The translations under genes were made by a program, and so were the position numbers. Shown in pieces: positions 1 through 64,000 of a stretch of 64,000 nt of DNA (position 1 is the first letter of the stretch; each line of letters starts with the position of its first letter). Origin of the DNA: a virus; the IMG/VR virus record IMGVR_UViG_3300031525_000001, positions 1 through 64,000 of that record; one strand, given 5' to 3'. The notes under the pieces are model-generated. The model was not told the DNA's origin, searched no databases, and saw only the letters and a program-made list of their open reading frames with translations.

Positions 1-1
1 A

Positions 2-910
2 CAGACTCAGATTCGTAGCAAATCCGATGCCCCAGCAAGCCGAACGTTGCAATACTGGGACTCTAACCATCTTGGATTGAAGGTCGCGGGAGATTCAGGC
101 GTCAACGCCATGGGCTACAACAAGACTGGAGCCGAAAGCATTTCGCTTCAGGCGGCATTCGACGGTGCGGCTGTTGTCCGCCTCGGTGCTCGTAACCCAG
201 CGGCACTACGCCGCCATCTGATGAATGGCTACATTGATGGCCCGGGCGTTCAAGCATGGAGCGTGGGAGATTCAGGTCGTATGGATTCTCATTCTCCGGG
301 TCGTCCGAATTACGGAGGAGGAGACAGCAAGTATTCCTTCCACGACATGACAACCGCAGGTGCACCGACCTTGAACATGCTGCCGTACAACACGGCAGCA
401 TACAATGCACTCGGTACGCCAATCCCCATCAATCCGAATATAACGCCGCAGACGACGGCAATGGATCAGCACGGACTGTCGTTTGATTTTCACTCGGTAC
501 GAGACCTGTTGGTTCGCGTGGGGAAAAACCCAAGTTCTGGGCAGTCCATATTGATTGATTCGGCTGGCGGTTTGGTTGCAACTCTCGGGAAGGACAACCA
601 AGGACGCTCGATCACGGCATCGTTTGACGGTGGGGTGCAGATCACCATTGCGGCAAACAACAGCGGCAAAGCCCTTCAGATCGAGCTTTTGGGTGATGTT
701 GACATCGTACACGAAGGCAACTTGCAGTACCTATGCACGGGCGATTTCGTCACGGAATGCACCACGTGGAACCATGTCAGCAAGACCGACACGGTATTTA
801 CGCAACAGAAAATGGTTCAAGCGTCTAACGCACGCCATACAATAGAGGCTCCCGATATCGTGCATAACCAAGGAACTCAGGTTTCAGCACCCGGGGGAGA
901 GAATAGCTAA
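2..910 (+). CDS. Tail spike/hub C-terminal part (5' end outside window)
   Basis: The reading frame is open from the first bases of the window, so only the C-terminal ~300 residues are present; a TTG at 47 is unlikely to be the true start. The visible part has repeated short strands (AAFDGAAVVRLGARNP, ILIDSAGGLVATLGKD, SITASFDGGVQITIAANN), the pattern of triple-stranded beta-helical spikes such as the C-terminus of T4 gp5 or VgrG. The gene ends in TAATG, which couples it to the next tail gene. Role as the membrane-piercing spike or hub is inferred from this repeat and from the tail context. No enzymatic domain is visible in the fragment. Confidence 0.6.
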   Translation, partial: QTQIRSKSDAPASRTLQYWDSNHLGLKVAGDSGVNAMGYNKTGAESISLQAAFDGAAVVRLGARNPAALRRHLMNGYIDGPGVQAWSVGDSGRMDSHSPGRPNYGGGDSKYSFHDMTTAGAPTLNMLPYNTAAYNALGTPIPINPNITPQTTAMDQHGLSFDFHSVRDLLVRVGKNPSSGQSILIDSAGGLVATLGKDNQGRSITASFDGGVQITIAANNSGKALQIELLGDVDIVHEGNLQYLCTGDFVTECTTWNHVSKTDTVFTQQKMVQASNARHTIEAPDIVHNQGTQVSAPGGENS

Positions 911-3900
911 TGGGAAGTGCACCTTCAGGCAGTCTTTTTCCGATCTTAACACCGGGGGCAATTGTCCGCCACACCCCTGCTGGCGATCCCACCATCGAGC
1001 AATACTACCACCAAGCGATGGAAGATGGGCGCTTGCTCGAAGCCTGCGTTGGGGATGCCAACAACTGGCTCCTCGAAATGAAGATGCGGATCACCAAGGA
1101 TATCAACACTTGGTTGAGCATGAACCAACTCGCCGTGGATGGTCAGCTTGGTCACAGACCCCGAGTGCCGAAGTACATCGCGGATTCAATTCAGTTGTTG
1201 CATACCGTTAGCCAGTACCAGAAGGAGTTGGCGGGCGTTGCTACGGCTCTCAACCAGAACATCACGCTGCTGCTGACGATGAAAAACACCTTGACGGGAT
1301 ACGTTCAATCGACCTTGAACGCTCTTGCAAATCTGTTGAATAACATCTGTAATTGGAATCTTCCGAAGATACCATCCCTTCCAGTTTTGCTTGCCAGTGG
1401 GCACTTCAATTGGAACGGGTTTCAGTTTTCACCGTTGCAGGGGTTTGCTAAATCCATCGGCAACTTGCCAAATCTCAACTTCAATTTCTCGTTCAGCCAG
1501 TGCAACCTTTTGAGTTTGGGTGCCAACCCCACTACTCAGCCGTCCTCGATCACCACGTTGGGCGGACTGACCATCAACCCGTCAGGATTGTTCACCCCGC
1601 CGCTCGGCGGCACCATAGCGACTGGAACCGAAACTCCAGCGCAAATGCAAGCGATCACCACGCCTCCAATCTACGGGCCTACATTCAATCCAAACTCCTC
1701 TATGTTGGGCGCGGTTCCCGATCCCCACACAATCATCGACAACTACCAGATGCCGCCCGCCACATATCAGAGCAACATCGTGAGTATCGTGCCCGCTCTC
1801 CGTGGCGACACCATAGAACCGACTGATCCCGACTACGCTAATCCGAATCTGACGGTTCGACAGGCGAAGCTTCGCCAAGACTTGGTGCATTACATCACGC
1901 TTGAACAGGTGGTCGCGTCGAACTATGACCCGTTCATCACATCCGCGTGGTTGTTCTACTTGCAAATCTGCCGCACTGGGCGCGGCGGTAACTGGATTAC
2001 GAATTTCCAAGCGGCCTACAATCAGTACATCGTGCCGTCTCTCACTTCACTGGCAAACAATCCCGTTCCGTGGAACAATGTCCTCGGCAGTCTCGGTGAT
2101 TTTTATGAGGGTGCGTGGCTCGTTGGAACAAACTATTTAGCTGGAGATGTGGTTGTCTATAACAGCACGTTCTACATCGCACTCGTCGCAAACACTGGGT
2201 TTGAACCCGATACCAACCCCGCCACTTGGCAAACCCCCATTCCCACGGACATCGTGTACCAGAACACGCCCACGGACATACCGCTGATCGATGTGCTCAC
2301 CGCCGCAGGCGCGGGTACGCAAGCTCAACTGAACATTCTGTGGAAGCTGAGCTACGTTGAGGCGTCCTTGCTGGGTTACACTCGGACGACGCTCTGGGAT
2401 GGCGGTGGGGATTCGAACTACCTTTCGGGATTCACTGGAACTGATTTGGATTACGAGCCCACGGCTATCGTTACCACAAATACGACAAGCGAAATTCTGG
2501 GATCAGGTACGGCAGCGTACCCCGTGTCCGTCATCATTCCAACCGCAATCAAGGTGATCTTTGATGAAGTTGTGGCACAAGCGACTCTCAACATTGCGAA
2601 TGACATAACGTATCAGTCGCCCTACCCGAAATTCAAGTACGTTTACGATCAGTTCGCCGAGGCTACACTCGTAGACAGATTCACGCAATTCTGGCGGACT
2701 TTCAACTACAATTTATTGGTGCTGCTGGCTCAAGACCCATACCTCGTGTCGTTCGTGGTAACGTATGAAGGGGCGCTGGACTCCGCGATTGACCCGTTGG
2801 GTGACCCCACAGACTACAACGCCGTATCAGCGGATGCCGCGAGTCGCAACCGTGGTTGGACGCCCGGAACCCCGCTGTTGAATATCCCGACCGCACCCAT
2901 CGTTGCATACGTCAATTCCACCCCGCCGACCAGTGCGAACAACGGCTGGCTTTCGCCGACCCAATTTGATGCTAACGCATTCTTGATGCGTCCCGACGTT
3001 CAGGCACTTCCGATTCCAACGCAGTTAGCCATGCTGCGGACGAACATTAGCTATGCGGGGCTGAGCCTCTTCCTACAACAGGCGATCACGGGGTTCAACA
3101 CCGCGATTACCAACGCCCAAAACGCCATTGCATCGGCATCGCAGTTGGGGTTCTATGTGAGCGCCAATGGTCAAACAGTTACGTCCCCCGTGCCAGTAGT
3201 TTTTACAACCACAGGAGCCAACAATTTTGACATGAGTGGGTACGTCACAGGCCCGTCCACGTTTACCATTCAGAACGCAGGAAACTTCGCGGGATACGGT
3301 GAGATTGACTGGGATGTGACTACGGCGGGTTCTTTTACCATCACGGTGACTCAGAATGGCATTCCGATTTCTACCACAACGTCAGACCTCGTGGTTGGAT
3401 CACCAGAAGCCATGCAGTTCTCGTTCACAGGAAATTTCGCGATAGGGGACGTTATACAGGTGATTGCTCAGAGTACGTCCAGTTCACAGATTCTAACGAC
3501 TGGCTATTTCAGCATGATTCAAACAAGCTCAACCCCCGCCCCCGCTCCTCCGTCAGTGGTTGTCATGGATGATTCAAGCCAGTTCACCGCTGACGCCACG
3601 ATGATTGCGGGCACTGTAGTGCAGGTACAACCCGATGGCGGGATAGCCCCGCTCAACTTGTTCGTGTCATCGTTGGATTCAACATTAGGAACAAACGCTC
3701 AGATTATTGCCCCGAATCAGATTCTCGTCACCGTCAATGGGCATTATTTTGTTCCGAGTGACATCATCACGTTTACGGGTACGAGCGGCATAACCCCCGC
3801 CGTCAACGGGCCGACTGTTGCAGCGATAGTCACCGCAGTGACACCTACGTCGATCACCGCCACACTTTATGGGGTGAACTCTCCCATGTCGTGGGCACCA

Positions 3901-4497
3901 TCCTCAGCGGTAACAAGCCCCGGAACCATAAATCTCATGGATCAATCGGGAGTCGTCGTTCAATACCCCCTCTCGGATGGTGTTCTAACGGCGGCGGGAG
4001 CGATCACCAGTAGCGTAGCCGCAGGCGTTACCTATGGCGGGCAGTTCGGAGTGGTTGGAGCAAGTTTTGTGGTAGGTGGTTTGGTTTACGCGGGTATGGG
4101 CGGCGTCCTGACGCAGAACTATGCCGCGATCACCGCTTCGCCTCTCACTATCACCGCAACCGCAACCGCTGGCGGCGTGCTTACCGTCACAGCAACCAGT
4201 CCAGTTTCGCTTGTCGGGGCTTCCGTGCTCCTGTACGACACAGCCGAGACCAGCACTTTGAACGGTCAAACGTTCGTCGTCACATCTATGGTTTCCTCGG
4301 GTTCCCCGCCGACCTACACTGGTTTCAAAACCAGCAGCACATCTACGTCGGGCGTCACCATCCCTGATGGATTGAACAACTCGTCGGACACGGGCACCGC
4401 CAATCCAGCCGTGGATTATATCGTCTGCGTCGGTCGGGCGGTCTCAGGCACCGAACTCATCTACGAGCCCCACATCCCAACCCTCGTCGTCCCGTAA
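910..4497 (+). CDS. Large tail/baseplate protein with chitin-binding-like module
   Basis: 1195 aa. The ATG overlaps the upstream stop (TAATG). Around residues 400-440 there is a short module with W-x6-Y-x2-GDVVVY, FYIAL and a later P-x6-TW, matching the carbohydrate-binding CBM5/12 (ChtBD3-like) pattern often found on phage tail proteins. The remainder is Ser/Thr/Gly/Pro-rich beta-strand sequence. The C-terminal third has repeated segments of 'ITATATAGGVLTVTA' style typical of fibre or adhesin domains. The N-terminal ~150 residues are more helical and Asn/Leu-rich and may be the attachment part. The product probably sits at the baseplate or tail fibre. The exact role is not recognised. Confidence 0.6.
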   Translation: MGSAPSGSLFPILTPGAIVRHTPAGDPTIEQYYHQAMEDGRLLEACVGDANNWLLEMKMRITKDINTWLSMNQLAVDGQLGHRPRVPKYIADSIQLLHTVSQYQKELAGVATALNQNITLLLTMKNTLTGYVQSTLNALANLLNNICNWNLPKIPSLPVLLASGHFNWNGFQFSPLQGFAKSIGNLPNLNFNFSFSQCNLLSLGANPTTQPSSITTLGGLTINPSGLFTPPLGGTIATGTETPAQMQAITTPPIYGPTFNPNSSMLGAVPDPHTIIDNYQMPPATYQSNIVSIVPALRGDTIEPTDPDYANPNLTVRQAKLRQDLVHYITLEQVVASNYDPFITSAWLFYLQICRTGRGGNWITNFQAAYNQYIVPSLTSLANNPVPWNNVLGSLGDFYEGAWLVGTNYLAGDVVVYNSTFYIALVANTGFEPDTNPATWQTPIPTDIVYQNTPTDIPLIDVLTAAGAGTQAQLNILWKLSYVEASLLGYTRTTLWDGGGDSNYLSGFTGTDLDYEPTAIVTTNTTSEILGSGTAAYPVSVIIPTAIKVIFDEVVAQATLNIANDITYQSPYPKFKYVYDQFAEATLVDRFTQFWRTFNYNLLVLLAQDPYLVSFVVTYEGALDSAIDPLGDPTDYNAVSADAASRNRGWTPGTPLLNIPTAPIVAYVNSTPPTSANNGWLSPTQFDANAFLMRPDVQALPIPTQLAMLRTNISYAGLSLFLQQAITGFNTAITNAQNAIASASQLGFYVSANGQTVTSPVPVVFTTTGANNFDMSGYVTGPSTFTIQNAGNFAGYGEIDWDVTTAGSFTITVTQNGIPISTTTSDLVVGSPEAMQFSFTGNFAIGDVIQVIAQSTSSSQILTTGYFSMIQTSSTPAPAPPSVVVMDDSSQFTADATMIAGTVVQVQPDGGIAPLNLFVSSLDSTLGTNAQIIAPNQILVTVNGHYFVPSDIITFTGTSGITPAVNGPTVAAIVTAVTPTSITATLYGVNSPMSWAPSSAVTSPGTINLMDQSGVVVQYPLSDGVLTAAGAITSSVAAGVTYGGQFGVVGASFVVGGLVYAGMGGVLTQNYAAITASPLTITATATAGGVLTVTATSPVSLVGASVLLYDTAETSTLNGQTFVVTSMVSSGSPPTYTGFKTSSTSTSGVTIPDGLNNSSDTGTANPAVDYIVCVGRAVSGTELIYEPHIPTLVVP

Positions 4498-4510
4498 CCA
4501 GTAACTCCAT

Positions 4511-4593
4511 TGTTTTCAACGCAGGGATAACCCCTTTCTTTTCAACACATGATGTAAGTCCTTTGTTTTCAACGTATAATTCCTATCTTTTCC
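4511..4593. repeat. Operator-like array of TTTTCAAC direct repeats
   Basis: Three near-identical 10-mers T(G/C)TTTTCAAC start at 4511, 4537 and 4564, spaced 26 and 27 bp, with a fourth degenerate copy (TCTTTTCC) at 4586. The array fills the 118-bp gap and abuts the promoter at 4580-4613. Such phased repeats are typical of cooperative repressor or activator sites. The binding protein is unknown. Confidence 0.5.
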
Positions 4594-4613
4594 TGATTAT
4601 GGGCTGGTATAAT
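4580..4613 (+). promoter_or_regulatory. Phage promoter, TTCCTA-type (copy 1)
   Basis: TTCCTATCT at 4580-4588 is followed, after exactly 19 nt, by TATAAT at 4608-4613 preceded by GG. The same arrangement recurs at 38532, 49581, 57277 and 60392. It would start transcription near 4620, about 37 nt upstream of the secreted lysis-like gene. Confidence 0.65.
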
Positions 4614-4656
4614 AGTGGGAGCGATAGTAAAATGGAACGAGAGAAAGGGGACGACT

Positions 4657-5193
4657 ATGAAAAACATACGAGCACTTCTGGTACTCGCTGTTCTGACGAT
4701 CACCCCGATTTTCGCTCGGGCACAGGCGGTGGACACCGACAAGGTGCACTCTCTGGCGGTCGCTATCGCCAAGGCTGAGGGCTTCGGCGTCAAGGGCACC
4801 GTCCCTACTCGCTACCACAACCCGGGCGACATCCGCAGCCGCCTGCCACACGCCTACAAGGGTCAGATCGGCCTCAACCATCAGGGGTACGTGATCTTCA
4901 AGAACGACAAAGCTGGCTTCGCGGCTCTCGAAACAAATCTGCTTCTGATGGCTTCGGGCGATTCCAAGTTCTATGGCCCTAGCATGACCATTACCAAGGT
5001 CGCCAAGGTGTACGCTACTGGCTGGCGGCTCTGGTCGAAGAACGTTTGCAAGACCCTCGGCGTGCCGCCGACCACCACCCTGCGGGCGTACTTCACGCCT
5101 GAGGAGATCGTGGCTCCGACCGTCCCCATGACCTCCGTGATGATCGAACTCCCCAACATGGGAATTGTGCTTCCCATTCTTGCGGAAAATTAG
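4657..5193 (+). CDS. Secreted lysozyme-fold (P5-type) muralytic protein
   Basis: 178 aa from the ATG at 4657, chosen because AAAGGGGAC lies just upstream and because it begins a clear Sec signal peptide (MKNIRALLVLAVL...ARAQA). The mature part has AIAKAEGF, then TRYHNPGDIRS and a GF-x-ALE segment. This is the signature of the lysozyme-like fold found in phage 'structural protein P5'/transglycosylase-type muralidases, where the Glu of AEGF would be the catalytic acid. Together with the membrane protein and the second putative hydrolase just downstream it resembles a lysis cassette acting on peptidoglycan from the periplasm. It follows a strong promoter and a repeat array, so it is probably separately regulated from the tail genes. 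Confidence 0.6.
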   Translation: MKNIRALLVLAVLTITPIFARAQAVDTDKVHSLAVAIAKAEGFGVKGTVPTRYHNPGDIRSRLPHAYKGQIGLNHQGYVIFKNDKAGFAALETNLLLMASGDSKFYGPSMTITKVAKVYATGWRLWSKNVCKTLGVPPTTTLRAYFTPEEIVAPTVPMTSVMIELPNMGIVLPILAEN

Positions 5194-5205
5194 TATCATA
5201 GAAGT

Positions 5206-5508
5206 ATGAAAGTAATCCGCGTTGATTTACCACCTGAATTGCATGAGTACCTAACGACCGTCATCAAGCGGTATTCGGCGGCAGGCATCGACCCCGAAGA
5301 GGGGATGATCCTTTTCCACCTGCATGATTTCGTTGCCAAGCGAGCGCAGATTGTCGAACTCGAAATGGCGAAGGCCACAGCCGCGCCGTCACGTGTGCCC
5401 AATGACGGAGTTTCCACGTTGCAACGCGGCGACGTTGAAGCCGCCATCCCACCTGCGTCCGACACGGGCATCGAGGCCGTCTACAACAACGAGACGCCGC
5501 ACTGCTAA
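5206..5508 (+). CDS. Small protein of unknown function in lysis-like set
   Basis: 100 aa, not recognised. It starts MKVIRVDLPPELHEYL, has a helical first half and a Pro/Ala/Thr-rich second half, with no signal peptide or membrane segment. A TATCAT box ends 6 nt before the ATG (an AGAAG lies between), so it may have its own weakly led transcript. Its stop overlaps the next start (TAATG), so it is translationally coupled to the two-helix membrane protein and may be a regulator or antiholin-like partner. That role is inference from position only. Confidence 0.5.
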   Translation: MKVIRVDLPPELHEYLTTVIKRYSAAGIDPEEGMILFHLHDFVAKRAQIVELEMAKATAAPSRVPNDGVSTLQRGDVEAAIPPASDTGIEAVYNNETPHC

Positions 5509-5780
5509 TGCTGCCCTTCCTTCGCCTCTGGGTACTGCACCATCTGCATCTGGCAATCGCGATTGACGCCACGCTCCACACCCTGACCATCGGTCTGTCC
5601 GCCCTTGCGGTGGTCTGGACCTTCAAACTCATCAAGCTGGTCAAGAACCACACCAACACGACCCGAGGCGCTTTGATCCCCGCCTATTGCATGGCTCCAA
5701 TCGTTCTGTTCTTCGTGTTCACCACGATCCGCAGTTTCTACGCCTGTGCCATCCATTATCATCAATGGTGGAACCGCTAA
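5508..5780 (+). CDS. Two-helix membrane protein, holin candidate
   Basis: 90 aa. Two hydrophobic segments are visible, about residues 15-42 (LAIAIDATLHTLTIGLSALA region) and 58-80 (MAPIVLFFVFTTI), separated by a Lys/His/Asn-rich loop. Size, two helices and position between a secreted muralidase-like gene and another hydrolase-like gene fit a class II holin. There is no sequence motif that proves it. The start overlaps the preceding stop codon. Confidence 0.5.
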   Translation: MLPFLRLWVLHHLHLAIAIDATLHTLTIGLSALAVVWTFKLIKLVKNHTNTTRGALIPAYCMAPIVLFFVFTTIRSFYACAIHYHQWWNR

Positions 5781-5819
5781 AACGGCTTTCAAATCCCTCA
5801 AATAGAGGGATTGAAGGTC

Positions 5820-6605
5820 ATGCTAGACGATAAAAGCTTGCTGGAACTGTGTTTAGGCATCTCGGGGAAGTTCGAGGCTCGCGGAGCCGCTTCCTACGCC
5901 GACTTGAGCGGCAACTTCGACGGACAAGGCATGTCCGCAGGCATCCTGCAATGGAACGCAGGGCAAGGCACCCTCCAGACCCTCATCAAGAATATCGCCG
6001 CCGCCACGGGCTGGGACAAAGCCAAAACGTTCTTCTCCTCAGACATCCAGCAGTTCGCCTCACTTCAACCCACCGCCGCCATCGCGTGGGTTCAGCAGCA
6101 CTACCTCACGACAGGCAGCACCAATCTCGACCCCGGGGCGAAGGCTCGTTGGGTGAACTTCCTAAATCAACCCGAGAGCATCGACGCTCAGATTCAGATG
6201 GCTACCAACGGTGTCCTCGGTCACGCCAAGCGCGAAGTTGCGGCGTACTGCCCAGATTACACCGACCGCTCCCGTCCGTATGCGTTCTTCTTTGATCTCG
6301 TTACGCAGGAGGGCGGCATGACGGTCGGACATCAGACGGTTCCACCAGTCCCCGTGGGGACTCTCCCCGATACCTCCGACGCCATGAGCTTCGCCAGCAC
6401 GCACGACGCGGCCTGTGCGTCGATCTGGACTACGAACTCCTCAGGCGACAACCTCGCACAGCTTCTCCTGCATTACGCCTACGCCCGTTCGCTATTCGCG
6501 AATGCTCAATTTCAATGGGATACTTTGGCACGCAGGGGCTCCATCGCGTGTCGGGGTGGGGTGGTTCACGAAGCCCATCTGGACTTCACGTCGATCCTCG
6601 ATTAG
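5820..6605 (+). CDS. Putative peptidoglycan/glycan hydrolase
   Basis: 261 aa from ATG 5820 (AGAGGG lies 10 nt upstream; an in-frame TTG at 5811 is the alternative). Residues ~15-55 contain GKFEARGAASYADLSGNFDG and GMSAGILQWN. This layout of an early Glu, then NFDGQG and S-x-GILQW, resembles the entry of GH46-type chitosanase/lysozyme-superfamily enzymes and of some phage endolysins. No signal peptide is visible. As the last gene of the lysis-like set it could be the endolysin. The C-terminus ends in a sequence (CGATTAGAGCGCCAC) repeated 67 bp downstream, so its 3' end may have been remodelled. Confidence 0.45.
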   Translation: MLDDKSLLELCLGISGKFEARGAASYADLSGNFDGQGMSAGILQWNAGQGTLQTLIKNIAAATGWDKAKTFFSSDIQQFASLQPTAAIAWVQQHYLTTGSTNLDPGAKARWVNFLNQPESIDAQIQMATNGVLGHAKREVAAYCPDYTDRSRPYAFFFDLVTQEGGMTVGHQTVPPVPVGTLPDTSDAMSFASTHDAACASIWTTNSSGDNLAQLLLHYAYARSLFANAQFQWDTLARRGSIACRGGVVHEAHLDFTSILD

Positions 6606-6680
6606 AGCGCCACTGAAATCACAGTTAACATCAGTGGAATCATGCTCAACTTCGTTTTACTCTGCGATTAGAGCGCCACG
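6598..6680. repeat. Duplicated CGATTAGAGCGCCAC flanking a hairpin
   Basis: The 15-mer occurs at ~6598-6612 and ~6666-6680, across the ends of two convergent genes. Between them, CCACTGA (6610-6616) pairs with TCAGTGG (6631-6637), a hairpin that could end transcription from either side, although there is no long T run. Confidence 0.4.
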
Positions 6681-7297
6681 TCCACGTAAGCCGCATCTTG
6701 GCTGAAATCAATACTTACAACCATGTGGGATTGCGCGGAGTCGCCCGGTTGCGGCTCGGGCACGGGACTGCCCGCTAGAGCAGGCGGCTGGTTACCGGAG
6801 TCGGGCGTGTAGGTGATCGAGATGATTCCATCGGCATACGACAGCCCTGATGGGGTGAATCCTTGAATCGCCAGTACAGGCGGGTTCAAGGCTGACACGT
6901 AGTTGTCGGTCATCATGTAGCCGTCCGCGATAGCGAACTGCATCCACAGCTTCAATTCGTTCGACTGTGGCACGGGCGTACTCTCATCTAAAATCGTCAT
7001 AGCCACGGGGGAAAGCAGTATTACACCATAGGTGGGGAATGCTGCACGAAAGTCACGCGACGGTTCGGGCCCGCTCGCCGTTGGGCTGAAGAACTCCGTG
7101 TACCACGAGGCGTAGATCGGACCCGGAGGCGACCCGTCACCCAATTGCTGCACCCCGTTGAGGTAAAAAGTCCCATCAGCGGCGAAACCAGAATGATTGT
7201 TGGTCGTCGGGTTGTAGAAGGAGTCGTTATTGTATGCCTGAATCAGACAGGTAGCGACAATGTTCTGATCGAGATAGTCGTAATTCGCTGGCGGCAT
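6668..7297 (-). CDS. Unknown protein on reverse strand within tail block
   Basis: 209 aa, not recognised. TAGGAG stands 5 nt before the ATG. Sequence is rich in Tyr, Asn, Pro and Gly with alternating hydrophobic residues, no signal peptide, no cysteine motif; it looks like a beta-rich structural or adhesin-associated protein. It is the only reverse-oriented gene in the first 34 kb and is followed by a homing endonuclease, so this ~1.5-kb segment looks like an insertion into the tail operon. Convergent with the upstream hydrolase-like gene. Confidence 0.5.
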   Translation of the reverse strand: MPPANYDYLDQNIVATCLIQAYNNDSFYNPTTNNHSGFAADGTFYLNGVQQLGDGSPPGPIYASWYTEFFSPTASGPEPSRDFRAAFPTYGVILLSPVAMTILDESTPVPQSNELKLWMQFAIADGYMMTDNYVSALNPPVLAIQGFTPSGLSYADGIISITYTPDSGNQPPALAGSPVPEPQPGDSAQSHMVVSIDFSQDAAYVDVAL

Positions 7298-7393
7298 GGG
7301 TGCTCCTATAGAGGAGAAGCAAAGGCTGAAATTTTCGTGGCGTCGGTAGTTTGAAGTTTTCCGACTATCGTTGCTCTTTGACAGAGCGACTAT

Positions 7394-8161
7394 ATGCGGG
7401 CATTGAACAGGAACCTAACGAATCAACAGTTTGGACTACTGATCGTCAGAGGTCCGGGGGAGCCCCAAGGCAAGCACAAGACATGGATTGTCCGCTGCAC
7501 ATGCGGCACCGTAAAGCCTGTTCGAGAGGACAGCCTAGTCGATGGTCGAGTCAAGAGTTGTGGTTGTGCCACTCAGAGATTCCGTAAAGCAAAGCTGGAG
7601 AAACGGTTCAGCCTTGTGAATCAACGGTTTGGCAGTCTGTTTGTTCTTTGGCGGGCGGGGTCTAAGAAGTACGGCGACCAAGAACGGCAGAGCGGCGTTA
7701 ATGCCGTGTGGGAATGCAAGTGTGACTGCGGAAAGATCATCAAGGTCATGGGTAAGGACCTACGCGCAGGAAAAGATAATTGCGGGTGTGAAAACTACCT
7801 ACCCGCTGGACAAGCCGTCCGAAATGCACGGCTTTCGGAATACAAGAAGTGTGCGGCAGAGCGTGAGTTGGTCTGGGAAATTTCAGATGCCCGCTTTGAC
7901 GAACTCATTCACGGCAACTGTCACTTTTGTGGCGTAGAGCCGCTTCAAGTAGCTCGGATAAAGAATTGCAAGGGAACCCTTGTGTATAACGGAATTGATC
8001 GTTTGAACAATTCGATTGGATATGTAGAGGGCAACGTAGTCTCGGCCTGTTTCGTGTGTAATTCCATGAAACGGGTGATGTCTACGGAAGCTTTTCTTGC
8101 TCACCTAAGGAAAATCATTCAGCACTGTGACAACAAAAACGTGCTAAAGGCGAACGTGTAA
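7394..8161 (+). CDS. HNH homing endonuclease with two zinc-ribbon repeats
   Basis: 255 aa. Residues ~10-60 and ~70-135 are two similar modules, each 'NQRFG-L-V', then WxCxCxCG and a later CGC (CTCGTVKPV / CDCGKIIKV, then CGCAT / CGCEN). They are the DNA-binding NUMOD/AP2-like zinc repeats of phage homing enzymes. The C-terminal part has CHFCG, NGIDRLNNSIGY and CFVCNSMK, an HNH core with its zinc cysteines (endonuclease VII/HNH type). The stop overlaps the ATG of the next tail gene (TAATG), so it sits exactly at a gene border. It is expected to nick or cut a nearby site in related phages and spread itself. Confidence 0.8.
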   Translation: MRALNRNLTNQQFGLLIVRGPGEPQGKHKTWIVRCTCGTVKPVREDSLVDGRVKSCGCATQRFRKAKLEKRFSLVNQRFGSLFVLWRAGSKKYGDQERQSGVNAVWECKCDCGKIIKVMGKDLRAGKDNCGCENYLPAGQAVRNARLSEYKKCAAERELVWEISDARFDELIHGNCHFCGVEPLQVARIKNCKGTLVYNGIDRLNNSIGYVEGNVVSACFVCNSMKRVMSTEAFLAHLRKIIQHCDNKNVLKANV

Positions 8162-11100
8162 TGTCTTTTTCTACATACGATTGGCAAAAAACGTATCCAA
8201 CGGTTTGTTCGCGCACCCTCGATCCTTCCGGGAAGAACCTCGTAACCGTCGTTGGTATGCACGACCGTCAGATCACTGACGCCGACATCAACCTGATTCA
8301 GGACCTTCAGGATTACAAACGCCAGCGACTCCTCGACGATCAAGTCACATCGGGCTGTCTGACCTACACCCCATTTCAGTTTGCGCCTTTGGTCTCGAAC
8401 ACGTTCTATGTTCCGTCCTTCGATATCCTTTTCAACGGCGAAGTGATTACGATCCAAGGCAGCAACTCATCCGCCTTGACGCTCAACGCAGTATCGCCGC
8501 CCACCCCTCCGGTGTGGTCTCCGGGCACGCAGGAAGAGGACGCAAGACTCTACATCGCATTTGTCGAAGTCTGGTATCAATCGTTGAACCCGCAGACGGG
8601 GCAGGGATATTACACCGATCCGACCACGGGACTGCGGTACTTCTATCCGTATGGCGGGGTCAATCCCGTATCGACGAATGCTACGTTGGCGCAATTCCTC
8701 GACGATTCGGTCGATCCTTTCCAAGGGCTGTTCACCACGGAGCGTGCTCAGATTCAATGGCGTATTAGCGTTCAGCGGGTGGGGCTCAACTACGACTTCA
8801 CGCAGTTCCAGTTCGGCCTCGATCCGTCGTCGGCAACCCCCGCATTTCCAAACATTCCGATGGCGGTGTACCCGCAGGCGGGTCAATCGGCTCCCGTCAC
8901 CACGATTGGTGGAAACCCAGCCACATACACGAACATGGGTTCGCTCAACGGCGACACTGGCGTATGGCGTGCTGGCGACGGCAACGTGTTCAACTCACTC
9001 GGCACCATGGACGGCTACAGCTACGCTTTCCCACTTGCTGTCATCTTCGTGAAGAACTCGGGCAATTTCGACATCGTTAACAATTTTTGGGGCAGCGCGA
9101 ACGCCAACCCACCTTTCCCCATCACGTCAGGCACCAACGGCTTGCTTTCTTCGGGCATCTCGGGACGGTTCGACTCCCGTCTCGCCGATCAGATTTTCCA
9201 AGACAACGTGGTGGACACTCGCTCGACTATCAACCTCGCTGGTTACGACATGGACGCTCTCTGCCGTTACGGGTTTGGTGATCTGGTGCAAGGCGAAACT
9301 CAACTCGCGATCTCTCGTGGAGACGCGGCAGTTTCCCCAACCGTGGCGGAAAACGTCGGCTCACGGTTGAACTACTACGTTTCTGTGGCTCCCGCAGGCA
9401 TCATCAACACTAACACGATTGGTGCGTGGGACGGATTTTCAAACGGCTTCAGCAGTGACCTCCGCACCTTTACTTCGACCATAGCAATTTCGACCAGCAG
9501 CAAATCCCTCGGCAGCAACGGTACGCCGTGGGTCAGCGGACCACCTCAGGGGGATGCATTCACGATTACCCTACCCACCAGTTCGTCGGCGACTATTCAG
9601 TCCGTCGCCATAACCGCACTGGTGACCAACCCATCGACAAACACCATTTCACCCGCCGCTTTGTTGAAGGGGCAGGTAACAATCAATGGTTTGGGCTCCA
9701 AGTCGGTGACCGTACAGTTGACCGATCCGCTGAGTGGAACTGCGTTCGATCCCGGCGCGAACAACATCTACGCCACAATCGGGGTCCAATACCCCGCAGG
9801 TGGGAGCGGCCTTGTCCATGTTCCGTATGTGATCGATGGGGGTCAGTTGTTTGACGCCTCCACGGGGATCACGATGCCTGTGTATGGGGTTTCGGAGTAT
9901 GAAGTACAGTCATCGCAGCTTGCATTGCAGGCGTATCAAGTTTGGGCGCTCAACCCCGAGTATTCGGATACGGTTCTCGGCACTCGAATCTGGGTACAAA
10001 TCCCGGGCTCTTCGGGGATACCGCAGACGCTAGGCAGCCAAGTGTACACCCAGTTCATTATCCCTCGCCTTGATCTCAATGAGTCTGTGAACGGGCTGTA
10101 CGGCGTCACTGCGTGGGATTTATTGACGGGTGTGTCCTACCCTATTTCAAACCGCGTGATAAGCGGAAACAACTACGTTCTGACAATTCAGAAGGCAGTT
10201 TCCACGTCATCTACAGTGGTCGTCTCTTTCATCGCACAGAACACCGCTCAACTGGCCTACAATGCCCCAGTCAAGGGTGTCACTGAAATTGAGGAAACGG
10301 TTCTGTTTGGCAACTACAGCGGACCTTTCTTTACGATGGATCAACGTGTGCAGGTGGTTTCCAACACGTACAATAACTCGCTCACAAACCCCACCACCAC
10401 GATTGTCTTGGCGGCTCAACAGCCAGTCATTACGACTTTATCCACGGGGTGCAGCATCAAAGGCATTGCGGGAGACGATACCGGAACTCGATTCATCTGG
10501 GTTTCCGATGGTGCGACACCTACGCCCAACCTCACTGCTGTGAGTATTCCAGCGACCAACATCACCATCAACAACGGCGTCATCACCTTGATTGTTCCGG
10601 GTAATTACGCAACGTCTCAGTTCTTCTTCGTCGGATCAATTCTCCCCGCATTCGACCCCGCCTCAAGTCTGATCGTCGAGATGCACTACATCCCATATCA
10701 AGGCGAAGGTGTGTTGAACCGCGACTATGAATTCGTGCACGCCGAAGACAACGCCCTCATCACAACCAACGGTACGGGCGCTGCTCCTATCGTTGGGTTG
10801 CAGGATATCTACCCGTACAATCGCGAATTGCCGATTACGATCATGATGCCAGCACAACCGGGCTGGAGCGATGCTACGCTCGCCAACGCCGCGCTCGAAA
10901 CATTCTTCGATTCAAATTTCGTGGCGATGCGGGTGAACAACGTCGAGCACACGTTTTTGGCTCCGATGCACACCAATGACTTCATTCCGCCAATCAACAA
11001 GGATATCCGTAAGTCGGTGCGTTTCATAGCCGTATCCACTGGCGGTAGGGGATTCGCAACGGCAGTCCCACATCTGGGCTTTGCCATCGCCCCGCCGACC

Positions 11101-12063
11101 GCCCGCTCCGTGCTGGGCGTGAACTTACAGGCCACCACCGCCCCCATCACGCTGTATGTCAACAACGTCACGGGTCTCGACAGCAACAGCGGTCTCTCGT
11201 TGGCGACGGCGAAGCTGACAATTCTGTCCGCGATGAACGAATTACCGCCTGTCCTCAGCTTCCCATGCGTTATTGAGCTTGCGGATACGGGAGTGGCGTA
11301 CAACGTCACCAACATTCAAAGCGCAGGTGGGTTGGAAGAAATTACGCTTGGAGATGGTGTGAGCGAAAGTCTCTTCGCGTTCGCCTTGGCTAATCTGTCC
11401 CGCGTGATTCAGGGTGAGGGTCGTTTGGTTATCTCGATTCAATCGGGAGCGACAGATCAGGCGGTCATTGATGCTACGGGATTCGCGGGCACAGGGACAG
11501 GGCCGACGTATGCGTTCTACACCGATACGAGTCGCGTGATCTTTAACGGCATCCTGTTCAAGGGGTTCCAAGGCACTGCGATTAAGGCGAGAAACGCCGA
11601 TGTTCAATTTGTGAATTGCAGTTGGACGGACAACCTTCAAGCGGGGTCTTTTGAGGAAGCGTGTGGCGTGGTTATTGATGGAGGCACCATCACCATGAGT
11701 AACTCCGGCCTCGGTCAGATGATCGGTACGGGCGGAACAAGCATCAGTGCCACGGGTGTAAACCTCGCTATCGACCCGCTGGCTACGAGCATCGCTCCGT
11801 TTTTCGTTGTGGAACGTGGATCGAACTTGACGCTTCAAACACACAATACGACTGGGTTGCAGGAAAGCGGATTTCCAGTAGCGCCCCCATTTGCGATTGT
11901 GGCTCAGGCGGAATTGAACAGCAGCGTCACGGTCACGGCAGATTTTATAACTCAGGGAAGCTGCGTGCTTGAGGCGAACTCGGTTCTGGCTCAAACCGCA
12001 ACCATTTCGTTCCTCGGCGGCGTCGTAGAAGACGCTTCCTCGGAGATAGTAACGCAGTTATAA
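8161..12063 (+). CDS. Tail fibre/baseplate protein with C-terminal beta-helix
   Basis: 1300 aa. The N-terminus (MHDRQITDADINLIQDLQ ... DDQVTSGCL) resembles the start of DUF4815-like baseplate/fibre attachment proteins, in which an early 'NxxQ' helix precedes a strand-rich body. The body is Ser/Thr/Asn/Gly-rich. From about residue 990 the motif LYVNNVTGLDSNSGLSLATA followed by repeated V-I-D-A, VIFNGILFKGF and VQFVNCSW strands marks a right-handed parallel beta-helix of the pectin-lyase type, common in phage tailspikes that bind or cut polysaccharide. Catalytic residues cannot be assigned. It is likely a receptor-binding or depolymerase-like appendage. Confidence 0.65.
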   Translation: MSFSTYDWQKTYPTVCSRTLDPSGKNLVTVVGMHDRQITDADINLIQDLQDYKRQRLLDDQVTSGCLTYTPFQFAPLVSNTFYVPSFDILFNGEVITIQGSNSSALTLNAVSPPTPPVWSPGTQEEDARLYIAFVEVWYQSLNPQTGQGYYTDPTTGLRYFYPYGGVNPVSTNATLAQFLDDSVDPFQGLFTTERAQIQWRISVQRVGLNYDFTQFQFGLDPSSATPAFPNIPMAVYPQAGQSAPVTTIGGNPATYTNMGSLNGDTGVWRAGDGNVFNSLGTMDGYSYAFPLAVIFVKNSGNFDIVNNFWGSANANPPFPITSGTNGLLSSGISGRFDSRLADQIFQDNVVDTRSTINLAGYDMDALCRYGFGDLVQGETQLAISRGDAAVSPTVAENVGSRLNYYVSVAPAGIINTNTIGAWDGFSNGFSSDLRTFTSTIAISTSSKSLGSNGTPWVSGPPQGDAFTITLPTSSSATIQSVAITALVTNPSTNTISPAALLKGQVTINGLGSKSVTVQLTDPLSGTAFDPGANNIYATIGVQYPAGGSGLVHVPYVIDGGQLFDASTGITMPVYGVSEYEVQSSQLALQAYQVWALNPEYSDTVLGTRIWVQIPGSSGIPQTLGSQVYTQFIIPRLDLNESVNGLYGVTAWDLLTGVSYPISNRVISGNNYVLTIQKAVSTSSTVVVSFIAQNTAQLAYNAPVKGVTEIEETVLFGNYSGPFFTMDQRVQVVSNTYNNSLTNPTTTIVLAAQQPVITTLSTGCSIKGIAGDDTGTRFIWVSDGATPTPNLTAVSIPATNITINNGVITLIVPGNYATSQFFFVGSILPAFDPASSLIVEMHYIPYQGEGVLNRDYEFVHAEDNALITTNGTGAAPIVGLQDIYPYNRELPITIMMPAQPGWSDATLANAALETFFDSNFVAMRVNNVEHTFLAPMHTNDFIPPINKDIRKSVRFIAVSTGGRGFATAVPHLGFAIAPPTARSVLGVNLQATTAPITLYVNNVTGLDSNSGLSLATAKLTILSAMNELPPVLSFPCVIELADTGVAYNVTNIQSAGGLEEITLGDGVSESLFAFALANLSRVIQGEGRLVISIQSGATDQAVIDATGFAGTGTGPTYAFYTDTSRVIFNGILFKGFQGTAIKARNADVQFVNCSWTDNLQAGSFEEACGVVIDGGTITMSNSGLGQMIGTGGTSISATGVNLAIDPLATSIAPFFVVERGSNLTLQTHNTTGLQESGFPVAPPFAIVAQAELNSSVTVTADFITQGSCVLEANSVLAQTATISFLGGVVEDASSEIVTQL

Positions 12064-12072
12064 GGATCAAAA

Positions 12073-15000
12073 ATGCTTAATCCTCCAAATCTCGGTTTTG
12101 TGGGCTCAACGTCAGCGACGATTGACAACAACAACGTCCTGACCGTTAACTGGTTGCCGCCTGCTGGTCCCGCCTACACGGGCTGGGAAATCATTCTCAA
12201 CGGGCTTCCCGCCGCCTCCATACCCGCACCAAACCCGTACACAGGTACGCCACGGTTTTACACGACCCAACTGTCCACAGGCTCGTATCGGATGGACATG
12301 CAGACCAACCTCGCGGGCAGTCCGCCCGCGTCATTCGATTGGGAAGTGTACAATACCCCCGTCCCCAACATCTGGAACAATGTTTCTTCGCTGACACCAT
12401 CCGGGCTCGCTTTCCCCGACGCCATCGTTTCAGCAGACGTTGTATTCAGTAGCACCACGCTTCAACTCGGACAGCCTCTAACGCTCCAGCTTGCACCCGC
12501 GTATGTGAACGCCGACCAGTGGCAGGTTCTCTGGCCTGATGGTTCAAGCACGGGGTGGTTGCCGCTCTCCGCGTCACTTTTGACCAAGCAGTTTTCGATC
12601 TCGGGTCCGCTGGACGTTGTAATCCAGACCCGCAAGTTGTACAACTCGTCCATCTATAGTCCGTCCGTTGTTTTGATGCGTCAGCTTACGGTGGGGATAT
12701 TCGTGGTCGATCAGCAGTTCACGGGAACAACCACAACCTCGACCTCCTTGACAGGCACGTTGGGCATCGGTGGTCAGCAAGGATTCGAGATTACAGGCGC
12801 TACGGGCGTGGCGTCAACCGCCAACCCTTGGGAAGTGATCGCTCGTTTCCTCGTGCGCGATACGCTGACCAACGAAATCAAGCTTGGAATCGCAACGACT
12901 CGTTTCTCCAACGCCTCGTCCCTGCTTGGCACGATGGGTATCGACGTATTCCCCATCGAAGGCCGTCCGAAGTCCAAGGAATTGATCGTACCCGTCTATG
13001 AGAACAGTTTCAACGCTCTCACGTCTTCGATCCCCGTGACTATCACGACGACGCAATTACCGACGACCATTTACGTCGGTAAGGCGATGCAGGAATTCCA
13101 GATGGCGGCATCAGGCGGCACCCCGCCGTATGCTTGGTACACGGATGGTTTACCCGCAGGTTTGAAGCTGAGCATCAACGGCGTATTGAGTGGGACCCCG
13201 CTGGCCTTGGGGACCTACTCCATCAACTTCGCCGTACAGGATTCCAGCGTGCCGTTCTTCATCGCTGAAGCGGCATTCTCCATCACGGTAAGCACCGATC
13301 TGCTGGTCGAGATCGCATTAGGTCAGACTGACGCCAAGGGCAACGTACTGACGCAATTGGGAACTTCGCTCGGCATTGCACAAGTTGGTACGCCGTACTC
13401 AGTGCAAATGGAGGTGGGAAATGTCAATCCCGCCAACCCCATTCCGGGAGGCTTGCCGCCGTATACGTGGAGCATCCCAGCAGGCAACCTGCCTATCGGT
13501 CTCAGCATCAACCCCAACACTGGGCTGATTTCAGGCACCCCAAGCACGTACAATTCGACTTCCGATTTCACCAAGACGTTCTCGGCAGTTGTTCAGGTGA
13601 CGGATGCTATCGGTGCCATCGCCACACAGACGTACACGATGACGTTGGTGCCCCAAGCATTGCAATTCGGTTCTCTCGATCAACCAACCATCTACGCGGG
13701 GCAGCAATTCGGGATGATGGTTCCAGTTTTCGGTGGAGTATTCCCCTACACGTTTCTGGGCTTGGCCCCTTTCGGCAACAGCAGCTATTACGGACCAGCT
13801 ACTCTCGTAGACGGGCAGATTGAGTTTGATGTAAACTTCCCCACGGCGGGCTCGTACTCATTCATACTCGTACTTCGTGACAGCGCATCGCCCAACACGA
13901 TGATCTCAACGCAGTTCACCATCACTGTTGAGCCCGCGATCAGCGATCCCATCCTTGTCCCCGCCTTCGTGGATCACGTGTGGAACTTTGCAGACACGTT
14001 CAAAGCAACTCCGTTCGCCATAACAGGAAACCTCGCAGGATTCACCCTTGGTGGGACCTACGTCAGCTTGGGTTCCGTCGCTCCCACAGTCGTAAACAAC
14101 CCGTCGCCTTCGCCTGCCGCTTTGTACACGGATACATTAGGATTTTGCAGTGGCGGCGGCGACAATGCCTACGCGGGTTTGACTTTCATTGTTTCGGGAT
14201 TTCAGAACGCCGCAAATAACGGCACGTTTTTGTGCTTCTCGTCCACTGCGAACTCGTTAACCCTGCTGAACGCGACACCCGTAGCGGAAACCGTACCCGT
14301 GCTCGGTTACATCTCTTCGCTCACCCAAGCCTTTCCTACACCTCTTCCAGCGGGCTCCACGGGTACGCTTTCGAGCCCTGTCGCTCCGTTTGCGCCAACA
14401 ACGACATATACATTCGCCACAAGTCAGCCGAGTGCGGCGAAAAATGCCCTCATCGGACAACAGTTCACTGTTTCGGGCTTTAATCAGTCCGTCAATAACG
14501 GCACGTTCTACTGCGTAGACTCTACGCATTTGCAGTTGATACTGAGCAATCCGAATGGCACGACCGCAACCGCCCCCAGCGGTACGTACTCGCTAGTTTC
14601 AGCAATCAGCGGGTCTGCCTCGGGGTCTATCGTTACTACGGAGTTGGGCACAGCGGCAACTTACGCCATCCTCGCTGCGGCTGTCGTCTCGTCCGCTACC
14701 ATAGCTAACGTTGCTGGCGGCAATGTAGGTTCAGTCCCGACCAACACGATAACGGGCACTTTCAATTACACCCCACCCGCACAGCAAGTCGTCGCCGTCG
14801 CACAGAACCAGACAGACTTGACTGCGGCATTCGTGTTCTTCAATGGCTTGACCTCGACGGCGATCAGCGCATCCTACGCTACACACACTTTTACCGCAAC
14901 CCCAACGGGTTACAACGGCGGACCCGGCTTCGTCGGCTTTGCTTCCAGCACGCTGCTCTTCACGGGCGGCACGATTACGCTTGACGGTGCTGGACTCACA

Positions 15001-18000
15001 AACCCAGTGTTCGTCTTCCAAGTTGGTTCGGCTTTGAATGTCACGACCGCCGCAACCACCATCGCTTTGATTAACGGCGCTACGGCCGCGAACGTGGTTT
15101 GGGTGGTTGGCAGCGCAGCGACTTTCGATGCTCACGACCATGTATGGGCCGGGAACATTCTCGCAACTTCCGCCATTACGCTGAACAGCATCTCCCTCAT
15201 GACCTTAAACGGTCGTGCCCTCGTCACCACGGGTCCAGTCACTATTTCCGGCACCGTCACCATCACAGCATCGGCTGGAAGTGGCTCCCCCTCGACCACA
15301 ATTTACACCGCCGCGCCATTTACGTTCCCCGCTCTTACGGTCGGCAGCCCCATTACAGTGAGCGGATTTGACTATCTTGGAAACGATGGCACCTTTGCCG
15401 TTGTGTCCAACACGTCGAGCCAATTGATTTTGGAGAATTCCAACGGCTCACCCACCATCGACTACGCCGCTGGCAGCCCCCCGTCCGCCACAGCTACTCA
15501 AGGAGCGGTAGCTGCACAACTGGCAGCAAAGGCGTTGCAAGTGCAGGCGGGCGCTGTTCTGTCGGACGGCATCGTGGTTGCTATCGATCCAGTGATTCCA
15601 GAAGTAGAAATCAGCGGACCTCCATCGGGTGTTTATGGCAACGTACAGTACATGTTGCCTCTCCTGCTCCAGTTGCAGGGTATCACCGAAGCTACAGCAT
15701 CACAGGCATACACGATATTGACGCATGATGATGCGGCGTCTCTTGGTTGGGTGCCGGGTGTGGACATCGGTACGATAAACACGAACACACGCCCCTACAT
15801 CATTGGAGAAGTGGTCGGCCTGAATCCGCGTCAACCGTATTACAATTCTCCTTTCGTCCCCTCGATCACTCCAACGAGTCCCGTACCAAGCGATGCTCCG
15901 TGGATCGCCACGGTGCCCGCCACGGTGCAGGGCGTGACCAATACGCTACCGCCCGGTCTTTCGCTCGATGCACACACGGGGTTAATCTACGGAACGCTTA
16001 CAGGCACGGTGAGCGCAAGTTTCACCAGCGTCATCCAGTACGTGGGTACTTCGGGCACAATTCATGGCACAGTGACAATCGCTTGGAACACCGTAGCGAG
16101 TGCTTTTTCGCCGATTGACAATATCCAAGACAGCGTGTCGCTTGGTACGGCGCTGACAAACACCAGCTACATCACTGTACCCGCCAGCGTTACGCCGATC
16201 TCGGCGTCTGTTTACTACGCAAGGGGGTCTTCTTCGGGGACACTTCCTGCGGGTCTGACCCTAGACTCCACCCCAACGGGTCAAAATTTCTACATCACAG
16301 GTACACCTACAGAGAGTGGGTACTTTGACGTTTGGTTCCAAATAGTCGCGAGCACAGGCACGGCATATTTGTATCACCGTCTCTCTATCGACTTTGCCGC
16401 CCCACTGACGATTGTTACTACGCTATTGCCGCCATTCAGTGATTCGATCTATTCGTACCCATTGCAGGGCTTCGGCGGATTCCCACCCTACACGACGCCG
16501 AACGGCTGGACGGCTACGGGCTTGCCTCCGGGATTCGTGCTGAATCAAAACACAGGCGTATTGAGTGCTCCCGCTTTCGCGTGGGAAGGACCCCCAACCA
16601 ACTATGTTTCGGGCACAACCGCCATTCCCATTACGGTCACGCTGGCCGATACTCGCGGTGCAGGCTCCTCCGTCTCTGCAATACTGACGTTGAATTACAA
16701 CAGCAGTTTGCGAATCGTGACAGGTCCCACTCCAAACATCCTCGGCGTGGGCATAGCGACTGTTACCGACGATCCTAACGGTTATTCGTTCCAGATGCAG
16801 GCTGCGGGCGGCACGCCTTTCGGTGGTCCTAATCCGTACACATGGGCTGAAGTCGGTGCATTACCAACGGGTATCACGTTTAACACCAGCACGGGCGTGT
16901 TTTCAGGCACTTATTCAGGCGCTACGGGGTTGAATTTCCCCATCACCGTCACCGCGACGGATAGTGTCGCGGGCTCAACAGGCCCCGTGTCGTTCACCAT
17001 ACAGACAGTCAGCGTTTTGACGGGAGCTATCAACGACAGTGGAGTAGGCATTGTGCCGCGTGGCGAAGTGTACCAAGGAACGCTCGTGGCGACGTTGTGC
17101 ATGACCCCACCGATACAGTGGCAGGTTGCGCCAACCTCGGGTTACCCAGACCTCCTCCCCGCAGGCCTGTCGCTACAGGTTAACGGTATAGGAGCAACGG
17201 CAACAATTGCGGGTACATATTCAGGCGGTCCCTTGACTGGTGCGTCTGGAGCCCACCCTTGGCAGGTCAGAATACTTGCAGTCGATAGTCTCGGTGACAC
17301 AGCAGAAATCATTGTACCGTTCACCACGGGCACAGACTTGACCATCGTCGGGTGGGATTACGCTGATCCGCTCTTGCACATTGGCATCCAGCCGTTCCCG
17401 CTGCCCAACGCCGTTATCGGAGCCACTTACTACAACGGGAGTGCCTCAGGTATTCAACTCGTCGCAACTGGCGGTGTACCGATAGGTGTGTTGCCGAACG
17501 GGTACAATCAGTACAGTTGGACATCCGTAAACTTCCCGCTCCATGGAATTTCGCTCTCGTCGGCGGGCGTACTCACGGGTTCAGCCAATACTCAATTCAG
17601 TCAAAGTGTCACTTTCGTGGTAGCGGACACCCTCACGCCGCCTAACACAGCCTCGGTCACTACGACGTTTGCTTCGCAGACATCGGCGCTGACCATCACC
17701 ACGGTGTCTTTGCCTGCCATCACAGCGGGAGTTGCGTACTCAGCCCCGTTGACAGAAACAGGGGCATTAGGAACTCCAACGTGGTCTATTGTGGGTGGGG
17801 CTCTACCTTCGGGGCTTTCGTTGTCGTCCACGACAGGCGCGACAGTTAACATCGTAGGCACCACAATTCAAATTGGGCTTCCTCCCGTCACGTTCCGCGT
17901 GACAGACGTGGGTGGGCCCAACAATGGCGCATATTTCGACAGAACTTTCCCTCTTACAGTCGCCTCGGGATTGGTACTGCATACTGGGATCGATTACACA

Positions 18001-18369
18001 GATTCGACTTCGTACAACATCCTCGGATACGTGGACAAAGGGAACGTGGTTTCTATCTCACCACGCACAAATCTGTCGTTCTACGTAATTGGGACGAACG
18101 TGATTACCACAAACCCAGCTTTACTCGGAATAATCGTCAGCGGGGGATTCACCGTTGGAACTGTGACCATCTCTGGCGGCGTGGCAAAAATCCCGTTGAC
18201 TGGGCCGTTCGCGTCGGGCAGTCTCGGAAACAACACCTTGTCCATTTCGGTGACGGATTCTGGTGTTACGGCTACGAAGACTTTTACATGGGTGGTCTAC
18301 GATGACGGGGCGCTGCGGCTGGCACCGCAGACGGGTTCGTTCCCAGTCAAGCTGACTACACCGAACTAA
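12073..18369 (+). CDS. Giant tail adhesin: Ig-like repeats plus DUF3494 domain
   Basis: 2098 aa, AAGGATC RBS. Many repeats follow the He_PIG (putative Ig) pattern 'G-x-PPY-x-W ... LP-x-GL-x-L ... G-x-L-x-GTP', for example GTPPYAWYTDGLPAGLKL, GLPPYTWSIPAG and PTGITFNTSTGVFSGT. Embedded at about residues 857-1065 (14641-15266) is a DUF3494-type beta-solenoid: ELGTAATYAILAAA, then NPVFVFQVGSALN, NVVWVVGSAATF, GNILATSAITL and NGRALVTTGPVTI, in the order known from ice-binding proteins and related adhesins. Weak Gly/Asn-rich 'FTVSGF-NNGTF' repeats surround it. It is probably a long fibre for host or surface adhesion. Ice binding itself is not implied. Confidence 0.7.
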   Translation: MLNPPNLGFVGSTSATIDNNNVLTVNWLPPAGPAYTGWEIILNGLPAASIPAPNPYTGTPRFYTTQLSTGSYRMDMQTNLAGSPPASFDWEVYNTPVPNIWNNVSSLTPSGLAFPDAIVSADVVFSSTTLQLGQPLTLQLAPAYVNADQWQVLWPDGSSTGWLPLSASLLTKQFSISGPLDVVIQTRKLYNSSIYSPSVVLMRQLTVGIFVVDQQFTGTTTTSTSLTGTLGIGGQQGFEITGATGVASTANPWEVIARFLVRDTLTNEIKLGIATTRFSNASSLLGTMGIDVFPIEGRPKSKELIVPVYENSFNALTSSIPVTITTTQLPTTIYVGKAMQEFQMAASGGTPPYAWYTDGLPAGLKLSINGVLSGTPLALGTYSINFAVQDSSVPFFIAEAAFSITVSTDLLVEIALGQTDAKGNVLTQLGTSLGIAQVGTPYSVQMEVGNVNPANPIPGGLPPYTWSIPAGNLPIGLSINPNTGLISGTPSTYNSTSDFTKTFSAVVQVTDAIGAIATQTYTMTLVPQALQFGSLDQPTIYAGQQFGMMVPVFGGVFPYTFLGLAPFGNSSYYGPATLVDGQIEFDVNFPTAGSYSFILVLRDSASPNTMISTQFTITVEPAISDPILVPAFVDHVWNFADTFKATPFAITGNLAGFTLGGTYVSLGSVAPTVVNNPSPSPAALYTDTLGFCSGGGDNAYAGLTFIVSGFQNAANNGTFLCFSSTANSLTLLNATPVAETVPVLGYISSLTQAFPTPLPAGSTGTLSSPVAPFAPTTTYTFATSQPSAAKNALIGQQFTVSGFNQSVNNGTFYCVDSTHLQLILSNPNGTTATAPSGTYSLVSAISGSASGSIVTTELGTAATYAILAAAVVSSATIANVAGGNVGSVPTNTITGTFNYTPPAQQVVAVAQNQTDLTAAFVFFNGLTSTAISASYATHTFTATPTGYNGGPGFVGFASSTLLFTGGTITLDGAGLTNPVFVFQVGSALNVTTAATTIALINGATAANVVWVVGSAATFDAHDHVWAGNILATSAITLNSISLMTLNGRALVTTGPVTISGTVTITASAGSGSPSTTIYTAAPFTFPALTVGSPITVSGFDYLGNDGTFAVVSNTSSQLILENSNGSPTIDYAAGSPPSATATQGAVAAQLAAKALQVQAGAVLSDGIVVAIDPVIPEVEISGPPSGVYGNVQYMLPLLLQLQGITEATASQAYTILTHDDAASLGWVPGVDIGTINTNTRPYIIGEVVGLNPRQPYYNSPFVPSITPTSPVPSDAPWIATVPATVQGVTNTLPPGLSLDAHTGLIYGTLTGTVSASFTSVIQYVGTSGTIHGTVTIAWNTVASAFSPIDNIQDSVSLGTALTNTSYITVPASVTPISASVYYARGSSSGTLPAGLTLDSTPTGQNFYITGTPTESGYFDVWFQIVASTGTAYLYHRLSIDFAAPLTIVTTLLPPFSDSIYSYPLQGFGGFPPYTTPNGWTATGLPPGFVLNQNTGVLSAPAFAWEGPPTNYVSGTTAIPITVTLADTRGAGSSVSAILTLNYNSSLRIVTGPTPNILGVGIATVTDDPNGYSFQMQAAGGTPFGGPNPYTWAEVGALPTGITFNTSTGVFSGTYSGATGLNFPITVTATDSVAGSTGPVSFTIQTVSVLTGAINDSGVGIVPRGEVYQGTLVATLCMTPPIQWQVAPTSGYPDLLPAGLSLQVNGIGATATIAGTYSGGPLTGASGAHPWQVRILAVDSLGDTAEIIVPFTTGTDLTIVGWDYADPLLHIGIQPFPLPNAVIGATYYNGSASGIQLVATGGVPIGVLPNGYNQYSWTSVNFPLHGISLSSAGVLTGSANTQFSQSVTFVVADTLTPPNTASVTTTFASQTSALTITTVSLPAITAGVAYSAPLTETGALGTPTWSIVGGALPSGLSLSSTTGATVNIVGTTIQIGLPPVTFRVTDVGGPNNGAYFDRTFPLTVASGLVLHTGIDYTDSTSYNILGYVDKGNVVSISPRTNLSFYVIGTNVITTNPALLGIIVSGGFTVGTVTISGGVAKIPLTGPFASGSLGNNTLSISVTDSGVTATKTFTWVVYDDGALRLAPQTGSFPVKLTTPN

Positions 18370-18378
18370 GGAAAACGA

Positions 18379-21186
18379 ATGGCTACCGTATCAGAGACAA
18401 TCGTCGTAACCGTAACGGGTGTGAACCCGCAAACGAAGAATTATTCTATTCTTGTGGATACCACCACAGGCGATGCCGTGGGTAATCCGCTCACCATCTC
18501 CTATACGGGCACAAACGCTGGCACTGACCAGATCGTGGCGACGATGCCCTCACACTCGCTCACGTCAAATACAGCGGAAATCGCATGGCAGGCCACAAAC
18601 TTATCGATTGCCATATCGCCCGTCACAGTAAATGTGTACGCAAACTCATCTCAAACTGCGGGCTACGTCGGGTTCGGCGGGGCGTTTCAGGGCTCTATCA
18701 CCTCAAACTCGCTGGTCATTAACGAAGTCATTCAGAATTACCCTCTCAGCCCTTTCTGCGCTCAGAACAACGTCTCCTCTTGCGGCGGCGGTTACAAGGA
18801 GATTCCGCTGTACATCTTGCAACAGCAGAACACGGGTCAGGCGTATGCGAGCAAGACCGCAATCCCCGGCTCGGGTTCAGGCAGCACAGGCAACCCAGTC
18901 GTGGTGGACATGACGGGGTACTTCGTCGTTGCTACCCCGGGCGTCTACACTTTCTACATGCAGTTCGCAAACGTCAGCCAGAGCGCCTTTTGGGTTGGCA
19001 ATGGGGCATCCGTCACATACACTAACGGTAACAACACGGGCGCAAATCCATTCCCAGCGACGGGACCGAACACGGCTTTCTGGAATGCTCAGACTCCTAC
19101 CACCAGTCATCTCGCTCTCGCGAACAACGTGAATCCCGGATTATACGGCGGCACCCGCACTTGCTATATCAGTTTTCCAGCGGCAGGCAAGTATCCGTTT
19201 GAAGCGTACTACAACCAGCGCAACCCAGTTCAGTTCAGCGGCGACAACAACGGGTACTGGCAACTGACCTATGTCGCGGGGTCAGGTACTCAATACAATC
19301 AAGAAGGAAACCTCACCGCCACGGGACCGACGTTCCAGCCCGTCTCTCTCACCACTCCTCCAGCGCAGGGGTCGGTGGGCTCACGCCAACTGCAATTGTC
19401 GGTCGCCTCGGGAGTTGCTACACCAACCTCCCCCACAACCGAACTAGAACTTCAGGGCACAACCCAAGACTTGTACTTGACAGTCGGCAACGCCGTCCCC
19501 ATAGCTTACACCACCATTCCATACATCCCCGTCTTGGAAACTGTCGCTGGTAGTGTTTTCTTGTACGACACCGGAAGCGTTTTCAATTTCGGCGGTCAGA
19601 ATTACGGCGGACAGTCGGTAACTGGCTTGGCTGCCCCGGCCCTCGCAGCGGGGGCGATAAGCCTCTCAGGGGACAACACGGCTTGGCAGGGATTGTTCAG
19701 CCTCAGCTACAGCGGTGTCAACCCCACTGGACATGGCGTACTGGCGTTCAATGGCGGCTCCGTGGTATCAGGTGTGGATGTTACCAATTTGATAATCACG
19801 GCAGACGACATCGCTTGGTTCGACAGCACCGATCTCAGTCTCGATCTATTCACACCGTCCAGCGGCGGGGATTTGCAGTACCCAATTCAAGTAGCGTACA
19901 TGGTCATGCCGGATCGGGCTGGCATTACGGTTACCCCGTCATCGATGCCTGCTAATGGCTCGGATCAGACGCTTAACGTCAACCTACCTAAGCCGATGAG
20001 TCCCGAACAACAAGGGCTGTACGGTACGGGCGATACGGTTAATGCCCCAACGGTCTCGCTTTCAGGCGGCGTCACCGTTACTACCCCACCTTCCCCAGTT
20101 CTGAACGGCAGCGGATGGCTCACGGGGTGGACTATGAAAGTTCACGTGCCCGCGAGTTCCTCTAGCGGCTCTTTCCAACTGACCTTCGGCGTTACGGGCA
20201 CGCTCACGTATCTGAACGGCACCTCGTTCACGACGGGCACCGTCACGTACATTTCAAGCTCCACCCCACTCGCCACTATCGCCACGACGGGCAATAACTA
20301 CACCGCCCCCACGAACTACTCTTTTGTGGTCAGTGGCGGCAGAACGGGTACGGCACCGAACTACACGATCACTGGAAGCATCACGCTGACAGCGGTAATA
20401 TTCAGCACGGATAATGGCTCATTTGTGACGGCTCCCGGAAGCAACAGTTTCTTCCGTATCCACAGTGCTACAAAAACAACGATAGCCGCAGGCACGTTGG
20501 TGTCCGGCCCAACTCCCGTCACTGGCGGCTACCACACCACCATAGCTCTCACGACCGTCAGTGCCTATGCTTGGGGAACGCCCCTTAGCCTTGGGTACAC
20601 AGCAACGGATTCGCTGAGCGGTCTGAGTGTCAGCTACACCGACTCGAACACGTATAACAACGGCAACGCAGCCCCGGGCGGCGGTGGAGGCGGCGGTGGA
20701 TGCCCTGCGGTTGAGATGTGGATCAACGACTCTATGCAGGTTAGCGACTGCATGGTTGGTGTCCTCCTCGACACGTTGCCCGACGAAACCCCTGAGTATG
20801 CGAACAGTCTGCCGTCTGCGTCAGTTTCAGAAGCAGTTCAGTGGATGGACTACAGCACCGAAGTTTGCTACCACTTTGTCGCGGAGAACGGCGCTGAAGT
20901 CATCGTATCGGGCAGCACGCCAGTGCCTTCACGTGAGTCGATTGAATCGCTCGCAGATGGCATGGAGACTTGTGAAATTGCCGCTTACGCCAACGAAATT
21001 CGTGTTGGAATGCATGTCATTACCGATGTCGGAAACGGTCCAGAATGGTCTCAGCTTACCACGGCGGAATGCGTGGGTATGCGACGTGTGGCACGTTTGT
21101 ACTGCGGCGGACGTAACTTCGCGGCGGGTGTGACTCGCGGCAAGTACATCTACACCCACAACCTTCAACCGATTGTTCCGAAATAA
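18379..21186 (+). CDS. Tail fibre protein with C-terminal Hint (intein-like) domain
   Basis: 935 aa. The first ~760 residues are strand-rich fibre sequence. A run of eight glycines then leads directly into Cys775 (CPAVEMWI at 20701). The last ~160 residues read like a Hint fold: an N-terminal Cys after Gly, MQVSDCMVGVLLD, CYHFVAENGAEVIVS then STPV (block B-like), GMHVI, and a C-terminal YIYTHN. Similar terminal Hint-like modules follow Gly-rich linkers in other phage tail proteins. Because there is no C-extein, an active domain would cleave or attach the fibre C-terminus rather than splice. Activity is inference. AAGGAAAAC is a good RBS. Confidence 0.6.
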   Translation: MATVSETIVVTVTGVNPQTKNYSILVDTTTGDAVGNPLTISYTGTNAGTDQIVATMPSHSLTSNTAEIAWQATNLSIAISPVTVNVYANSSQTAGYVGFGGAFQGSITSNSLVINEVIQNYPLSPFCAQNNVSSCGGGYKEIPLYILQQQNTGQAYASKTAIPGSGSGSTGNPVVVDMTGYFVVATPGVYTFYMQFANVSQSAFWVGNGASVTYTNGNNTGANPFPATGPNTAFWNAQTPTTSHLALANNVNPGLYGGTRTCYISFPAAGKYPFEAYYNQRNPVQFSGDNNGYWQLTYVAGSGTQYNQEGNLTATGPTFQPVSLTTPPAQGSVGSRQLQLSVASGVATPTSPTTELELQGTTQDLYLTVGNAVPIAYTTIPYIPVLETVAGSVFLYDTGSVFNFGGQNYGGQSVTGLAAPALAAGAISLSGDNTAWQGLFSLSYSGVNPTGHGVLAFNGGSVVSGVDVTNLIITADDIAWFDSTDLSLDLFTPSSGGDLQYPIQVAYMVMPDRAGITVTPSSMPANGSDQTLNVNLPKPMSPEQQGLYGTGDTVNAPTVSLSGGVTVTTPPSPVLNGSGWLTGWTMKVHVPASSSSGSFQLTFGVTGTLTYLNGTSFTTGTVTYISSSTPLATIATTGNNYTAPTNYSFVVSGGRTGTAPNYTITGSITLTAVIFSTDNGSFVTAPGSNSFFRIHSATKTTIAAGTLVSGPTPVTGGYHTTIALTTVSAYAWGTPLSLGYTATDSLSGLSVSYTDSNTYNNGNAAPGGGGGGGGCPAVEMWINDSMQVSDCMVGVLLDTLPDETPEYANSLPSASVSEAVQWMDYSTEVCYHFVAENGAEVIVSGSTPVPSRESIESLADGMETCEIAAYANEIRVGMHVITDVGNGPEWSQLTTAECVGMRRVARLYCGGRNFAAGVTRGKYIYTHNLQPIVPK

Positions 21187-21194
21187 GGGGAGAC

Positions 21195-22487
21195 ATGGCT
21201 GCCACATACCCATACACGTATGCCTACAAAGGGCCTCCGTTCAACTGGCTCGGGCACGTCTCCGAGACTCAGTTCAAAGCTTTCCAAGATTGGTACACAG
21301 CGTTAAAGATCAGTGCGCCCGCGACATCCACCCCCTCTTCAACCGGGAGTACAAGCACAAACCCCGCGCCCTCGCCGAGCATGGGAACCACCACGCCCAT
21401 AACCCCACAGTCGAATTCGTCAACCACCAACGCTGCGACTTTGGCTGCGACCACAGTCAAGGCGTTCGAGGGGTTCAGCGCAACTGCGTACCCCGATCCT
21501 GCGGGACAGACGAAGACGTACTCCATTGGGTACGGTCACCAGATTGTCCCGGGTGACGGACTTTCTACGTCATCGGTGGTGACGATGGATCAAGCGAACA
21601 CGTTCTTGATGTCCGATCTGCAAGCGTCAATTAACACCGTCAACAATTCCGTGACAGCACCTTTGGAGCCGAACCAGATGGCGGCTCTGACTTCACTGGC
21701 ATACAACATCGGCGGAACCGCTTTCAAAAATTCGACGCTGGTTGCCGATCTCAATAGCGGCAACACGGCAGCGGCATCAGCCCAGTTTAACAACTGGGTG
21801 TACGCCAATGGTCAGGTGAACAATTCGTTGGTTGCACGGCGAATGCAAGAGCAGATGCTTTTCAGTACGGGCGTCATCCTGAGCAACTCAGGCACTCCGA
21901 CCATCAACGCCGCCAACGCCGCTGGTGGTGCCGGGGCGATGACTACCCAGCTTCACTACCAGATTCGTGCCCAGCAGCTACGCAAGACCGCAGGGGCCTT
22001 GGAGCAGTATTACCAGACGCTCAATGATGATACTCTCGCCCCCACGTTCGCAAAAGCCGCATGGCAGCCGCCACAGACGGGGTATTTCCAGTACGCCCAC
22101 CGCGATGACCAGCTTCCGATGGTCGTGATGGGGCAAATCAAGACCTACCTGAAGGAACGGCTACAACGTCAGGATGATTCGGTTTTCCACATGAACCATG
22201 CCCGCAATATCATTGAAAAGGTTGAAGATAAGGCGCAATACCAGTTTGATGCCAAGACGCAGGTCCCCAACTTGATTTCTCAAATAAACGGCTATTTTGC
22301 TCTTCCGCAATACGCCCCTGTTTTAGTGAAGGATCAAACGGACGTGTACCCAGCGGGCAGCACCACGCCTCGGTATCGAGTTCACGAGCTTGACAACCCG
22401 ACGACCTTCGAACTGGAACAACACGGACGTGCGCTCCCGGGCGGTCCAGTTGACTTGAAGGAGACGCCACAACCCGCAACTGGTTAA
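21195..22487 (+). CDS. Baseplate hub protein with GH24 lysozyme domain
   Basis: 430 aa, RBS AGGGGAG. After an N-terminal ~75 aa with Ser/Thr/Pro-rich linker comes a T4/P21-type lysozyme domain at ~residues 80-225: VKAFEGFSATAYPDP with the catalytic Glu, SIGYGHQ with the Thr/Ser-Gly-Tyr-Gly-His signature, MAALTSLAYNIG, and LVARRMQE near its end. The C-terminal ~200 aa is helical and not recognised. Placement amid baseplate genes suggests the tail lysozyme that opens peptidoglycan during DNA injection (gp5-like), rather than the lytic endolysin. Confidence 0.8.
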   Translation: MAATYPYTYAYKGPPFNWLGHVSETQFKAFQDWYTALKISAPATSTPSSTGSTSTNPAPSPSMGTTTPITPQSNSSTTNAATLAATTVKAFEGFSATAYPDPAGQTKTYSIGYGHQIVPGDGLSTSSVVTMDQANTFLMSDLQASINTVNNSVTAPLEPNQMAALTSLAYNIGGTAFKNSTLVADLNSGNTAAASAQFNNWVYANGQVNNSLVARRMQEQMLFSTGVILSNSGTPTINAANAAGGAGAMTTQLHYQIRAQQLRKTAGALEQYYQTLNDDTLAPTFAKAAWQPPQTGYFQYAHRDDQLPMVVMGQIKTYLKERLQRQDDSVFHMNHARNIIEKVEDKAQYQFDAKTQVPNLISQINGYFALPQYAPVLVKDQTDVYPAGSTTPRYRVHELDNPTTFELEQHGRALPGGPVDLKETPQPATG

Positions 22488-22491
22488 ATTT

Positions 22492-23283
22492 ATGTCATTC
22501 GACTACAACGTTTTGGTGATTGATCCGACGACGCAACAGCCCATCGGTGCCTGCGACCATCAGCAGAGCTTCGAGCGGTATGTCGTGGATTTCAATGATT
22601 TTAAGACGTTGCACTACGCGGGGAACACCGCGTTAAACATGCGGGCTCCGATCAACGGTCAAGCCATGGTTCAGATGTGGATTTCAGGAGAAGAGGTTCA
22701 GCAGAACGACCCCACGTATGGCTGGCAACTCCTTATCGACCCTGACCGAATCGATGCCGTCAACTCGACCGACGTGTTCTACAAAATAGAGTTCCTTAAG
22801 CCCGTTCGTTTCGTTGTGCCGCTGATCGAGGTGTCGTACCTAACCATACAGGGGTACTGCCTGAAGTGTAGCGCAATGGGTTTCCTAAACGATTTCAAAA
22901 ATGCAGCCAACGGGAGCTTTTTGCACGTCACCCAGCAGACGAAACTGGCGCAGAAGGGGCTCAAGTGGATTTTGACCTCTCAGTGCACCTTCTACCCCAC
23001 ATTTGTTTGCCCGCTTAAGAGTTATGTGGGCAAGAAATTGGGTATTCAATTAACAGACACCGACATTCAGAATGCGGTGCAGACCGCCTTGAACACGATG
23101 CAACAGGTGCAACAGGCTCAGAACACGGTTCAGACGCTCGACCCACTGGAAATGATTAAAGACATCCAATACGTGACGGCACAGGTTGCCACGGACGATC
23201 CGACAACCATACAGGTTGCGGCCATGATTACGACTTTCAGCGGCACGTCAGTTCCCCTGTCGTTCCAGATGGCGGTAAACTAA
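22492..23283 (+). CDS. Probable baseplate protein
   Basis: 263 aa, not recognised by motif. The N-terminal half is strand-rich (MWISGEEVQQNDPTYGWQLL), the C-terminal half holds Gln-rich helices (LNTMQQVQQAQNTVQTLDPL). It has no signal peptide. It starts 5 nt after the hub lysozyme gene and its stop abuts the start of the baseplate J-like gene, so it is almost surely part of the same baseplate operon, for example a hub or wedge connector. Confidence 0.5.
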   Translation: MSFDYNVLVIDPTTQQPIGACDHQQSFERYVVDFNDFKTLHYAGNTALNMRAPINGQAMVQMWISGEEVQQNDPTYGWQLLIDPDRIDAVNSTDVFYKIEFLKPVRFVVPLIEVSYLTIQGYCLKCSAMGFLNDFKNAANGSFLHVTQQTKLAQKGLKWILTSQCTFYPTFVCPLKSYVGKKLGIQLTDTDIQNAVQTALNTMQQVQQAQNTVQTLDPLEMIKDIQYVTAQVATDDPTTIQVAAMITTFSGTSVPLSFQMAVN

Positions 23284-26200
23284 ATGCCTACACCGATCAC
23301 TAGCTTGACCCCACTTACGTTGGTGACGCCGCAACTTCCCACGAACGTTCAGACGATCTCCGTAGACTCATCGGTGCTCCCGGTCACGGTTATCGCCGAC
23401 GTGAATACAACTCGTATTGAAATATCCGCCTACAACACGACCTACGCGGTGACGACATTTACTTCCGCGACGGTCAATGGGGTGACTCAAAACACGTTCT
23501 CCTTTAGCGTGCCTTTGGTTCCTACGGTTGAAGAAACCACAATTCAGATCGTCGGGCGAAACTACAATCCCTACGGTGTGTGGGCTTCCCTGACCGCGAT
23601 CCCAACAGGATACACTTTCGTTGACCCCAACGGTAATGTGCAGGTCGCCACAGTCGGCGGCGTGACTGGTGCAAACCAGCCCACGTGGAATTTAGCATTG
23701 GCTGGAACCACTTCCGATGGCAGCGGTCTCACAATAATCACGTGGACGAACCTCGGACCTCTTGCGGTTTCCGCAACCATCAAGTTCTCGCTGATCTTTT
23801 TCCAGAGCAACCTCGCCGTCCAGTTCGGCCCGCCATCTGGTATTCAGGCATTCAAGGATCAGACAGATTGCACCCTTCAGTGGGTCACTCCGTCGTTTAC
23901 AACCCCGAACATCAGCCTTGTCGGGGTGCGAGTTCTGCTTTCGACGGACCCCGCAGGCATCAATCCGCCATTCGTTCAATTCGGCGATCTGGTGCAGGAC
24001 ATTTCAAGCTCCGTCAACACGGTGATTGATTCTGAAACGACTACATCCACGGTCGGCAACACGACCGTTACCACCACCTCTTCGACGACGATGCCGACGA
24101 ATTACAGTACGGTGGATGTGCCCTCGTCGTTCTTTGGCGCTGCCCCAGAGTTTTACGCGATGTTCTCCACGGTCATTCAGGAGACCAACCCCAACTCAAC
24201 CACCATCTATGAATCTCAGCAGAACGGTCCTCTGACTTGCGGGTTCGTGAATCTTCAGGTAGTCAGCCCCACGGATTTCCCCGTGCTCCAACGTCAGCAG
24301 GACATCGCGGGTCGAATCATAGCTCAAATTTTGCGACAACAGCCGAACCTAGACCTGTCGCCGCGTTCCGAAATTCGTGACGCGATTGTCGATCCGGTCG
24401 CTGTAGAACTGTCGAACATGAGCGTTCGTGAGTGGTTCTCTCGCTGCTCCACGTCCATCTCGGCTATCAGCCAGATTGACAATGCAAGTGGCAACGGAGT
24501 ATCTGATCCATTCAACACCAGCCCGTACAAACAGCAGATCGCTCGTGCCTACGGTTTGAACGCCAGCAACACTCAAACCCTGATCGACACCCAGTTCAAT
24601 ATCCTCGGCGAGCAGGCTGGTTTGACTCGCGGCGGGGCGACCGACTCCACCACAATCCTGACGTTCTTCACGTACACACAGCCCACGCAGAGCATTACGA
24701 TTCCTGAAAACGCGACGGTCGCAACCATCGCAGATGCCAGCACGCCCGCTTTGAACTTCATCACCCGTGGGTCGGCGGTGCTCAACGTCGCTAACCTGAA
24801 CTCCTATTACAACGCGGTGCAGGGTTGGTGGGCGGTGACCGTACCAGCGGAGTGCACCACAGCAGGCTCCGTAGGCAACGTCGGTGCGGGTACGATTCGC
24901 TCGATTGTAAACGGTCTTCCTGCGGGCATCAACGTTACGAATCTCGTGGCGGCTCAATACGGTTCCGACCAACAGTCCAACTCGCAGTTTGCCGCTTTGA
25001 TTCAAGCGCGTCTCGTTACTGGTATCGACTCAAGCACACGCCACGGTTACCTCGTAGCTGCCCTACAGACGCCGGGTATCATATCGGCTATCATCGTGGC
25101 GGCTGGCGATCTGGACATGATCCGTGATTGGGACCCAATCCGCCAGAAGCATGTTTATGGTTGTGTGGATATCTACACTCGGGGCACGACGCTTACCCAG
25201 CAGAACAACAGCGTCACATTCACATACGGAAACGTGGGGACCTATGGCAACCTACCGACGTACCTGCCTCTCACGTTGAGCGATCCGCAGTTGATCCGTT
25301 TCAACATTCCATCGTTCAGCACCCTGACTTCCCCTATCTACACGGCCGTAGAACTTGCCGTGACCCGAGGATCGAGCACTTTCTACCTCGGCATTGAACG
25401 CGCTCAAATCGATAACGTGGGCGGGAATGTCTTTGTCAACCCGAACGATCTGTGCTATCAGTATGTAGGCTCGGGGGCTACCACGGCTAAGGTTCCGCAG
25501 CTTATCAACGGTATTCCAGCGACCAACAAAGTTGCCGTTGCCGCTCTCGCGAGTGCTTCGGGCTCCTATACTTTCGGGCTATTCGCACGACTTCAGTCGT
25601 CGCTGCTTTACACCCCGCCGCTTCAGCCTATCATCTCCATAGACTCGGTTGTGGGTCAGACCGGGGAGACGGGGATTGTAAATAGCAATCTGGTTGAACT
25701 CATTCACACTTCAGATTTCCTGTTGCTCGGAGGCTCGAACGAGGCGGGAGATGAGGTTAACGTATCGGCGACAACGAGTGCCCCCGTTACCAAGACAATC
25801 ACGGCGAGTACGGCAACCCCCGCCATTATCGACATCGCCATGGACGTGCCGCTCAGTGCCACTGGCGTGCCGCAGAACATCTTGTCGGTGTTGAGCACCG
25901 ACCTTTCGACCTCCTACACTTGGGGCGTTGATTACACCATCGTTCCACTAGACACCTACCACACCTACGGATTGAACCTGCTGACCTCCTCAACGCCGAT
26001 CACTAACATCGAGATTTCAGGCGACGTGCTGACGGTAACTACTCCGAATAATTTTGGTCAGGGTGCGAGTGTCACCTTAAGCCAGCTTGGGGTCGCCACA
26101 TTCCTGAGTGGTCAAATCGTTATCATCGCCACAGCTTCCCCGTCGCAATTTACGGCGGCTTATTCGAGCGCAGATTATGCGTCGGCTCCAGATTCGGGCT

Positions 26201-27576
26201 TTGTCACTGGGTCCGCCATCCAGAACTTCGAGCAGGTGGTGGTCACGTACAACCAATTTACGGTGTACGAGCGTCCATCCCTCATCACAGGCGAGCAACA
26301 GGTCCTCAACGGGGTGATACCGACACCGTTAAACAACGCCTTCAGCTTCGTGGACAATATCTGGTTGCCCGAGAGCTATGCTCCGGGTGTACCAATTTAC
26401 CCGCCAGATCAGTACCACACGCTCACGCTCGACGGCTGGGACGGTCTGTACAACGCTACGGACGGTGGGTTGGATATCACGGGTTCGGCTGCGGCATCGG
26501 CCGCCATAGTGGACGGCGTTACCATCGGGTATACGACCTTGGTGGGTGCCCAAGTTCCGTACCTCAACCGCTACATCAAAGTCACCTATAACCAAGGTCA
26601 GTTCAATCTGGTCATGCGTGAGAACATCGACTTTACGCTCAGCCAAGACCCGGTTACGAATGCATGGGAATTGACTCGTATCGGCACGGGCGGCATCCCA
26701 GATGGGGGAACCGTTACGGTTTCTTATTTCGCTACAGAAAATTTCACGATCAGCACCGAGTACCCCGCTTACGTGCAGGTTCTCGCCAACGAGATCGCAA
26801 TCACCAAATCTGCGGCGGCAGACGTGATTATCAAAGCGATGGTCGCGAGCCCAGTGGACATCACGATGACCGTTACACTTCAGGCGAACGCTTCGACTGA
26901 GGTGGTTGATCCCCAGATTCGCACGGCTATCAGCATCGTGCTCGACAACGCACAGGGTACGCTTTACCAGTCGGAACTCGTCAGTCAGGTTCAGGCGATT
27001 ACAGGTGTCACCAGCGTTTCGTTGCCACTGCTCCGCTGTGCAAAGGCCGATGGTTCGTATGATATCGGAGTTGTCATCCCCACGGATACCGTGTGGATTC
27101 CATTGGTTCAAGACCCGCTGTTCGCCCCATTGGGCGCTGGTGCTTTGCCTGCAAACAGCTTTATTACATCGCTGGATGTCCTGCCAGACACCACCATTCC
27201 ATCTGGTGGGCAAGCCAACGCAGTAGTTGACCTGTTCTACCAAGGACAGCTATTCCGTCGAGCATCGTCGGTCGCAGACTTCTTGGCAAACAGCCCAGCG
27301 GCACAGCATCTCGCCAGCACCGCCGTACCCGGGTCGTTCTATATCTTCGGTGAGAACGATGCTATCAACGGTACGACGACTTCGGCCTACGTCGGCAAGA
27401 TCGCAATCGTGGTGCCGTTGGACGTTACCAACCCCGGTTTGTACAGCTACTTTGTTACCTATCAGGTTTACGATGAGACGGGTGCAAGCGACATCACCGT
27501 GTCGTCCACCGAATACCTGACGACAGGCAACATTGTCATCAACTATGTAACGCCAACCTCTACGACGGGATCATAA
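23284..27576 (+). CDS. Baseplate wedge protein, baseplate J/gp6-like
   Basis: 1430 aa. Residues ~340-660 follow the baseplate_J plan: a helical entry (QDIAGRIIAQILRQQPNLD, then AVELSNMSV), QTLIDTQFNILGEQAGLTR, a strand domain (ITIPENATVATI ... FITRGSAVL), GSVGNVGAGTI, and the conserved later helix with 'ARLVTG-DSSTRHGYLVAAL' and 'VYGCVDIYTRG'. The N-terminal 300 aa carry fibre-like modules including GANQPTWNLALAG with a DG-x-TWTN segment, shared with the next gene. The protein is far longer than T4 gp6 (660 aa), so it combines wedge and extra decoration domains. Builds the contractile-tail baseplate. Confidence 0.75.
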   Translation: MPTPITSLTPLTLVTPQLPTNVQTISVDSSVLPVTVIADVNTTRIEISAYNTTYAVTTFTSATVNGVTQNTFSFSVPLVPTVEETTIQIVGRNYNPYGVWASLTAIPTGYTFVDPNGNVQVATVGGVTGANQPTWNLALAGTTSDGSGLTIITWTNLGPLAVSATIKFSLIFFQSNLAVQFGPPSGIQAFKDQTDCTLQWVTPSFTTPNISLVGVRVLLSTDPAGINPPFVQFGDLVQDISSSVNTVIDSETTTSTVGNTTVTTTSSTTMPTNYSTVDVPSSFFGAAPEFYAMFSTVIQETNPNSTTIYESQQNGPLTCGFVNLQVVSPTDFPVLQRQQDIAGRIIAQILRQQPNLDLSPRSEIRDAIVDPVAVELSNMSVREWFSRCSTSISAISQIDNASGNGVSDPFNTSPYKQQIARAYGLNASNTQTLIDTQFNILGEQAGLTRGGATDSTTILTFFTYTQPTQSITIPENATVATIADASTPALNFITRGSAVLNVANLNSYYNAVQGWWAVTVPAECTTAGSVGNVGAGTIRSIVNGLPAGINVTNLVAAQYGSDQQSNSQFAALIQARLVTGIDSSTRHGYLVAALQTPGIISAIIVAAGDLDMIRDWDPIRQKHVYGCVDIYTRGTTLTQQNNSVTFTYGNVGTYGNLPTYLPLTLSDPQLIRFNIPSFSTLTSPIYTAVELAVTRGSSTFYLGIERAQIDNVGGNVFVNPNDLCYQYVGSGATTAKVPQLINGIPATNKVAVAALASASGSYTFGLFARLQSSLLYTPPLQPIISIDSVVGQTGETGIVNSNLVELIHTSDFLLLGGSNEAGDEVNVSATTSAPVTKTITASTATPAIIDIAMDVPLSATGVPQNILSVLSTDLSTSYTWGVDYTIVPLDTYHTYGLNLLTSSTPITNIEISGDVLTVTTPNNFGQGASVTLSQLGVATFLSGQIVIIATASPSQFTAAYSSADYASAPDSGFVTGSAIQNFEQVVVTYNQFTVYERPSLITGEQQVLNGVIPTPLNNAFSFVDNIWLPESYAPGVPIYPPDQYHTLTLDGWDGLYNATDGGLDITGSAAASAAIVDGVTIGYTTLVGAQVPYLNRYIKVTYNQGQFNLVMRENIDFTLSQDPVTNAWELTRIGTGGIPDGGTVTVSYFATENFTISTEYPAYVQVLANEIAITKSAAADVIIKAMVASPVDITMTVTLQANASTEVVDPQIRTAISIVLDNAQGTLYQSELVSQVQAITGVTSVSLPLLRCAKADGSYDIGVVIPTDTVWIPLVQDPLFAPLGAGALPANSFITSLDVLPDTTIPSGGQANAVVDLFYQGQLFRRASSVADFLANSPAAQHLASTAVPGSFYIFGENDAINGTTTSAYVGKIAIVVPLDVTNPGLYSYFVTYQVYDETGASDITVSSTEYLTTGNIVINYVTPTSTTGS

Positions 27577-30252
27577 ATGCCGACAATAACTAACATTGTC
27601 GAGACAGCGGGTAGCGTTGTCACCCTCTCCGTCACCAGCGGGGGCACGTTCGCGGTTGGCAACGTCGTCCAATTGTGGGGATTGACCACTGGCTGGTGGT
27701 TGAACGGGCGACTCGTCACTCTTCTAGCTGGTACGACCGACACCTCTCTGGTGTTCGCCGACCCTACAGTGAATGGTCCTCAGCCTCCGGTCGCGGAGAC
27801 GGGCAACGCGACAGTGTACATGGTTCAGACCCCAGCCCCGGACCAGTTGTACCTCCAGCCGCGAGAGAACTTGCTTCCTTATGAAGACGCACGTTTCAAC
27901 TCATTGATTCAAGCCGTTGCAAATTTCTACATGACCCGCAACGATCAGAGCACATGGGGCAACTGTCTCCGAGCGATTGCACAGGAATTGTCGCGGCTCG
28001 AATACTTCTACGCCTACGATCTCATTAACAAAGTCCCGTCCTACTTGACGCCGCCCGATATTCGCCGCCGTTGGGCTGATCCGCTGTACGTGAGTGCTTA
28101 CTGGCCCAGCCCTACGCAGTTCGATCTCAATTTCAAAACGATGCTCGTGGACCTGATTGCTGCTTATAGAATGGGCTCCACGGCGGTCGGAATTCAGGAC
28201 GTGATCTTCGCCTATACAGGCATCAACATCGTCGTTGAACAGTTATACCAGTTCATCGGAGATGGTTTCTACGACCAATCCGACCGGAACGCGATCAAGG
28301 TCAGCGTTAACGTCGGCGGCACCAATTCGTTGCAGTCCCTCACCAGTTTGATCCAGCTACAGGCGATTATCCAAAGCCTTTACGGAGCCATCGACCTCGC
28401 GAAGGCCGCACACGTGGGACTTGAGTTTACCACGGTCTTCGGTGAGGGCGAAGATTTGGACTGTCTGATAAGTCCGATGTATGTGACGCAACAGCAGTAC
28501 AATACCCTCACAGCCACATCGCAGGCGTACTACAACCTGAATGGTTACGTGGCGATCAACCCGATTCTGTTCTGGAAACCCACCACATCGTTCGTCAACC
28601 CCAATCAAACAAACGGGCTGGGGCTCGTCATTACGGACTCGAATGGCAATCTCCAGATGGTCACCGCGATCACTGGCAATGGCGAGAGCGGAGCAACGCG
28701 ACCAGTCTGGAATCTTACCGCTGGCGGCATCACGGTTGATGGTAACGTCACGTGGACGAACATCTCTTCTGCCGTCGCGGATGTTCAGATTGTGGACAAT
28801 TTGCTGACAGTGACGGCGAACAACACGCTGCTTCCAATTACACCTGCTCCGCAGACGATCAAGTTCGTGGGTCTGGGCAACGCAGCGTTCCTTAATGGAC
28901 AACAGGTGACGGTACTCTCAGCGAGCCCCACGGGGTTCACCGCGACTTACGTGAGCAACGCATACGTCACCAACGTCCAGATCGAAGGAACGACGCTCAC
29001 CGTATTGTGCGCTAATAATTTCCAGTCCGGTATGACCATCGAATTCTCGGGTCTACTTGACGCGACTTTCTTGAATGGGCAGTCAGTGATTGCGGACACT
29101 ATCCTGTACGGCGGTTCACCAGTTGCCCCTATCGGATTCACGGCTACGTTCTCGTATGGCTCCCCGCCAGCCGACTACCCGTCCACGGCTGACTCTGGTA
29201 CAGCGGCGGTGACCGACTACCCGCTCACGTCCGATATAGGTAATGTCGCGTACTTCCCAGCTACCTCGATATCCATCGCCCAGTATCAGGCGTTGTCAGC
29301 CCAGTTCCAAACCTTGTATCAAGCGCAGTACGTCAACAATTGCTGCCCCGATTATCTGTCGGGCCCGCTCAATCCTGAGAAGTGTTCGCCTGTGCCTGTG
29401 GGTATCACTGATACGCTTCGCATCATCATTCGTGAGATCGAACAGCCGCCATTCGCTCCAATGCTGATTCAAGCCCCTGTCTTAGGGGCATCTGCGATGG
29501 CAGGCATCCTCACCCCAGCCGAGCTTGTTGAGTGGAATAACGAAGTGAAGAACACGCTGTTTGGCGTCGAGCCCACGACTACACTAGCGGCATGGGGCTA
29601 CAGGCTATCCCTGCCGCCCGATCCAAATCTCACCAAGGTTACGACGGGACCGAAGCTCACGCCCGCACAGTGGGCGGCATTGCCAGCGATCACTTTCATA
29701 ATTACGAATGTCGTTTCGGACGGTGACAATGCGACGTATACGTACACGGCGCTCTCCAGCACGGCACCTCTTTCTCCTCCCGAGTTGCAACTGCATGAGG
29801 GAGAACTCGTCACCATCAGCGGTTGCGCGTTAGTGGGCTCGCCTGCCCGCGACCTCTTAAACGGCACCGCCAAGATCAATGACGTGACGAGTACCACGTT
29901 CTCGATCCCAAACCCCAACGTGATTGCATCGACCCCGCAGACTGCTTCTGGCAATGTTGCTCCGTTGCTTCAATCGGCATGGACGCTCCAGTACGGAAAT
30001 TATCAGTTGCTCGTGTCACCGCCAGCTTCGCTTCCGCCGTACCTCGGAGTTACACCAGTCCTCAGCCCTCCGTCAAACTGGATAGAGATTGTAGCCAACA
30101 TCGCCACAGTGCCGAACGAGGTGAACTTGGTGGTTACTGGTGAAGTCGCCAACTGGGATCAGACGCATCAGATGGGCTTGCTCGCTCCTCGCCTCGACCA
30201 AGTGTGGGAGGTCAGCGGAGGCGACCAATACTTCATCTTCCAAGAGACTTAA
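27577..30252 (+). CDS. Baseplate/tail protein, tail protein I-like
   Basis: 891 aa. Residues ~85-240 (ARFNSLIQAVANFYMTRND, ELSRLEYFYAYDLINK, RWADPLYVSAYWPSP, MLVDLIAAYRMGSTAVGIQD) look like the helical core of phage tail protein I/gp53-type wedge proteins that bind the J-like protein. The middle has a fibre module GATRPVWNLTAGG...VTWTNI, matching one in the upstream gene, and several 'TLTVLCANNFQSGMTIEFSG' repeats. Head-to-tail start with the J-like gene (stop then ATG) supports a joint baseplate function. Confidence 0.6.
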   Translation: MPTITNIVETAGSVVTLSVTSGGTFAVGNVVQLWGLTTGWWLNGRLVTLLAGTTDTSLVFADPTVNGPQPPVAETGNATVYMVQTPAPDQLYLQPRENLLPYEDARFNSLIQAVANFYMTRNDQSTWGNCLRAIAQELSRLEYFYAYDLINKVPSYLTPPDIRRRWADPLYVSAYWPSPTQFDLNFKTMLVDLIAAYRMGSTAVGIQDVIFAYTGINIVVEQLYQFIGDGFYDQSDRNAIKVSVNVGGTNSLQSLTSLIQLQAIIQSLYGAIDLAKAAHVGLEFTTVFGEGEDLDCLISPMYVTQQQYNTLTATSQAYYNLNGYVAINPILFWKPTTSFVNPNQTNGLGLVITDSNGNLQMVTAITGNGESGATRPVWNLTAGGITVDGNVTWTNISSAVADVQIVDNLLTVTANNTLLPITPAPQTIKFVGLGNAAFLNGQQVTVLSASPTGFTATYVSNAYVTNVQIEGTTLTVLCANNFQSGMTIEFSGLLDATFLNGQSVIADTILYGGSPVAPIGFTATFSYGSPPADYPSTADSGTAAVTDYPLTSDIGNVAYFPATSISIAQYQALSAQFQTLYQAQYVNNCCPDYLSGPLNPEKCSPVPVGITDTLRIIIREIEQPPFAPMLIQAPVLGASAMAGILTPAELVEWNNEVKNTLFGVEPTTTLAAWGYRLSLPPDPNLTKVTTGPKLTPAQWAALPAITFIITNVVSDGDNATYTYTALSSTAPLSPPELQLHEGELVTISGCALVGSPARDLLNGTAKINDVTSTTFSIPNPNVIASTPQTASGNVAPLLQSAWTLQYGNYQLLVSPPASLPPYLGVTPVLSPPSNWIEIVANIATVPNEVNLVVTGEVANWDQTHQMGLLAPRLDQVWEVSGGDQYFIFQET

Positions 30253-30255
30253 CAG

Positions 30256-31311
30256 ATGGAAAAAACGGGATACATTTCGCCGCCACAAGGAGTGTTGGAA
30301 CTCAACGTCATTCGTGACCAGAACCCTCGTGTGACCCTGAATCTAGACCTCGGAATTCCCAATTTTACTGTGTTTTCCATGACCTTGCCGCTGGTGGAGA
30401 ATGAGCCCAAGGCGATGTCAGAACTCTTGGCAGAAGCGATTCACGTCCTCTGCGATGAGGTTGCTCACTTCATGCTCGTGATGGATTACCAGCAGGAAGT
30501 GATCGTCCAGACGTACAGCACGGTGCTCAACTGTTACAAAGGGATGAGTAGAGAGACGGACACTGACAAGACCACGGGGGAGTTGACCGAGGACGATTTC
30601 ATCAAGACGTATGCGGGCACTTTCAACCTCCCGCAGTCGTTCGTGAATGAAACTCAGAACCGCGTGGTCACCGCAGGCAAGACGATTAAGCGTCCGCCGA
30701 AGTATCGCAAGATCGATCTCTCAGTGGACAAACCGCCGAAAGCCACGACAAGCGATGTGGCTCGGGTAATCCGTCAGTACAGGGGTCGCTCGCTCAAGAC
30801 GCAGCCCAAGCCGCTGTTCGTTGTGGTATACGATCAGGTGGGTCGGCCTTCGGGCACGCTCCCACTCGGTCCACAGTTCAAGAACAAGCTGCTCAATTTG
30901 GTCAAGAAGCAGGGCTCCGCAGAATTCACCAACGCGGTCACGCTGGACAATGAGCACGAGATGCGTTACCTCGCGGTAGACGGCATCCCCGGCACGATTA
31001 CAATCGACGGTCGTATTTACAGACCCTCGGCTACGGCGGGGAAGGATACCGCTCTTTACTCGGGAGACGTTGGCGACTGGCTGGTAAAGCTCATGGACGG
31101 ACGGATCGTCGGACCATTCCCCGGGCGTCCGAATATCGCCTCGTTGCGCTATTTGAATTACCCCATCCCGAAGAATCGTTACCGTTGGCACCTTCTAAGC
31201 GAGGGGGATATTCCTGATCCTGAACCCGAAGAGCCCGAGGAAAGCGACGAAAACGGCGTATTAGAACCTGAGGGTGGTCAGGACGAGAACGCGGGGAAAA
31301 TCACTCTTTAG
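30256..31311 (+). CDS. Conserved-looking tail-region protein with acidic tail
   Basis: 351 aa, not recognised. The N-terminal third is mixed alpha/beta, the middle is basic (KTIKRPPKYRKIDLSVDKPP, RQYRGRSLKTQ) and the C-terminus is very acidic (DPEPEEPEESDEN). The abrupt basic-to-acidic organisation suggests a binding or assembly protein. It starts 3 nt after the tail protein I-like gene and ends 2 nt before a GIY-YIG endonuclease, so it closes the baseplate operon. Confidence 0.5.
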   Translation: MEKTGYISPPQGVLELNVIRDQNPRVTLNLDLGIPNFTVFSMTLPLVENEPKAMSELLAEAIHVLCDEVAHFMLVMDYQQEVIVQTYSTVLNCYKGMSRETDTDKTTGELTEDDFIKTYAGTFNLPQSFVNETQNRVVTAGKTIKRPPKYRKIDLSVDKPPKATTSDVARVIRQYRGRSLKTQPKPLFVVVYDQVGRPSGTLPLGPQFKNKLLNLVKKQGSAEFTNAVTLDNEHEMRYLAVDGIPGTITIDGRIYRPSATAGKDTALYSGDVGDWLVKLMDGRIVGPFPGRPNIASLRYLNYPIPKNRYRWHLLSEGDIPDPEPEEPEESDENGVLEPEGGQDENAGKITL

Positions 31312-31313
31312 CC

Positions 31314-31949
31314 ATGTATACAGTCTATAAAATCACGAATGCCGTGACGAATCGATACTACATCGGTGTTCATCGCACCAGTAACCCCCATGATGCCTAC
31401 CTCGGTTCGGGAACGTTGATTCGTAGAGCGGTAGCGAAATACGGGGTGAGTAATTTTCAAAAAGAAATCCTTTTCACCTTCGAAGATGCGGAATCCGCCT
31501 TCCATAAAGAAGAAGAGGTCGTCCAGCAGCATAGGGACAACCCGCTATGTTACAATTTGCGAAAAGGCGGTAAGGGTGGGTTCGATTGGATTAACCAAAA
31601 GGGGCTTAACAGGGACAAGTCCGATGAGGCTAAACGCAATATGTCCGCATCAGCCAAACGGCGTGTTCAAACCCCAGAAGGACGTAGCAATTTACAGAAA
31701 AACGGATTCCTAGCTCTTAAGCAAGGAGCGTTTATTCCGGGGCGTCCATCTGACGCAGCCAGAGAGAAAATTCGACTGTGGGCGGTTGATAGAAAAGCTT
31801 CGTTAAATACAAGAAGGAAGATGTCCGAGGCTCATAAACACCGAACCCCCGAGTTCAACTCTTGGTGTGTCCGTAAACGGTGGGCCGCAGTAAAGGGATT
31901 ACTATTTTTTGAACCGAAACCCGCAGTGTACGGGCTGGAAGTAAGATGA
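31314..31949 (+). CDS. GIY-YIG homing endonuclease (Seg-like)
   Basis: 211 aa. VYKITN and YYIGVHRT are the GIY and YIG elements. The usual downstream Arg/Glu region follows (AYLGSGTLIRRAVAKYG, then FHKEEEVVQQ with the likely metal Glu, and YNLRKGGKGG). The C-terminal ~100 aa contains repeated 'RRKMSEAHK' NUMOD3-type DNA-binding motifs (SDEAKRNMSASAKRR, AREKIRLWA). It is a free-standing mobile gene placed between two tail genes, 2 nt after one and with a promoter-like box before the next. No RBS is obvious. Confidence 0.85.
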   Translation: MYTVYKITNAVTNRYYIGVHRTSNPHDAYLGSGTLIRRAVAKYGVSNFQKEILFTFEDAESAFHKEEEVVQQHRDNPLCYNLRKGGKGGFDWINQKGLNRDKSDEAKRNMSASAKRRVQTPEGRSNLQKNGFLALKQGAFIPGRPSDAAREKIRLWAVDRKASLNTRRKMSEAHKHRTPEFNSWCVRKRWAAVKGLLFFEPKPAVYGLEVR

Positions 31950-31977
31950 AAATTTGCAAAATCTTGCAACTTGATTA

Positions 31978-31991
31978 CAGTATTAAACCAT
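31978..31991 (+). promoter_or_regulatory. CAGTATTAAACCAT box (copy 1)
   Basis: A 14-mer containing a -10-like TATTAA. The identical 14-mer recurs at 33450-33463 directly before a tRNA-like gene. Here it precedes a tail gene whose GGGGG RBS and ATG follow. Confidence 0.4.
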
Positions 31992-32001
31992 AGGGGGTTT
32001 C

Positions 32002-32667
32002 ATGCCAACTAAAGTACAGAACACAGTCGCCTACATCGATCCGATTACGTCGAGTCTCTCCGCAACATACGCCTCTCACCCCGCCACAGGCAATATGCTG
32101 GTCGCTTTCGCAGTCGCGGTAGGCAATAGTGGAGCTACCCCTACCGCTACGATATCGGACAACATCGGCAATACCTACACGAAGGTGGGCTCAGTCCAGC
32201 TTCCCACTACTTCGGGTGAAAGCACTTACTCTATCACGATGTGGTACGTGGCAAGTGCGACCACAGGAAATACAATCGTGACCGCTGCGGCGAGTACAGG
32301 AGCGAATGGCATCGAGTTTTTGGGGTTGTATGAATTTAGTGGTGTTAGCTCCGCAACCCTCGACAAGTATGCCGTGGGAACTGGAACGAATGCGGGAAAC
32401 GCCCTTACTACGAAAGTAATGGAAACGAATTCGGGGGAACTCATAGTAGTCGCACAGCTTGTCGATGGCGGGACTTCGGGCGAAACGGCTGAACCCACAT
32501 CTAACCCCTCCATGGCTATCGGAAACAATCAGCTTGATTCAGGGCTCTCTAATCTGTACACCGATGCTTGGGGAGTGGATTCGGGGACTCACAATAACCA
32601 GTACGGGTTTCACAACAACGCTTCATCGGGAACCTACTGGGGAGTGATCGCGGGGATATTCTCATAA
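32002..32667 (+). CDS. Tail fibre-like jelly-roll protein
   Basis: 221 aa with GGGGG RBS. Ser/Thr/Ala/Gly-rich beta sequence: NMLVAFAVAVGNSGA, SDNIGNTYTKVGS, ITMWYVASATTGN, GLYEFSGVSSATLD, WGVIAGIFS. This pattern is common to small virion decoration or receptor-binding jelly-roll proteins in which the 'D-x-GN-Y' turn recurs. No catalytic motif. Located between a homing endonuclease and another tail gene, probably displaced from the baseplate operon by the endonuclease. Confidence 0.5.
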   Translation: MPTKVQNTVAYIDPITSSLSATYASHPATGNMLVAFAVAVGNSGATPTATISDNIGNTYTKVGSVQLPTTSGESTYSITMWYVASATTGNTIVTAAASTGANGIEFLGLYEFSGVSSATLDKYAVGTGTNAGNALTTKVMETNSGELIVVAQLVDGGTSGETAEPTSNPSMAIGNNQLDSGLSNLYTDAWGVDSGTHNNQYGFHNNASSGTYWGVIAGIFS

Positions 32668-32671
32668 AGCT

Positions 32672-33301
32672 ATGAAATACAGAGAGGATTTCGCGCAGTA
32701 TAGGCCGAAAGTAAACGTTCGTGTCACGCGGGAAGACACGGGCGAAACCCTGTACGAGGCTCACAACGTAATAGTAAACGTTGTGAAATTCCTATTTGCT
32801 CGCCTTATGGCGAACGTATTCCCCAACGACCCGAACCCGCCGTATCAACAGGGTCACGAACCCCTGTACGGCGTGTGGGGACTTGCCCTTGGTGCAGGGT
32901 CATCCCAGTGGGCTCCCGAGACGCAGCCCGACCCCGCACCCACCCAGACAGCCCTGATCGCCGAGTTCTTACGTAAGCCATTATCCAAAGTCAACTTCGT
33001 TGACCTCAATCAGAATCCTTTATCCGTACTCAGCACCATGGTCGATTTCCAGACCACGATCAATGCTACGACCGACAACATCACGCAGGGTATCCGCGAG
33101 ATGGGCTTAATCGGCGGCGGCACCTTTGGCACTAATCCGCCGTCTACCGCCACACAGATGCTCACGGCTCCATATTTCAATCCAATTGCCGTTCCTCCGG
33201 GCCCAGCGAATTCGGTGGTGCTCATCAATTACTTGACGCTGCCGCCCCTCGTCCTCCCACCCGGTGTTAACGTAATCATCAGTTGGGTGCTGGCGTTCTA
33301 A
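32672..33301 (+). CDS. Tail-region structural protein
   Basis: 209 aa, not recognised. It starts YREDFAQYRPKVNVRVTRED, has a variable central part with Pro-rich stretches and ends in a hydrophobic strand (VNVIISWVLAF). Four nt separate it from the jelly-roll-like gene and its stop abuts a small lysine-rich gene, so it is one transcription unit with them. Likely virion-associated by position. Confidence 0.45.
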   Translation: MKYREDFAQYRPKVNVRVTREDTGETLYEAHNVIVNVVKFLFARLMANVFPNDPNPPYQQGHEPLYGVWGLALGAGSSQWAPETQPDPAPTQTALIAEFLRKPLSKVNFVDLNQNPLSVLSTMVDFQTTINATTDNITQGIREMGLIGGGTFGTNPPSTATQMLTAPYFNPIAVPPGPANSVVLINYLTLPPLVLPPGVNVIISWVLAF

Positions 33302-33448
33302 ATGCCATTCTTCAAACGATTCACGGCGAAGGTTAACGAAGAGGATAGCGTCGTCTGCACCACGGAAGAGCTTGACGAAGTGCTGGAAGACCGCAAGCGG
33401 CGGAAGAAGAAAAAGAAGACCGACGACGACCCGGATACCGACTCCTAA
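33302..33448 (+). CDS. Small highly charged protein
   Basis: 48 aa, starting at the ATG that directly follows the preceding stop (TAAATG). It reads MPFFKRFTAKVNEED, then a run of Arg/Lys (RKRRKKKKK) and an acidic end (DDDPDTDS). No function can be given. Placement and immediate coupling support it as a real gene. Confidence 0.5.
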   Translation: MPFFKRFTAKVNEEDSVVCTTEELDEVLEDRKRRKKKKKTDDDPDTDS

Positions 33449-33449
33449 T

Positions 33450-33463
33450 CAGTATTAAACCAT
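33450..33463 (+). promoter_or_regulatory. CAGTATTAAACCAT box (copy 2)
   Basis: Same 14-mer as at 31978. The TATTAA at 33453-33458 would place the transcript start almost at the first base of the tRNA-like gene at 33464. Confidence 0.4.
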
Positions 33464-33536
33464 GCGGGGATAGCTTAGCGGTAGAGCAGCCGACCCAATC
33501 GGTTTACGGTGGTTCGATCCCAACCTCCCCGCTCCA
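33464..33536 (+). tRNA. tRNA-like gene with 5-nt anticodon loop
   Basis: 73 nt including CCA. Acceptor GCGGGGA pairs perfectly with TCCCCGC; D-arm GCT/AGC is normal. At the canonical place the anticodon stem GCCGA/TCGGT forms five pairs but leaves a loop of only five nt (CCCAA). A register shifted by one gives AGCCG/CGGTT with loop ACCCAAT (anticodon CCA, but C at position 33). The T-arm GGTGG...CC-A-ACC needs one bulged A. The body resembles tRNA-Gly, but decoding is doubtful. Either a degenerate tRNA or a non-decoding tRNA-like RNA. Confidence 0.55.
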
Positions 33537-33773
33537 TACACCATCCTGATCGAAATGTCAATAGACTCCCAAAAATAATTTCGGAAAAAAGCTAAACATT
33601 TTTCTGATTTTCCGGTATAATAGCACCAGAAGTGAGCCTTTCAAATTCAAACTGCAAAAGCTGAGAAGGTGAACGCTGTGACCTTCGAGGAGCTTGCGGG
33701 AATCAAATAGTTGTGGTAGAATGGAAGCAGTACAAATATGGGGTGCCGCACCAACGCGGCTAGGAGGTAGGTT
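33537..33773 (+). promoter_or_regulatory. Intergenic control region with two promoter-like boxes
   Basis: No gene of convincing size. GGTATAAT lies at 33614-33621 and TTGCGG (33694-33699), 17 nt, TAGAAT (33717-33722) forms a good sigma70-type promoter for the next gene, followed by GCCGC...GCGGC hairpin material and the RBS AGGAGG at ~33763. A 13-codon GTG-start frame at ~33668 behind GAGAAGG could be a leader peptide. Confidence 0.45.
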
Positions 33774-34736
33774 ATGAGTCGAAAAGAGTTTGATTTTACA
33801 GACCGCAAGAAAATCGAGGTTCCGTATTCGCAGTTGAAGCATAATCTGGACACTCGTGCAGAAGGTTCACAGGACCCAGAGTTTGTCACGAAAGAACTCC
33901 TGCCCTCATTCAAAGACAAGGATGAGGCTCTCGACGTACTCCTCAAGTTCCCCATCGAAGTCACTGGCGACTACGTGCTCGTTGTCGGTCGTAACTTCGC
34001 CCGCGCACTCCAGATTCTTCTCGGCGAAGATGACCCCAAGATTCCCGTCGAGGTCTACAGCGACATCCCGAATTTCGACAGACTGGATGTTGACGACCAA
34101 CTCAAGGTTCGCACCTACGCCATCTCCAAGGACCACTTGAAGACCCGCCAGCGCGGTCTCAAGGATGAAGATTACCTGTTCAACGTCCAGTATTACGTGG
34201 ACGAGAACTACACCAAGGAACAGGTCATCGACGCCCTGTCTCCCCTCGGCTTGAAAAAGTGGCGTATCGAGAAGCTCTACGTGAAGGCGAAGGGCATTCG
34301 GACGCAGCAACAGTTGGGTGCGGCCCGTCAGGAAGTCAAGGTGCTCACCGATGCGAAGAAGCCCGTGAATTACAACCGCATCGTGGAACGCTACGGGTTG
34401 CCCGAAAAGTACGTCAAGGACCTTTCGGACCCGACACGTCGTGGGGCTAAAACTGCGGCTCTCAACGCCTTGAAGAACAAGCAGAAGCTCTCGCCTCGCA
34501 GCAAGCAATATGCCGATGGAAACTTCACATGGTATACCCTGTCGGCGCAAGGTACGCTGGCGACTTCGGATTTCGAGAACAAGACGCCATTGTCGGCGAA
34601 GACGTTCCGCGAAATCACGCAGCACCACCTTGACGAAGCCAAGGCCTTAGTAACGCTTTGGGAAGGTGCGTTGGAACGTGCCAACACCCAAATCGACCGC
34701 CTCGAAAAAGCGAGATCGGCGAAGGCTGGCAGCTAA
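33774..34736 (+). CDS. Unknown protein, possible DNA-binding
   Basis: 320 aa, RBS AGGAGG. The N-terminal ~130 aa is alpha/beta with FPIEVTGDYVLVVGRNFA and IPVEVYSDIP. The middle is basic with a helix-turn-helix-like stretch (YNRIVERYGLPEKYVKDLS) and LNALKNKQKLSPRSKQY. The C-terminal ~40 aa is a probable coiled coil (LWEGALERANTQIDRLEKA). A ParB-like or other DNA-binding role is possible but not supported by a clear motif. The 3' end overlaps the convergent Mom-like gene by 4 nt. Confidence 0.5.
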   Translation: MSRKEFDFTDRKKIEVPYSQLKHNLDTRAEGSQDPEFVTKELLPSFKDKDEALDVLLKFPIEVTGDYVLVVGRNFARALQILLGEDDPKIPVEVYSDIPNFDRLDVDDQLKVRTYAISKDHLKTRQRGLKDEDYLFNVQYYVDENYTKEQVIDALSPLGLKKWRIEKLYVKAKGIRTQQQLGAARQEVKVLTDAKKPVNYNRIVERYGLPEKYVKDLSDPTRRGAKTAALNALKNKQKLSPRSKQYADGNFTWYTLSAQGTLATSDFENKTPLSAKTFREITQHHLDEAKALVTLWEGALERANTQIDRLEKARSAKAGS

Positions 34737-35911
34737 ACGGCGGCGGCTCGCGCTAACTCTTGAGCACGATGGGAGGGGTCTTTGGTTAGGAAACCAGAGC
34801 CTCTCCCATTTTCGTATGGGATATGAATGTTCTTGAATTCGAACTGCTCTTTGGTTCCGTCAACAATGTGCCCGGTCTTCGGGTGCTTGAGATACCAGTG
34901 GGTCGTGTTATTCGCTTCGGGCACCCGGACTACTTGTGGTTTGTACCCTCGGGTCCTGCCCCACTGATGGTATAGGAATTCGGTTACGGTGTAGCAGTGA
35001 CCGAACGTCTTGTGCTGACCATCGGACTGCTTCCTGTATTCAGGGGTGAGCAGGGCAGGCGTGAGCGCCTGTTGCGCCTGCCAGATCAGGAAATCCGCGA
35101 GCGGCTGACGCATCTCGCCATCGATGATAACCACGTCGCCGACTGTCCAGAGTTTCTTGCCGATGTACGACTTCCGAATCCGGGTCTTGTGTTTGGCGAT
35201 GTACTTTTCTTCCGTGGTCTTGCCCTTCCACGAAGAGGCGTACTCACCTTCAACCACTTTGTTGAAACCTTTTCGCCATTTGCAGAACGTGTTCTTCGGC
35301 GTCGTATCGCCGTACTGTCGAGTAGACTTGCCATCCACCTGATTTATGCCCGTTCCCTTCGGGTGTCCCACGGCCTTGCCCGCTGTCTTGCCGACAAAAG
35401 TCCAGCCCGTGTCAAGGTAGCCTCGACCATCGCCGCGACCAACCGTAGGATCGGGCTCGATAAATGTTTCATAGCCGTAAACGGGGAAGCCGTAGATGTC
35501 CTGCCACACAACCGAAACTGTTTTCTCCCACATCGACAACACACGCCCGAAAAGCCCCTTCTCGTGATTCGTCAGGCAATAGACCGTGTTGTCCACGATG
35601 CCATTCAGCCAGCGGTTCATCCGCTTACGCATCTCTTTGTTGTCAACGCCGAAGAATTTGTCCCGAGCCGCCGTGCACTTCACTCCCCCACCACCCGAAA
35701 TAATTCCCGCGATCTCGCCGTTGTACCAGATCAGGAAGTGTATTTGCTGCCCTCGGTCGCCAAACTTTAGTCCACGACCAATCCGTTCTTCGGCGGTGAA
35801 GCATCGCTGCTCCTCAAGGGAAAACGAGGAAATGTAGTGAGTTGCTCGCACCTTCGTGAAGCGGGGGTCGCCCGCCGAGACGAATTCAAGGTAAAGTGAC
35901 GGAATTTCCAT
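34733..35911 (-). CDS. Mom-like DNA-modification protein fused to GHCY domain
   Basis: 392 aa. The first ~180 aa contain GEIAGIISGGGGVKCTAARD, FFGVDNKE, IVDNTVYCLTNHE, VYGYETFIEP and WTFVGKTAG. They match the Mom-family (adenine methylcarbamoylation/DUF4338-like GNAT-related) pattern of 'ISGG ... ARD-FFG ... NHE ... GFETFV ... W-VG-TAG'. The C-terminal ~90 aa hold FGHCYTVTEFLYHQWG, THWYLKHPKTGHIVDGT and EQF, a separate Cys-His-Asp module (YunG/papain-like) widespread in phages. The fusion of the two is unusual. A TATTAA box ends 6 nt before the ATG, so the mRNA may be leaderless. Together with the next reverse gene it suggests phage DNA-base hypermodification against restriction. Confidence 0.65.
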   Translation of the reverse strand: MEIPSLYLEFVSAGDPRFTKVRATHYISSFSLEEQRCFTAEERIGRGLKFGDRGQQIHFLIWYNGEIAGIISGGGGVKCTAARDKFFGVDNKEMRKRMNRWLNGIVDNTVYCLTNHEKGLFGRVLSMWEKTVSVVWQDIYGFPVYGYETFIEPDPTVGRGDGRGYLDTGWTFVGKTAGKAVGHPKGTGINQVDGKSTRQYGDTTPKNTFCKWRKGFNKVVEGEYASSWKGKTTEEKYIAKHKTRIRKSYIGKKLWTVGDVVIIDGEMRQPLADFLIWQAQQALTPALLTPEYRKQSDGQHKTFGHCYTVTEFLYHQWGRTRGYKPQVVRVPEANNTTHWYLKHPKTGHIVDGTKEQFEFKNIHIPYENGRGSGFLTKDPSHRAQELARAAAV

Positions 35912-35957
35912 ATTCTCTTAATACCAAATCTGGGGTATTATGTAGGAAGGAGATTTT

Positions 35958-36191
35958 ATGCAGCGACACAGACGGTGTTCAGAGCATAGAAAATTTGCCT
36001 CGCAAAAAGAAGCGGATGACGAGTTGGGCAAAGTCGCGTTGTGGGGGATGAGACGCGGGGGCAGTACGTGGCGGCTGCTTAAAGTGTTCTCCTGTGGGGA
36101 TCACTGGCACATCGGCCGGGATTGGGCGTCGAGATTCATGCTTCCCGAAGAGGAAACGGCGAAGCCCAGCAAAGCCGCCCCCGCCAGCTAG
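35958..36191 (+). CDS. Small protein of unknown function
   Basis: 77 aa with GGTATTAT (35933-35940 region) and AAGGAG before the ATG. Basic N-terminus with Cys/His (MQRHRRCSEHRKFAS), then WRLLKVFSCGDHWHIGRDW and a Lys/Ala/Pro tail. Cys9, His12, Cys and His residues could bind a metal. It ends with a TAG whose preceding C makes CTAG, which is also the stop of the convergent gene. Confidence 0.5.
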   Translation: MQRHRRCSEHRKFASQKEADDELGKVALWGMRRGGSTWRLLKVFSCGDHWHIGRDWASRFMLPEEETAKPSKAAPAS

Positions 36192-37018
36192 ATTCCCGGG
36201 TAGCCGTTACGCGGCTTGCCCTCACCTAACCGCACCCGCTCATACTTATCGAACTCACAAAGGCAGTTCTGGAGGTCCTGCATGTGGATTTCCGGCATCC
36301 CCACGTTGGCGACTAACGGTTTGATCTGCCGCCGCAGGTCGAGCATCGTGTCCAACCACATCGACTCTTGCCAAACCTGATCCACGGGGTAGTTCATGAC
36401 ACGGTTCAATCCGCGCTTACTGCCCGGACCCGAACACGCCCACTCCATCCAATCCACGCTGTTCACAAGCAACTTGGTGTACTTCGTGTCACACACGACC
36501 TGCCCCGCAAGAAAGCTGCCCATGCCGTTATACTTCATCAATTGCTTGTGGAAGTCCGCGAGGCTGTGTGCGGACTCGGTGATGTCGTTGCGCTGGCACC
36601 ACATCGGATTGAGAACTTCGCTGGCGATGTATCTCGCCTTGGATGAGAACCCCGCTTTCGCGGGTACGATGTAGACGCCCGTAAAAACCTTCTCTTTCGC
36701 CTGCTTGCGGCGTTCGAGCACTTCGATGAAATGCATCGGGTCAAACGGGACAGGGTAGCCAAGCTCTTCGAGCGTGTCGGGCCAGTTCACGAGGCGGGCG
36801 ACCGTCATCGCAAACCATACCTCGGGGCTATCGTAGTGATTATCACGCCAGTGTTCGGCGATCCACTGCGTCACCTTGTCGAGTTCGCGGTAGACGTTGC
36901 AGAAACGGTAGGCCCTCAGGATGGGGTCCTCTGTCCAAGGTTTCGGATATCCGGCGTTCTTGGCTTCGTAGATCGCGTGCCGTTCGGTGATCCACGCGAA
37001 AAGGGCTTCGACTCTCAT
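36188..37018 (-). CDS. Alpha-glutamyl/putrescinyl-thymine pyrophosphorylase-like protein
   Basis: 276 aa. The N-terminal region (WTEDPILRAYRFCNVYRELD, KVTQWIAEHWRD, WFAMTVARLVNWPDTLEELG) matches the aGPT-PPlase family described in phages with hypermodified thymines. There 'W-DP-L-x-YRF-NV-RE-D-V--W' is the hallmark and the enzymes act on pyrophosphorylated 5-hydroxymethyluracil in DNA to install putrescine or glutamate. Later blocks (KARYIASEVLNP, GMGSFLAGQVVCD, DWMEWACSGPGSKRGLNR) also fit, with the DNA-glycosylase-like GPGSKRGL loop. A GGTATTAT box ends 6 nt before ATG (probable leaderless mRNA). Neighbours the Mom-like gene in the same orientation. Confidence 0.75.
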   Translation of the reverse strand: MRVEALFAWITERHAIYEAKNAGYPKPWTEDPILRAYRFCNVYRELDKVTQWIAEHWRDNHYDSPEVWFAMTVARLVNWPDTLEELGYPVPFDPMHFIEVLERRKQAKEKVFTGVYIVPAKAGFSSKARYIASEVLNPMWCQRNDITESAHSLADFHKQLMKYNGMGSFLAGQVVCDTKYTKLLVNSVDWMEWACSGPGSKRGLNRVMNYPVDQVWQESMWLDTMLDLRRQIKPLVANVGMPEIHMQDLQNCLCEFDKYERVRLGEGKPRNGYPGI

Positions 37019-37077
37019 CTTTCAATAATACCACAATCTCTTCGCTTTCGACTCTATTACTGAGGGCCTTTTTTCCG

Positions 37078-38523
37078 ATGAACCCGCTTTTCCAGAAAAA
37101 GACAAACGACGATCAAGACCCCATCATCCTGCCGCAAGATGATAACGAGCAAGGGGATATGCTTGATCCAGCGACCAAAAGGGTCGCCCCACCACCGCCT
37201 GTCGCCCCGGCTGAGGATGAGAAGATCGTCGAGCCTGTTCGTATGGCTTCCCAGAACCCTTTGCTCCAAAAAGACGGTGCAGGCGCACCACTCAGCATGG
37301 ATCAGGGACAGCAGACCTGCTACAAGTGCAAACAGCCCATCCAGCAGGGGGAGACGATCTCATGGGAAGGCGGTATGGAATCCCACATGTCCTGCCCGCC
37401 CGCGCAGGGCAGCGCACAGGAGCAGAGCCGTATCATGTTCCCCAAGGGGCAGCAACCCAAGAAGCCCCAGATGGGTCCAACCCAGCCTCAAACCCCACAG
37501 CGGGCTCCTAATAAGCCGCAATACGCATCTGAGAGGGTCGCTACGCGGCGTAAGATCAGCGGTTTCGTACCAGCCACAAGCTGGGGAGTGCCGCAGGAGT
37601 ATGCCCATCAAGTAGCCCACACCCTCGCCAACGCGGGTATGCGGGACTTTGACGTGGCGACGGATGACGAACAGCACGTAGCGTATTTCTCATTCGGAAA
37701 CGAGGCCGAGATGGAAGTCAGCGCAGATATCGTCTGCGAATTCTACGGTCCTCAGATCGCCGCCTCCAAGGGTAAGTGGATCGGCTGGCAGTGCCGCCCA
37801 GAGCGTCAACCCGGCGTGCCCGAGCCGCAGGCTATGCCCTTTTCCAAGATGAACAGCAAGCGGGCTGGCAGCCAAGGCACCCGTGAGGCTGTCGCCAAGC
37901 TGCGGAGCCTCGGTATTAAGACCACGGCGGACCTCGACAAGTGGATCAAGGAGCACCCGAAGACTGAGACCAAGGGACCCTACGCGGGCTCGCGGTCGCT
38001 CATGAGCCGTTACGACGCCCTGAACGAGCTTGTAGGCAACGATGCCGCCACGTGGATTCTGCACGATCTGGCGACCGACGCCGCTGTTAGGGGAGGACTC
38101 CCCAAGAGAGGCTTTTTCTCCCCCGAGGATGCCAAGCGGTTCCGCGACGACAATCAGGGCAGCAACGTCGCCTTGAATCAAGACGAAGAGGGCAGCCAAT
38201 TGTGGGAGAAGGTGCCCCAGCCAGACAACGAGTTGCTCAAGCACGCCAAGGCTGATCCGAGCCAATACGAAGGTGGTACAATCGAGGAACAGGTCGCTAA
38301 CCTGATGGAGAAACGGTCGTTCTCCGAGGACGGCAAAGGTAACGGCTGGGTGATCTACTCCCGCAACACGGAATACGCGGGCGACGGCACGTGGCTCAAG
38401 GTGTTCTTCAAGGACGGCAAGGTCGCCAAGACGGACATGTTCGACGAGGAGCCCCAAAACGTGCTGGAAACCCGGCTGGGATTTGACGGCCTCCACTCCT
38501 TCACTCAGGCGTTCGGCGACTAA
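37078..38523 (+). CDS. Large unknown protein with small zinc-finger-like motif
   Basis: 481 aa, not recognised. Residues ~80-107 have CYKCKQPIQQG ... HMSCP, a four-ligand Cx2C...HxxC motif like a LIM or treble-clef zinc site. It is preceded and followed by Pro/Gln-rich linkers. A middle alpha/beta domain (~155-250) and a C-terminal region (GNGWVIYSRNTEYAGDGTWL) follow. No enzyme motif. GAGGGCC is a weak RBS. The gene is the last before the tmRNA and is transcribed the same way. Confidence 0.5.
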   Translation: MNPLFQKKTNDDQDPIILPQDDNEQGDMLDPATKRVAPPPPVAPAEDEKIVEPVRMASQNPLLQKDGAGAPLSMDQGQQTCYKCKQPIQQGETISWEGGMESHMSCPPAQGSAQEQSRIMFPKGQQPKKPQMGPTQPQTPQRAPNKPQYASERVATRRKISGFVPATSWGVPQEYAHQVAHTLANAGMRDFDVATDDEQHVAYFSFGNEAEMEVSADIVCEFYGPQIAASKGKWIGWQCRPERQPGVPEPQAMPFSKMNSKRAGSQGTREAVAKLRSLGIKTTADLDKWIKEHPKTETKGPYAGSRSLMSRYDALNELVGNDAATWILHDLATDAAVRGGLPKRGFFSPEDAKRFRDDNQGSNVALNQDEEGSQLWEKVPQPDNELLKHAKADPSQYEGGTIEEQVANLMEKRSFSEDGKGNGWVIYSRNTEYAGDGTWLKVFFKDGKVAKTDMFDEEPQNVLETRLGFDGLHSFTQAFGD

Positions 38524-38531
38524 TTTCGAAT

Positions 38532-38565
38532 TTCCTAGCCAAAATCCTCTGACTTCGGGTATCAT
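38532..38565 (+). promoter_or_regulatory. Phage promoter, TTCCTAGCC-type (copy 2), for tmRNA
   Basis: TTCCTAGCC at 38532-38540, 19 nt, then TATCAT at 38560-38565 preceded by GGG. Start of transcription is expected near 38572, just ahead of the tmRNA acceptor piece. Confidence 0.7.
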
Positions 38566-38574
38566 GTAATAGAT

Positions 38575-38681
38575 GGTCGTAAGTCCATACCGAACCTGAC
38601 CCTTCAATGGGTGGTCTCGGGTGGATAAAAGGCACTGGTACTGATTTTCAGACAGGGGTTCGACTCCCCTCAGGTCCACCA
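38575..38681 (+). ncRNA. ssrA: Permuted tmRNA, acceptor (3') piece
   Basis: The sequence ends in a T-arm GGGG-TTCGACT-CCCC followed by CAGGTCC-A-CCA, with CCA at 38679-38681. Its acceptor half CAGGTCC pairs with all seven bases (one G-U) of GGGCCTG that begins the coding piece at 38763, not with anything adequate directly upstream. The P2 strand GGAT...CTGG-TA-CTG (~38631-38643) complements CAG-CCAG-CG-ATCC in the coding piece. The order acceptor piece, spacer, coding piece is that of circularly permuted tmRNAs known from alphaproteobacteria and some cyanobacteria. The exact 5' end is uncertain. Confidence 0.75.
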
Positions 38682-38762
38682 TATCCGAAGTAACCTTCGG
38701 GCGTGTTTCGGTGAGTGCTCCACCAGTAGGTTTGAGCATTGACCAAACACACCCGACATTAT

Positions 38763-38937
38763 GGGCCTGTCCCGGTTTCGATGAAGACGGTATGGGATGG
38801 CAGCCAGCGATCCGAGGGAAGGATGATTCCTCGTTAAACTCCATTCAAAAACATAAACGCTACTGCTCCAAAGGCAATGGCTGCTCACGCTTAATTGCGT
38901 AGCACAGACCCCGTGGGTCTGTTCCTCAACACGGCAA
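38763..38937 (+). ncRNA. ssrA: Permuted tmRNA, coding (5') piece with proteolysis tag
   Basis: Begins GGGCCTG (acceptor half), then CGGTTTCGATGAAGACGG, which matches the conserved tmRNA D-loop region 'GGxTTCGACGG', and CCGAGGG...CCTCGTTAAA, the conserved helix-P5 region. The likely tag frame is GCT at 38859 to TAA at 38892-38894, encoding ATAPKAMAAHA (with upstream in-frame N-I-N residues possible). The end AAHA is unusual beside the common LAA/VAA. No T-arm or CCA follows; a terminator does. The RNA rescues stalled ribosomes with SmpB. Confidence 0.8.
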
Positions 38938-38941
38938 GAGA

Positions 38942-38966
38942 GCCCGCGCAAGCGGGCATTTTTGTT
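38942..38966 (+). terminator. Rho-independent terminator after tmRNA
   Basis: GCCCGC (38942-38947), GCAA tetraloop, GCGGGC (38952-38957), then ATTTTTGTTT. It ends the tmRNA unit, confirming that no 3' acceptor lies downstream. Confidence 0.85.
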
Positions 38967-38971
38967 TCTGG

Positions 38972-39000
38972 TTGACAATTTGAATTTCAAAGGCTAGTAT
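38972..39000 (+). promoter_or_regulatory. Sigma70-type promoter
   Basis: TTGACA at 38972-38977, 17-nt spacer, TAGTAT at 38995-39000. It lies 12 nt before the ATG of the acidic protein at 39013, giving a very short leader. The -35 is a perfect host consensus, unlike the TTCCTAGC-type promoters. Confidence 0.7.
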
Positions 39001-39012
39001 AGGGGCACTTTT

Positions 39013-39966
39013 ATGGCAGACAAAATTCAGGAAGCAATTACCGCAGCCGTAGGCTTCAAAGCACGCGGCATCAAGAAGGCGGCTCTGGACGTTGTTGCCG
39101 AGTATGAAGCGAAGAAGAATGCCGCCCCCGGCGACCCAATCCAGCGTGATGAACCCGCTGCCCAAGCTGACCCAGCCGCCCCCGCTCAACCCGTACAGCC
39201 AGCCAACCCAGCAGCACCCCCTGTCGCTCCCGTAGAGGAAGTCGAAGAGGAAGAGGTTGAGGAAACCCCTGAAGCCAAGGCCGCTCGCGTGCGCGAAGCT
39301 CTTGAGACTGAACTAGGCGACGACGATCTGGTCACGGCGGTCATTGAATTCTTGGAAGCCGAAAAGTTCGATTACGACGACTACAGCGTGGATGTCACGG
39401 ATAACTCCGATGGCACCTGTACGGTTGCTGGCTACATCATTGCAGCCAACGATGACACCCCCGAGCGTATCGCCCTTGAACAAGTCCGCAGCGATCTAAG
39501 CGACCAGCCCGAACTTTTCAATCAGGACTGGCTCCAAAGCCACATCAACGAAGAGCGCCTCCGCAACGACCTGTGGTCGGACGTGGAAGAAGGCATCCGT
39601 CAATCTCCAGATTCCTATGGGTGGGAGCCCGGTGGGGGCGAAGAACTCGTCCGCTACAACGCTGAGGGCGAGGAAGAAGACGACGGCGAATACGATTCGG
39701 CTGGCGAGCCCATTCAAGAAGAGACCGAACCTTCCGAGGATTGGCTCGAAGAGAAAGTCACCGAACTCCTCCGCTATCCCGTGCAGTACATGCAGGAAAT
39801 CTATGGGGACGCGGACGGCATCAAGCAGGCAATTGTGATCGCTGGGATCGACATTAACGCAGCGGCAGAAGAAGCAGTTGCAGCCGATGGCTGGCAGCAC
39901 TTCCTGTCCCGTTATGACGGCAACTCCTACGACCTGCCGAGTGGAGGAGTTTATTGGAAAGAATGA
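39013..39966 (+). CDS. Acidic protein of unknown function
   Basis: 317 aa. A short basic N-terminal helix region (ITAAVGFKARGIKKAALDV) is followed by a Pro/Ala/Gln-rich linker, an acidic segment (EEVEEEEVEETPEAKAA) and a long Asp/Glu-rich alpha/beta part (VIEFLEAEKFDYDDYSVDV, DGIKQAIVIAGIDINAAA). No known motif. It has its own consensus promoter directly upstream, so it is probably well expressed early by host RNA polymerase. Its 3' end overlaps a convergent endonuclease gene by 16 nt. Confidence 0.55.
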   Translation: MADKIQEAITAAVGFKARGIKKAALDVVAEYEAKKNAAPGDPIQRDEPAAQADPAAPAQPVQPANPAAPPVAPVEEVEEEEVEETPEAKAARVREALETELGDDDLVTAVIEFLEAEKFDYDDYSVDVTDNSDGTCTVAGYIIAANDDTPERIALEQVRSDLSDQPELFNQDWLQSHINEERLRNDLWSDVEEGIRQSPDSYGWEPGGGEELVRYNAEGEEEDDGEYDSAGEPIQEETEPSEDWLEEKVTELLRYPVQYMQEIYGDADGIKQAIVIAGIDINAAAEEAVAADGWQHFLSRYDGNSYDLPSGGVYWKE

Positions 39967-40520
39967 GAGTATTTCTCAAGATACGTAGTAATCTTTTCCA
40001 GCAAATTGAGCCGAGTCAAATCCTTTTCAATCCAGCCTAAAACAAAATTACACCGACTACACAAGAGACCGCGAGCGCATCGTCCACACGACCTATCCCC
40101 AGAACAACAAGCATGGTCATGGTCGAGATCGAATAGCGGAACTCGCCGCCCCTTCCGTTTCGTTGGAGGTCCACCACAGAGTCCACATCCGCCATCTTGC
40201 TCAATTAGTTTTTGTTCATACCACGCCCACGGCAAATGGTGTTTGCGAGAGAATTCATACTTACTACGACATTCCTCACACCGATTTCCGTGTTTAGCAG
40301 TTCCGAATAAAGTTTCGGGCATGAAAGCGCCGTGCCCGTGACACCACCGCAACCCATCGGCGAGCTTCTGTTTGTAGATTTCGACGGTGATTCCGTGTTG
40401 TTCCAATTGATTGCCGATGATTGTCAGAAGAATTTTGTGATCTACGGACTTCGGAACTCCCCTGTTTGCCTCACTGATTTTTCGTTTGTGCGTTTTTGAC
40501 ATCGGTCCAAATTTCGGCAT
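39951..40520 (-). CDS. Endonuclease VII-like (HNH) homing endonuclease
   Basis: 189 aa, RBS AGAGGTAG. The C-terminal half has CGLCGGPP, LFDLDHDHACC, CARGLLCSRCNFVLGW and then a helical tail. These are the zinc cysteines and HNH-type 'DHDH ... RG-LC--CN-LG' of the recombination endonuclease VII family. The N-terminus (MPKFGPMSKTHKRKISEANRG) carries a NUMOD3-like DNA-binding motif, typical of mobile versions. It lies reverse to its neighbours and overlaps the 3' end of the upstream gene, as expected for an inserted mobile gene. Confidence 0.85.
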   Translation of the reverse strand: MPKFGPMSKTHKRKISEANRGVPKSVDHKILLTIIGNQLEQHGITVEIYKQKLADGLRWCHGHGAFMPETLFGTAKHGNRCEECRSKYEFSRKHHLPWAWYEQKLIEQDGGCGLCGGPPTKRKGRRVPLFDLDHDHACCSGDRSCGRCARGLLCSRCNFVLGWIEKDLTRLNLLEKITTYLEKYSHSFQ

Positions 40521-40598
40521 GATTTACTACCTCTAATACATAATACTGATAGTAAGTAAAAACTCGATTATCAAACTCTATGGTAAGAGGAAATCCCA

Positions 40599-40820
40599 AT
40601 GGGCCAAATCAGTCCCGTCTACCAAGTAAATCGCCACGGCGGTGCGGCCTGTGAGCACTGTTTGGGCATTGTCCGCCACGCTTCGTGGTGCCTCACCAAA
40701 AACACCAACATTTTCTACGCCTACGATATCCTTGTCCATCCCGAAAACCTGACCGAACAGGACCAGATCATCCTCCACGCCCTCGGCGCACTTTGGACTG
40801 ACGAAATCCCAAAAAAGTAA
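40599..40820 (+). CDS. Small protein with Cys/His pairs
   Basis: 73 aa, RBS AAGAGG. Contains HGGAACEHCLG and RHASWC, four or five possible metal ligands in the first 32 residues, followed by FYAYDILVHPENLTEQDQIILHALGAL. No family recognised. Divergent from the endonuclease gene. Confidence 0.5.
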   Translation: MGQISPVYQVNRHGGAACEHCLGIVRHASWCLTKNTNIFYAYDILVHPENLTEQDQIILHALGALWTDEIPKK

Positions 40821-40838
40821 GTATTATCCATAGATAGC

Positions 40839-40994
40839 ATGAGCCTCGGTGGTCGCGGGCAGCAGTCGTTTCTGATTCCGAAAGTATTCCCGCGAGTGCA
40901 TCTGACTTTGCCATGGATCAAAGGGTTGCTGGTGCCCTCCGTGGTCGGTTCGCAAGCACACCGTAAGCACCGCGATGGGTCGAAAGCGAACTAG
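40839..40994 (+). CDS. Possible 51-aa protein
   Basis: ATG at 40839 begins MSLGGRGQQSFLIPKVFPRV and ends ...HRDGSKAN before TAG. No good RBS, but AGTATTATCC lies ~18 nt upstream and the frame is open over its whole length. It is hydrophobic in the middle (LPWIKGLLVPSVV) and basic at the end. It fills most of the 280-nt gap; the remaining ~105 nt to 41100 show only a CCGTGG...CCACGG hairpin. Confidence 0.35.
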   Translation: MSLGGRGQQSFLIPKVFPRVHLTLPWIKGLLVPSVVGSQAHRKHRDGSKAN

Positions 40995-41100
40995 GCCCTC
41001 CTTGGTTTCAGGAATAGGCTGAGGCGTCGGCGGTGGTCAGGCGGTTGAGCCGTGGTGACGGGAACGGAACTCCACGGCCGAGGCGAATTTTAGGAGAAGC

Positions 41101-41904
41101 ATGAATCTCAAATTTTGGGAGTGGTTCAAAAAGAAGCAGGAGACTAACCCCGATCTCCTCGATCCCACGGACGCGGCATTGCTCCGCGAGTATCAGGATG
41201 CCATAGGAATACAGCGCACCCCGATGCAGTCCATTGACCGCCTCAGCCTCACCACGGGCGAAGTCTCCAACCCCGACCTCGGTAAAGATGACGCCGATAC
41301 TCTCAAGAAGAAACTCAAGTTCGGCATCCACCAATCCGTAATGACAGGGCCCGACACGCACAGAGTCAGCGGCGTGCGAGTAATATCGGAAGAGGGCGGC
41401 ACTGTCGAGGTCATCAAGAAGATCGACAAGTCCAAGCTGTACGAACTTGGTTACGACATTTCGGTAGAGAATGAAACTTTCGTGAAAGACCTCGGTCTGG
41501 AATCTGATTCTCAGGTATCCGCGCCCGAAGGTACGCCAGAGGAAGAGCGGCTTCGCTTAGAAGGCGTTGACTTCCATCACTATTCCGGCAAGCCACAAGA
41601 TCGTCCATGGGAAATGAAACCTAACGACCCGATGACCGAGGAAGATCAGGAGCGGGAGAAACAGTCGATGGAGCAGTTCGTGGCTCCGACCGCCGTACTC
41701 GTTGCGCCTGAACTGGAAGAAAGCGTCAAGGTTCGCATCGAGGCGTTCCACGCCAAGGCGAAAGACCACGATACCTACTGCGAACTGCACGAGCATTTCT
41801 TGGAACACATCGATAAGCTCGGTCAGGAATATGATTGCTGCCATCTGTGTTCCTGCAAAAAGGAAGATCATGGAGACGATCAAGGGGACGCTGTTCCTGT
41901 ATAG
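41101..41904 (+). CDS. Unknown protein with C-terminal Cys/His cluster
   Basis: 267 aa, RBS AGGAG. Starts MNLKFWEWFKKKQE. Central part is charged and helical; residues ~240-260 contain DCCHLCSCKKEDHG, a likely zinc site. The last 35 nt overlap the next gene, whose start lies inside this frame. Function not recognised. Confidence 0.5.
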   Translation: MNLKFWEWFKKKQETNPDLLDPTDAALLREYQDAIGIQRTPMQSIDRLSLTTGEVSNPDLGKDDADTLKKKLKFGIHQSVMTGPDTHRVSGVRVISEEGGTVEVIKKIDKSKLYELGYDISVENETFVKDLGLESDSQVSAPEGTPEEERLRLEGVDFHHYSGKPQDRPWEMKPNDPMTEEDQEREKQSMEQFVAPTAVLVAPELEESVKVRIEAFHAKAKDHDTYCELHEHFLEHIDKLGQEYDCCHLCSCKKEDHGDDQGDAVPV

Positions 41905-42250
41905 TGAGACGGGAACAGAAGGCGGGTACTGGGCGATTCAGGATGAGCGGTTCATTCAGCCGCCGACTGAGAATTGGCCGCACCCCCGATGGTCATACGA
42001 TGGGCTGCATTGCCTCGATGACGGCGACTATCTGAAGATTTTCAATCCTGAGGGTACACTCCTTTGGGAGGGTGAAATCCAACTGAAGCGGCATCCAGTT
42101 TTTACGGAATCGGTTGACGTGCATGATGAGAGCGCGAACGTGACTCTCGGACTGTGGATTCACGCCGACCAAATTGGGATGAGCCGTCACGATTGGGCCT
42201 ACCCGTTTATGAAAGAGTACCGAGGGGAGTTGACGAAGCATGGCAAGTGA
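41870..42250 (+). CDS. Unknown 126-aa protein
   Basis: Start METIKG at 41870 behind AGGAAG, inside the 3' end of the preceding gene. Aromatic-rich, strand-like sequence (GGYWAIQDERFIQPP, GLHCLDDGDYLKIFNPEG, LGLWIHADQIGMSRHDW). This type of 'dose-a-small-domain' protein is common in phages; no motif allows naming. Overlaps the next short gene by 11 nt. Confidence 0.5.
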   Translation: METIKGTLFLYSETGTEGGYWAIQDERFIQPPTENWPHPRWSYDGLHCLDDGDYLKIFNPEGTLLWEGEIQLKRHPVFTESVDVHDESANVTLGLWIHADQIGMSRHDWAYPFMKEYRGELTKHGK

Positions 42251-42398
42251 CGGTTACGACCCACTAGGCTCCTGTTTTCTGTTCGACTACGATCCGGTCG
42301 CGGCGGGGTTGAATGTCGTGCCCCTCTCCGACAGACCCGACAAGTCCGCAGAGTTCACCGAGAAGGACAAGCAATGGCTCAACGACATGCTGAAGTGA
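42240..42398 (+). CDS. Small 52-aa protein
   Basis: ATG at 42240 overlaps the preceding gene. The protein starts MASDGYDPLGSCFLFDYDP and ends WLNDMLK. GGGGAG lies ~12 nt upstream. It overlaps the following gene by 25 nt. Overlaps on both sides are in keeping with the packed local operon. Confidence 0.5.
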   Translation: MASDGYDPLGSCFLFDYDPVAAGLNVVPLSDRPDKSAEFTEKDKQWLNDMLK

Positions 42399-42655
42399 AA
42401 AAGCGGAACATAGTCACTGTGGGAAAGGTGATCGAGCACGAGCTTGGCTATCCCAGCATGATCTATGACCGTCCGAAGACTTACGTTGAAGTTCGCAGAA
42501 TGCGAAGACAACTCGCTCCACACAATTTGGGAGTTCGCCTCGGTCGTAGGTATGTTCGCGTTGCTCCGCTGGACGATAGTTTCGATGCACCTCTCGCAAA
42601 GAATTGGTTGTGCATCGCGGATGAGATCGTGTTCAACAATGGTGGAGGTTGCTAA
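42374..42655 (+). CDS. Small basic protein
   Basis: 93 aa. Very basic (MAQRHAEVKKRN, RRMRRQLAPHNLGVRLGRRY), possibly nucleic-acid binding. Its stop overlaps the start of the next gene (TAATG). Not recognised. Confidence 0.5.
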   Translation: MAQRHAEVKKRNIVTVGKVIEHELGYPSMIYDRPKTYVEVRRMRRQLAPHNLGVRLGRRYVRVAPLDDSFDAPLAKNWLCIADEIVFNNGGGC

Positions 42656-42912
42656 TGGACGCATGGTTGGTGATTCGACACAACGAGCCTGAGTACATCG
42701 AGAAATTCCGGCTGTTCTCGGACAGCAAGACTGCGTATGCATTCGCACGTTTCTGGGGATACGAAGACCCATTCGGTATGGGTGATGATGATCGCCCGGG
42801 AATGATGAACACTTATCAGGCGGGCGATGTCCACATCGGCGTTATCCATTTGGACACCACACCACGCCATATTCCTGCGGAGGAACGGCATGAAAAATTC
42901 TGGGCTAAGTAG
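42655..42912 (+). CDS. Small unknown protein
   Basis: 85 aa from the ATG that overlaps the previous stop (an in-frame TTG two codons upstream is less likely). Aromatic-rich alpha/beta sequence (FRLFSDSKTAYAFARFWGY) with a His-rich end (DTTPRHIPAEERHEKFW). Function unknown; overlaps the next gene by 23 nt. Confidence 0.5.
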   Translation: MDAWLVIRHNEPEYIEKFRLFSDSKTAYAFARFWGYEDPFGMGDDDRPGMMNTYQAGDVHIGVIHLDTTPRHIPAEERHEKFWAK

Positions 42913-43033
42913 AGCACTGTGGTTGGCGTGGCACCCGCTTGAACTTCTGCGGCTTATCTGCGGCTCGATTATTATCGCCGTGGTGATCGTGTGTTCCTTC
43001 GCGAAAGAGGCCATCGACGAGGGCAAAAAATAA
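42890..43033 (+). CDS. Small membrane protein
   Basis: 47 aa, start MKNSGLSRALWL behind GGAGG. One hydrophobic segment (LICGSIIIAVVIVCSFA) is followed by a charged tail (EAIDEGKK). Single-pass inner-membrane protein; role unknown. Confidence 0.5.
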   Translation: MKNSGLSRALWLAWHPLELLRLICGSIIIAVVIVCSFAKEAIDEGKK

Positions 43034-43048
43034 TTCGAAAAATAGTTG

Positions 43049-43076
43049 TTGCAAATTTTCCAACTACTGGTATTAT
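43049..43076 (+). promoter_or_regulatory. Sigma70-like promoter before an 8-codon frame
   Basis: TTGCAA (43049-43054), 16 nt, TATTAT (43071-43076). TTAGGAG at 43081 is a perfect RBS for ATG 43096, but that frame stops after MRKAIGDL (43122). It may be a leader peptide or the head of a gene cut by the adjacent endonuclease insertion. Confidence 0.5.
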
Positions 43077-43127
43077 GTCTTTAGGAGCTACTCACATGCG
43101 TAAGGCAATCGGCGATCTGTAGGTCAG

Positions 43128-43781
43128 TCAGCAGCAACCACCGTACTTCGCTAGGTATTTCTCCGCACTATCCATCATTTCAGGTGTTTTCTTAAGTATT
43201 TCCAACCAGCCCAATGCAATATTACAGCGTTCACATAGCAACCCTCTCGCACATTTAGCGCACCCCCGCTCGCAGTGTTTATGGTCATGGTCCACAACAA
43301 AATTTTCTGGTGGAATTCCCATTCTACAAATAGCACAGGTGCTACCTTGTTCTTTGAATTTGTTTAAGAACCACTCTAGAGGGAGCTTCCAGAAATTCCA
43401 GAGTCGTTCGGCGAGCAGGCAAGCATTACAACTTCGCTGGCGCTCGTTCTTGAACAGGCTGACAGGGACCGCTTCTTTGTGGAATGTGCACCAACGTAGG
43501 TTCTCAGCGGCCATACGTCGGCGTTCTTCGAGGCTAATCCCTAATTTTGCAGCACTGAGTTTCAATCCGTGCTCGGCGGTTCTTGGCGGCATTTTACCAG
43601 AGGGCACTCGTAAATGTTCGGCGTTAATCCCTATCTCACTGACTTTTTTCCAGAAGGCTTTTCGATTGTTGGTTTGGTTGGTCAGTCCCATTTTTCGTAA
43701 AACTTCCGGAACTGATGCGGCGTCGGTTATTACGGAGGCGAACCACTCAGGGTTCAATCTTGAAAACGTGCCCCATTGCAT
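43128..43781 (-). CDS. Endonuclease VII-like (HNH) homing endonuclease
   Basis: 217 aa from ATG 43781, which has CAGGAG 6 nt upstream; a longer frame to 43862 lacks this. The C-terminal ~100 aa contain CAICRMGIPP, FVVDHDHKHC, CAKCARGLLCERCNIALGW, the same family as the gene at 39951-40520 but only distantly alike outside the core. The N-terminal 110 aa (PEVLRKMGLTNQTNNRKAFWKK) look like a DNA-binding helix-turn-helix module. Located between an orphan promoter/start and the PTH2-like gene. Confidence 0.8.
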   Translation of the reverse strand: MQWGTFSRLNPEWFASVITDAASVPEVLRKMGLTNQTNNRKAFWKKVSEIGINAEHLRVPSGKMPPRTAEHGLKLSAAKLGISLEERRRMAAENLRWCTFHKEAVPVSLFKNERQRSCNACLLAERLWNFWKLPLEWFLNKFKEQGSTCAICRMGIPPENFVVDHDHKHCERGCAKCARGLLCERCNIALGWLEILKKTPEMMDSAEKYLAKYGGCC

Positions 43782-43805
43782 GAATTTCTCCTGTGGGGGT
43801 GTATC

Positions 43806-44192
43806 ATGACCCACATATACATATTCGTTAGACAAGATTCTGCGATAACTGTCGCACAACAATTAGTCCAGTCTTGTCACGCGGTTTACCAAATGGCACA
43901 GCAATATCAACAGAGCGATCCATTAGAGATTCCTTCAATGGTCCTCATCGGGGTCCCCGACAAGGCAGCTTTATTCCGTGTTATCAACAAGTTAAATGAC
44001 AATACCATCGGCCATGAAGTGTTCTATGAGCCCGATGATAACCTCGGGTTGACCGCAGTTGCGACCTACCCGCTCACGCAGGAGCAGCGCCGTTGCCTCT
44101 CCAACTATCGGTTGTGGAGAAATGACGTTGCCCCTGCACCAATTCAAATGATCGTGCCTAGATACCCGGAGGCGGTGCCCTGTGAAAGTTAA
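43806..44192 (+). CDS. Peptidyl-tRNA hydrolase 2-like protein
   Basis: 128 aa from ATG 43806 (GGGGG upstream). The order MTHIYIFVRQDSAITVAQQL, VQSCHAVYQ, MVLIGVPDKAALFRVINKL and LGLTAVATYPLT matches the PTH2 fold: a first strand with VR-D, the helix with 'A-QC-HA', then 'V-K-P-E--L', then a strand ending before the C-terminal helix. In PTH2 this recycles peptidyl-tRNA released from stalled ribosomes. It lies just before the tRNA cluster and near the tmRNA, so a translation-support role is attractive. The catalytic residues are not fully conserved, so activity is not assured. Confidence 0.6.
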   Translation: MTHIYIFVRQDSAITVAQQLVQSCHAVYQMAQQYQQSDPLEIPSMVLIGVPDKAALFRVINKLNDNTIGHEVFYEPDDNLGLTAVATYPLTQEQRRCLSNYRLWRNDVAPAPIQMIVPRYPEAVPCES

Positions 44193-44811
44193 AGAACTCA
44201 TTCGTCTGTTGCAAGAGGAAGACCCCGAAGCCGAGGCGTGCGTACACAACGCTGACATCGAAAGCGTGTACGCAGCGCAGGCGTACTGGGACGGTCGTCT
44301 GCAAGTGCTTGAGCGTGACGCCGAGGGCTACGTTGTCGGCGGTAAGTACACCTCGAATGGCTGGAAGGTGAACATCTGCCCGTCGTCTATCACTGAGCAA
44401 ATCTGGGGCGACCCAGAGTTCAAGGTCGATTACAGTGAGCTTGGCGGCTCCGCAGAGAGATACATCGAGTCCGACAACAAGACGAGGCAGGCATCGCGTG
44501 ATGTCATAAAGAAAGTTGCGATGAGCGGATTCTACCGTTGGGCAAAGAAGAAGGCTGAGGAGATTCGTGACGGCGACGGCGACATCCGATACTCGGCAGA
44601 CAAGTTCTGGGAAGAGAATCTGCACGTGGACGATCCGCTTCCAGAATTGCCGAAGGGGAAACGTCTCGATAACGAAGGCAAAGAGTACGAGTTCTGGCCT
44701 AGTGTTTGCGACCGTCAAGAGCACGGTTGGAACCAGACGATTGAGGTTTATTGGCGCGGCGGCTGGGGCATTCGATTTAAGAACGGCTCTGCCGATAGCG
44801 GCGAGTATTAA
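44182..44811 (+). CDS. Unknown 209-aa protein
   Basis: GTG start at 44182 behind GGAGG, overlapping the PTH2-like gene by 11 nt. The N-terminus MKVKELIRLLQEEDPEAEA resembles a widespread small phage/bacterial motif in which 'K-LI--L---DP-A-V' precedes a strand. The rest is charged and aromatic (GFYRWAKKKAEEIRDG, NQTIEVYWRGGWGIRFKNG). Function unknown; last gene before the tRNA cluster. Confidence 0.5.
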   Translation: MKVKELIRLLQEEDPEAEACVHNADIESVYAAQAYWDGRLQVLERDAEGYVVGGKYTSNGWKVNICPSSITEQIWGDPEFKVDYSELGGSAERYIESDNKTRQASRDVIKKVAMSGFYRWAKKKAEEIRDGDGDIRYSADKFWEENLHVDDPLPELPKGKRLDNEGKEYEFWPSVCDRQEHGWNQTIEVYWRGGWGIRFKNGSADSGEY

Positions 44812-44853
44812 AAGTTTGGGTGGGGATTGCTGCAAGGCGTCCCTGCCCACCAT

Positions 44854-44935
44854 ACGCGGGTAGCTCAGTTGGGGTTACAGAGCGCCGGGGCGCAAGCTTC
44901 GGAGGTCGAAGGTTCGAGTCCTTCCCCGCGTGCCA
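44854..44935 (+). ncRNA. tRNA-like RNA with GCAA-capped anticodon arm
   Basis: 82 nt. Acceptor ACGCGGG/CCCGCGT, D-arm GCTC/GAGC, variable AGGTC, T-arm GAAGG-TTCGAGT-CCTTC and 3' G-CCA are all canonical. The anticodon arm is CCGGGGC-GCAA-GCTTCGG: seven base pairs closed by a GNRA tetraloop instead of five pairs and a seven-nt loop. Opening two pairs would give an eight-nt loop with GCA in the middle, but C instead of U at position 33. Probably not a decoding tRNA. Confidence 0.6.
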
Positions 44936-44989
44936 AGTTTATGCTCTTGAGAGCACTTTAAGTGATTTAAGATGCTCTTAAGAGCACAT

Positions 44990-45142
44990 GGACACACGCT
45001 GGTTTGGAAACGGGACACATAAGAACCCCGCCAGCAGCTTGCAGAGCCAAGTACGGCTGACTGAAAGCACGGGAAATGTCGCGATGAGTACCGCGTGAGT
45101 AATCTGCATTCGCCAGAGGTTCGATCCCTCGGGTGTCCACCA
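44990..45142 (+). ncRNA. Large tRNA-like element, unresolved
   Basis: The 3' part is clearly tRNA-like: AGAGG-TTCGATC-CCTCG, then GTGTCC-A-CCA ending at 45142. Two candidate 5' partners GGACAC occur at 44990 and 45013, giving 153 or 130 nt. TGCAGA (~45041) pairs with TCTGCA (~45106) as a possible anticodon stem enclosing several small hairpins (AGCC/GGCT, CGCG/CGCG). No D-arm is recognisable. It may be an expanded tRNA-like RNA or a rearranged tRNA gene. Confidence 0.35.
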
Positions 45143-45153
45143 AGTTTTGTAAG

Positions 45154-45228
45154 GCCCGCTTAGCTCAGTGTTAGAGCACTCCGTTTTTAACGGAGAGGTC
45201 GGAGGTTTGATTCCTTCAGCGGGCTCCA
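45154..45228 (+). tRNA. tRNA-Lys (UUU)
   Basis: 75 nt. GCCCGCT/AGCGGGC acceptor, GCTC/GAGC D-stem, CTCCG-TTTTTAA-CGGAG anticodon arm (UUU), GGAGG-TTTGATT-CCTTC T-arm, CCA encoded. Fully canonical. One nt separates it from the next tRNA-like gene. Confidence 0.9.
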
Positions 45229-45229
45229 T

Positions 45230-45320
45230 GGGCGAGTAGCTCAGTGTTAGAGCGCCTGTGCAACGTCCGCAAGGGCTACGCCACAGGAGGTCGGTGGTTC
45301 GATTCCATCCTCGCCCACCA
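45230..45320 (+). ncRNA. tRNA-like RNA with 23-nt expanded anticodon loop
   Basis: 91 nt. GGGCGAG/CTCGCCC acceptor, GCTC/GAGC D-stem, GGTGG-TTCGATT-CCATC T-arm and A-CCA are canonical. The anticodon stem CCTGT/ACAGG encloses 23 nt rather than seven. Inside, GTCC-GCAA-GGGC forms a hairpin with a GCAA tetraloop. The same GCAA cap occurs in the element at 44854. No intron class of this size is known in phage tRNAs. Confidence 0.6.
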
Positions 45321-45338
45321 AATTTTGAGGAGGCTATC

Positions 45339-45479
45339 ATGGAAGAGCAACTGGAAACAGATTTCTCAACGTGGACTTCCTGCCAGATGTACGGGCACAA
45401 TTACGTCACGGACGAAGAGCAGCCGAACTACCATTACTGCACGGACTGTGACGAAGCGTATTTTGACGAGGAGCAGTAG
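45339..45479 (+). CDS. Small acidic protein with Cys pair
   Basis: 46 aa, RBS GAGGAGG, start MEEQLETDFSTW. CQMYGHNY and HYCTDCDEAYF give a C/H...CxxC zinc-ribbon-like arrangement. It sits between two tRNA-like genes. Function unknown. Confidence 0.55.
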   Translation: MEEQLETDFSTWTSCQMYGHNYVTDEEQPNYHYCTDCDEAYFDEEQ

Positions 45480-45493
45480 GGTCTCTTCAATGA

Positions 45494-45627
45494 GCCCCCT
45501 TCGTCTAGCGGCTAAGACGCCAGTAAGTGGTGACGCGCCCCAATTCTAGAACGGGGCAGGGGAATACTAGAATACCCGAGTCATTGCCTATCTGGAAACG
45601 CGGGTTCGAATCCCGCTGGGGGCAGCA
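45494..45627 (+). ncRNA. tRNA-Glu-like RNA with 68-nt structured anticodon domain
   Basis: 134 nt. 5' half GCCCCCT-TC-GTCT-AGCGGCTA-AGAC and 3' half GCGGG-TTCGAAT-CCCGC-TGGGGGC-A-GCA are close to tRNA-Glu (six of seven acceptor pairs). The anticodon stem CCAG/CTGG encloses ~70 nt. That insert has a further helix GTGGTGAC/GTCATTGC (eight pairs with wobbles) and two hairpins, GCCCC/GGGGC and GGG/CCC, both with CTAGAA in the loop. No seven-nt anticodon loop can be drawn. Too short for a group I intron. Confidence 0.55.
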
Positions 45628-45678
45628 TACTGCGAAGGAACGAGGCGTCTGTTCACGCCTACCTCGGAAAGTTTTTGA

Positions 45679-45755
45679 GCGCGGATAGCCAACTGGTAAA
45701 GCGCACGCCTGATTAGCGTGGTCATTTGGGGGTTCGAATCCCTCTCCGCGTACCA
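45679..45755 (+). tRNA. tRNA-Ile (GAU)
   Basis: 77 nt. GCGCGGA/TCCGCGT acceptor (one G-U), anticodon arm CACGC-CTGATTA-GCGTG (GAU), T-arm GGGGG-TTCGAAT-CCCTC, A-CCA. The D-stem is short (GC/GC). Confidence 0.85.
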
Positions 45756-45777
45756 ATTTTGTAATGTGGCATAACGT

Positions 45778-45823
45778 ACCCATATATGGGGCGTTTAGGG
45801 TACTTAAAGACCCATGTATGGGT
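45778..45823. repeat. Paired palindromes, possible operators
   Basis: ACCCATATATGGGG (45778-45791) and ACCCATGTATGGGT (45810-45823) are near-perfect palindromes with centres 32 bp apart, about three helical turns. GTACCC/GGGTAC inverted hexamers overlap them. They lie at the start of the small gene at 45818 and may be repressor sites. Confidence 0.45.
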
Positions 45824-46009
45824 ACAACAGACGAGCGACCATGCGGAGCGTGCGGAGTCAAGGCGGGTGGGAACCTGCGGATGCATGAGAAGGATTGTGC
45901 GTTGATCGCGAGTTATTGCGAGAGGTTCCCCGGCATCGCGGCGTTTGTCGGGGGCAAGAATTTGCCGCAGTGGGAACGTAAAGGCCCTCGGACGAATGCG
46001 AAACACTAA
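45818..46009 (+). CDS. Small Cys/His zinc-binding-like protein
   Basis: 63 aa from ATG 45818 (MGTTDERPCGACGVKAGG); the frame also opens at ATG 45764, which would translate through the palindromes. CGACG, then LRMHEKDC gives a Cx2C...HxxxxC site. Basic C-terminus. Function unknown; between tRNA-Ile and tRNA-Thr. Confidence 0.45.
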   Translation: MGTTDERPCGACGVKAGGNLRMHEKDCALIASYCERFPGIAAFVGGKNLPQWERKGPRTNAKH

Positions 46010-46015
46010 AAGGTT

Positions 46016-46090
46016 GCCTCTGTAGTTCAACTGGCAGAACGTCGGTTTCGTAAACCGAAGATATCGGATCGTTCCCGGTCGGAGGCTCCA
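46016..46090 (+). tRNA. tRNA-Thr (CGU)
   Basis: 75 nt. GCCTCTG/CGGAGGC acceptor, GTTC/GAAC D-stem, TCGGT-TTCGTAA-ACCGA anticodon arm (CGU), T-CCA. The T-arm ATCGG-ATCGTTC-CCGGT has A54 and U58 instead of the near-universal T54 and A58. Confidence 0.8.
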
Positions 46091-46110
46091 AAAATTGGGT
46101 ATTAACTGTT

Positions 46111-46764
46111 ATGAGCAGCAATACCGCACGAAAAATAAAAGAACAGTTGGGTATATCGTACGGTGCGGCACGAAACCGTTTGTGGGCTCAACTCTTACTT
46201 CGCATGGCACAGGAGCTTTGTCGAGATGCATGTTTTCGCTGTGGTAAGCGAATTGAAACAGTCGAAGAGTTTTCGGTAGACCACAAGAAAGCTTGGCTTG
46301 ACGAATCCTCCGATTTGTTTTGGGATTTGAACAATATCGCTTTTTCGCACCGCACCTGTAATGGTAAAGCGGCACGACGAAATCCAGAAGCGCAACGAGA
46401 AAGTATCAAGCAATACTGGGCAAAGATAAACGCCGCACCTGAGGGGATGTCTTGGTGTTTAGGTTGTAAATGTTTCCTTGCACTCGACAAATTCCACCTC
46501 AATCGATCTCGGGTATCAGGAGTACAGAAATACTGTATAGAGTGTCGAGGCAAGGGCATCGGAAGAAAGAACGGGGCGGCGATGCGTAAGTACAGTCGGC
46601 CTCCTCGCGAAGAATTGATGGTAATGCTCGATGGCAATGACTATAGAGAACTCGGTCAAAAGCTAGGCGTGAGCCACATGACCGTCCTACAATGGGCTAA
46701 AGATGAAAACTTGACCCATATTCGAGCAGCAAAACGTGCCCGTGTAGTTCAACAGGTAGAATAA
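46111..46764 (+). CDS. HNH homing endonuclease between two Thr tRNA genes
   Basis: 217 aa. CFRCGKRIETVEEFSVDHKK, then DLNNIAFSHRTCNGKAA is an HNH core with the zinc cysteines. A second zinc pair (CLGCKCF ... CIECRG) follows, and a C-terminal helix-turn-helix (YRELGQKLGVSHMTVLQWA) supplies DNA binding. The last nine codons and stop lie inside the tRNA-Thr(GGU) gene (overlap 46738-46764), so the gene sits tightly between two sister tRNAs. GGGTATTAA ends ~5 nt before the ATG; no RBS, so possibly leaderless. Confidence 0.8.
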   Translation: MSSNTARKIKEQLGISYGAARNRLWAQLLLRMAQELCRDACFRCGKRIETVEEFSVDHKKAWLDESSDLFWDLNNIAFSHRTCNGKAARRNPEAQRESIKQYWAKINAAPEGMSWCLGCKCFLALDKFHLNRSRVSGVQKYCIECRGKGIGRKNGAAMRKYSRPPREELMVMLDGNDYRELGQKLGVSHMTVLQWAKDENLTHIRAAKRARVVQQVE

Positions 46765-46812
46765 TTGCTTGGTAAGCAATCGACACCGGATCATCCCCGG
46801 TCATGGGCTCCA
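46738..46812 (+). tRNA. tRNA-Thr (GGU)
   Basis: 75 nt. GCCCGTG/CATGGGC acceptor, GTTC/GAAT D-stem, ATTGC-TTGGTAA-GCAAT anticodon arm (GGU), T-CCA. T-arm ACCGG-ATCATCC-CCGGT again has A54/U58, as in the other Thr tRNA. Its 5' end overlaps the endonuclease frame by 27 nt. Confidence 0.8.
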
Positions 46813-46871
46813 AAATTAGATATGGCCCAGAATCGTCGTGCGGCACAATGAGGTGGTTCAAGGAGAACAGC

Positions 46872-47204
46872 ATGTACAACTGTGAAATGTGCAACGAGTC
46901 GTTCGAGAACAAGGTGGATTTTTTTGCCCACCCTCACATTATTCAGAAGATGGTGAAGGTCGGCAGCACCGTAACTTTTGTGGTGACGGATGACAAAAGG
47001 CCAGTTCGCGGCCTTGGTTACGATGAGCCCGAGCCTGTGGTTGTCCTATCGCTTCACGATGCCGCCGAACAAGCATTGTGGGATTTGAAGGAGTGGGTGA
47101 AGGATCACCCGAAGAATTGTGAATGCTACACGTGTTGCGATTCCATTCCTGATCTTGAACGGGCTCTCGGATCGGAGCATTCGATCCATGGCCCGTGTTG
47201 CTAG
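46872..47204 (+). CDS. Zinc-finger-like unknown protein
   Basis: 110 aa from ATG 46872 with AAGGAG upstream. MYNCEMCNESFENKVDFFAH is a C2H2/C2-like finger; the C-terminus is Cys-rich (CECYTCC, HGPCC). The middle (VGSTVTFVVTDDK ... VVVLSLHDAAEQAL) is alpha/beta. Function unknown. Confidence 0.55.
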   Translation: MYNCEMCNESFENKVDFFAHPHIIQKMVKVGSTVTFVVTDDKRPVRGLGYDEPEPVVVLSLHDAAEQALWDLKEWVKDHPKNCECYTCCDSIPDLERALGSEHSIHGPCC

Positions 47205-47208
47205 GCGG

Positions 47209-47245
47209 ATAAGCGCCTAAGAAAAGTTTAGGCGGAAAGACGCCT
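47209..47245 (+). other. Two tandem hairpins before a tRNA gene
   Basis: CGCCTAA/TTTAGGCG (loop GAAAAG) followed by GGCG/CGCC (loop GAAAGA), then AAAAGTTTT. May be a terminator for the preceding gene or a tRNA-processing signal. Confidence 0.4.
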
Positions 47246-47256
47246 ACAAAAGTTTT

Positions 47257-47341
47257 GCTACTGTGGCTCAGCGGCGACAGCACCGCACCTGTAATGCGGC
47301 GGGGAAACCCCACGGGAGTTCGAGTCTCCCCGGTAGCTCCA
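47257..47341 (+). tRNA. tRNA with anticodon UGU and long variable arm
   Basis: 85 nt. GCTACTG/CGGTAGC acceptor, GCT/AGC D-stem, CCGCA-CCTGTAA-TGCGG anticodon arm, variable arm GGGG-AAA-CCCC, GGGAG-TTCGAGT-CTCCC T-arm, T-CCA. The symmetric reading gives UGU (Thr) but position 33 is C and class II variable arms are normally Leu/Ser/Tyr. An asymmetric reading would give GUA (Tyr). Identity is uncertain. Confidence 0.6.
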
Positions 47342-47374
47342 GATCGATTCGTACAGTAAAAAGTGCGTCCCACG

Positions 47375-47406
47375 TCACATTCTCGATACAAATCAATCGA
47401 ATGTGA
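47375..47406. other. Inverted repeat between tRNA genes
   Basis: TCACATTC (47375-47382) pairs with GAATGTGA (47399-47406) around a 16-nt loop that itself contains GAT/ATC. No T run; possibly an operator or processing hairpin within the 81-nt spacer. Confidence 0.35.
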
Positions 47407-47422
47407 TGAGGAAATCACTTGT

Positions 47423-47497
47423 TGCCCTGTCGTTTAACGGTTAGGACCTCTGCCTTTGGAGCAGATGATCGGGGTTCGAATCCCTGCGGGGTAGCCA
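47423..47497 (+). tRNA. tRNA-Gln (UUG)
   Basis: 75 nt. TGCCCTG/CGGGGTA acceptor with the U1-A72 pair and G73 expected for Gln, GTTT/GGAC D-stem, TCTGC-CTTTGGA-GCAGA anticodon arm (UUG), CGGGG-TTCGAAT-CCCTG T-arm, CCA. Confidence 0.85.
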
Positions 47498-47502
47498 AAT
47501 AT

Positions 47503-47588
47503 TGGGAAGTGGCGAAACTGCGTAGACGCGCTGGTCTTTGAAACCAGTGCCGAAAGGCGTGGGGGTTCGAGTCCCTCCTTCCCAGCCA
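47503..47588 (+). tRNA. Class II tRNA with Gln anticodon on a Leu-like body
   Basis: 86 nt. The D region GCGAAACTGCGTAGACGC and the long variable arm TGCC-GAAA-GGCG are those of bacterial tRNA-Leu. The anticodon arm CTGGT-CTTTGAA-ACCAG reads UUG (Gln). The ends TGGGAAG/CTTCCCA-G-CCA carry U1-A72 and G73, the glutaminyl identity bases, where Leu tRNAs have A73. So it appears to be a Leu tRNA converted to Gln identity. Confidence 0.75.
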
Positions 47589-47594
47589 AATCTC

Positions 47595-48044
47595 ATGACT
47601 ACCCGTTTCTTGGGTATGAGCATGACCCTTATCCACAAATTCATTTTAGGCGGGGAAATCTACCTCGCCGCCGCGACTGGTCTCGTCATCGTCAGCCTAT
47701 TGTTCCGTCTGTGGCACCACATTCGGGGCACATCGAACTCCATGCCACAGACCCCAGAGAACATCGTCATTGCTATGGCGAAAACCAATCTGGAAGGACG
47801 CATTCACCGTTGGCTTGACGCATTCGACATTTTCCTGAACGTCACTTTCATGAACGGTCAGAACGACGAAACCATGAGCGCACACTCTTGGCGTGCGTCA
47901 CTCGAAGGCAAACTGTGGGGTAAAGCGATGAGTTGGTGGTTGTGTGGGTTCCAGCCGAACCACGGCTATCAGGCTGCGTGTGGCGACCTCCAGCGTGCGC
48001 TGAACCGCGTAGCTGTTGAGAAGAAGGCGCTCGGCCTTCAGTAA
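47595..48044 (+). CDS. Membrane-anchored unknown protein
   Basis: 149 aa from ATG 47595, 6 nt after the tRNA; ATGs at 47616 or 47622 are equally possible because no RBS is clear. One transmembrane segment (IYLAAATGLVIVSLLFRLW), then a soluble helical domain with MAKTNLEGRIHRWLDAFDIFLNVTFMNG and WWLCGFQPNHGYQAACGD. The 'LDAFDIFLNV' part resembles small phage proteins of unknown role. Converges with the next reverse gene at its very end. Confidence 0.5.
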   Translation: MTTRFLGMSMTLIHKFILGGEIYLAAATGLVIVSLLFRLWHHIRGTSNSMPQTPENIVIAMAKTNLEGRIHRWLDAFDIFLNVTFMNGQNDETMSAHSWRASLEGKLWGKAMSWWLCGFQPNHGYQAACGDLQRALNRVAVEKKALGLQ

Positions 48045-48620
48045 TTACGATTTGCTTTTAAGGACAGGCGGTGCGGGAGCTTGTTCTTCGTTCTGCGGTT
48101 TATCTGGCTGAAAACTTCTGATGTCAACAGGCGATACCCTAGCGACCTTCGCCTCCACCGCAACATTCAATAAAACCAAAGGCGACGGCACCGTGCGGGC
48201 ATCCGGGTTCTTTTTGAGGAACTCGTGTAAGAGATTAGCCGCAGCGGTCACGTTGAATTCCTCGCTAACCTCAACGAACCACAGTCTGTTGTCCTCAGTG
48301 ATAAATGCCCCGCTTATCGCATGTTCCCAGCCAGTGATGTAGCCGATACACGCGGAAGCGTTCGAGAGAGCCAGTGACTCCGTGGGGTTGTTGGTCCCAA
48401 AGATGTGCCCCTCTTCGAGATTGTAGTGATTATTGAGCCCTGACTGGCAGAGACCATCGAGTCCACCCGCTTCAAAGATAGGCTGAGCCGCCGTCTGTTC
48501 TGGTGCAGTTGGGGCGGGCGCAGTAGCGGCTGGCGGGGCTGCGGGTGTCTTTGGGGCAGCGGTCTGACCGAAGGCGAGCGAGGCGAACAATACAACGAGG
48601 GCGAGCGGGACGAATTTCAT
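48045..48620 (-). CDS. Secreted Rap1a/Tai-like protein
   Basis: 191 aa from MKFVPLALVV (48620), selected because GGAG lies 6 nt upstream. Signal peptide ends FASLAFGQ, followed by a Pro/Ala/Thr linker. The domain CIGYITGWEHAISGA ... NLLHEFLKKNPDARTVPSPL, LLNVAVEAK resembles Rap1a/Tai family proteins, in which 'C-GYI-G' and 'FL--NP--R--PA--L---AL' recur. Those are periplasmic immunity proteins against amidase effectors. Here it might protect the envelope or modulate lysis; this is inference. Confidence 0.55.
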   Translation of the reverse strand: MKFVPLALVVLFASLAFGQTAAPKTPAAPPAATAPAPTAPEQTAAQPIFEAGGLDGLCQSGLNNHYNLEEGHIFGTNNPTESLALSNASACIGYITGWEHAISGAFITEDNRLWFVEVSEEFNVTAAANLLHEFLKKNPDARTVPSPLVLLNVAVEAKVARVSPVDIRSFQPDKPQNEEQAPAPPVLKSKS

Positions 48621-48658
48621 GGAAATCTCCAATTGCTAATGCCTTCAAAAGTCCAGTT

Positions 48659-49491
48659 TTATAGCCATTGCTCGTGAATCCTCCCACCCGGGAAGAACAC
48701 CTGCGGCAGCACGGTGCCGCTCGGATCGTGTCCCTTCGTAATCGGGTAGGTGATACTGACCTTCCCGTTGGCGTACAGATTGACGCTCTCGACTTCCACG
48801 TAATGCACGTCCCAATACGTGACGCTCAACCCGCCCCAGTCGTAAGACGGCATCCCCAACACCTGCTTGACATACGTCGCTGGTGATTTCGCCAGCGGGT
48901 CGCCGATGTGCGGCTGACCGTAGGGCTCCCGCAGATTGCCGCGGCGGCCGTTCATCCCCTGTAAGGTTTCCAGTGTTTTGAAGATGTCCCCGCCGCCCAC
49001 GTTCTCAGGCCCCATAACCACGTTGATCTTGATATCCATGTTCGGGTGGTTACTGAGGATCGTAGCGAGGTCGGGCGGCTTGCCGCTGCCCATCATTTTC
49101 ACGTAAATCTCGGGATCGAAAGAGCAGATGGTGATGCTGGCCTTGTCGTAGGAGCCAAACGTGTTCCGATCATACAGCACGGCATTCGTGCGGATGGCGA
49201 GGGGGACCTTGTTGTTCATGATGTAGCGGATGTAGTCCAGCAGTTCAAACGTCTTCTTGTAAAGCAGGGGGTCGGTGTTGGTGCCTGTCATGCAGATTTC
49301 CCGCACGTTCCTGTCCATGCACTCGCGGAGGAACTTGCCGATGTTCTTGGGAATCTGGTTTAGATTGTTCTCTTTATCGAGCGCCATCATGTGCTGCCCG
49401 ATGCAAAATAGCAGGAGCGGTTGCACGGCCCGCTCAAATGGATGTTGCCGAACCAGTGCGAGAATTGACCTTCGTCGTTGAGGCAGCCCAT
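48659..49491 (-). pseudogene. Radical SAM protein with a -1 frame break
   Basis: The natural start is ATG 49491 (MGCLNDEGQFSHWFGN), with TATACT 6 nt before it. This frame reaches GPCNRSCYF and then stops unless one shifts -1 at TTTT (49405-49408), after which CIGQHMMALDKENN continues to 48659. The joined product (~277 aa) has the CNRSCYFC (CxxxCxxC) cluster motif, followed by an alpha/beta barrel pattern (REICMTGTNTDPLL, VPLAIRTNAV, ITICSFDPE, DIKINVVMGP), so it is a radical SAM enzyme. A single missing T, sequencing error or programmed slip at T4 are the alternatives. Substrate unknown. Confidence 0.6.
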
Positions 49492-49580
49492 TTGATGAGT
49501 ATACACAAGATCGTGTTTTTGTGGTAGAATTTTGAATGTGACTGACATCATCATTTTCAGCCATCAATCAAGTTCTAAAA

Positions 49581-49614
49581 TTCCTAGCCAAAGCGTAATC
49601 CCCTTCGGTATAAT
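49581..49614 (+). promoter_or_regulatory. Phage promoter, TTCCTAGCC-type (copy 3)
   Basis: TTCCTAGCC at 49581-49589, 19 nt, TATAAT at 49609-49614 preceded by GG. Start expected near 49621, just before the GAGGAG RBS of the lectin-like gene. Confidence 0.7.
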
Positions 49615-49632
49615 GGGGACGAGGAGAACACT

Positions 49633-50013
49633 GTGAAAGCACGATTTGCCATTTTTCCCCTACTGGTACTGCTCGTAGGCACCGCATTTTCTCAAGCGCC
49701 AGCGTTCAGCGACAACTTCGCTACTGGTAAGCTCGATACCTCTACATGGTTTGCCTAGCATGGCGATGCGCCAGACAACAAGGTCGGCAATCGTTACGGC
49801 TCCTTCCAACCGGACCAGTTGGACTTTTCCCAAGGTCAGCTTCGTCTCGGAGTCAGCCAAACCCTCCACAATCTTGGGCAGTACGATGCTGTGGTCATCC
49901 TGACCGACCATTCCGCCTACGATTACAAGCAGATCGTCAATGACGCCCAGCTTGTGGTCTGCACTCGGAACGCGACGAAGGGGATTGACAGCCCGAAAAT
50001 CGTCCGGGTTTAA
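49633..50013 (+). pseudogene. Secreted lectin/GH16-like protein with in-frame amber
   Basis: GTG start at 49633 with GAGGAG upstream. Signal peptide (KARFAIFPLLVLLVGTAFSQ), then FSDNFATGKLDTSTWFA, the typical entry of concanavalin-like/GH16 domains, then TAG at 49756-49758. The frame continues for 84 further codons with matching content (SFQPDQLDFSQGQLRLGVSQ, YDAVVILTDHSAYDYKQI) to TAA at 50013. Either a nonsense mutation, or amber readthrough giving a 126-aa product. A strong promoter and RBS still precede it. Confidence 0.55.
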
Positions 50014-50018
50014 GTGAT

Positions 50019-50048
50019 TTGTTGTCCACCCCACTAACGTGCTATAGT
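50019..50048 (+). promoter_or_regulatory. Sigma70-like promoter
   Basis: TTGTTG (50019-50024), 18 nt, TATAGT (50043-50048). Leader of ~60 nt with GAAAAGGAAAAGGAAAAG before the ATG at 50118. Confidence 0.55.
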
Positions 50049-50117
50049 GGAATTACACAACCAGCAGTAATATATTCATTGTAACCACCGTAATTTGAAA
50101 AGGAAAAGGAAAAGAAT

Positions 50118-51638
50118 ATGAATCTCAAGCGTTTCTCTCTCGCCTTCGTCGTAACCATCCTCCTCTCTGCTTCCGCGTTCGCGTGGAATTGTTCCGATCC
50201 TCTGGCATCGCGTGTTGACGTAGGCCCAGTCAATCCGGGCGGCTCGGCTGGTGACGGTGATGGTCAGTGGTTCCTCGGTACAGGTTCGGAAGGTATCAAG
50301 GGCGACTACTACGTTTGCACGGTGCCCAAGAAGACCACGGGCGGCGGGTCTTCGACCACGAATACGAACACGAATTCCAACACCAACAACAACACCAACC
50401 AACAGGGACAGACTCAGGGTCAGTCTCAGGGACAGGGACAGTCACAGGGACAGACCGCTAACGGCGGTTCTTCGTCCAGCACTGCCACTGGTGGAAACGC
50501 CACAGGCGGAAATTCTTCGTCCAAGTCTGGCGTGTCCAACAGCGGCAACTCTTCCGCGACAGGTGGTGCGGGTGGGGCTGGCGGTGCAGGTGGAGCGGGC
50601 GGCTCAGTAAGCGGCTCGGGCAACTCTACGGTCAAGAACACGAACAACGTGAACACGACCGTGGCTCCAGTGATTACGTCCACGAACAAGTTGTCGAACT
50701 CGGGCAACTCGTCCAACACGAATACCAATACCGCGAACGGCGGTACGTCCAACGCCAACGGTAACGGTTCGAACAACCAGACTTCGGCTTCGTCCAACCA
50801 GACGCAATCGAACTCTTCGACCAATGCCAATCAGTCGTCCGCTTCAAACCAAGCGAACGGCAACGGCAGCAACTCGAACAACACCACGAACAACATCGCG
50901 GCCCCGAAGATTCCGGTGCCCACGGCGTATGCTCCGACGACCATCCCAACGTCGCCCTGTTTGAAGGGCTACGAGGCGGGTGGACAGGGTGCGGCGTTCG
51001 GCTTCGCCCTCGGCGGCAGCAAGGTTGACAAGAACTGCCAAATGCTCGAACTGGCTCGTTCTTTCGACTCCATGAACGAACGATTGGCTGGCTGCAAGGT
51101 CAAAGTTGCCGCCTCTAAGCGTATCGCTAAGGACGCTGATGTTACGGTGGAAGACTGCATGGCGCACGAGATGATCGATGCTCCTCCAGTTGTCGTACCG
51201 CCCGCTCCTCCAGTGGCTCCGCAGCCGACGTTCATCGTGATCCCACAGCAGCCGACAGCGGCTCCAGTGGCGGTGCCTGTAGTAGCGACCCCCGTCATCA
51301 CTGAGAGCATCCCTGTTGGCATCTGCACCTTCGCCAGCAAGACTCAGTGCGTGCCTAAGGGCGGCGATGCGGCTATCGTCGATCCTTCGCGGCCGACATC
51401 GGTCTGCAAGGAAATGATCGCTGCGGCTGTGGCGGAATTGAAACTCCACCCCGGGTATGTGATCGTCCTTCGTGGGAACAAGAACCCCTCGGAAGATGCT
51501 CTCCTGCCTGTAACCCGTGCGAACCGCGTGAAACAGCAGTTCATCACGAGTGGCGTACCTTCGGGTAAGCTCAAGACCGAAGTCGGCAGCGGCGATACTC
51601 GCACCGTCGAGATCACGCTGGTTCCTTCGTCGAACTAA
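50118..51638 (+). CDS. Secreted low-complexity protein with OmpA-like C-terminus
   Basis: 506 aa. Signal peptide (MNLKRFSLAFVVTILLSASAFA). Residues ~75-285 are Asn/Ser/Thr/Gly/Gln low complexity (GQTQGQSQGQGQSQGQ, GGAGGAGGAGGAGGS, SNTNTNTANGG). A Cys-containing helical part and a Pro/Val-rich linker follow. The last ~100 aa (AAAVAELKLHPGYVIVLRGN, TRANRVKQQFITSGV, VGSGDTRTVEITL) fit the OmpA-like fold with its 'RA--V---L---GV' helix. Probably exported to the periplasm or surface; could hold the envelope, block superinfection or take part in lysis. It has its own promoter and pairs with the next secreted gene. Confidence 0.6.
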   Translation: MNLKRFSLAFVVTILLSASAFAWNCSDPLASRVDVGPVNPGGSAGDGDGQWFLGTGSEGIKGDYYVCTVPKKTTGGGSSTTNTNTNSNTNNNTNQQGQTQGQSQGQGQSQGQTANGGSSSSTATGGNATGGNSSSKSGVSNSGNSSATGGAGGAGGAGGAGGSVSGSGNSTVKNTNNVNTTVAPVITSTNKLSNSGNSSNTNTNTANGGTSNANGNGSNNQTSASSNQTQSNSSTNANQSSASNQANGNGSNSNNTTNNIAAPKIPVPTAYAPTTIPTSPCLKGYEAGGQGAAFGFALGGSKVDKNCQMLELARSFDSMNERLAGCKVKVAASKRIAKDADVTVEDCMAHEMIDAPPVVVPPAPPVAPQPTFIVIPQQPTAAPVAVPVVATPVITESIPVGICTFASKTQCVPKGGDAAIVDPSRPTSVCKEMIAAAVAELKLHPGYVIVLRGNKNPSEDALLPVTRANRVKQQFITSGVPSGKLKTEVGSGDTRTVEITLVPSSN

Positions 51639-51697
51639 GTCCATAGGGGGCGGAATTGCTCATTCCACCCCTTAAATCTAAGAGCAGAATGGAAACC

Positions 51698-52462
51698 ATG
51701 AAAACCAAGTCGTTTTTGCTCCTCGCAGTTCTTCTGCTCTCAGTATCTTTGTTCGCTCAAGACAAGTCCGCCCAGATCGCCAGTCTCAAGGATGAACTGA
51801 GCAACGTTCAGCAGGCTTATGTGCCGATGGAGAAGCGGTACGACGCCCTGACCGAGAAAAAGGACGAGATCAAGTTCGCGGTGGACGCCTACACCAAGTA
51901 CAACGATCAGTACACGCAAGACCTCAACACCTTCAACCAACAGCAGGGCGAGGCCAACCGCCAGCAAGAGTTGCTGAACCCGTCGATCCAGAACTACCAA
52001 GAGCGTTTGGCACAGCACAACTCTCACCAGTGCATCGAGTATAACCATGACGGTTCGTGCGCCGGGTACAACGCAGAGGCGAATCAGTTGGATGCCAACA
52101 AAGCACAGTTAGCTCAGGCTCAGTCTCAGATTGACCAAGCGAACGCCAGACTGGATCAGCAGCGTCCGAATCTTGACGCGACCAAATCCAAGCTGGATCA
52201 AATCTGGCAGAACAACCAGACCAACATCGCGCAGTGGAAGGCGGACATGACGCAACTCAAAGCCGACTACGACGCCAACCTCGCCAGAGAAAAGGCAATC
52301 CGAGCGCAGCTTGCGGTCCTGTACGGCGACGTGAATTCCTGCCTCAAAGAAATTCCTGCGGCGTGCCAGAACCCGGTAATCGGGCCGGACGGCAAGCCGA
52401 TCCTCGATCAAAACTGCGAGATCATGAAAGCCGCTTGCAGCAAGATGTTCGACGGGAACTAA
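51698..52462 (+). CDS. Secreted coiled-coil protein
   Basis: 254 aa from MKTKSFLLLAVLLLSVSLFAQ (51698). Mature protein is almost wholly Gln/Ala/Lys-rich coiled coil (IASLKDELSNVQQAYVPMEK, LDANKAQLAQAQSQIDQANA) with a few cysteines (HQCIEYNHDGSCAGY, CLKEIPAAC, NCEIMKAACSKM) that may form disulphides. Periplasmic; architecture recalls spanin-like or envelope-spanning proteins but no lipobox is seen. Ends just before a strong terminator. Confidence 0.55.
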   Translation: MKTKSFLLLAVLLLSVSLFAQDKSAQIASLKDELSNVQQAYVPMEKRYDALTEKKDEIKFAVDAYTKYNDQYTQDLNTFNQQQGEANRQQELLNPSIQNYQERLAQHNSHQCIEYNHDGSCAGYNAEANQLDANKAQLAQAQSQIDQANARLDQQRPNLDATKSKLDQIWQNNQTNIAQWKADMTQLKADYDANLAREKAIRAQLAVLYGDVNSCLKEIPAACQNPVIGPDGKPILDQNCEIMKAACSKMFDGN

Positions 52463-52482
52463 CCGAGTCACAGTCCTCCCCG

Positions 52483-52516
52483 ACCCCCCGCCAGCTTCGG
52501 CGGGGGGTTTACTTTT
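52483..52516 (+). terminator. Strong rho-independent terminator
   Basis: ACCCCCCGCC (52483-52492), loop AGCTTC, GGCGGGGGGT (52499-52508), then TTACTTTT. Ends the secreted-protein unit. Confidence 0.85.
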
Positions 52517-52520
52517 GTGG

Positions 52521-52526
52521 TATTAT
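52521..52526 (+). promoter_or_regulatory. -10 box of a probably leaderless gene
   Basis: GG-TATTAT ends 5 nt before ATG 52532. With normal initiation distance the mRNA would begin at or next to the start codon. No -35 of either type is evident because the terminator occupies that space. Confidence 0.5.
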
Positions 52527-52531
52527 CAACT

Positions 52532-52804
52532 ATGCAACGACACGACCTGAAAACTTGGCCGAAGCAGTTCTGTGCCATCCTCGCAGGTAGCAAACGGTAC
52601 GAACTTCGAGTCAACGACCGCAACTTTCAAGAGGGCGACGAGTTGATGCTGCTGGAGTGGGACCCGAAAACGGGGCGGCATACGGGGCGGCACGTTCTGG
52701 CGACCGTGGCGTATATGACCCGTGGAGGGGAGTTCGGCCTACCTGAAAATCTGTGCGTAATGAGCCTGCAAATCCAGTATTGGAATATAGGAGCTACCGC
52801 GTGA
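52532..52804 (+). CDS. ASCH/DUF3850-family protein
   Basis: 90 aa from ATG 52532. HDLKTWPKQFCAILAGSKRYELRV, NDRNFQEGDELMLLEWD, GRHVLATVAYMTRGG and CVMSLQI follow the DUF3850 pattern 'HdLKiwp--F--v--G-K--ElR-nDR-f--GD-l-L-Ewd'. These small beta-barrel proteins belong to the ASCH/PUA-like RNA- or modified-base-binding superfamily and are common in phages. The stop overlaps the next GTG start. Confidence 0.75.
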   Translation: MQRHDLKTWPKQFCAILAGSKRYELRVNDRNFQEGDELMLLEWDPKTGRHTGRHVLATVAYMTRGGEFGLPENLCVMSLQIQYWNIGATA

Positions 52805-53367
52805 GAAACCGGACCAAGCAAGGCTTAATCCTCGAAAAGATTCTGCACAACCACAAGTGGCGTTGGATATTCTGCTGGAAGGGCAATTCCGCCGACAGTG
52901 AGTGGGGCGGGGCTTACGATTGCGCTTGCTGTATCACCTATTTCAACAACCCAGACGTGAATGATTGCGGTTGCCCGTGCCACAGCCGCGTCGAGGCCAT
53001 GGCGAACACGTCGGAGATGCGCTATTTCCTGCTGGCTCTAGAGGCTGCGGGCGAGGTTCCATTCGTCCCCAAGGATTATCCCGACTGGATGACGTACAAT
53101 CGCAAGCTCAAGCGGGAGCACGATGTCTGGCGTAAAGAGGGAAATCCTAACGCTGGCACCAAGGAAGACATCTCCAAGTGCTGCGAAGCCTGCAAGATGG
53201 TTGCTGAGATGGAAGTCCGATTTGCTGAGCACCAGAAAGACCCCAAGAATCAATGCGGCAAGCCGTGCCACGTCTGTGACGAAGCTAATGCCGCTCACGC
53301 AAAAGAGCTAAAGGAAATCAAACTCATTTCCAAGAAGCTCGCCAGCATGAAGAAAAAGAGAGACTAA
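52801..53367 (+). CDS. Cys-rich unknown protein
   Basis: 188 aa from GTG 52801 with ATAGGAG upstream. First half has WRWIFCWKGN, YDCACCITYF and DCGCPCHSRVE; second half has SKCCEACKMV and CGKPCHVCDEANAAH, suggesting two zinc sites. C-terminus is Lys-rich. Not recognised. Stop overlaps the ATG of the phosphatase gene (TAATG). Confidence 0.5.
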   Translation: MRNRTKQGLILEKILHNHKWRWIFCWKGNSADSEWGGAYDCACCITYFNNPDVNDCGCPCHSRVEAMANTSEMRYFLLALEAAGEVPFVPKDYPDWMTYNRKLKREHDVWRKEGNPNAGTKEDISKCCEACKMVAEMEVRFAEHQKDPKNQCGKPCHVCDEANAAHAKELKEIKLISKKLASMKKKRD

Positions 53368-54158
53368 TGAGTAAGCGTAAGAGCAAACAGGCGGTTAACC
53401 GCCCTCTGGTGTTGACGGGTGCCGCGAATAAAGGAATGCGCGGCTATCAGGAAGACCGCCATCTGATGATCTCTGCCGAAGAGGGCCTCATAATGGTCGT
53501 TATGGACGGTCATGGTGACGCAGCGTGCGCTATCGAACTGGAGAGCAAGTTCTGCGAGGTTTGGGATTCTGTCTTCTCCCCCGAGAAGAGTCCCGATTTT
53601 CTGTTCAAGGAACTCTTCGACAAATTCGACATGCTTACTTCCAACATGGAGTGCGGGTCTACCATGAGCATTGCCTTCATCCCCAAGGCTAACACGGGGA
53701 AAGAAACCAAGGTCCACGTAGCCATCCTCGGCGATTCCCCGGTGATCGTGCAGCAACCAGATGGGACATTTCATGTCAGCCCTGAACACAACGTCCGCAC
53801 TAACATGGCGGAACGTGCAGCGGCTCAGGCACGCGGCGGGTACTATTCCCAGAACGGCTACATCTGCTACGGCCCTGAGGGGCATGGGTTGCAGATGAGC
53901 CGTGCTTTCGGTGACCGCGATCTGGGTAAGATTCTCTGCCGCCAGCCTGAGGTCTATACGGTTGATTTGGGTGGGTGGGTTCTGGTAGGATCGGACGGGT
54001 TGCTATCCCCGGGGCACGATGAATCTGGAGTGCAGATGCTCCTCGATATCGTTAAGATGATCGAAGAGCAGGATGTCAACGCCAAGGAACTCGTCGATTA
54101 CGCCGTCAGCATCCCTACGGGTGACAACGTGACGGCCATTCTCTGGAGGAGATCATGA
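53367..54158 (+). CDS. PP2C-type (PPM) serine/threonine phosphatase
   Basis: 263 aa. Motifs in order: GMRGYQEDRHLM (motif 1, acidic metal ligand), VVMDGHGDAA (motif 2), CGSTMSIAFI, HVAILGDSPVIV, GLQMSRAFGDRDLG, WVLVGSDGLLSPG and GDNVTAILW. All the metal-binding Asp residues expected of PPM phosphatases are present, so it is probably active and Mn/Mg dependent. It could reverse host or phage protein phosphorylation, for instance by defence kinases; target unknown. Overlaps neighbours by 1 and 4 nt. Confidence 0.85.
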   Translation: MSKRKSKQAVNRPLVLTGAANKGMRGYQEDRHLMISAEEGLIMVVMDGHGDAACAIELESKFCEVWDSVFSPEKSPDFLFKELFDKFDMLTSNMECGSTMSIAFIPKANTGKETKVHVAILGDSPVIVQQPDGTFHVSPEHNVRTNMAERAAAQARGGYYSQNGYICYGPEGHGLQMSRAFGDRDLGKILCRQPEVYTVDLGGWVLVGSDGLLSPGHDESGVQMLLDIVKMIEEQDVNAKELVDYAVSIPTGDNVTAILWRRS

Positions 54159-54373
54159 TTCGCGAATCCGAAGTAGAAGAACCCCGCCAAGCCCTGATGA
54201 CCATTCTGGACATCATGAGTCGCTATGCGTCATTCACCCCCGCCGACCGTGAAATCATCCGTGCGGCTAACCGTGGACTTCTTGGCACCGACCCGCGTGG
54301 CCGATGGGAGATTGATAAGCTGTCCGAAGAAGAGCAAACCGACCCAAATTACTACGCCCTAAAATGCAGCTAA
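54155..54373 (+). CDS. Small helical protein
   Basis: 72 aa, RBS GGAGGAG, start overlaps the phosphatase stop (ATGA). Helical and acidic (PRQALMTILDIMSRYASFTP). Overlaps the helicase start by 10 nt. Function unknown. Confidence 0.5.
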   Translation: MIRESEVEEPRQALMTILDIMSRYASFTPADREIIRAANRGLLGTDPRGRWEIDKLSEEEQTDPNYYALKCS

Positions 54374-57303
54374 ATGAAGAACAGACGCTCGCGGTCGAAC
54401 ATCCGCTCAACGAACCCGCTTGCTTGATCGCAGGCGCGGGCAGCGGCAAGACTCGCGTGCTCACCGAGCGTGTTCGCCATTTGATGGATAAAAAGGGCGT
54501 CGTCCCAAAGCGTATTTGCGCGGTGACGTTTACCAACAAAGCCGCAGGCGAACTCCTAACCCGCTTGGGGCTCGATACAAACGATACCCCGCTTCTGAAC
54601 CCCCGTGTCTCGACAATCCACTCCCTCGCTCTGGGTGCCATCCGTAAGAATCCGCCAGCCTTTAGTGTCGAGGGCGAATGCGAATTAAAAGACAGGGTAT
54701 CCCCACTCGACGATTACGATCAGAGCCAGATGATGAAGAAGATCATCGAGCGGGGCAAGATCACGGACACCAATCCGTGGCGTGTCTTGGAGAACATCTC
54801 ATTTCACCGAGCCCGTGGTGTTGGTTTCATGAGTGACTACACGGAAGAGATCGCAGCGGAAGCCGAGGTAATGCACGGCGGCTACCATGCGATGGGTGAG
54901 ACCGAATTGTGTCTGTGGAAACTGTACGAAGAGGAAAAGGCTCGGAATTCGGTCGTGGATTTCGACGACATGTTGCACCTGACTGTGCGACGATTCCGCA
55001 GGGACGCGAAGTGGCGTGGGGCTATTCAAGCGATGTGGGATCACGTCCTGATGGATGAAGCTCAGGATACGAACCCCGTACAGTGGGAGTTCGTCAACTC
55101 GCTGCTTGCCCCCAGCAACATGAACATCTACGTCGTCGGCGACATGAGCCAATGTCAACCTCCCGGTTCAGTGGTGAAAATCAAAGTATCTGGGCATAAA
55201 CCGAACGGATATGGAAAACCTTGGACGCCTTCTGAGTGGGTGGAAAAAGACATTTCGACGCTAGTTGATGGTGAATTGGCGGAATCATGGACACGGAAAG
55301 ACCAACGAACCTATAAAATCGGTAGGAAGATTAAGGTCGCATCTAGACCATACAAAGGAATTCTTCTTAAGGTCTGCACTGGGGACGGAAAGCAGACCCG
55401 TGTCACTCCCAATCATCAATTGTGGGTACGTCTCGGTTCGGAGACGAGTGGTAAATACATCGTCTATCTCATGTGGCGTGAAAACTTCGGTTTCAGAGTC
55501 GGTATGGCGAAGTTGAAGCGCAACAATCATGCTTTCGGATTGACGGCTCGGATGCGTCAGGAGAAAGCTGATAAAGGTTGGGTACTCGCGGTTAAGGACT
55601 CTAAGAGAGAAGCGCGGAAACTTGAAGAGATCGTTTCGTGTTATTACGGAATCCCTCAGACATGTTTCGAGGCTGATTTAGAGCGTCTCGATATTTTTCA
55701 GAGTCTACAAACTGCGACCGTAGAAGCGTCATCTCCAACAAGTGGTTCACTCACGGCTGTTCTGCCTTTTGAGGATCGTCGGCGAGAAGGAAAGGGCGGC
55801 AGTGGTTGGGCGTGTTTGAAAGCATTCCGCTTGCTATGGGAGTGTCCTTCCATGGTGCGGTGGTCGGAAAACCAACGTCAGTACAACCATAACTGGCGGG
55901 GGTACTTCAAAACCGCAGCCGCAAACGTTCAGATTTTAGTTCGTGCGGGTCTTCAAGTCTACGTTCCTATCGAAGGAAATAATCAGTCAACCCCAATACT
56001 CGTCATGCCGCAAATGCCATACGAAGGACTGGTGTATTCGCTGGACGTTGAAAAAGACCATACTTACGTTGTAGACGGCATCGTAGTGGGGAACTCGATC
56101 TACGGGTTCAACGGTGCCGTGCCGCAAATCCTGAAGGACTTCAGCGAGAACTGGCGGGGCGTTCAGCCCAAGCTATATCGAATTGCCCGTAACCACCGCA
56201 GCGGTCAAAAAATCGTGGACATGGCGAATGCGATTCAGAACAAGATGACCCGTACCATCCCGCTCAAGATGGAAAGTTGGCGTGGTTTGAACGGGGAGAA
56301 GGGCAAAATCGAGATCATCCGGGGTACGATGTCGCGAGACATTGCATCCGAGATCGCCATTGAAATCTACAAGGACAACGAGAAGTTCCTGCGTGACGCC
56401 GCTTCTGTTGCCAATGGGGTAAAACCCCGAGAGTCGGCGGCTAGGCCGATCTCCTACCGTGAGAACTGCATCTTAGTTCGGGCGGCGATTCAGATTCGTG
56501 ACATTGAAGCTGAGTTGGTGAGACGCAAAATCCCGTATGTCGTGCGCGGCGGGCGGGGGCTTTTGCAGACCGAAGAAGTGCGAGACGTACTGTCGTATAT
56601 GAGGCTGGCGACCAACCATAGGGATTTCATGGCATTCGTGCGGGCTGCAAGCGTGCCGCGTAGGGGGTGTGGCGAAGTGGCATTGGAAAAGATTCGTGCC
56701 ATCGCCAACGACAAACATGATGGTGATCTGATCGCCGCAGCGGAGGGCGACAAGAACGCCAAGATAGCATCGTTCGGCGGGATCGTCAGGCTCATATCCC
56801 AGTTTGGTGAAGACCCAGTTGCTATGCTGGAACGGACGCTCGCCCTGACCCAGTATACGACCTACCTTGCCGAGAAGTACAAAAGAGACAGCAACAAGGT
56901 TAAAACCAAACTCGAAAATTTGGATCGGTTCGCCCAGCTTCTTGAGGGGATGGTCGCCGACAACAAGATGACCGCCGAGGACATTATTTTCCAGCTTACG
57001 CTTGATCGCCCGAAGGATGATGACGAGTCAGGCGCGGTCACCATCAGCACTATCCACAGCGCCAAGGGGCTCGAATGGAAGCGGGTCTACGTGGCAAACG
57101 TCGTGGAAAGCTCCCTTCCCCACAAGTTCTCCATGGGGTCTGAGGACGAGATTGAAGAAGAAAGACGTTTGTTTTACGTAGCTTGCACGCGGGCACGGGA
57201 CTACCTCAATTTGTGCGTCCCCGCCATGTACCAGCAGCCCGACTCCCCCAACGTAATTATGCTAAAACCCTCTAGATTCCTAGCCGAAATCAGTGTACAC
57301 TAG
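54364..57303 (+). CDS. UvrD/Rep-like superfamily 1 helicase containing an intein
   Basis: 979 aa, of which 314 are intein, leaving a 665-aa helicase. Motifs: LNEEQTLAVEH (Q), AGAGSGKT (I), VTFTNKAAGEL (Ia), DFDDMLH, MDEAQD (II), VVGDMSQ joined to SIYGFNGA (III), ARNHRSG (IV), VTISTIHSAKGLEWKRVYV (V) and ERRLFYVACTRARDYL (VI). This is a complete 3'-5' DNA helicase set, so it likely works in phage replication or repair. The intein splits motif III, a typical active-site position. Start ATG 54364 overlaps the preceding gene. Confidence 0.9.
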   Translation: MQLNEEQTLAVEHPLNEPACLIAGAGSGKTRVLTERVRHLMDKKGVVPKRICAVTFTNKAAGELLTRLGLDTNDTPLLNPRVSTIHSLALGAIRKNPPAFSVEGECELKDRVSPLDDYDQSQMMKKIIERGKITDTNPWRVLENISFHRARGVGFMSDYTEEIAAEAEVMHGGYHAMGETELCLWKLYEEEKARNSVVDFDDMLHLTVRRFRRDAKWRGAIQAMWDHVLMDEAQDTNPVQWEFVNSLLAPSNMNIYVVGDMSQCQPPGSVVKIKVSGHKPNGYGKPWTPSEWVEKDISTLVDGELAESWTRKDQRTYKIGRKIKVASRPYKGILLKVCTGDGKQTRVTPNHQLWVRLGSETSGKYIVYLMWRENFGFRVGMAKLKRNNHAFGLTARMRQEKADKGWVLAVKDSKREARKLEEIVSCYYGIPQTCFEADLERLDIFQSLQTATVEASSPTSGSLTAVLPFEDRRREGKGGSGWACLKAFRLLWECPSMVRWSENQRQYNHNWRGYFKTAAANVQILVRAGLQVYVPIEGNNQSTPILVMPQMPYEGLVYSLDVEKDHTYVVDGIVVGNSIYGFNGAVPQILKDFSENWRGVQPKLYRIARNHRSGQKIVDMANAIQNKMTRTIPLKMESWRGLNGEKGKIEIIRGTMSRDIASEIAIEIYKDNEKFLRDAASVANGVKPRESAARPISYRENCILVRAAIQIRDIEAELVRRKIPYVVRGGRGLLQTEEVRDVLSYMRLATNHRDFMAFVRAASVPRRGCGEVALEKIRAIANDKHDGDLIAAAEGDKNAKIASFGGIVRLISQFGEDPVAMLERTLALTQYTTYLAEKYKRDSNKVKTKLENLDRFAQLLEGMVADNKMTAEDIIFQLTLDRPKDDDESGAVTISTIHSAKGLEWKRVYVANVVESSLPHKFSMGSEDEIEEERRLFYVACTRARDYLNLCVPAMYQQPDSPNVIMLKPSRFLAEISVH
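55153..56094 (+). mobile_element. Intein in helicase motif III
   Basis: Residues 264-577. It begins at Cys264 (TGT 55153) after DMSQ and ends VVDGIVVGN before Ser578 of SIYGF. Block B-like VTPNHQLWV and block F-like VYSLDVEKDHTYV are present; the penultimate residue is Gly rather than His. The middle has KYIVYLMWRENFGFRVGMAK, AFGLTARMRQE and SKREARKLEEIVS, spaced like a GIY-YIG nuclease (GIY, YIG, Arg, Glu). Most inteins carry LAGLIDADG or HNH enzymes, so this would be uncommon. Confidence 0.8.
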
Positions 57304-57310
57304 GTAGAAT
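57277..57310 (+). promoter_or_regulatory. Phage promoter, TTCCTAGCC-type (copy 4)
   Basis: TTCCTAGCC at 57277-57285, 19 nt, TAGAAT at 57305-57310 preceded by GG. It overlaps the end of the helicase gene and drives 57329 and the NAD salvage genes. Confidence 0.7.
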
Positions 57311-57328
57311 AGTCTACGGAGGGGTACA

Positions 57329-57565
57329 ATGCCAACAGCCGTCGCTAAGAAGCGGGCGAAACGCTCGCAGGTCAGCCGTCTCGATTTCATCGGAACTCAG
57401 ATGGCGAATTTTCTCCATGGTCTGAAATACGAAAACGGGTTGCCAGAGTTTAAGCGGAAACAGGCCATCATCCTGCAAGAACGGTGGGATTCGGTCTGTT
57501 CGTTTCGCCTGAACAACCCCATCGTCGCATCAGACTTGGAGAAGGAACTCTTCCCTAATGGCTAA
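57329..57565 (+). CDS. Small basic protein, first of NAD-salvage unit
   Basis: 78 aa, RBS GGAGGGG. Basic start (MPTAVAKKRAKRSQVSRLDF) and helical rest (FKRKQAIILQERWDSVCSF). Function unknown. Overlaps the next gene by 8 nt. Confidence 0.5.
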   Translation: MPTAVAKKRAKRSQVSRLDFIGTQMANFLHGLKYENGLPEFKRKQAIILQERWDSVCSFRLNNPIVASDLEKELFPNG

Positions 57566-57755
57566 AGGCTACACGCAGGCTGAACAGGTCATGGACACCG
57601 AACGGTGGACGACCGAGTTTTACATGGACACGCCAGACGGTAGAATGAGCGTGCGAATGCCAAATTTCCTGTCGAACGCGGAGCAGCAACGCCGCATGAA
57701 AGTGATTGAGGACGCACTCAATGGAAGCGAAAGTACCAAACCGAAGTCTCTATAA
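57558..57755 (+). CDS. Small unknown protein
   Basis: 65 aa, overlapping both neighbours. Acidic/aromatic N-terminus (YTQAEQVMDTERWTTEFYMD) and helical C-terminus. No motif. Confidence 0.45.
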   Translation: MAKGYTQAEQVMDTERWTTEFYMDTPDGRMSVRMPNFLSNAEQQRRMKVIEDALNGSESTKPKSL

Positions 57756-58029
57756 TGATTGGGAAGTGAGCACCGAGGAAGGCAACCGCCTCTTTGACGA
57801 ATCCCTAAGTGCTCTCAGACCGATCATGGAAAAGTATCTGGTGGAAGGTTACCCTCTCCGTCAGATTGCTCACGAGATGATCGGCTCCGTCACCATACTC
57901 GAAGCCGAGACCTGCCTTATACGCAACACAGAAATGCACAAGGCCAACCGTAAACCGCGATTCGGCGTGAAAGAAAATGTGCCTCTCGCCGACCTGAAAG
58001 CATCAAAAGAACAGGAGCCAACAAAGTGA
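57721..58029 (+). CDS. Small unknown protein
   Basis: 102 aa from ATG 57721 (GAGG upstream; an upstream in-frame start at 57706 lacks an RBS). Helical, with a possible helix-turn-helix (LVEGYPLRQIAHEMIGSVTI). Stop overlaps the GTG start of the NadM-Nudix gene. Confidence 0.5.
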   Translation: MEAKVPNRSLYNDWEVSTEEGNRLFDESLSALRPIMEKYLVEGYPLRQIAHEMIGSVTILEAETCLIRNTEMHKANRKPRFGVKENVPLADLKASKEQEPTK

Positions 58030-58967
58030 TTAAACCGAGCTACGGCGTCATCGTCGGACGGTTCCAAGTCACCGATTTAACCGAAGGGCACATGGAGCTA
58101 TTCCGTCAGGTTCGACGGAATCACAAAACTGTAATCGTGTTCGTCGGTGTGGCACCCGCAAGTCTCACACAGAACCACCCTCTGGACTTCCCGACGCGGA
58201 AGGCTATGATCCAAGCCAAATTCCCCGAGTTCATCGTGCTCCCACTCCGCGATACCCGAGACGATGAGTCTTGGAGCGAGCAACTGGATTACGCCATTTC
58301 CTCGTGTGCCGATTTCGCCGACGTTACACTGTACGGCGGACGCGACTCTTTTGTCCCGCACTACCACGGCAGATTCAAGCCTGTTGAATTGGCTCTCTCC
58401 GTTGATGCCTCCATTAGTGCAACGGCTAACCGCAAGGAACATTCTGATAAGGTGCTCGAATCTTCCGATTTCCGTGCGGGCATGATCTACGCTATTCACC
58501 ATCTGTGGCCTGTAACGCTTATGATGGTCGATATCGCCATCCTGAGCTATGACCGTAGCGAGGTTCTTCTCGCTCAAAAGCCCGGTGAAAACAAATGGCG
58601 ATTCGCAGGCGGGCACGTTGAAGCTCGAAAGGGCAACATCGAAAAGAACGCTCGGCTCGAAGCCATTGAAGAGACGGGCTGCGACCTGATTGACCAAGAG
58701 TACATCGGGTCCGCCATCATCGACGACTGGCGTTACCGTGTTGCCGACCGCAGCGTGCTGACCGCATTCTACGCAGGACGTGTCAGTAACATGGGGGCCG
58801 TGGCGAAGGACGACGTGAAGGATGTTCGCTGGTTCCGTCTCGATAAACTCACGGCATTTGACATGATGGTGGAACACATGGAGCTTCTCGTCATGTTGCA
58901 GAATTATCTCAAGAAATTCAAGGAGGCACAAAATGCCACGTCCATTCAAACCGCGTCCACTACATAA
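58026..58967 (+). CDS. nadM: Bifunctional NMN adenylyltransferase (NadM-type)/Nudix hydrolase
   Basis: 313 aa, GTG start with AGGAG upstream. N-terminal ~170 aa: GVIVGRFQVTDLTEGHMELF with the nucleotidyltransferase T/HxGH motif (TEGH), then FPTRKAMIQ and SVDASISATANRK, equivalent to the ISxT--R motif. C-terminal ~140 aa: GENKWRFAGGHVEARKG ... ARLEAIEETGCDL, a Nudix box. Such fusions make NAD+ from NMN and ATP and clean up ADP-ribose-type compounds. The 3' end overlaps the NAMPT gene by 35 nt, so both proteins are made together. Confidence 0.85.
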   Translation: MIKPSYGVIVGRFQVTDLTEGHMELFRQVRRNHKTVIVFVGVAPASLTQNHPLDFPTRKAMIQAKFPEFIVLPLRDTRDDESWSEQLDYAISSCADFADVTLYGGRDSFVPHYHGRFKPVELALSVDASISATANRKEHSDKVLESSDFRAGMIYAIHHLWPVTLMMVDIAILSYDRSEVLLAQKPGENKWRFAGGHVEARKGNIEKNARLEAIEETGCDLIDQEYIGSAIIDDWRYRVADRSVLTAFYAGRVSNMGAVAKDDVKDVRWFRLDKLTAFDMMVEHMELLVMLQNYLKKFKEAQNATSIQTASTT

Positions 58968-60369
58968 GACTGACAGCTACAAGGTCGGTCACTGGCGGTT
59001 CATCGTTCCGGGCACCACGGAAATGCTGTATTACTATGAGGCTCGCGGCGGCGAGTACCCGTACACCGTCCTGTTCGATTTGCAGGGCAACATGATCCGC
59101 AACATCGAGGGCAAGTTCGCTACGCTGACTGATGTTGAGGAAGCGGAGTACAAAGCGGGCCTGCACTTCATGAACGACCGCGCCTTCAACAAGGAAGGCT
59201 GGCGGCACGTCATCAACGCACATGGCGGCTACCTACCGCTGGACATCCGTGCGGTCAAGGAAGGTCTCCCGATCCCCGTGAAGAACGTCATGTGGACGAT
59301 GAAGAACACCTGCGATCAATGTGCGTGGGTTCCGGGCTGGACGGAAACAATTCTGGAGCACGTGTGGTATCCCTCGGCTGTCGTCACGCGGTCTCGCTAT
59401 ACCAAGCAAATCCTCGCTGAGTTCCTCGCGGAGACGGCTGATGATTTCTCCACGTTGCCGTATCAGCTTCACGATTTCGGCGGTCGCGGCGTCACTTGCG
59501 TCGAGCAAATGGGTATCGGTGCTGCGGCTCACCTTGTCAACTTCCAAGGCACGGACACACTGCCCGGAATTGACTACATCGAGCAGTTCTACGGATTCGG
59601 GAAGTTCGGCGGCGAAATGCCGGGTTACTCCGTATTCGCGTCTGAGCACTCCGTCACCACTATGTGGGGCCGTGAGTACGAATCAAAGTTTGTCGAGAAC
59701 GCACTGGATGAAGTGCCCACGGGTATTCTCTCCCTCGTTGGCGATTCCTACGACATTTTCAACTTCACTGCCAACATCATCGGCGGCACGTATCGCGAAC
59801 GCATCCGCAACCGTAACGGCAAGGTTGTGGTCCGTCCCGACTCCGGTGATCCAGTAGCGATCACTCTTCGCGTGCTGGAAATTCTGGGCGAGAAGTTCGG
59901 CATCCGCGAGACGAGCAACGGCTACAAGCTGCTTCCGCCTTGCGTCGGCGTCCTCTGGGGCGACGGCATCGACCACTACGGCATCCGCAAGATTTTGCAG
60001 GCAATGAAGGACGCCAAGTGGTCCGCAGCCAACATCGTGTTTGGTATGGGTGGTGGGCTGCTCCAGAAATTGAACCGAGATACGCAGAAGGTTGCAATCA
60101 AGTGCTGCAACGCTGTCATCAACGGTCAGCAGATTGAAATCTGGAAAGACCCGATCACCGATCCCGGCAAGGCATCGAAGCGCGGGCGGCAGGCCCTTCT
60201 GGACGACCAGCAGGGCGGCTATCACTCCATGCAGTACAGGGGTGACGGCAAGATGGGCTACCCGTTTGACATTCTTGAACCAGCGTACCTGAACGGCGAG
60301 GTCCTGCGGTTCCAGAAATTCCCTGAAATTCGGCAGCTTGCGGAAGTGCCGTTGGAAGTGTACGCATAA
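58933..60369 (+). CDS. nampT: Nicotinamide phosphoribosyltransferase
   Basis: 478 aa, full length for the family, RBS AAGGAGG. Motifs: KTDSYKVGHW at the N-terminus, LHDFGGRGV, GTDTLPGI, EHSVTTMWG, VVVRPDSGDP (phosphate/ribose site) and GMGGGLLQKLNRD. It converts nicotinamide and PRPP to NMN, which the upstream NadM turns into NAD+. Such a phage pair matches the NAD+ reconstitution pathway (NARP2-type) that counters NAD-depleting defence systems. All key segments appear intact. Confidence 0.92.
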   Translation: MPRPFKPRPLHKTDSYKVGHWRFIVPGTTEMLYYYEARGGEYPYTVLFDLQGNMIRNIEGKFATLTDVEEAEYKAGLHFMNDRAFNKEGWRHVINAHGGYLPLDIRAVKEGLPIPVKNVMWTMKNTCDQCAWVPGWTETILEHVWYPSAVVTRSRYTKQILAEFLAETADDFSTLPYQLHDFGGRGVTCVEQMGIGAAAHLVNFQGTDTLPGIDYIEQFYGFGKFGGEMPGYSVFASEHSVTTMWGREYESKFVENALDEVPTGILSLVGDSYDIFNFTANIIGGTYRERIRNRNGKVVVRPDSGDPVAITLRVLEILGEKFGIRETSNGYKLLPPCVGVLWGDGIDHYGIRKILQAMKDAKWSAANIVFGMGGGLLQKLNRDTQKVAIKCCNAVINGQQIEIWKDPITDPGKASKRGRQALLDDQQGGYHSMQYRGDGKMGYPFDILEPAYLNGEVLRFQKFPEIRQLAEVPLEVYA

Positions 60370-60391
60370 GTAGTTGATTCTGTTGGGGAAA

Positions 60392-60425
60392 TTCCTAGCT
60401 GAATTCGTGAGCCATGAGGTAGAAT
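60392..60425 (+). promoter_or_regulatory. Phage promoter, TTCCTAGCT-type (copy 5)
   Basis: TTCCTAGCT at 60392-60400, 19 nt, TAGAAT at 60420-60425 preceded by GG. Only 6 nt separate the box from ATG 60432, so the transcript should start at the ATG. Confidence 0.7.
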
Positions 60426-60431
60426 AGCCTC

Positions 60432-60842
60432 ATGGCTCACTCATTTATCGCCGTTTTGCTGTTGTCGATGGTCGCTCAAGCTCAGACACCAGCCCCACGA
60501 ACTCCCAATTTTGGGTTCGTCAGCCGCATCGAAGAGTACAAAACCGTAGCCAACACAGGCTACGGCGACCGCAGCGGGCTTGCCGCCTGCTACGATACGG
60601 TCAATCCAACGCCAGTGAACACGCCGAACCCGCTGTTGAACGGCCCATCTCTCGTGGTGGTGGACTTTATCGTGGGGTGGGATGGTGCGGTGTACAGCCC
60701 GTTCGTGCTGGAGGGCTCTGTAAACGATCCTGATGTCCGAGCCGTACTGCAAGCCATGCGCGGATGGAGGTTTCGTCCCGGTAAGTGCAACGGCGCACCT
60801 ACGAGTGCGGAAGGTCGGGTAAAGTTTAGGAAGACGCAGTAA
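60432..60842 (+). CDS. Secreted TonB C-terminal-like protein
   Basis: 136 aa. Signal peptide (MAHSFIAVLLLSMVAQAQ), then PRTPNFGFV and a domain with VVVDFIVGWDGAVYSPFVLE, VRAVLQAMRGWRFRPGKCNG and GRVKF. This follows the TonB-C fold ('V-F-V--DG-V---V----...A-r-WRF-PA--NG--v---v-F'). There is no N-terminal anchor or Pro-rich spacer, so it is a free periplasmic TonB-C-like domain that might compete with the host TonB at outer-membrane receptors. Likely leaderless mRNA. Overlaps the convergent gene by 17 nt. Confidence 0.65.
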   Translation: MAHSFIAVLLLSMVAQAQTPAPRTPNFGFVSRIEEYKTVANTGYGDRSGLAACYDTVNPTPVNTPNPLLNGPSLVVVDFIVGWDGAVYSPFVLEGSVNDPDVRAVLQAMRGWRFRPGKCNGAPTSAEGRVKFRKTQ

Positions 60843-61206
60843 ACTTTCGGGGTTCGCTGGATTCGGCTACCCCGTCTTTGTACACGATAGGTTTAACCCT
60901 CCCCCGGTACTCCATGATGTCCATGATCCACACGGCGGCGGCATAGTCGATCTTCAAGCCTTCCACCCACGTGTGACAGTTCGCCAGCCCACTCGTCGTG
61001 CTCAAAGCACACGCCTGCTCGTAGAGTCCTTCCATCTGCGTCTGCGAGTAGCTGTTCTCGGTCTGCTGTCCGTTTCTGTTGACGTAAACCTTGAACCGTT
61101 CGGGGAACCCTGTTCGCGGTACTGATACGTGGACCTCGACGGGTTCTTCCGTTTGGACAGGCCTCGGCTTGGGTGCCTCTACGGGGTGCGATCTCTTTTT
61201 CGCCAT
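60826..61206 (-). CDS. Unknown 126-aa protein
   Basis: Basic Pro-rich start (MAKKRSHPVEAPKPRPVQTE), then a strand-rich part (ERFKVYVNRNGQQTENSYS) and HTWVEGLKIDYAAAVWIMDI. Not recognised. GGGTATTAA ends 8 nt before the ATG on the reverse strand, again without a clear RBS. Divergent from the Nmad1-like gene. Confidence 0.5.
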   Translation of the reverse strand: MAKKRSHPVEAPKPRPVQTEEPVEVHVSVPRTGFPERFKVYVNRNGQQTENSYSQTQMEGLYEQACALSTTSGLANCHTWVEGLKIDYAAAVWIMDIMEYRGRVKPIVYKDGVAESSEPRKFTASS

Positions 61207-61244
61207 GCTACTGTTTAATACCCAAAATCGCAGTATTTATAGTC

Positions 61245-62012
61245 ATGGACGACATTTTCAAAGGCTCTCCTTTCTGGCAAGAAGTCCGCACCGGCCTCTT
61301 TGTGATACGTGATTACGAGTGGCGTAAATCACTCTTGGCGCTCCCTGAAATGATTGATACCGAGTTAGTTGCTCGGGGGCTTCAAACTAACGAACAGCTA
61401 CTCGCCTCAGGTTTCACTGGACACGCGATCATCCGTGGGAAGCCTGTTGATACTACTCCCAACGCTGCCATCCTCGCCGAGGCACTGCCTCCAGACTACC
61501 ACTATAACCAAGAAGCGTTGTTCCTCCAATGGATGTATCACTACTACATCCTCGAAGGTGTGGGCGACGGCTACCGCGAGACTCCACTCGCACAATGGTC
61601 GCAGGGGATGCTCCAAATGATCGAGCAGACCTTGCACTTCATGGTGTACATCTCGGCGGTCATGTGCCTACTCGAAGATGGAGTAATCAAGGGAGCCCCA
61701 ACCAAAGAAGGCATGGTCGATCTCCTGCCGATGGTGCAGTTCAAAATTCAAAAGATCACGGAGACCCTCCTGAGCAAGACCGCCGACTACGGCGAGAGCT
61801 TCCGCCGCCACGGGCTACAAGGCACCGTCCCTCGCATTTGGGACAAGATGGCTCGCTACGCCCAATTGAGTGCTCTGGGCAGGACAGCAAACTACGAACC
61901 GAAGGCGGACGCGATCAAGGATTTGTTGGGCTACTGCGTAATCGCGTGGAGCCTCATTCTGGAAGTCTCTCTGCCTGAGGAGGTAACCCATGCCGTACAT
62001 TCACGAGTCTAG
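61245..62012 (+). CDS. DUF1599/nucleotide modification-associated domain 1-like protein
   Basis: 255 aa from ATG 61245; AGTATTTA ends 5 nt upstream, no RBS. The C-terminal ~80 aa (LLSKTADYGESFRRHGLQGT, RIWDKMARYAQLSALG, YEPKADAIKDLLGYCVIAWS) fit the DUF1599/Nmad1 signature 'K--DYG-SF---G--G---R--DK--RL-------E---D---DL-GY-I'. That domain is associated with phage nucleotide or DNA-base modification. The N-terminal 170 aa is helical and not recognised. Overlaps the next gene. Confidence 0.6.
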   Translation: MDDIFKGSPFWQEVRTGLFVIRDYEWRKSLLALPEMIDTELVARGLQTNEQLLASGFTGHAIIRGKPVDTTPNAAILAEALPPDYHYNQEALFLQWMYHYYILEGVGDGYRETPLAQWSQGMLQMIEQTLHFMVYISAVMCLLEDGVIKGAPTKEGMVDLLPMVQFKIQKITETLLSKTADYGESFRRHGLQGTVPRIWDKMARYAQLSALGRTANYEPKADAIKDLLGYCVIAWSLILEVSLPEEVTHAVHSRV

Positions 62013-62334
62013 CCGCGAGGCCATTGACCCCTTCATCACCCCGCTCGCCGAGCAGCTTCACAGCCCGGGCGATCTCAACTACGCCATTACTCGCCTTTTC
62101 ATGCAGTGGCTCCTCGATAAGGGCATCGACTACGGTAACATCAATTCCGTCGCGGGCGTCCTCCAGAAGGCAATGGCTGAGTTCGACGAGCGTGTCACCC
62201 GCCCATACGAGGACTTGAAGCTCAAACAGAACGGCGACGTACCCGAGTATTCCGCCGCCAGCGCCCAAATATCCCAGATGGGAAGAGCCTTGCCAGCAAA
62301 CCATGCGCCTGATACAATACAAGCACATGGTTAA
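61990..62334 (+). CDS. Unknown 114-aa protein
   Basis: RBS GAGGAGG, start inside the end of the Nmad1-like gene. Helical sequence (AEQLHSPGDLNYAITRLFMQWL, split by Gly/Asn) with IDYGNINSVAGVLQKAM. The co-translation with the Nmad1-like gene suggests a linked function. Not recognised. Confidence 0.5.
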   Translation: MPYIHESSREAIDPFITPLAEQLHSPGDLNYAITRLFMQWLLDKGIDYGNINSVAGVLQKAMAEFDERVTRPYEDLKLKQNGDVPEYSAASAQISQMGRALPANHAPDTIQAHG

Positions 62335-62337
62335 TCT

Positions 62338-62643
62338 ATGAGAAAACTGACAAAGAAGCAATCCGAACTGATCCGCAAAGCGGCAGCCACGCTCCGCAAA
62401 TCCAACGACCCCAATCTCAAGATCGTCGCCAAGCACCTAAAGGGTGGGCTTGAGGTCGTCAACTACATGTTTGAAGCAACCGACGCGGCCCGTAAGAAGG
62501 TTCCCGCGCAGTACGAAATTGAGCCCGTGGGCATCATCAGCACCAACAAGAAAACGCAGGGCGATCTCTTGGCAGCACAGTGGTTGATCGGCATCGTCGG
62601 AGAACACGCTAAAAATGTCCTCGCCAATCAAACTGCCCGCTGA
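62338..62643 (+). CDS. Small basic helical protein
   Basis: 101 aa. MRKLTKKQSELIRKAAATLR and VAKHLKGGLEVVNYMFEATD; helical and basic, possibly nucleic-acid binding. Overlaps the next start by 29 nt. Confidence 0.45.
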   Translation: MRKLTKKQSELIRKAAATLRKSNDPNLKIVAKHLKGGLEVVNYMFEATDAARKKVPAQYEIEPVGIISTNKKTQGDLLAAQWLIGIVGEHAKNVLANQTAR

Positions 62644-63025
62644 GGAATTCCTACTGCCCATCATGCGGTTCAACGATACCGTTGGTCCGTTGTTCAACGA
62701 ACTGCGAACTCGCTTTCCGTTGAGTGACGAACACACGGATGCGGGCCTTGCCCGCTCGCTGGGCGTTTTCTTGGAGCAATGTTTCGTCCACGCGATGCAG
62801 CGATTGGAAGAGATCAAACCAGCTTCCTTAACAAACGAAGAATGGTCTGTCGCCTCGGAAGAAACAAAACGCCCACACTTGCACTGGCAGCGAAATCTGA
62901 AATACCTGAAACATAGACGACACCACTATTCCGAGATGATGGGGTATCGGCTTAACAGCAAGATTCGATCTGAAACGTATGAATTCACCGACCAAGAACT
63001 CAAAGAGGGCTGGCTGGAGACGTAG
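62615..63025 (+). CDS. Unknown 136-aa protein
   Basis: CGGAG upstream, start within the preceding gene. Helical, with RSLGVFLEQCFVHAMQRLEE and a His-rich stretch (HLHWQRNLKYLKHRRHHYSE) that could bind metal. No family recognised. Confidence 0.45.
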   Translation: MSSPIKLPAEEFLLPIMRFNDTVGPLFNELRTRFPLSDEHTDAGLARSLGVFLEQCFVHAMQRLEEIKPASLTNEEWSVASEETKRPHLHWQRNLKYLKHRRHHYSEMMGYRLNSKIRSETYEFTDQELKEGWLET

Positions 63026-63032
63026 ACACAAG

Positions 63033-63392
63033 ATGGGGCTGGTGCTCCATGATGGCTACTTCTGCTACGGCTGGAAACACGGCTGGATACCTTGGGCACC
63101 CGAATGGCTCAAACACGCCATCGTTCACGTGTGGAATTCCATCTACTGCATGAAGCACGGCCACGACGACACGCTCGTGGATTTGTACAAGGCATTTCTC
63201 GCGGAAGGTGAAGTTGACCCTGAACCTCCGACTTGTTCTCTTTGCCTCACCGAGCTTCCCGTTGATGGGAAGTACGTCACTCCCGTGAAGGAGCCTTGGT
63301 GGAAGAAGCCGCCGACGCCGGAAGAGATTGCCGAGTGGAAAGAACTAGCTCTACAGCCCGATCCCCCAGAAGACTCTCCTGATCCCAGTTAA
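63033..63392 (+). CDS. Unknown 119-aa protein
   Basis: Start MGLVLHDGYFCYGWKHGWIP at 63033 (weak GGAGA 13 nt upstream; an overlapping ATG at 62979 is the alternative). Trp/His-rich first half, then PPTCSLCLTELPVDG, a Cys pair like half a zinc finger, and an acidic Pro-rich tail. Converges on and overlaps the kinase gene by 116 nt. Confidence 0.45.
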   Translation: MGLVLHDGYFCYGWKHGWIPWAPEWLKHAIVHVWNSIYCMKHGHDDTLVDLYKAFLAEGEVDPEPPTCSLCLTELPVDGKYVTPVKEPWWKKPPTPEEIAEWKELALQPDPPEDSPDPS

Positions 63393-63867
63393 TCTCCAAC
63401 CAAAAATCCCCAACTAGATCGCGCACAGTTGTGTCGAGAGCCCGTGCGTCCGCCTCCGTCCGCTGCGTGCGGGACTCGGGGTCGTAACTTCCGGGTCGCG
63501 GATGGATGAAGACGTTAAAGGTATCGAAATTTGGTTCGATATCGCGGATGGCCTTTTTGAGGTTGTCGTAGTAGATGTGACCCTTGCAGTAAAGTAGGCA
63601 CTGGATGATGGGGGAGTCGCTTACGACCGCCTCGAAGCCGTGCCGCTGGAGCCGCAGCACCCGCTCATAGGTCTGTCCGACCATGAGGATTTGGTTGTCG
63701 AGAAGTTGTGGCGGCACCGTGTTGGGTACGCCGCCGTAGATGAGATCACGGGCGGGCTCGTACAGCAAATCCGCCCTAACCCCCGCCTTTTTAAGCCGAT
63801 ACGCCAGATAGTATCCAAATGTGGTCTTTCCCGCTCCCGGACCCCCGCACAAATTGAAAAGCACCAT
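63277..63867 (-). CDS. P-loop kinase/ATPase, possibly 5-hmdU DNA kinase-like
   Basis: 196 aa from ATG 63867 (GGGGAC upstream); an in-frame TTG at 63948 would add 27 aa and a stop lies just beyond it. Walker A is LCGGPGAGKTTFG. Then ADLLYEPARDLIYG, NQILMVGQTYERV, VVSDSPIIQCLLY, FNVFIHPRPGSYDP and RTEADARALDTTVRDL follow. This is the phage AAA_28/NadR-like kinase pattern also used by 5-hydroxymethyldeoxyuridine DNA kinases in thymine-hypermodifying phages. Given the aGPT-PPlase-like gene at 36 kb, a DNA-base kinase is plausible but unproved. Confidence 0.65.
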   Translation of the reverse strand: MVLFNLCGGPGAGKTTFGYYLAYRLKKAGVRADLLYEPARDLIYGGVPNTVPPQLLDNQILMVGQTYERVLRLQRHGFEAVVSDSPIIQCLLYCKGHIYYDNLKKAIRDIEPNFDTFNVFIHPRPGSYDPESRTQRTEADARALDTTVRDLVGDFWLEINWDQESLLGDRAVELVLSTRQSLPASAASSTKAPSRE

Positions 63868-64000
63868 TCGCTTGTCCCCAAGTAGATTTGTTAGGAACGT
63901 CGCACCCTGATCTTCAAGGGTGAGAGCATCCGCCCGAGTTGAACCCAAGCCGCGTTATCAACGGGTTTAGCCTCTATCTTCTTCGCAGAAGTGCCCGTAC

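Follow-up and report, generated by a model that had tools for sequence, protein, structure and literature searches.

The 64-kb stretch analyzed here (henceforth the window), which comprises the first 64 kb of the 186,275-bp IMG/VR record of a soil phage, carries a circularly permuted, two-piece tmRNA gene at positions 38573–38967. This organization, proposed in an initial annotation made from the sequence alone, is borne out by a permuted call of ARAGORN, by a match to the Rfam model RF04321 (tmRNA_permuted), by an acceptor partner that lies upstream only, and, most decisively, by the covariation that links the two halves of the molecule. We consider it highly probable that a large tailed phage, from a lineage that infects Acidobacteriota, here carries a working tmRNA gene, and that this gene acts by the mechanism proposed below. 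Two-piece tmRNAs function in bacteria that co-evolved with them. The phages described here appear to run a two-piece tmRNA in hosts that possess only the one-piece form, and to do so with a tag that lacks the host-type degron.

Architecture of the permuted tmRNA gene

All elements of the gene lie on the plus strand. ARAGORN, applied to the window, reports a permuted tmRNA (tmRNA*) at 38585–38985 with the tag ATAPKAMAAHA. The covariance-model search that the initial annotation had named as a check agrees: RF04321 matches 38620–38888 over the full model (positions 1–213), scoring 61.4 bits (cut-off 47) with an E value of 1.9e-9. The gene opens with the leader motif of the acceptor piece, ATGGTCGTAA (38573–38582), which is common to other permuted tmRNAs. 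The acceptor half (38645–38681), delimited by the RF04321 alignment and by covariation, consists of the 3' strand of P2 (38645–38650, followed by GAC), the T-arm (38654–38670, placed by the same alignment), and the 3' strand of P1, CAGGTCC (38671–38677), from which ACCA leads to a predicted mature 3' end at 38681. An intervening segment of 81 nt (38682–38762), presumably removed in maturation, separates the halves and folds into a strong hairpin (MFE -35.2 kcal/mol); among relatives this linker measures 4–81 nt.

The 5' end of the coding half (38763–38787), supported by RF04321 and by compensatory changes in P1 and P2, contains the 5' strand of P1, GGGCCTG (38763–38769), the sequence TTCGA in a D-like loop (38777–38781), and the 5' strand of P2 (38782–38787). 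It pairs with the upstream half as had been claimed: GGGCCTG and CAGGTCC match at 7/7 positions, including one G.U pair (G3.U70), and the P2 strands at 6/6. Further downstream follow a CGAGG...CCTCG hairpin 5' of the resume codon (38813–38817 with 38829–38833), recognizable in the sequence and in the RF04321 alignment, and the tag frame A-T-A-P-K-A-M-A-A-H-A-stop (38859–38894). Each part of the 5' domain named in the initial annotation was thereby located. An H-type pseudoknot after the tag (38905–38933) is built from the stems 38905–38910/38916–38921 and 38912–38915/38930–38933. Within 600 nt 3' of the coding half, no strand that is 7/7-compatible and followed by NCCA was found. Instead, the transcription unit closes with an intrinsic terminator (38942–38967, i.e., 38942–38957 plus a T run), detected by a consensus scan and conserved in three related loci (L004–L006).

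One element of the earlier reading did not hold. A phage-type promoter had been postulated upstream of the gene, but the window has just a weak sigma70-like match, TAGCCA-18-TATCAT (38536–38565; 9/12 in a consensus scan), in surroundings conserved in L004–L006. In two further relatives, L249 and L250, inspection by eye gave TTGACA-17-TATTAT/TATTCT. These matches, weak in the window itself, suggest a host-type rather than a phage-type promoter. The sequence CCTAGCCAAAAT, considered as a promoter motif, was rejected: it has 8 occurrences at up to two mismatches, with 3.0 expected, and its exact copy occurs solely here.

Covariation joins the two halves

Related loci were reached via neighboring proteins and the tail sheath and then scanned with RF04321, and nine phage loci were aligned. 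The structure tested comprised P1, P2, and the T-stem, with 18 pairs and 160 cells. Across the nine loci, 99.4% of the cells are paired, compared with 79% in column shuffles and 42–59% when the partner strand is slid along the alignment; a shift by a single column already lowers pairing to 57–59%. Two-sided changes occur in 13/18 pairs (4/7 in P1, 4/6 in P2, and 5/5 in the T-stem), and the covariation score is 0.625 versus 0.219 in shuffles (0/500). P1 is paired in 63/63 cells, that is, at 7/7 positions in each of the nine loci, which carry seven different P1 sequences. G3.U70, an alanine identity element, is invariant throughout, and the CCA end is present. The T-loop of L249 is shortened. 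A further locus, L009, pairs at only 6/7 positions of P1 and is without the TTCGA loop; it may be degenerate and was left out of the counts. Some large relatives (contigs of 265 kb and 158 kb), which may be fragments, gave no match to RF04321.

The pairing pattern bears directly on a simpler explanation, in which a tRNA or tRNA remnant is followed by a truncated one-piece tmRNA and the locus merely seems permuted. Such artefacts are real. Five acidobacterial genomes (L165–L169) yield false permuted calls of 60–72 bits, above the RF04321 cut-off, whereas ARAGORN identifies a one-piece tmRNA in 5/5, and tRNA-Asp/Val genes adjoin the tmRNA in four of the five. Since these values overlap those of the phage genes (53–86 bits; bacterial permuted tmRNAs reach 97–162), an RF04321 score alone is no proof of permutation, and users of the model should check the pairing. 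ARAGORN furthermore reports an overlapping tRNA-Thr in L004. At the window locus, however, the program calls no tRNA at the place of the tmRNA. A strand that pairs at 7/7 positions and is followed by NCCA is located upstream in 9/9 loci and downstream in 0/9, and the gene is complete across a wide divergence. With P1 and P2 covarying between the halves over the nine loci, the artefact is ruled out for the window, and we regard this explanation as extremely improbable.

Relatives in phages of Acidobacteriota

The nearest isolate is the Tunturiibacter phage Tunturi_5 (PP885688, 309 kb), obtained from Finnish tundra soil. In a comparison with the window, 23 of 209 ORFs match within a 59.6-kb stretch of Tunturi_5, including a collinear structural block with the major head protein (69%) and the head protease (63%), and the tail sheath matches at 44% over its full length. 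Tunturi_5 has a permuted tmRNA of its own (PP885688, 157899–158195, minus strand; 86.4 bits with RF04321), which lies in an unannotated gap and is not mentioned in the description of the phage (PMC11924767). Its mature ends are predicted near 158129 for the CCA of the acceptor piece and near 158092 for the 5' end of the coding piece. It adjoins NAMPT and cytidyltransferase genes. The window encodes a homologous pair at 58026–60369 (plus strand), a NUDIX/cytidyltransferase and a nicotinamide phosphoribosyltransferase of NAD salvage. Gene order around the tmRNA is conserved among the other relatives: the same upstream-gene homologue adjoins it in L004–L006, L027, L249, L250, and L251, while in Tunturi_5 the tmRNA gene is located elsewhere in the genome.

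At the DNA level, the only direct relative among deposited phages was a T-arm-sized match in two human fecal records, and the one record examined contains the end of a one-piece tmRNA. A weak permuted match in L252, a 536-kb record (3300009031_000221), likewise proved to be a one-piece tmRNA and was discarded; L252 is a distant relative in which this gene, with the tag ANDNVEFTSFAAAA, resides inside a tRNA cluster. Two other genes of the window may be recorded here. A reading frame at 36191–37018 (minus strand) matches the helical domain of 5-hmdU DNA kinase with 178 bits, which suggests hypermodified phage DNA, and a UvrD-type helicase (54364–57303, plus strand) shows a weak intein-splicing match at residues 295–577, between its two helicase domains.

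To compare the phage gene with its counterpart in the host phylum, acidobacterial genomes were picked by a 16S signature based on the Acid31F primer. A one-piece tmRNA was present in all six Terriglobia genomes searched first, including Edaphobacter lichenicola M8UP30 (now placed in Tunturiibacter), and in 54/60 genomes across Acidobacteriota. No genuine permuted tmRNA was found in 396 acidobacterial genomes, and all 36 host tags that were read end in LAA; in a congener of the Tunturi_5 host the tag is AEPQFALAA. The form carried by the phages thus differs from the form of the host phylum. Given that the nearest isolate infects an acidobacterium and that its structural genes are collinear with those of the window, the window phage itself probably does so as well.

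A conserved tag and a covarying pseudoknot

The atypical tag end AAHA noted in the initial annotation was confirmed and shows conservation among related phages. The window and L004 share ATAPKAMAAHA, L005 and L251 encode ANAPKAMAAHA, and L006 encodes AEAPKAFAAHA; the remaining tags are ATAPKAFAAAA in L249, VTAPKAMAMAAAA in L250, and ANAPKAMAMAAAA in L027. The frame of Tunturi_5, read from the sequence, ends in ...AFAMAA and is apparently much longer than usual tags. Throughout the lineage, tags end in AAHA, AAAA, or AMAA and not in LAA. An LAA-type proteolysis tag has a C-terminal Ala-Ala after a hydrophobic residue, and the A-A-H-A end of the window tag does not conform to this pattern.

Pairwise comparison of five equally long tags gave 78 nucleotide differences, of which 45 (58%) are synonymous, with 26–29% expected; the bias is an indication and not a formal test because the pairs are not independent. 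The histidine codon, for example, is either CAC or CAT. This pattern suggests that the open tag frame and its stop codon are under selection. In a scan with the tag pattern, 12/14 matches fell into the lineage of the window phage; the other two were chance matches in protein-coding sequence and were dismissed.

The pseudoknot behind the tag is supported by covariation. In eight loci, 100% of its cells are paired, and two-sided changes affect 7/10 pairs, six of these belonging to the first stem and one to the second (0/500 shuffles). The motif that forms it, CTCAACAC, occurs in none of 146 comparators, comprising 36 acidobacterial one-piece, 64 mainly alphaproteobacterial permuted, and 46 viral sequences.

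Proposed mechanism and function

We propose that the sigma70-type promoter at ~38565 would drive a single transcript ending at the terminator (38967). Its maturation would fall to host tRNA-processing enzymes, with RNase P cutting before G38763 and 3' processing after the CCA at 38681, and the linker would be discarded. The resulting acceptor and coding pieces would be joined through P1 and P2, and host AlaRS would charge the acceptor piece with alanine via G3.U70. The processing and charging steps are carried over, by analogy, from the established two-piece tmRNAs of bacteria. During infection, host SmpB and EF-Tu would then deliver the tmRNA to stalled ribosomes, where ATAPKAMAAHA would be added. 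A search for SmpB genes in eight distinct related virus records, of which some are fragments, found none; the phage tmRNA presumably works with the SmpB of the host and would depend on it for its function.

The tag end bears on what becomes of the tagged product. In the E. coli tag, a substitution at either of the two C-terminal alanines increases the KM for ClpXP (PMC7652416), and a tag ending in AAHA would therefore be expected to be a weaker degron. On this analogy we predict an altered fate of the AAHA-tagged product. Tags without the LAA end of host tags would probably be degraded less well by host ClpXP, in which case the phage would likely profit from the recycling of ribosomes and not from removal of the tagged product. 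We tentatively raise the possibility, doubtful at present, that phages of Acidobacteriota bring a two-piece tmRNA in place of, or beside, the one-piece tmRNA of the host, with a tag changed such that ribosomes are recycled and the product stays unmarked. If true, this would constitute a redirected form of trans-translation.

The unusual tag end could also be read in another way, namely as a sign that the RNA is a decoy: host SmpB or AlaRS would be titrated by its tRNA-like domain and trans-translation in the host thereby blocked, a role suggested for the domain-only tmRNA of the mycobacteriophage DS6A. Phages can indeed harbor tmRNA-like RNAs that are inhibitory (PMC4131195, PMC11915505). A decoy would, however, need neither a tag frame, a stop codon, and a resume-codon region, all of which are kept here with synonymous changes, nor the conserved pseudoknot of the coding piece. 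Conservation of the frame speaks for genuine tagging, and we judge a decoy to be improbable. Since cultured Tunturi_5, which grows on Tunturiibacter psychrotolerans (laboratory host strain X4BP1), carries the unannotated gene, function of a two-piece tmRNA with one-piece host machinery is directly testable, as is whether phage trans-translation serves ribosome recycling or protein destruction.

Origin of the permutation

A one-piece tmRNA of acidobacterial type could have been permuted anew within the phage lineage, which would add a further independent origin of two-piece tmRNAs. This concerns the origin only and does not conflict with the mechanism proposed above. In L251, the first 22 nt are identical to Terriglobia one-piece tmRNAs, and identity over the tRNA-like domain reaches 0.92 with the nearest acidobacterial sequence, compared with 0.77 for the nearest alpha type. 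For the window subgroup, by comparison, identity to the nearest sequence is about the same (0.71–0.74) whether that sequence is acidobacterial, of the beta type, or a one-piece phage tmRNA. The phage copies sit among acidobacterial sequences in a tree of the short tRNA-like domain, and a grouping of the core phages with Acidobacteriota is not rejected by the AU test (0.55); the tree is unresolved, however, and the test rejects no arrangement at all.

Two motifs point the other way. ATGGTCGTAA, searched as a regular expression with a chance expectation of 0.002 per sequence, is present in 5/9 phage loci, in the beta type, in two-thirds of the alpha-type, and in some viral permuted sequences, the comparison set containing one clear beta-type and no confirmed cyanobacterial sequence. 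L027 has the post-tag motif GCAACAGAA, as in other permuted tmRNAs. Both motifs are absent from 36/36 acidobacterial one-piece tmRNAs. Because these motifs are common to other permuted tmRNAs, an independent permutation is disfavored, and we rate it as rather unlikely. We favor acquisition of an existing permuted gene, the tRNA-like domain of which would later have adapted to the host.

Comparison with known tmRNA systems

A phage-encoded permuted tmRNA had been deemed striking in the initial annotation. The copy itself stands, but two-piece tmRNAs in phages are not new: 53 have been described among 18,146 phage genomes (PMC9004378, 2022). A scan of our own with one pattern gave 53 viral contigs (L368–L420) that contain the halves of a permuted tmRNA. 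The window gene resembles those of the Methylophilales phage Melnitz, of pelagiphages, and of other phages (PMC9004378) in combining a permuted ssrA with a tag frame in a large tailed phage. The host lineages of these phages have two-piece tmRNAs themselves, whereas the host phylum of the relatives studied here has the one-piece form. In a sample of viral permuted comparators with tags read by ARAGORN, 22/22 end in LAA or IAA, in contrast to the AAHA, AAAA, or AMAA ends and the post-tag CTCAACAC pseudoknot of the window lineage. One viral contig, L407, has an unusually long tag ending in EFALAA.

With bacterial permuted tmRNAs (RF01849 alpha, RF01850 beta, and RF01851 cyano, merged in RF04321), the phage gene shares the order of T-arm/CCA, linker, 5' half, and tag, and P1 and P2 likewise join the pieces. 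The ATGGTCGTAA leader of the window resembles that of the beta type, yet the window scores 45.2 bits with RF01850 in the tRNA-like part, below the family cut-off of 84. The alpha type (RF01849) is set apart by its T-arm sequence GGGGGCGGTACCC, which is absent from the window lineage, and by a post-tag KYAACAGAA loop that is missing in the phage lineage except for L027. The one-piece tmRNAs of Acidobacteriota (RF00023) have a tRNA-like domain very similar to that of some relatives, as in L251, but are unpermuted, end their tags in LAA, and have another post-tag structure. The domain-only tmRNA of DS6A is also a phage-encoded tmRNA-like RNA, but is without a tag reading frame. What is new in the present lineage is that its relatives have one-piece hosts, that its tags are without the LAA degron, and that the segment behind the tag forms a new pseudoknot supported by covariation.
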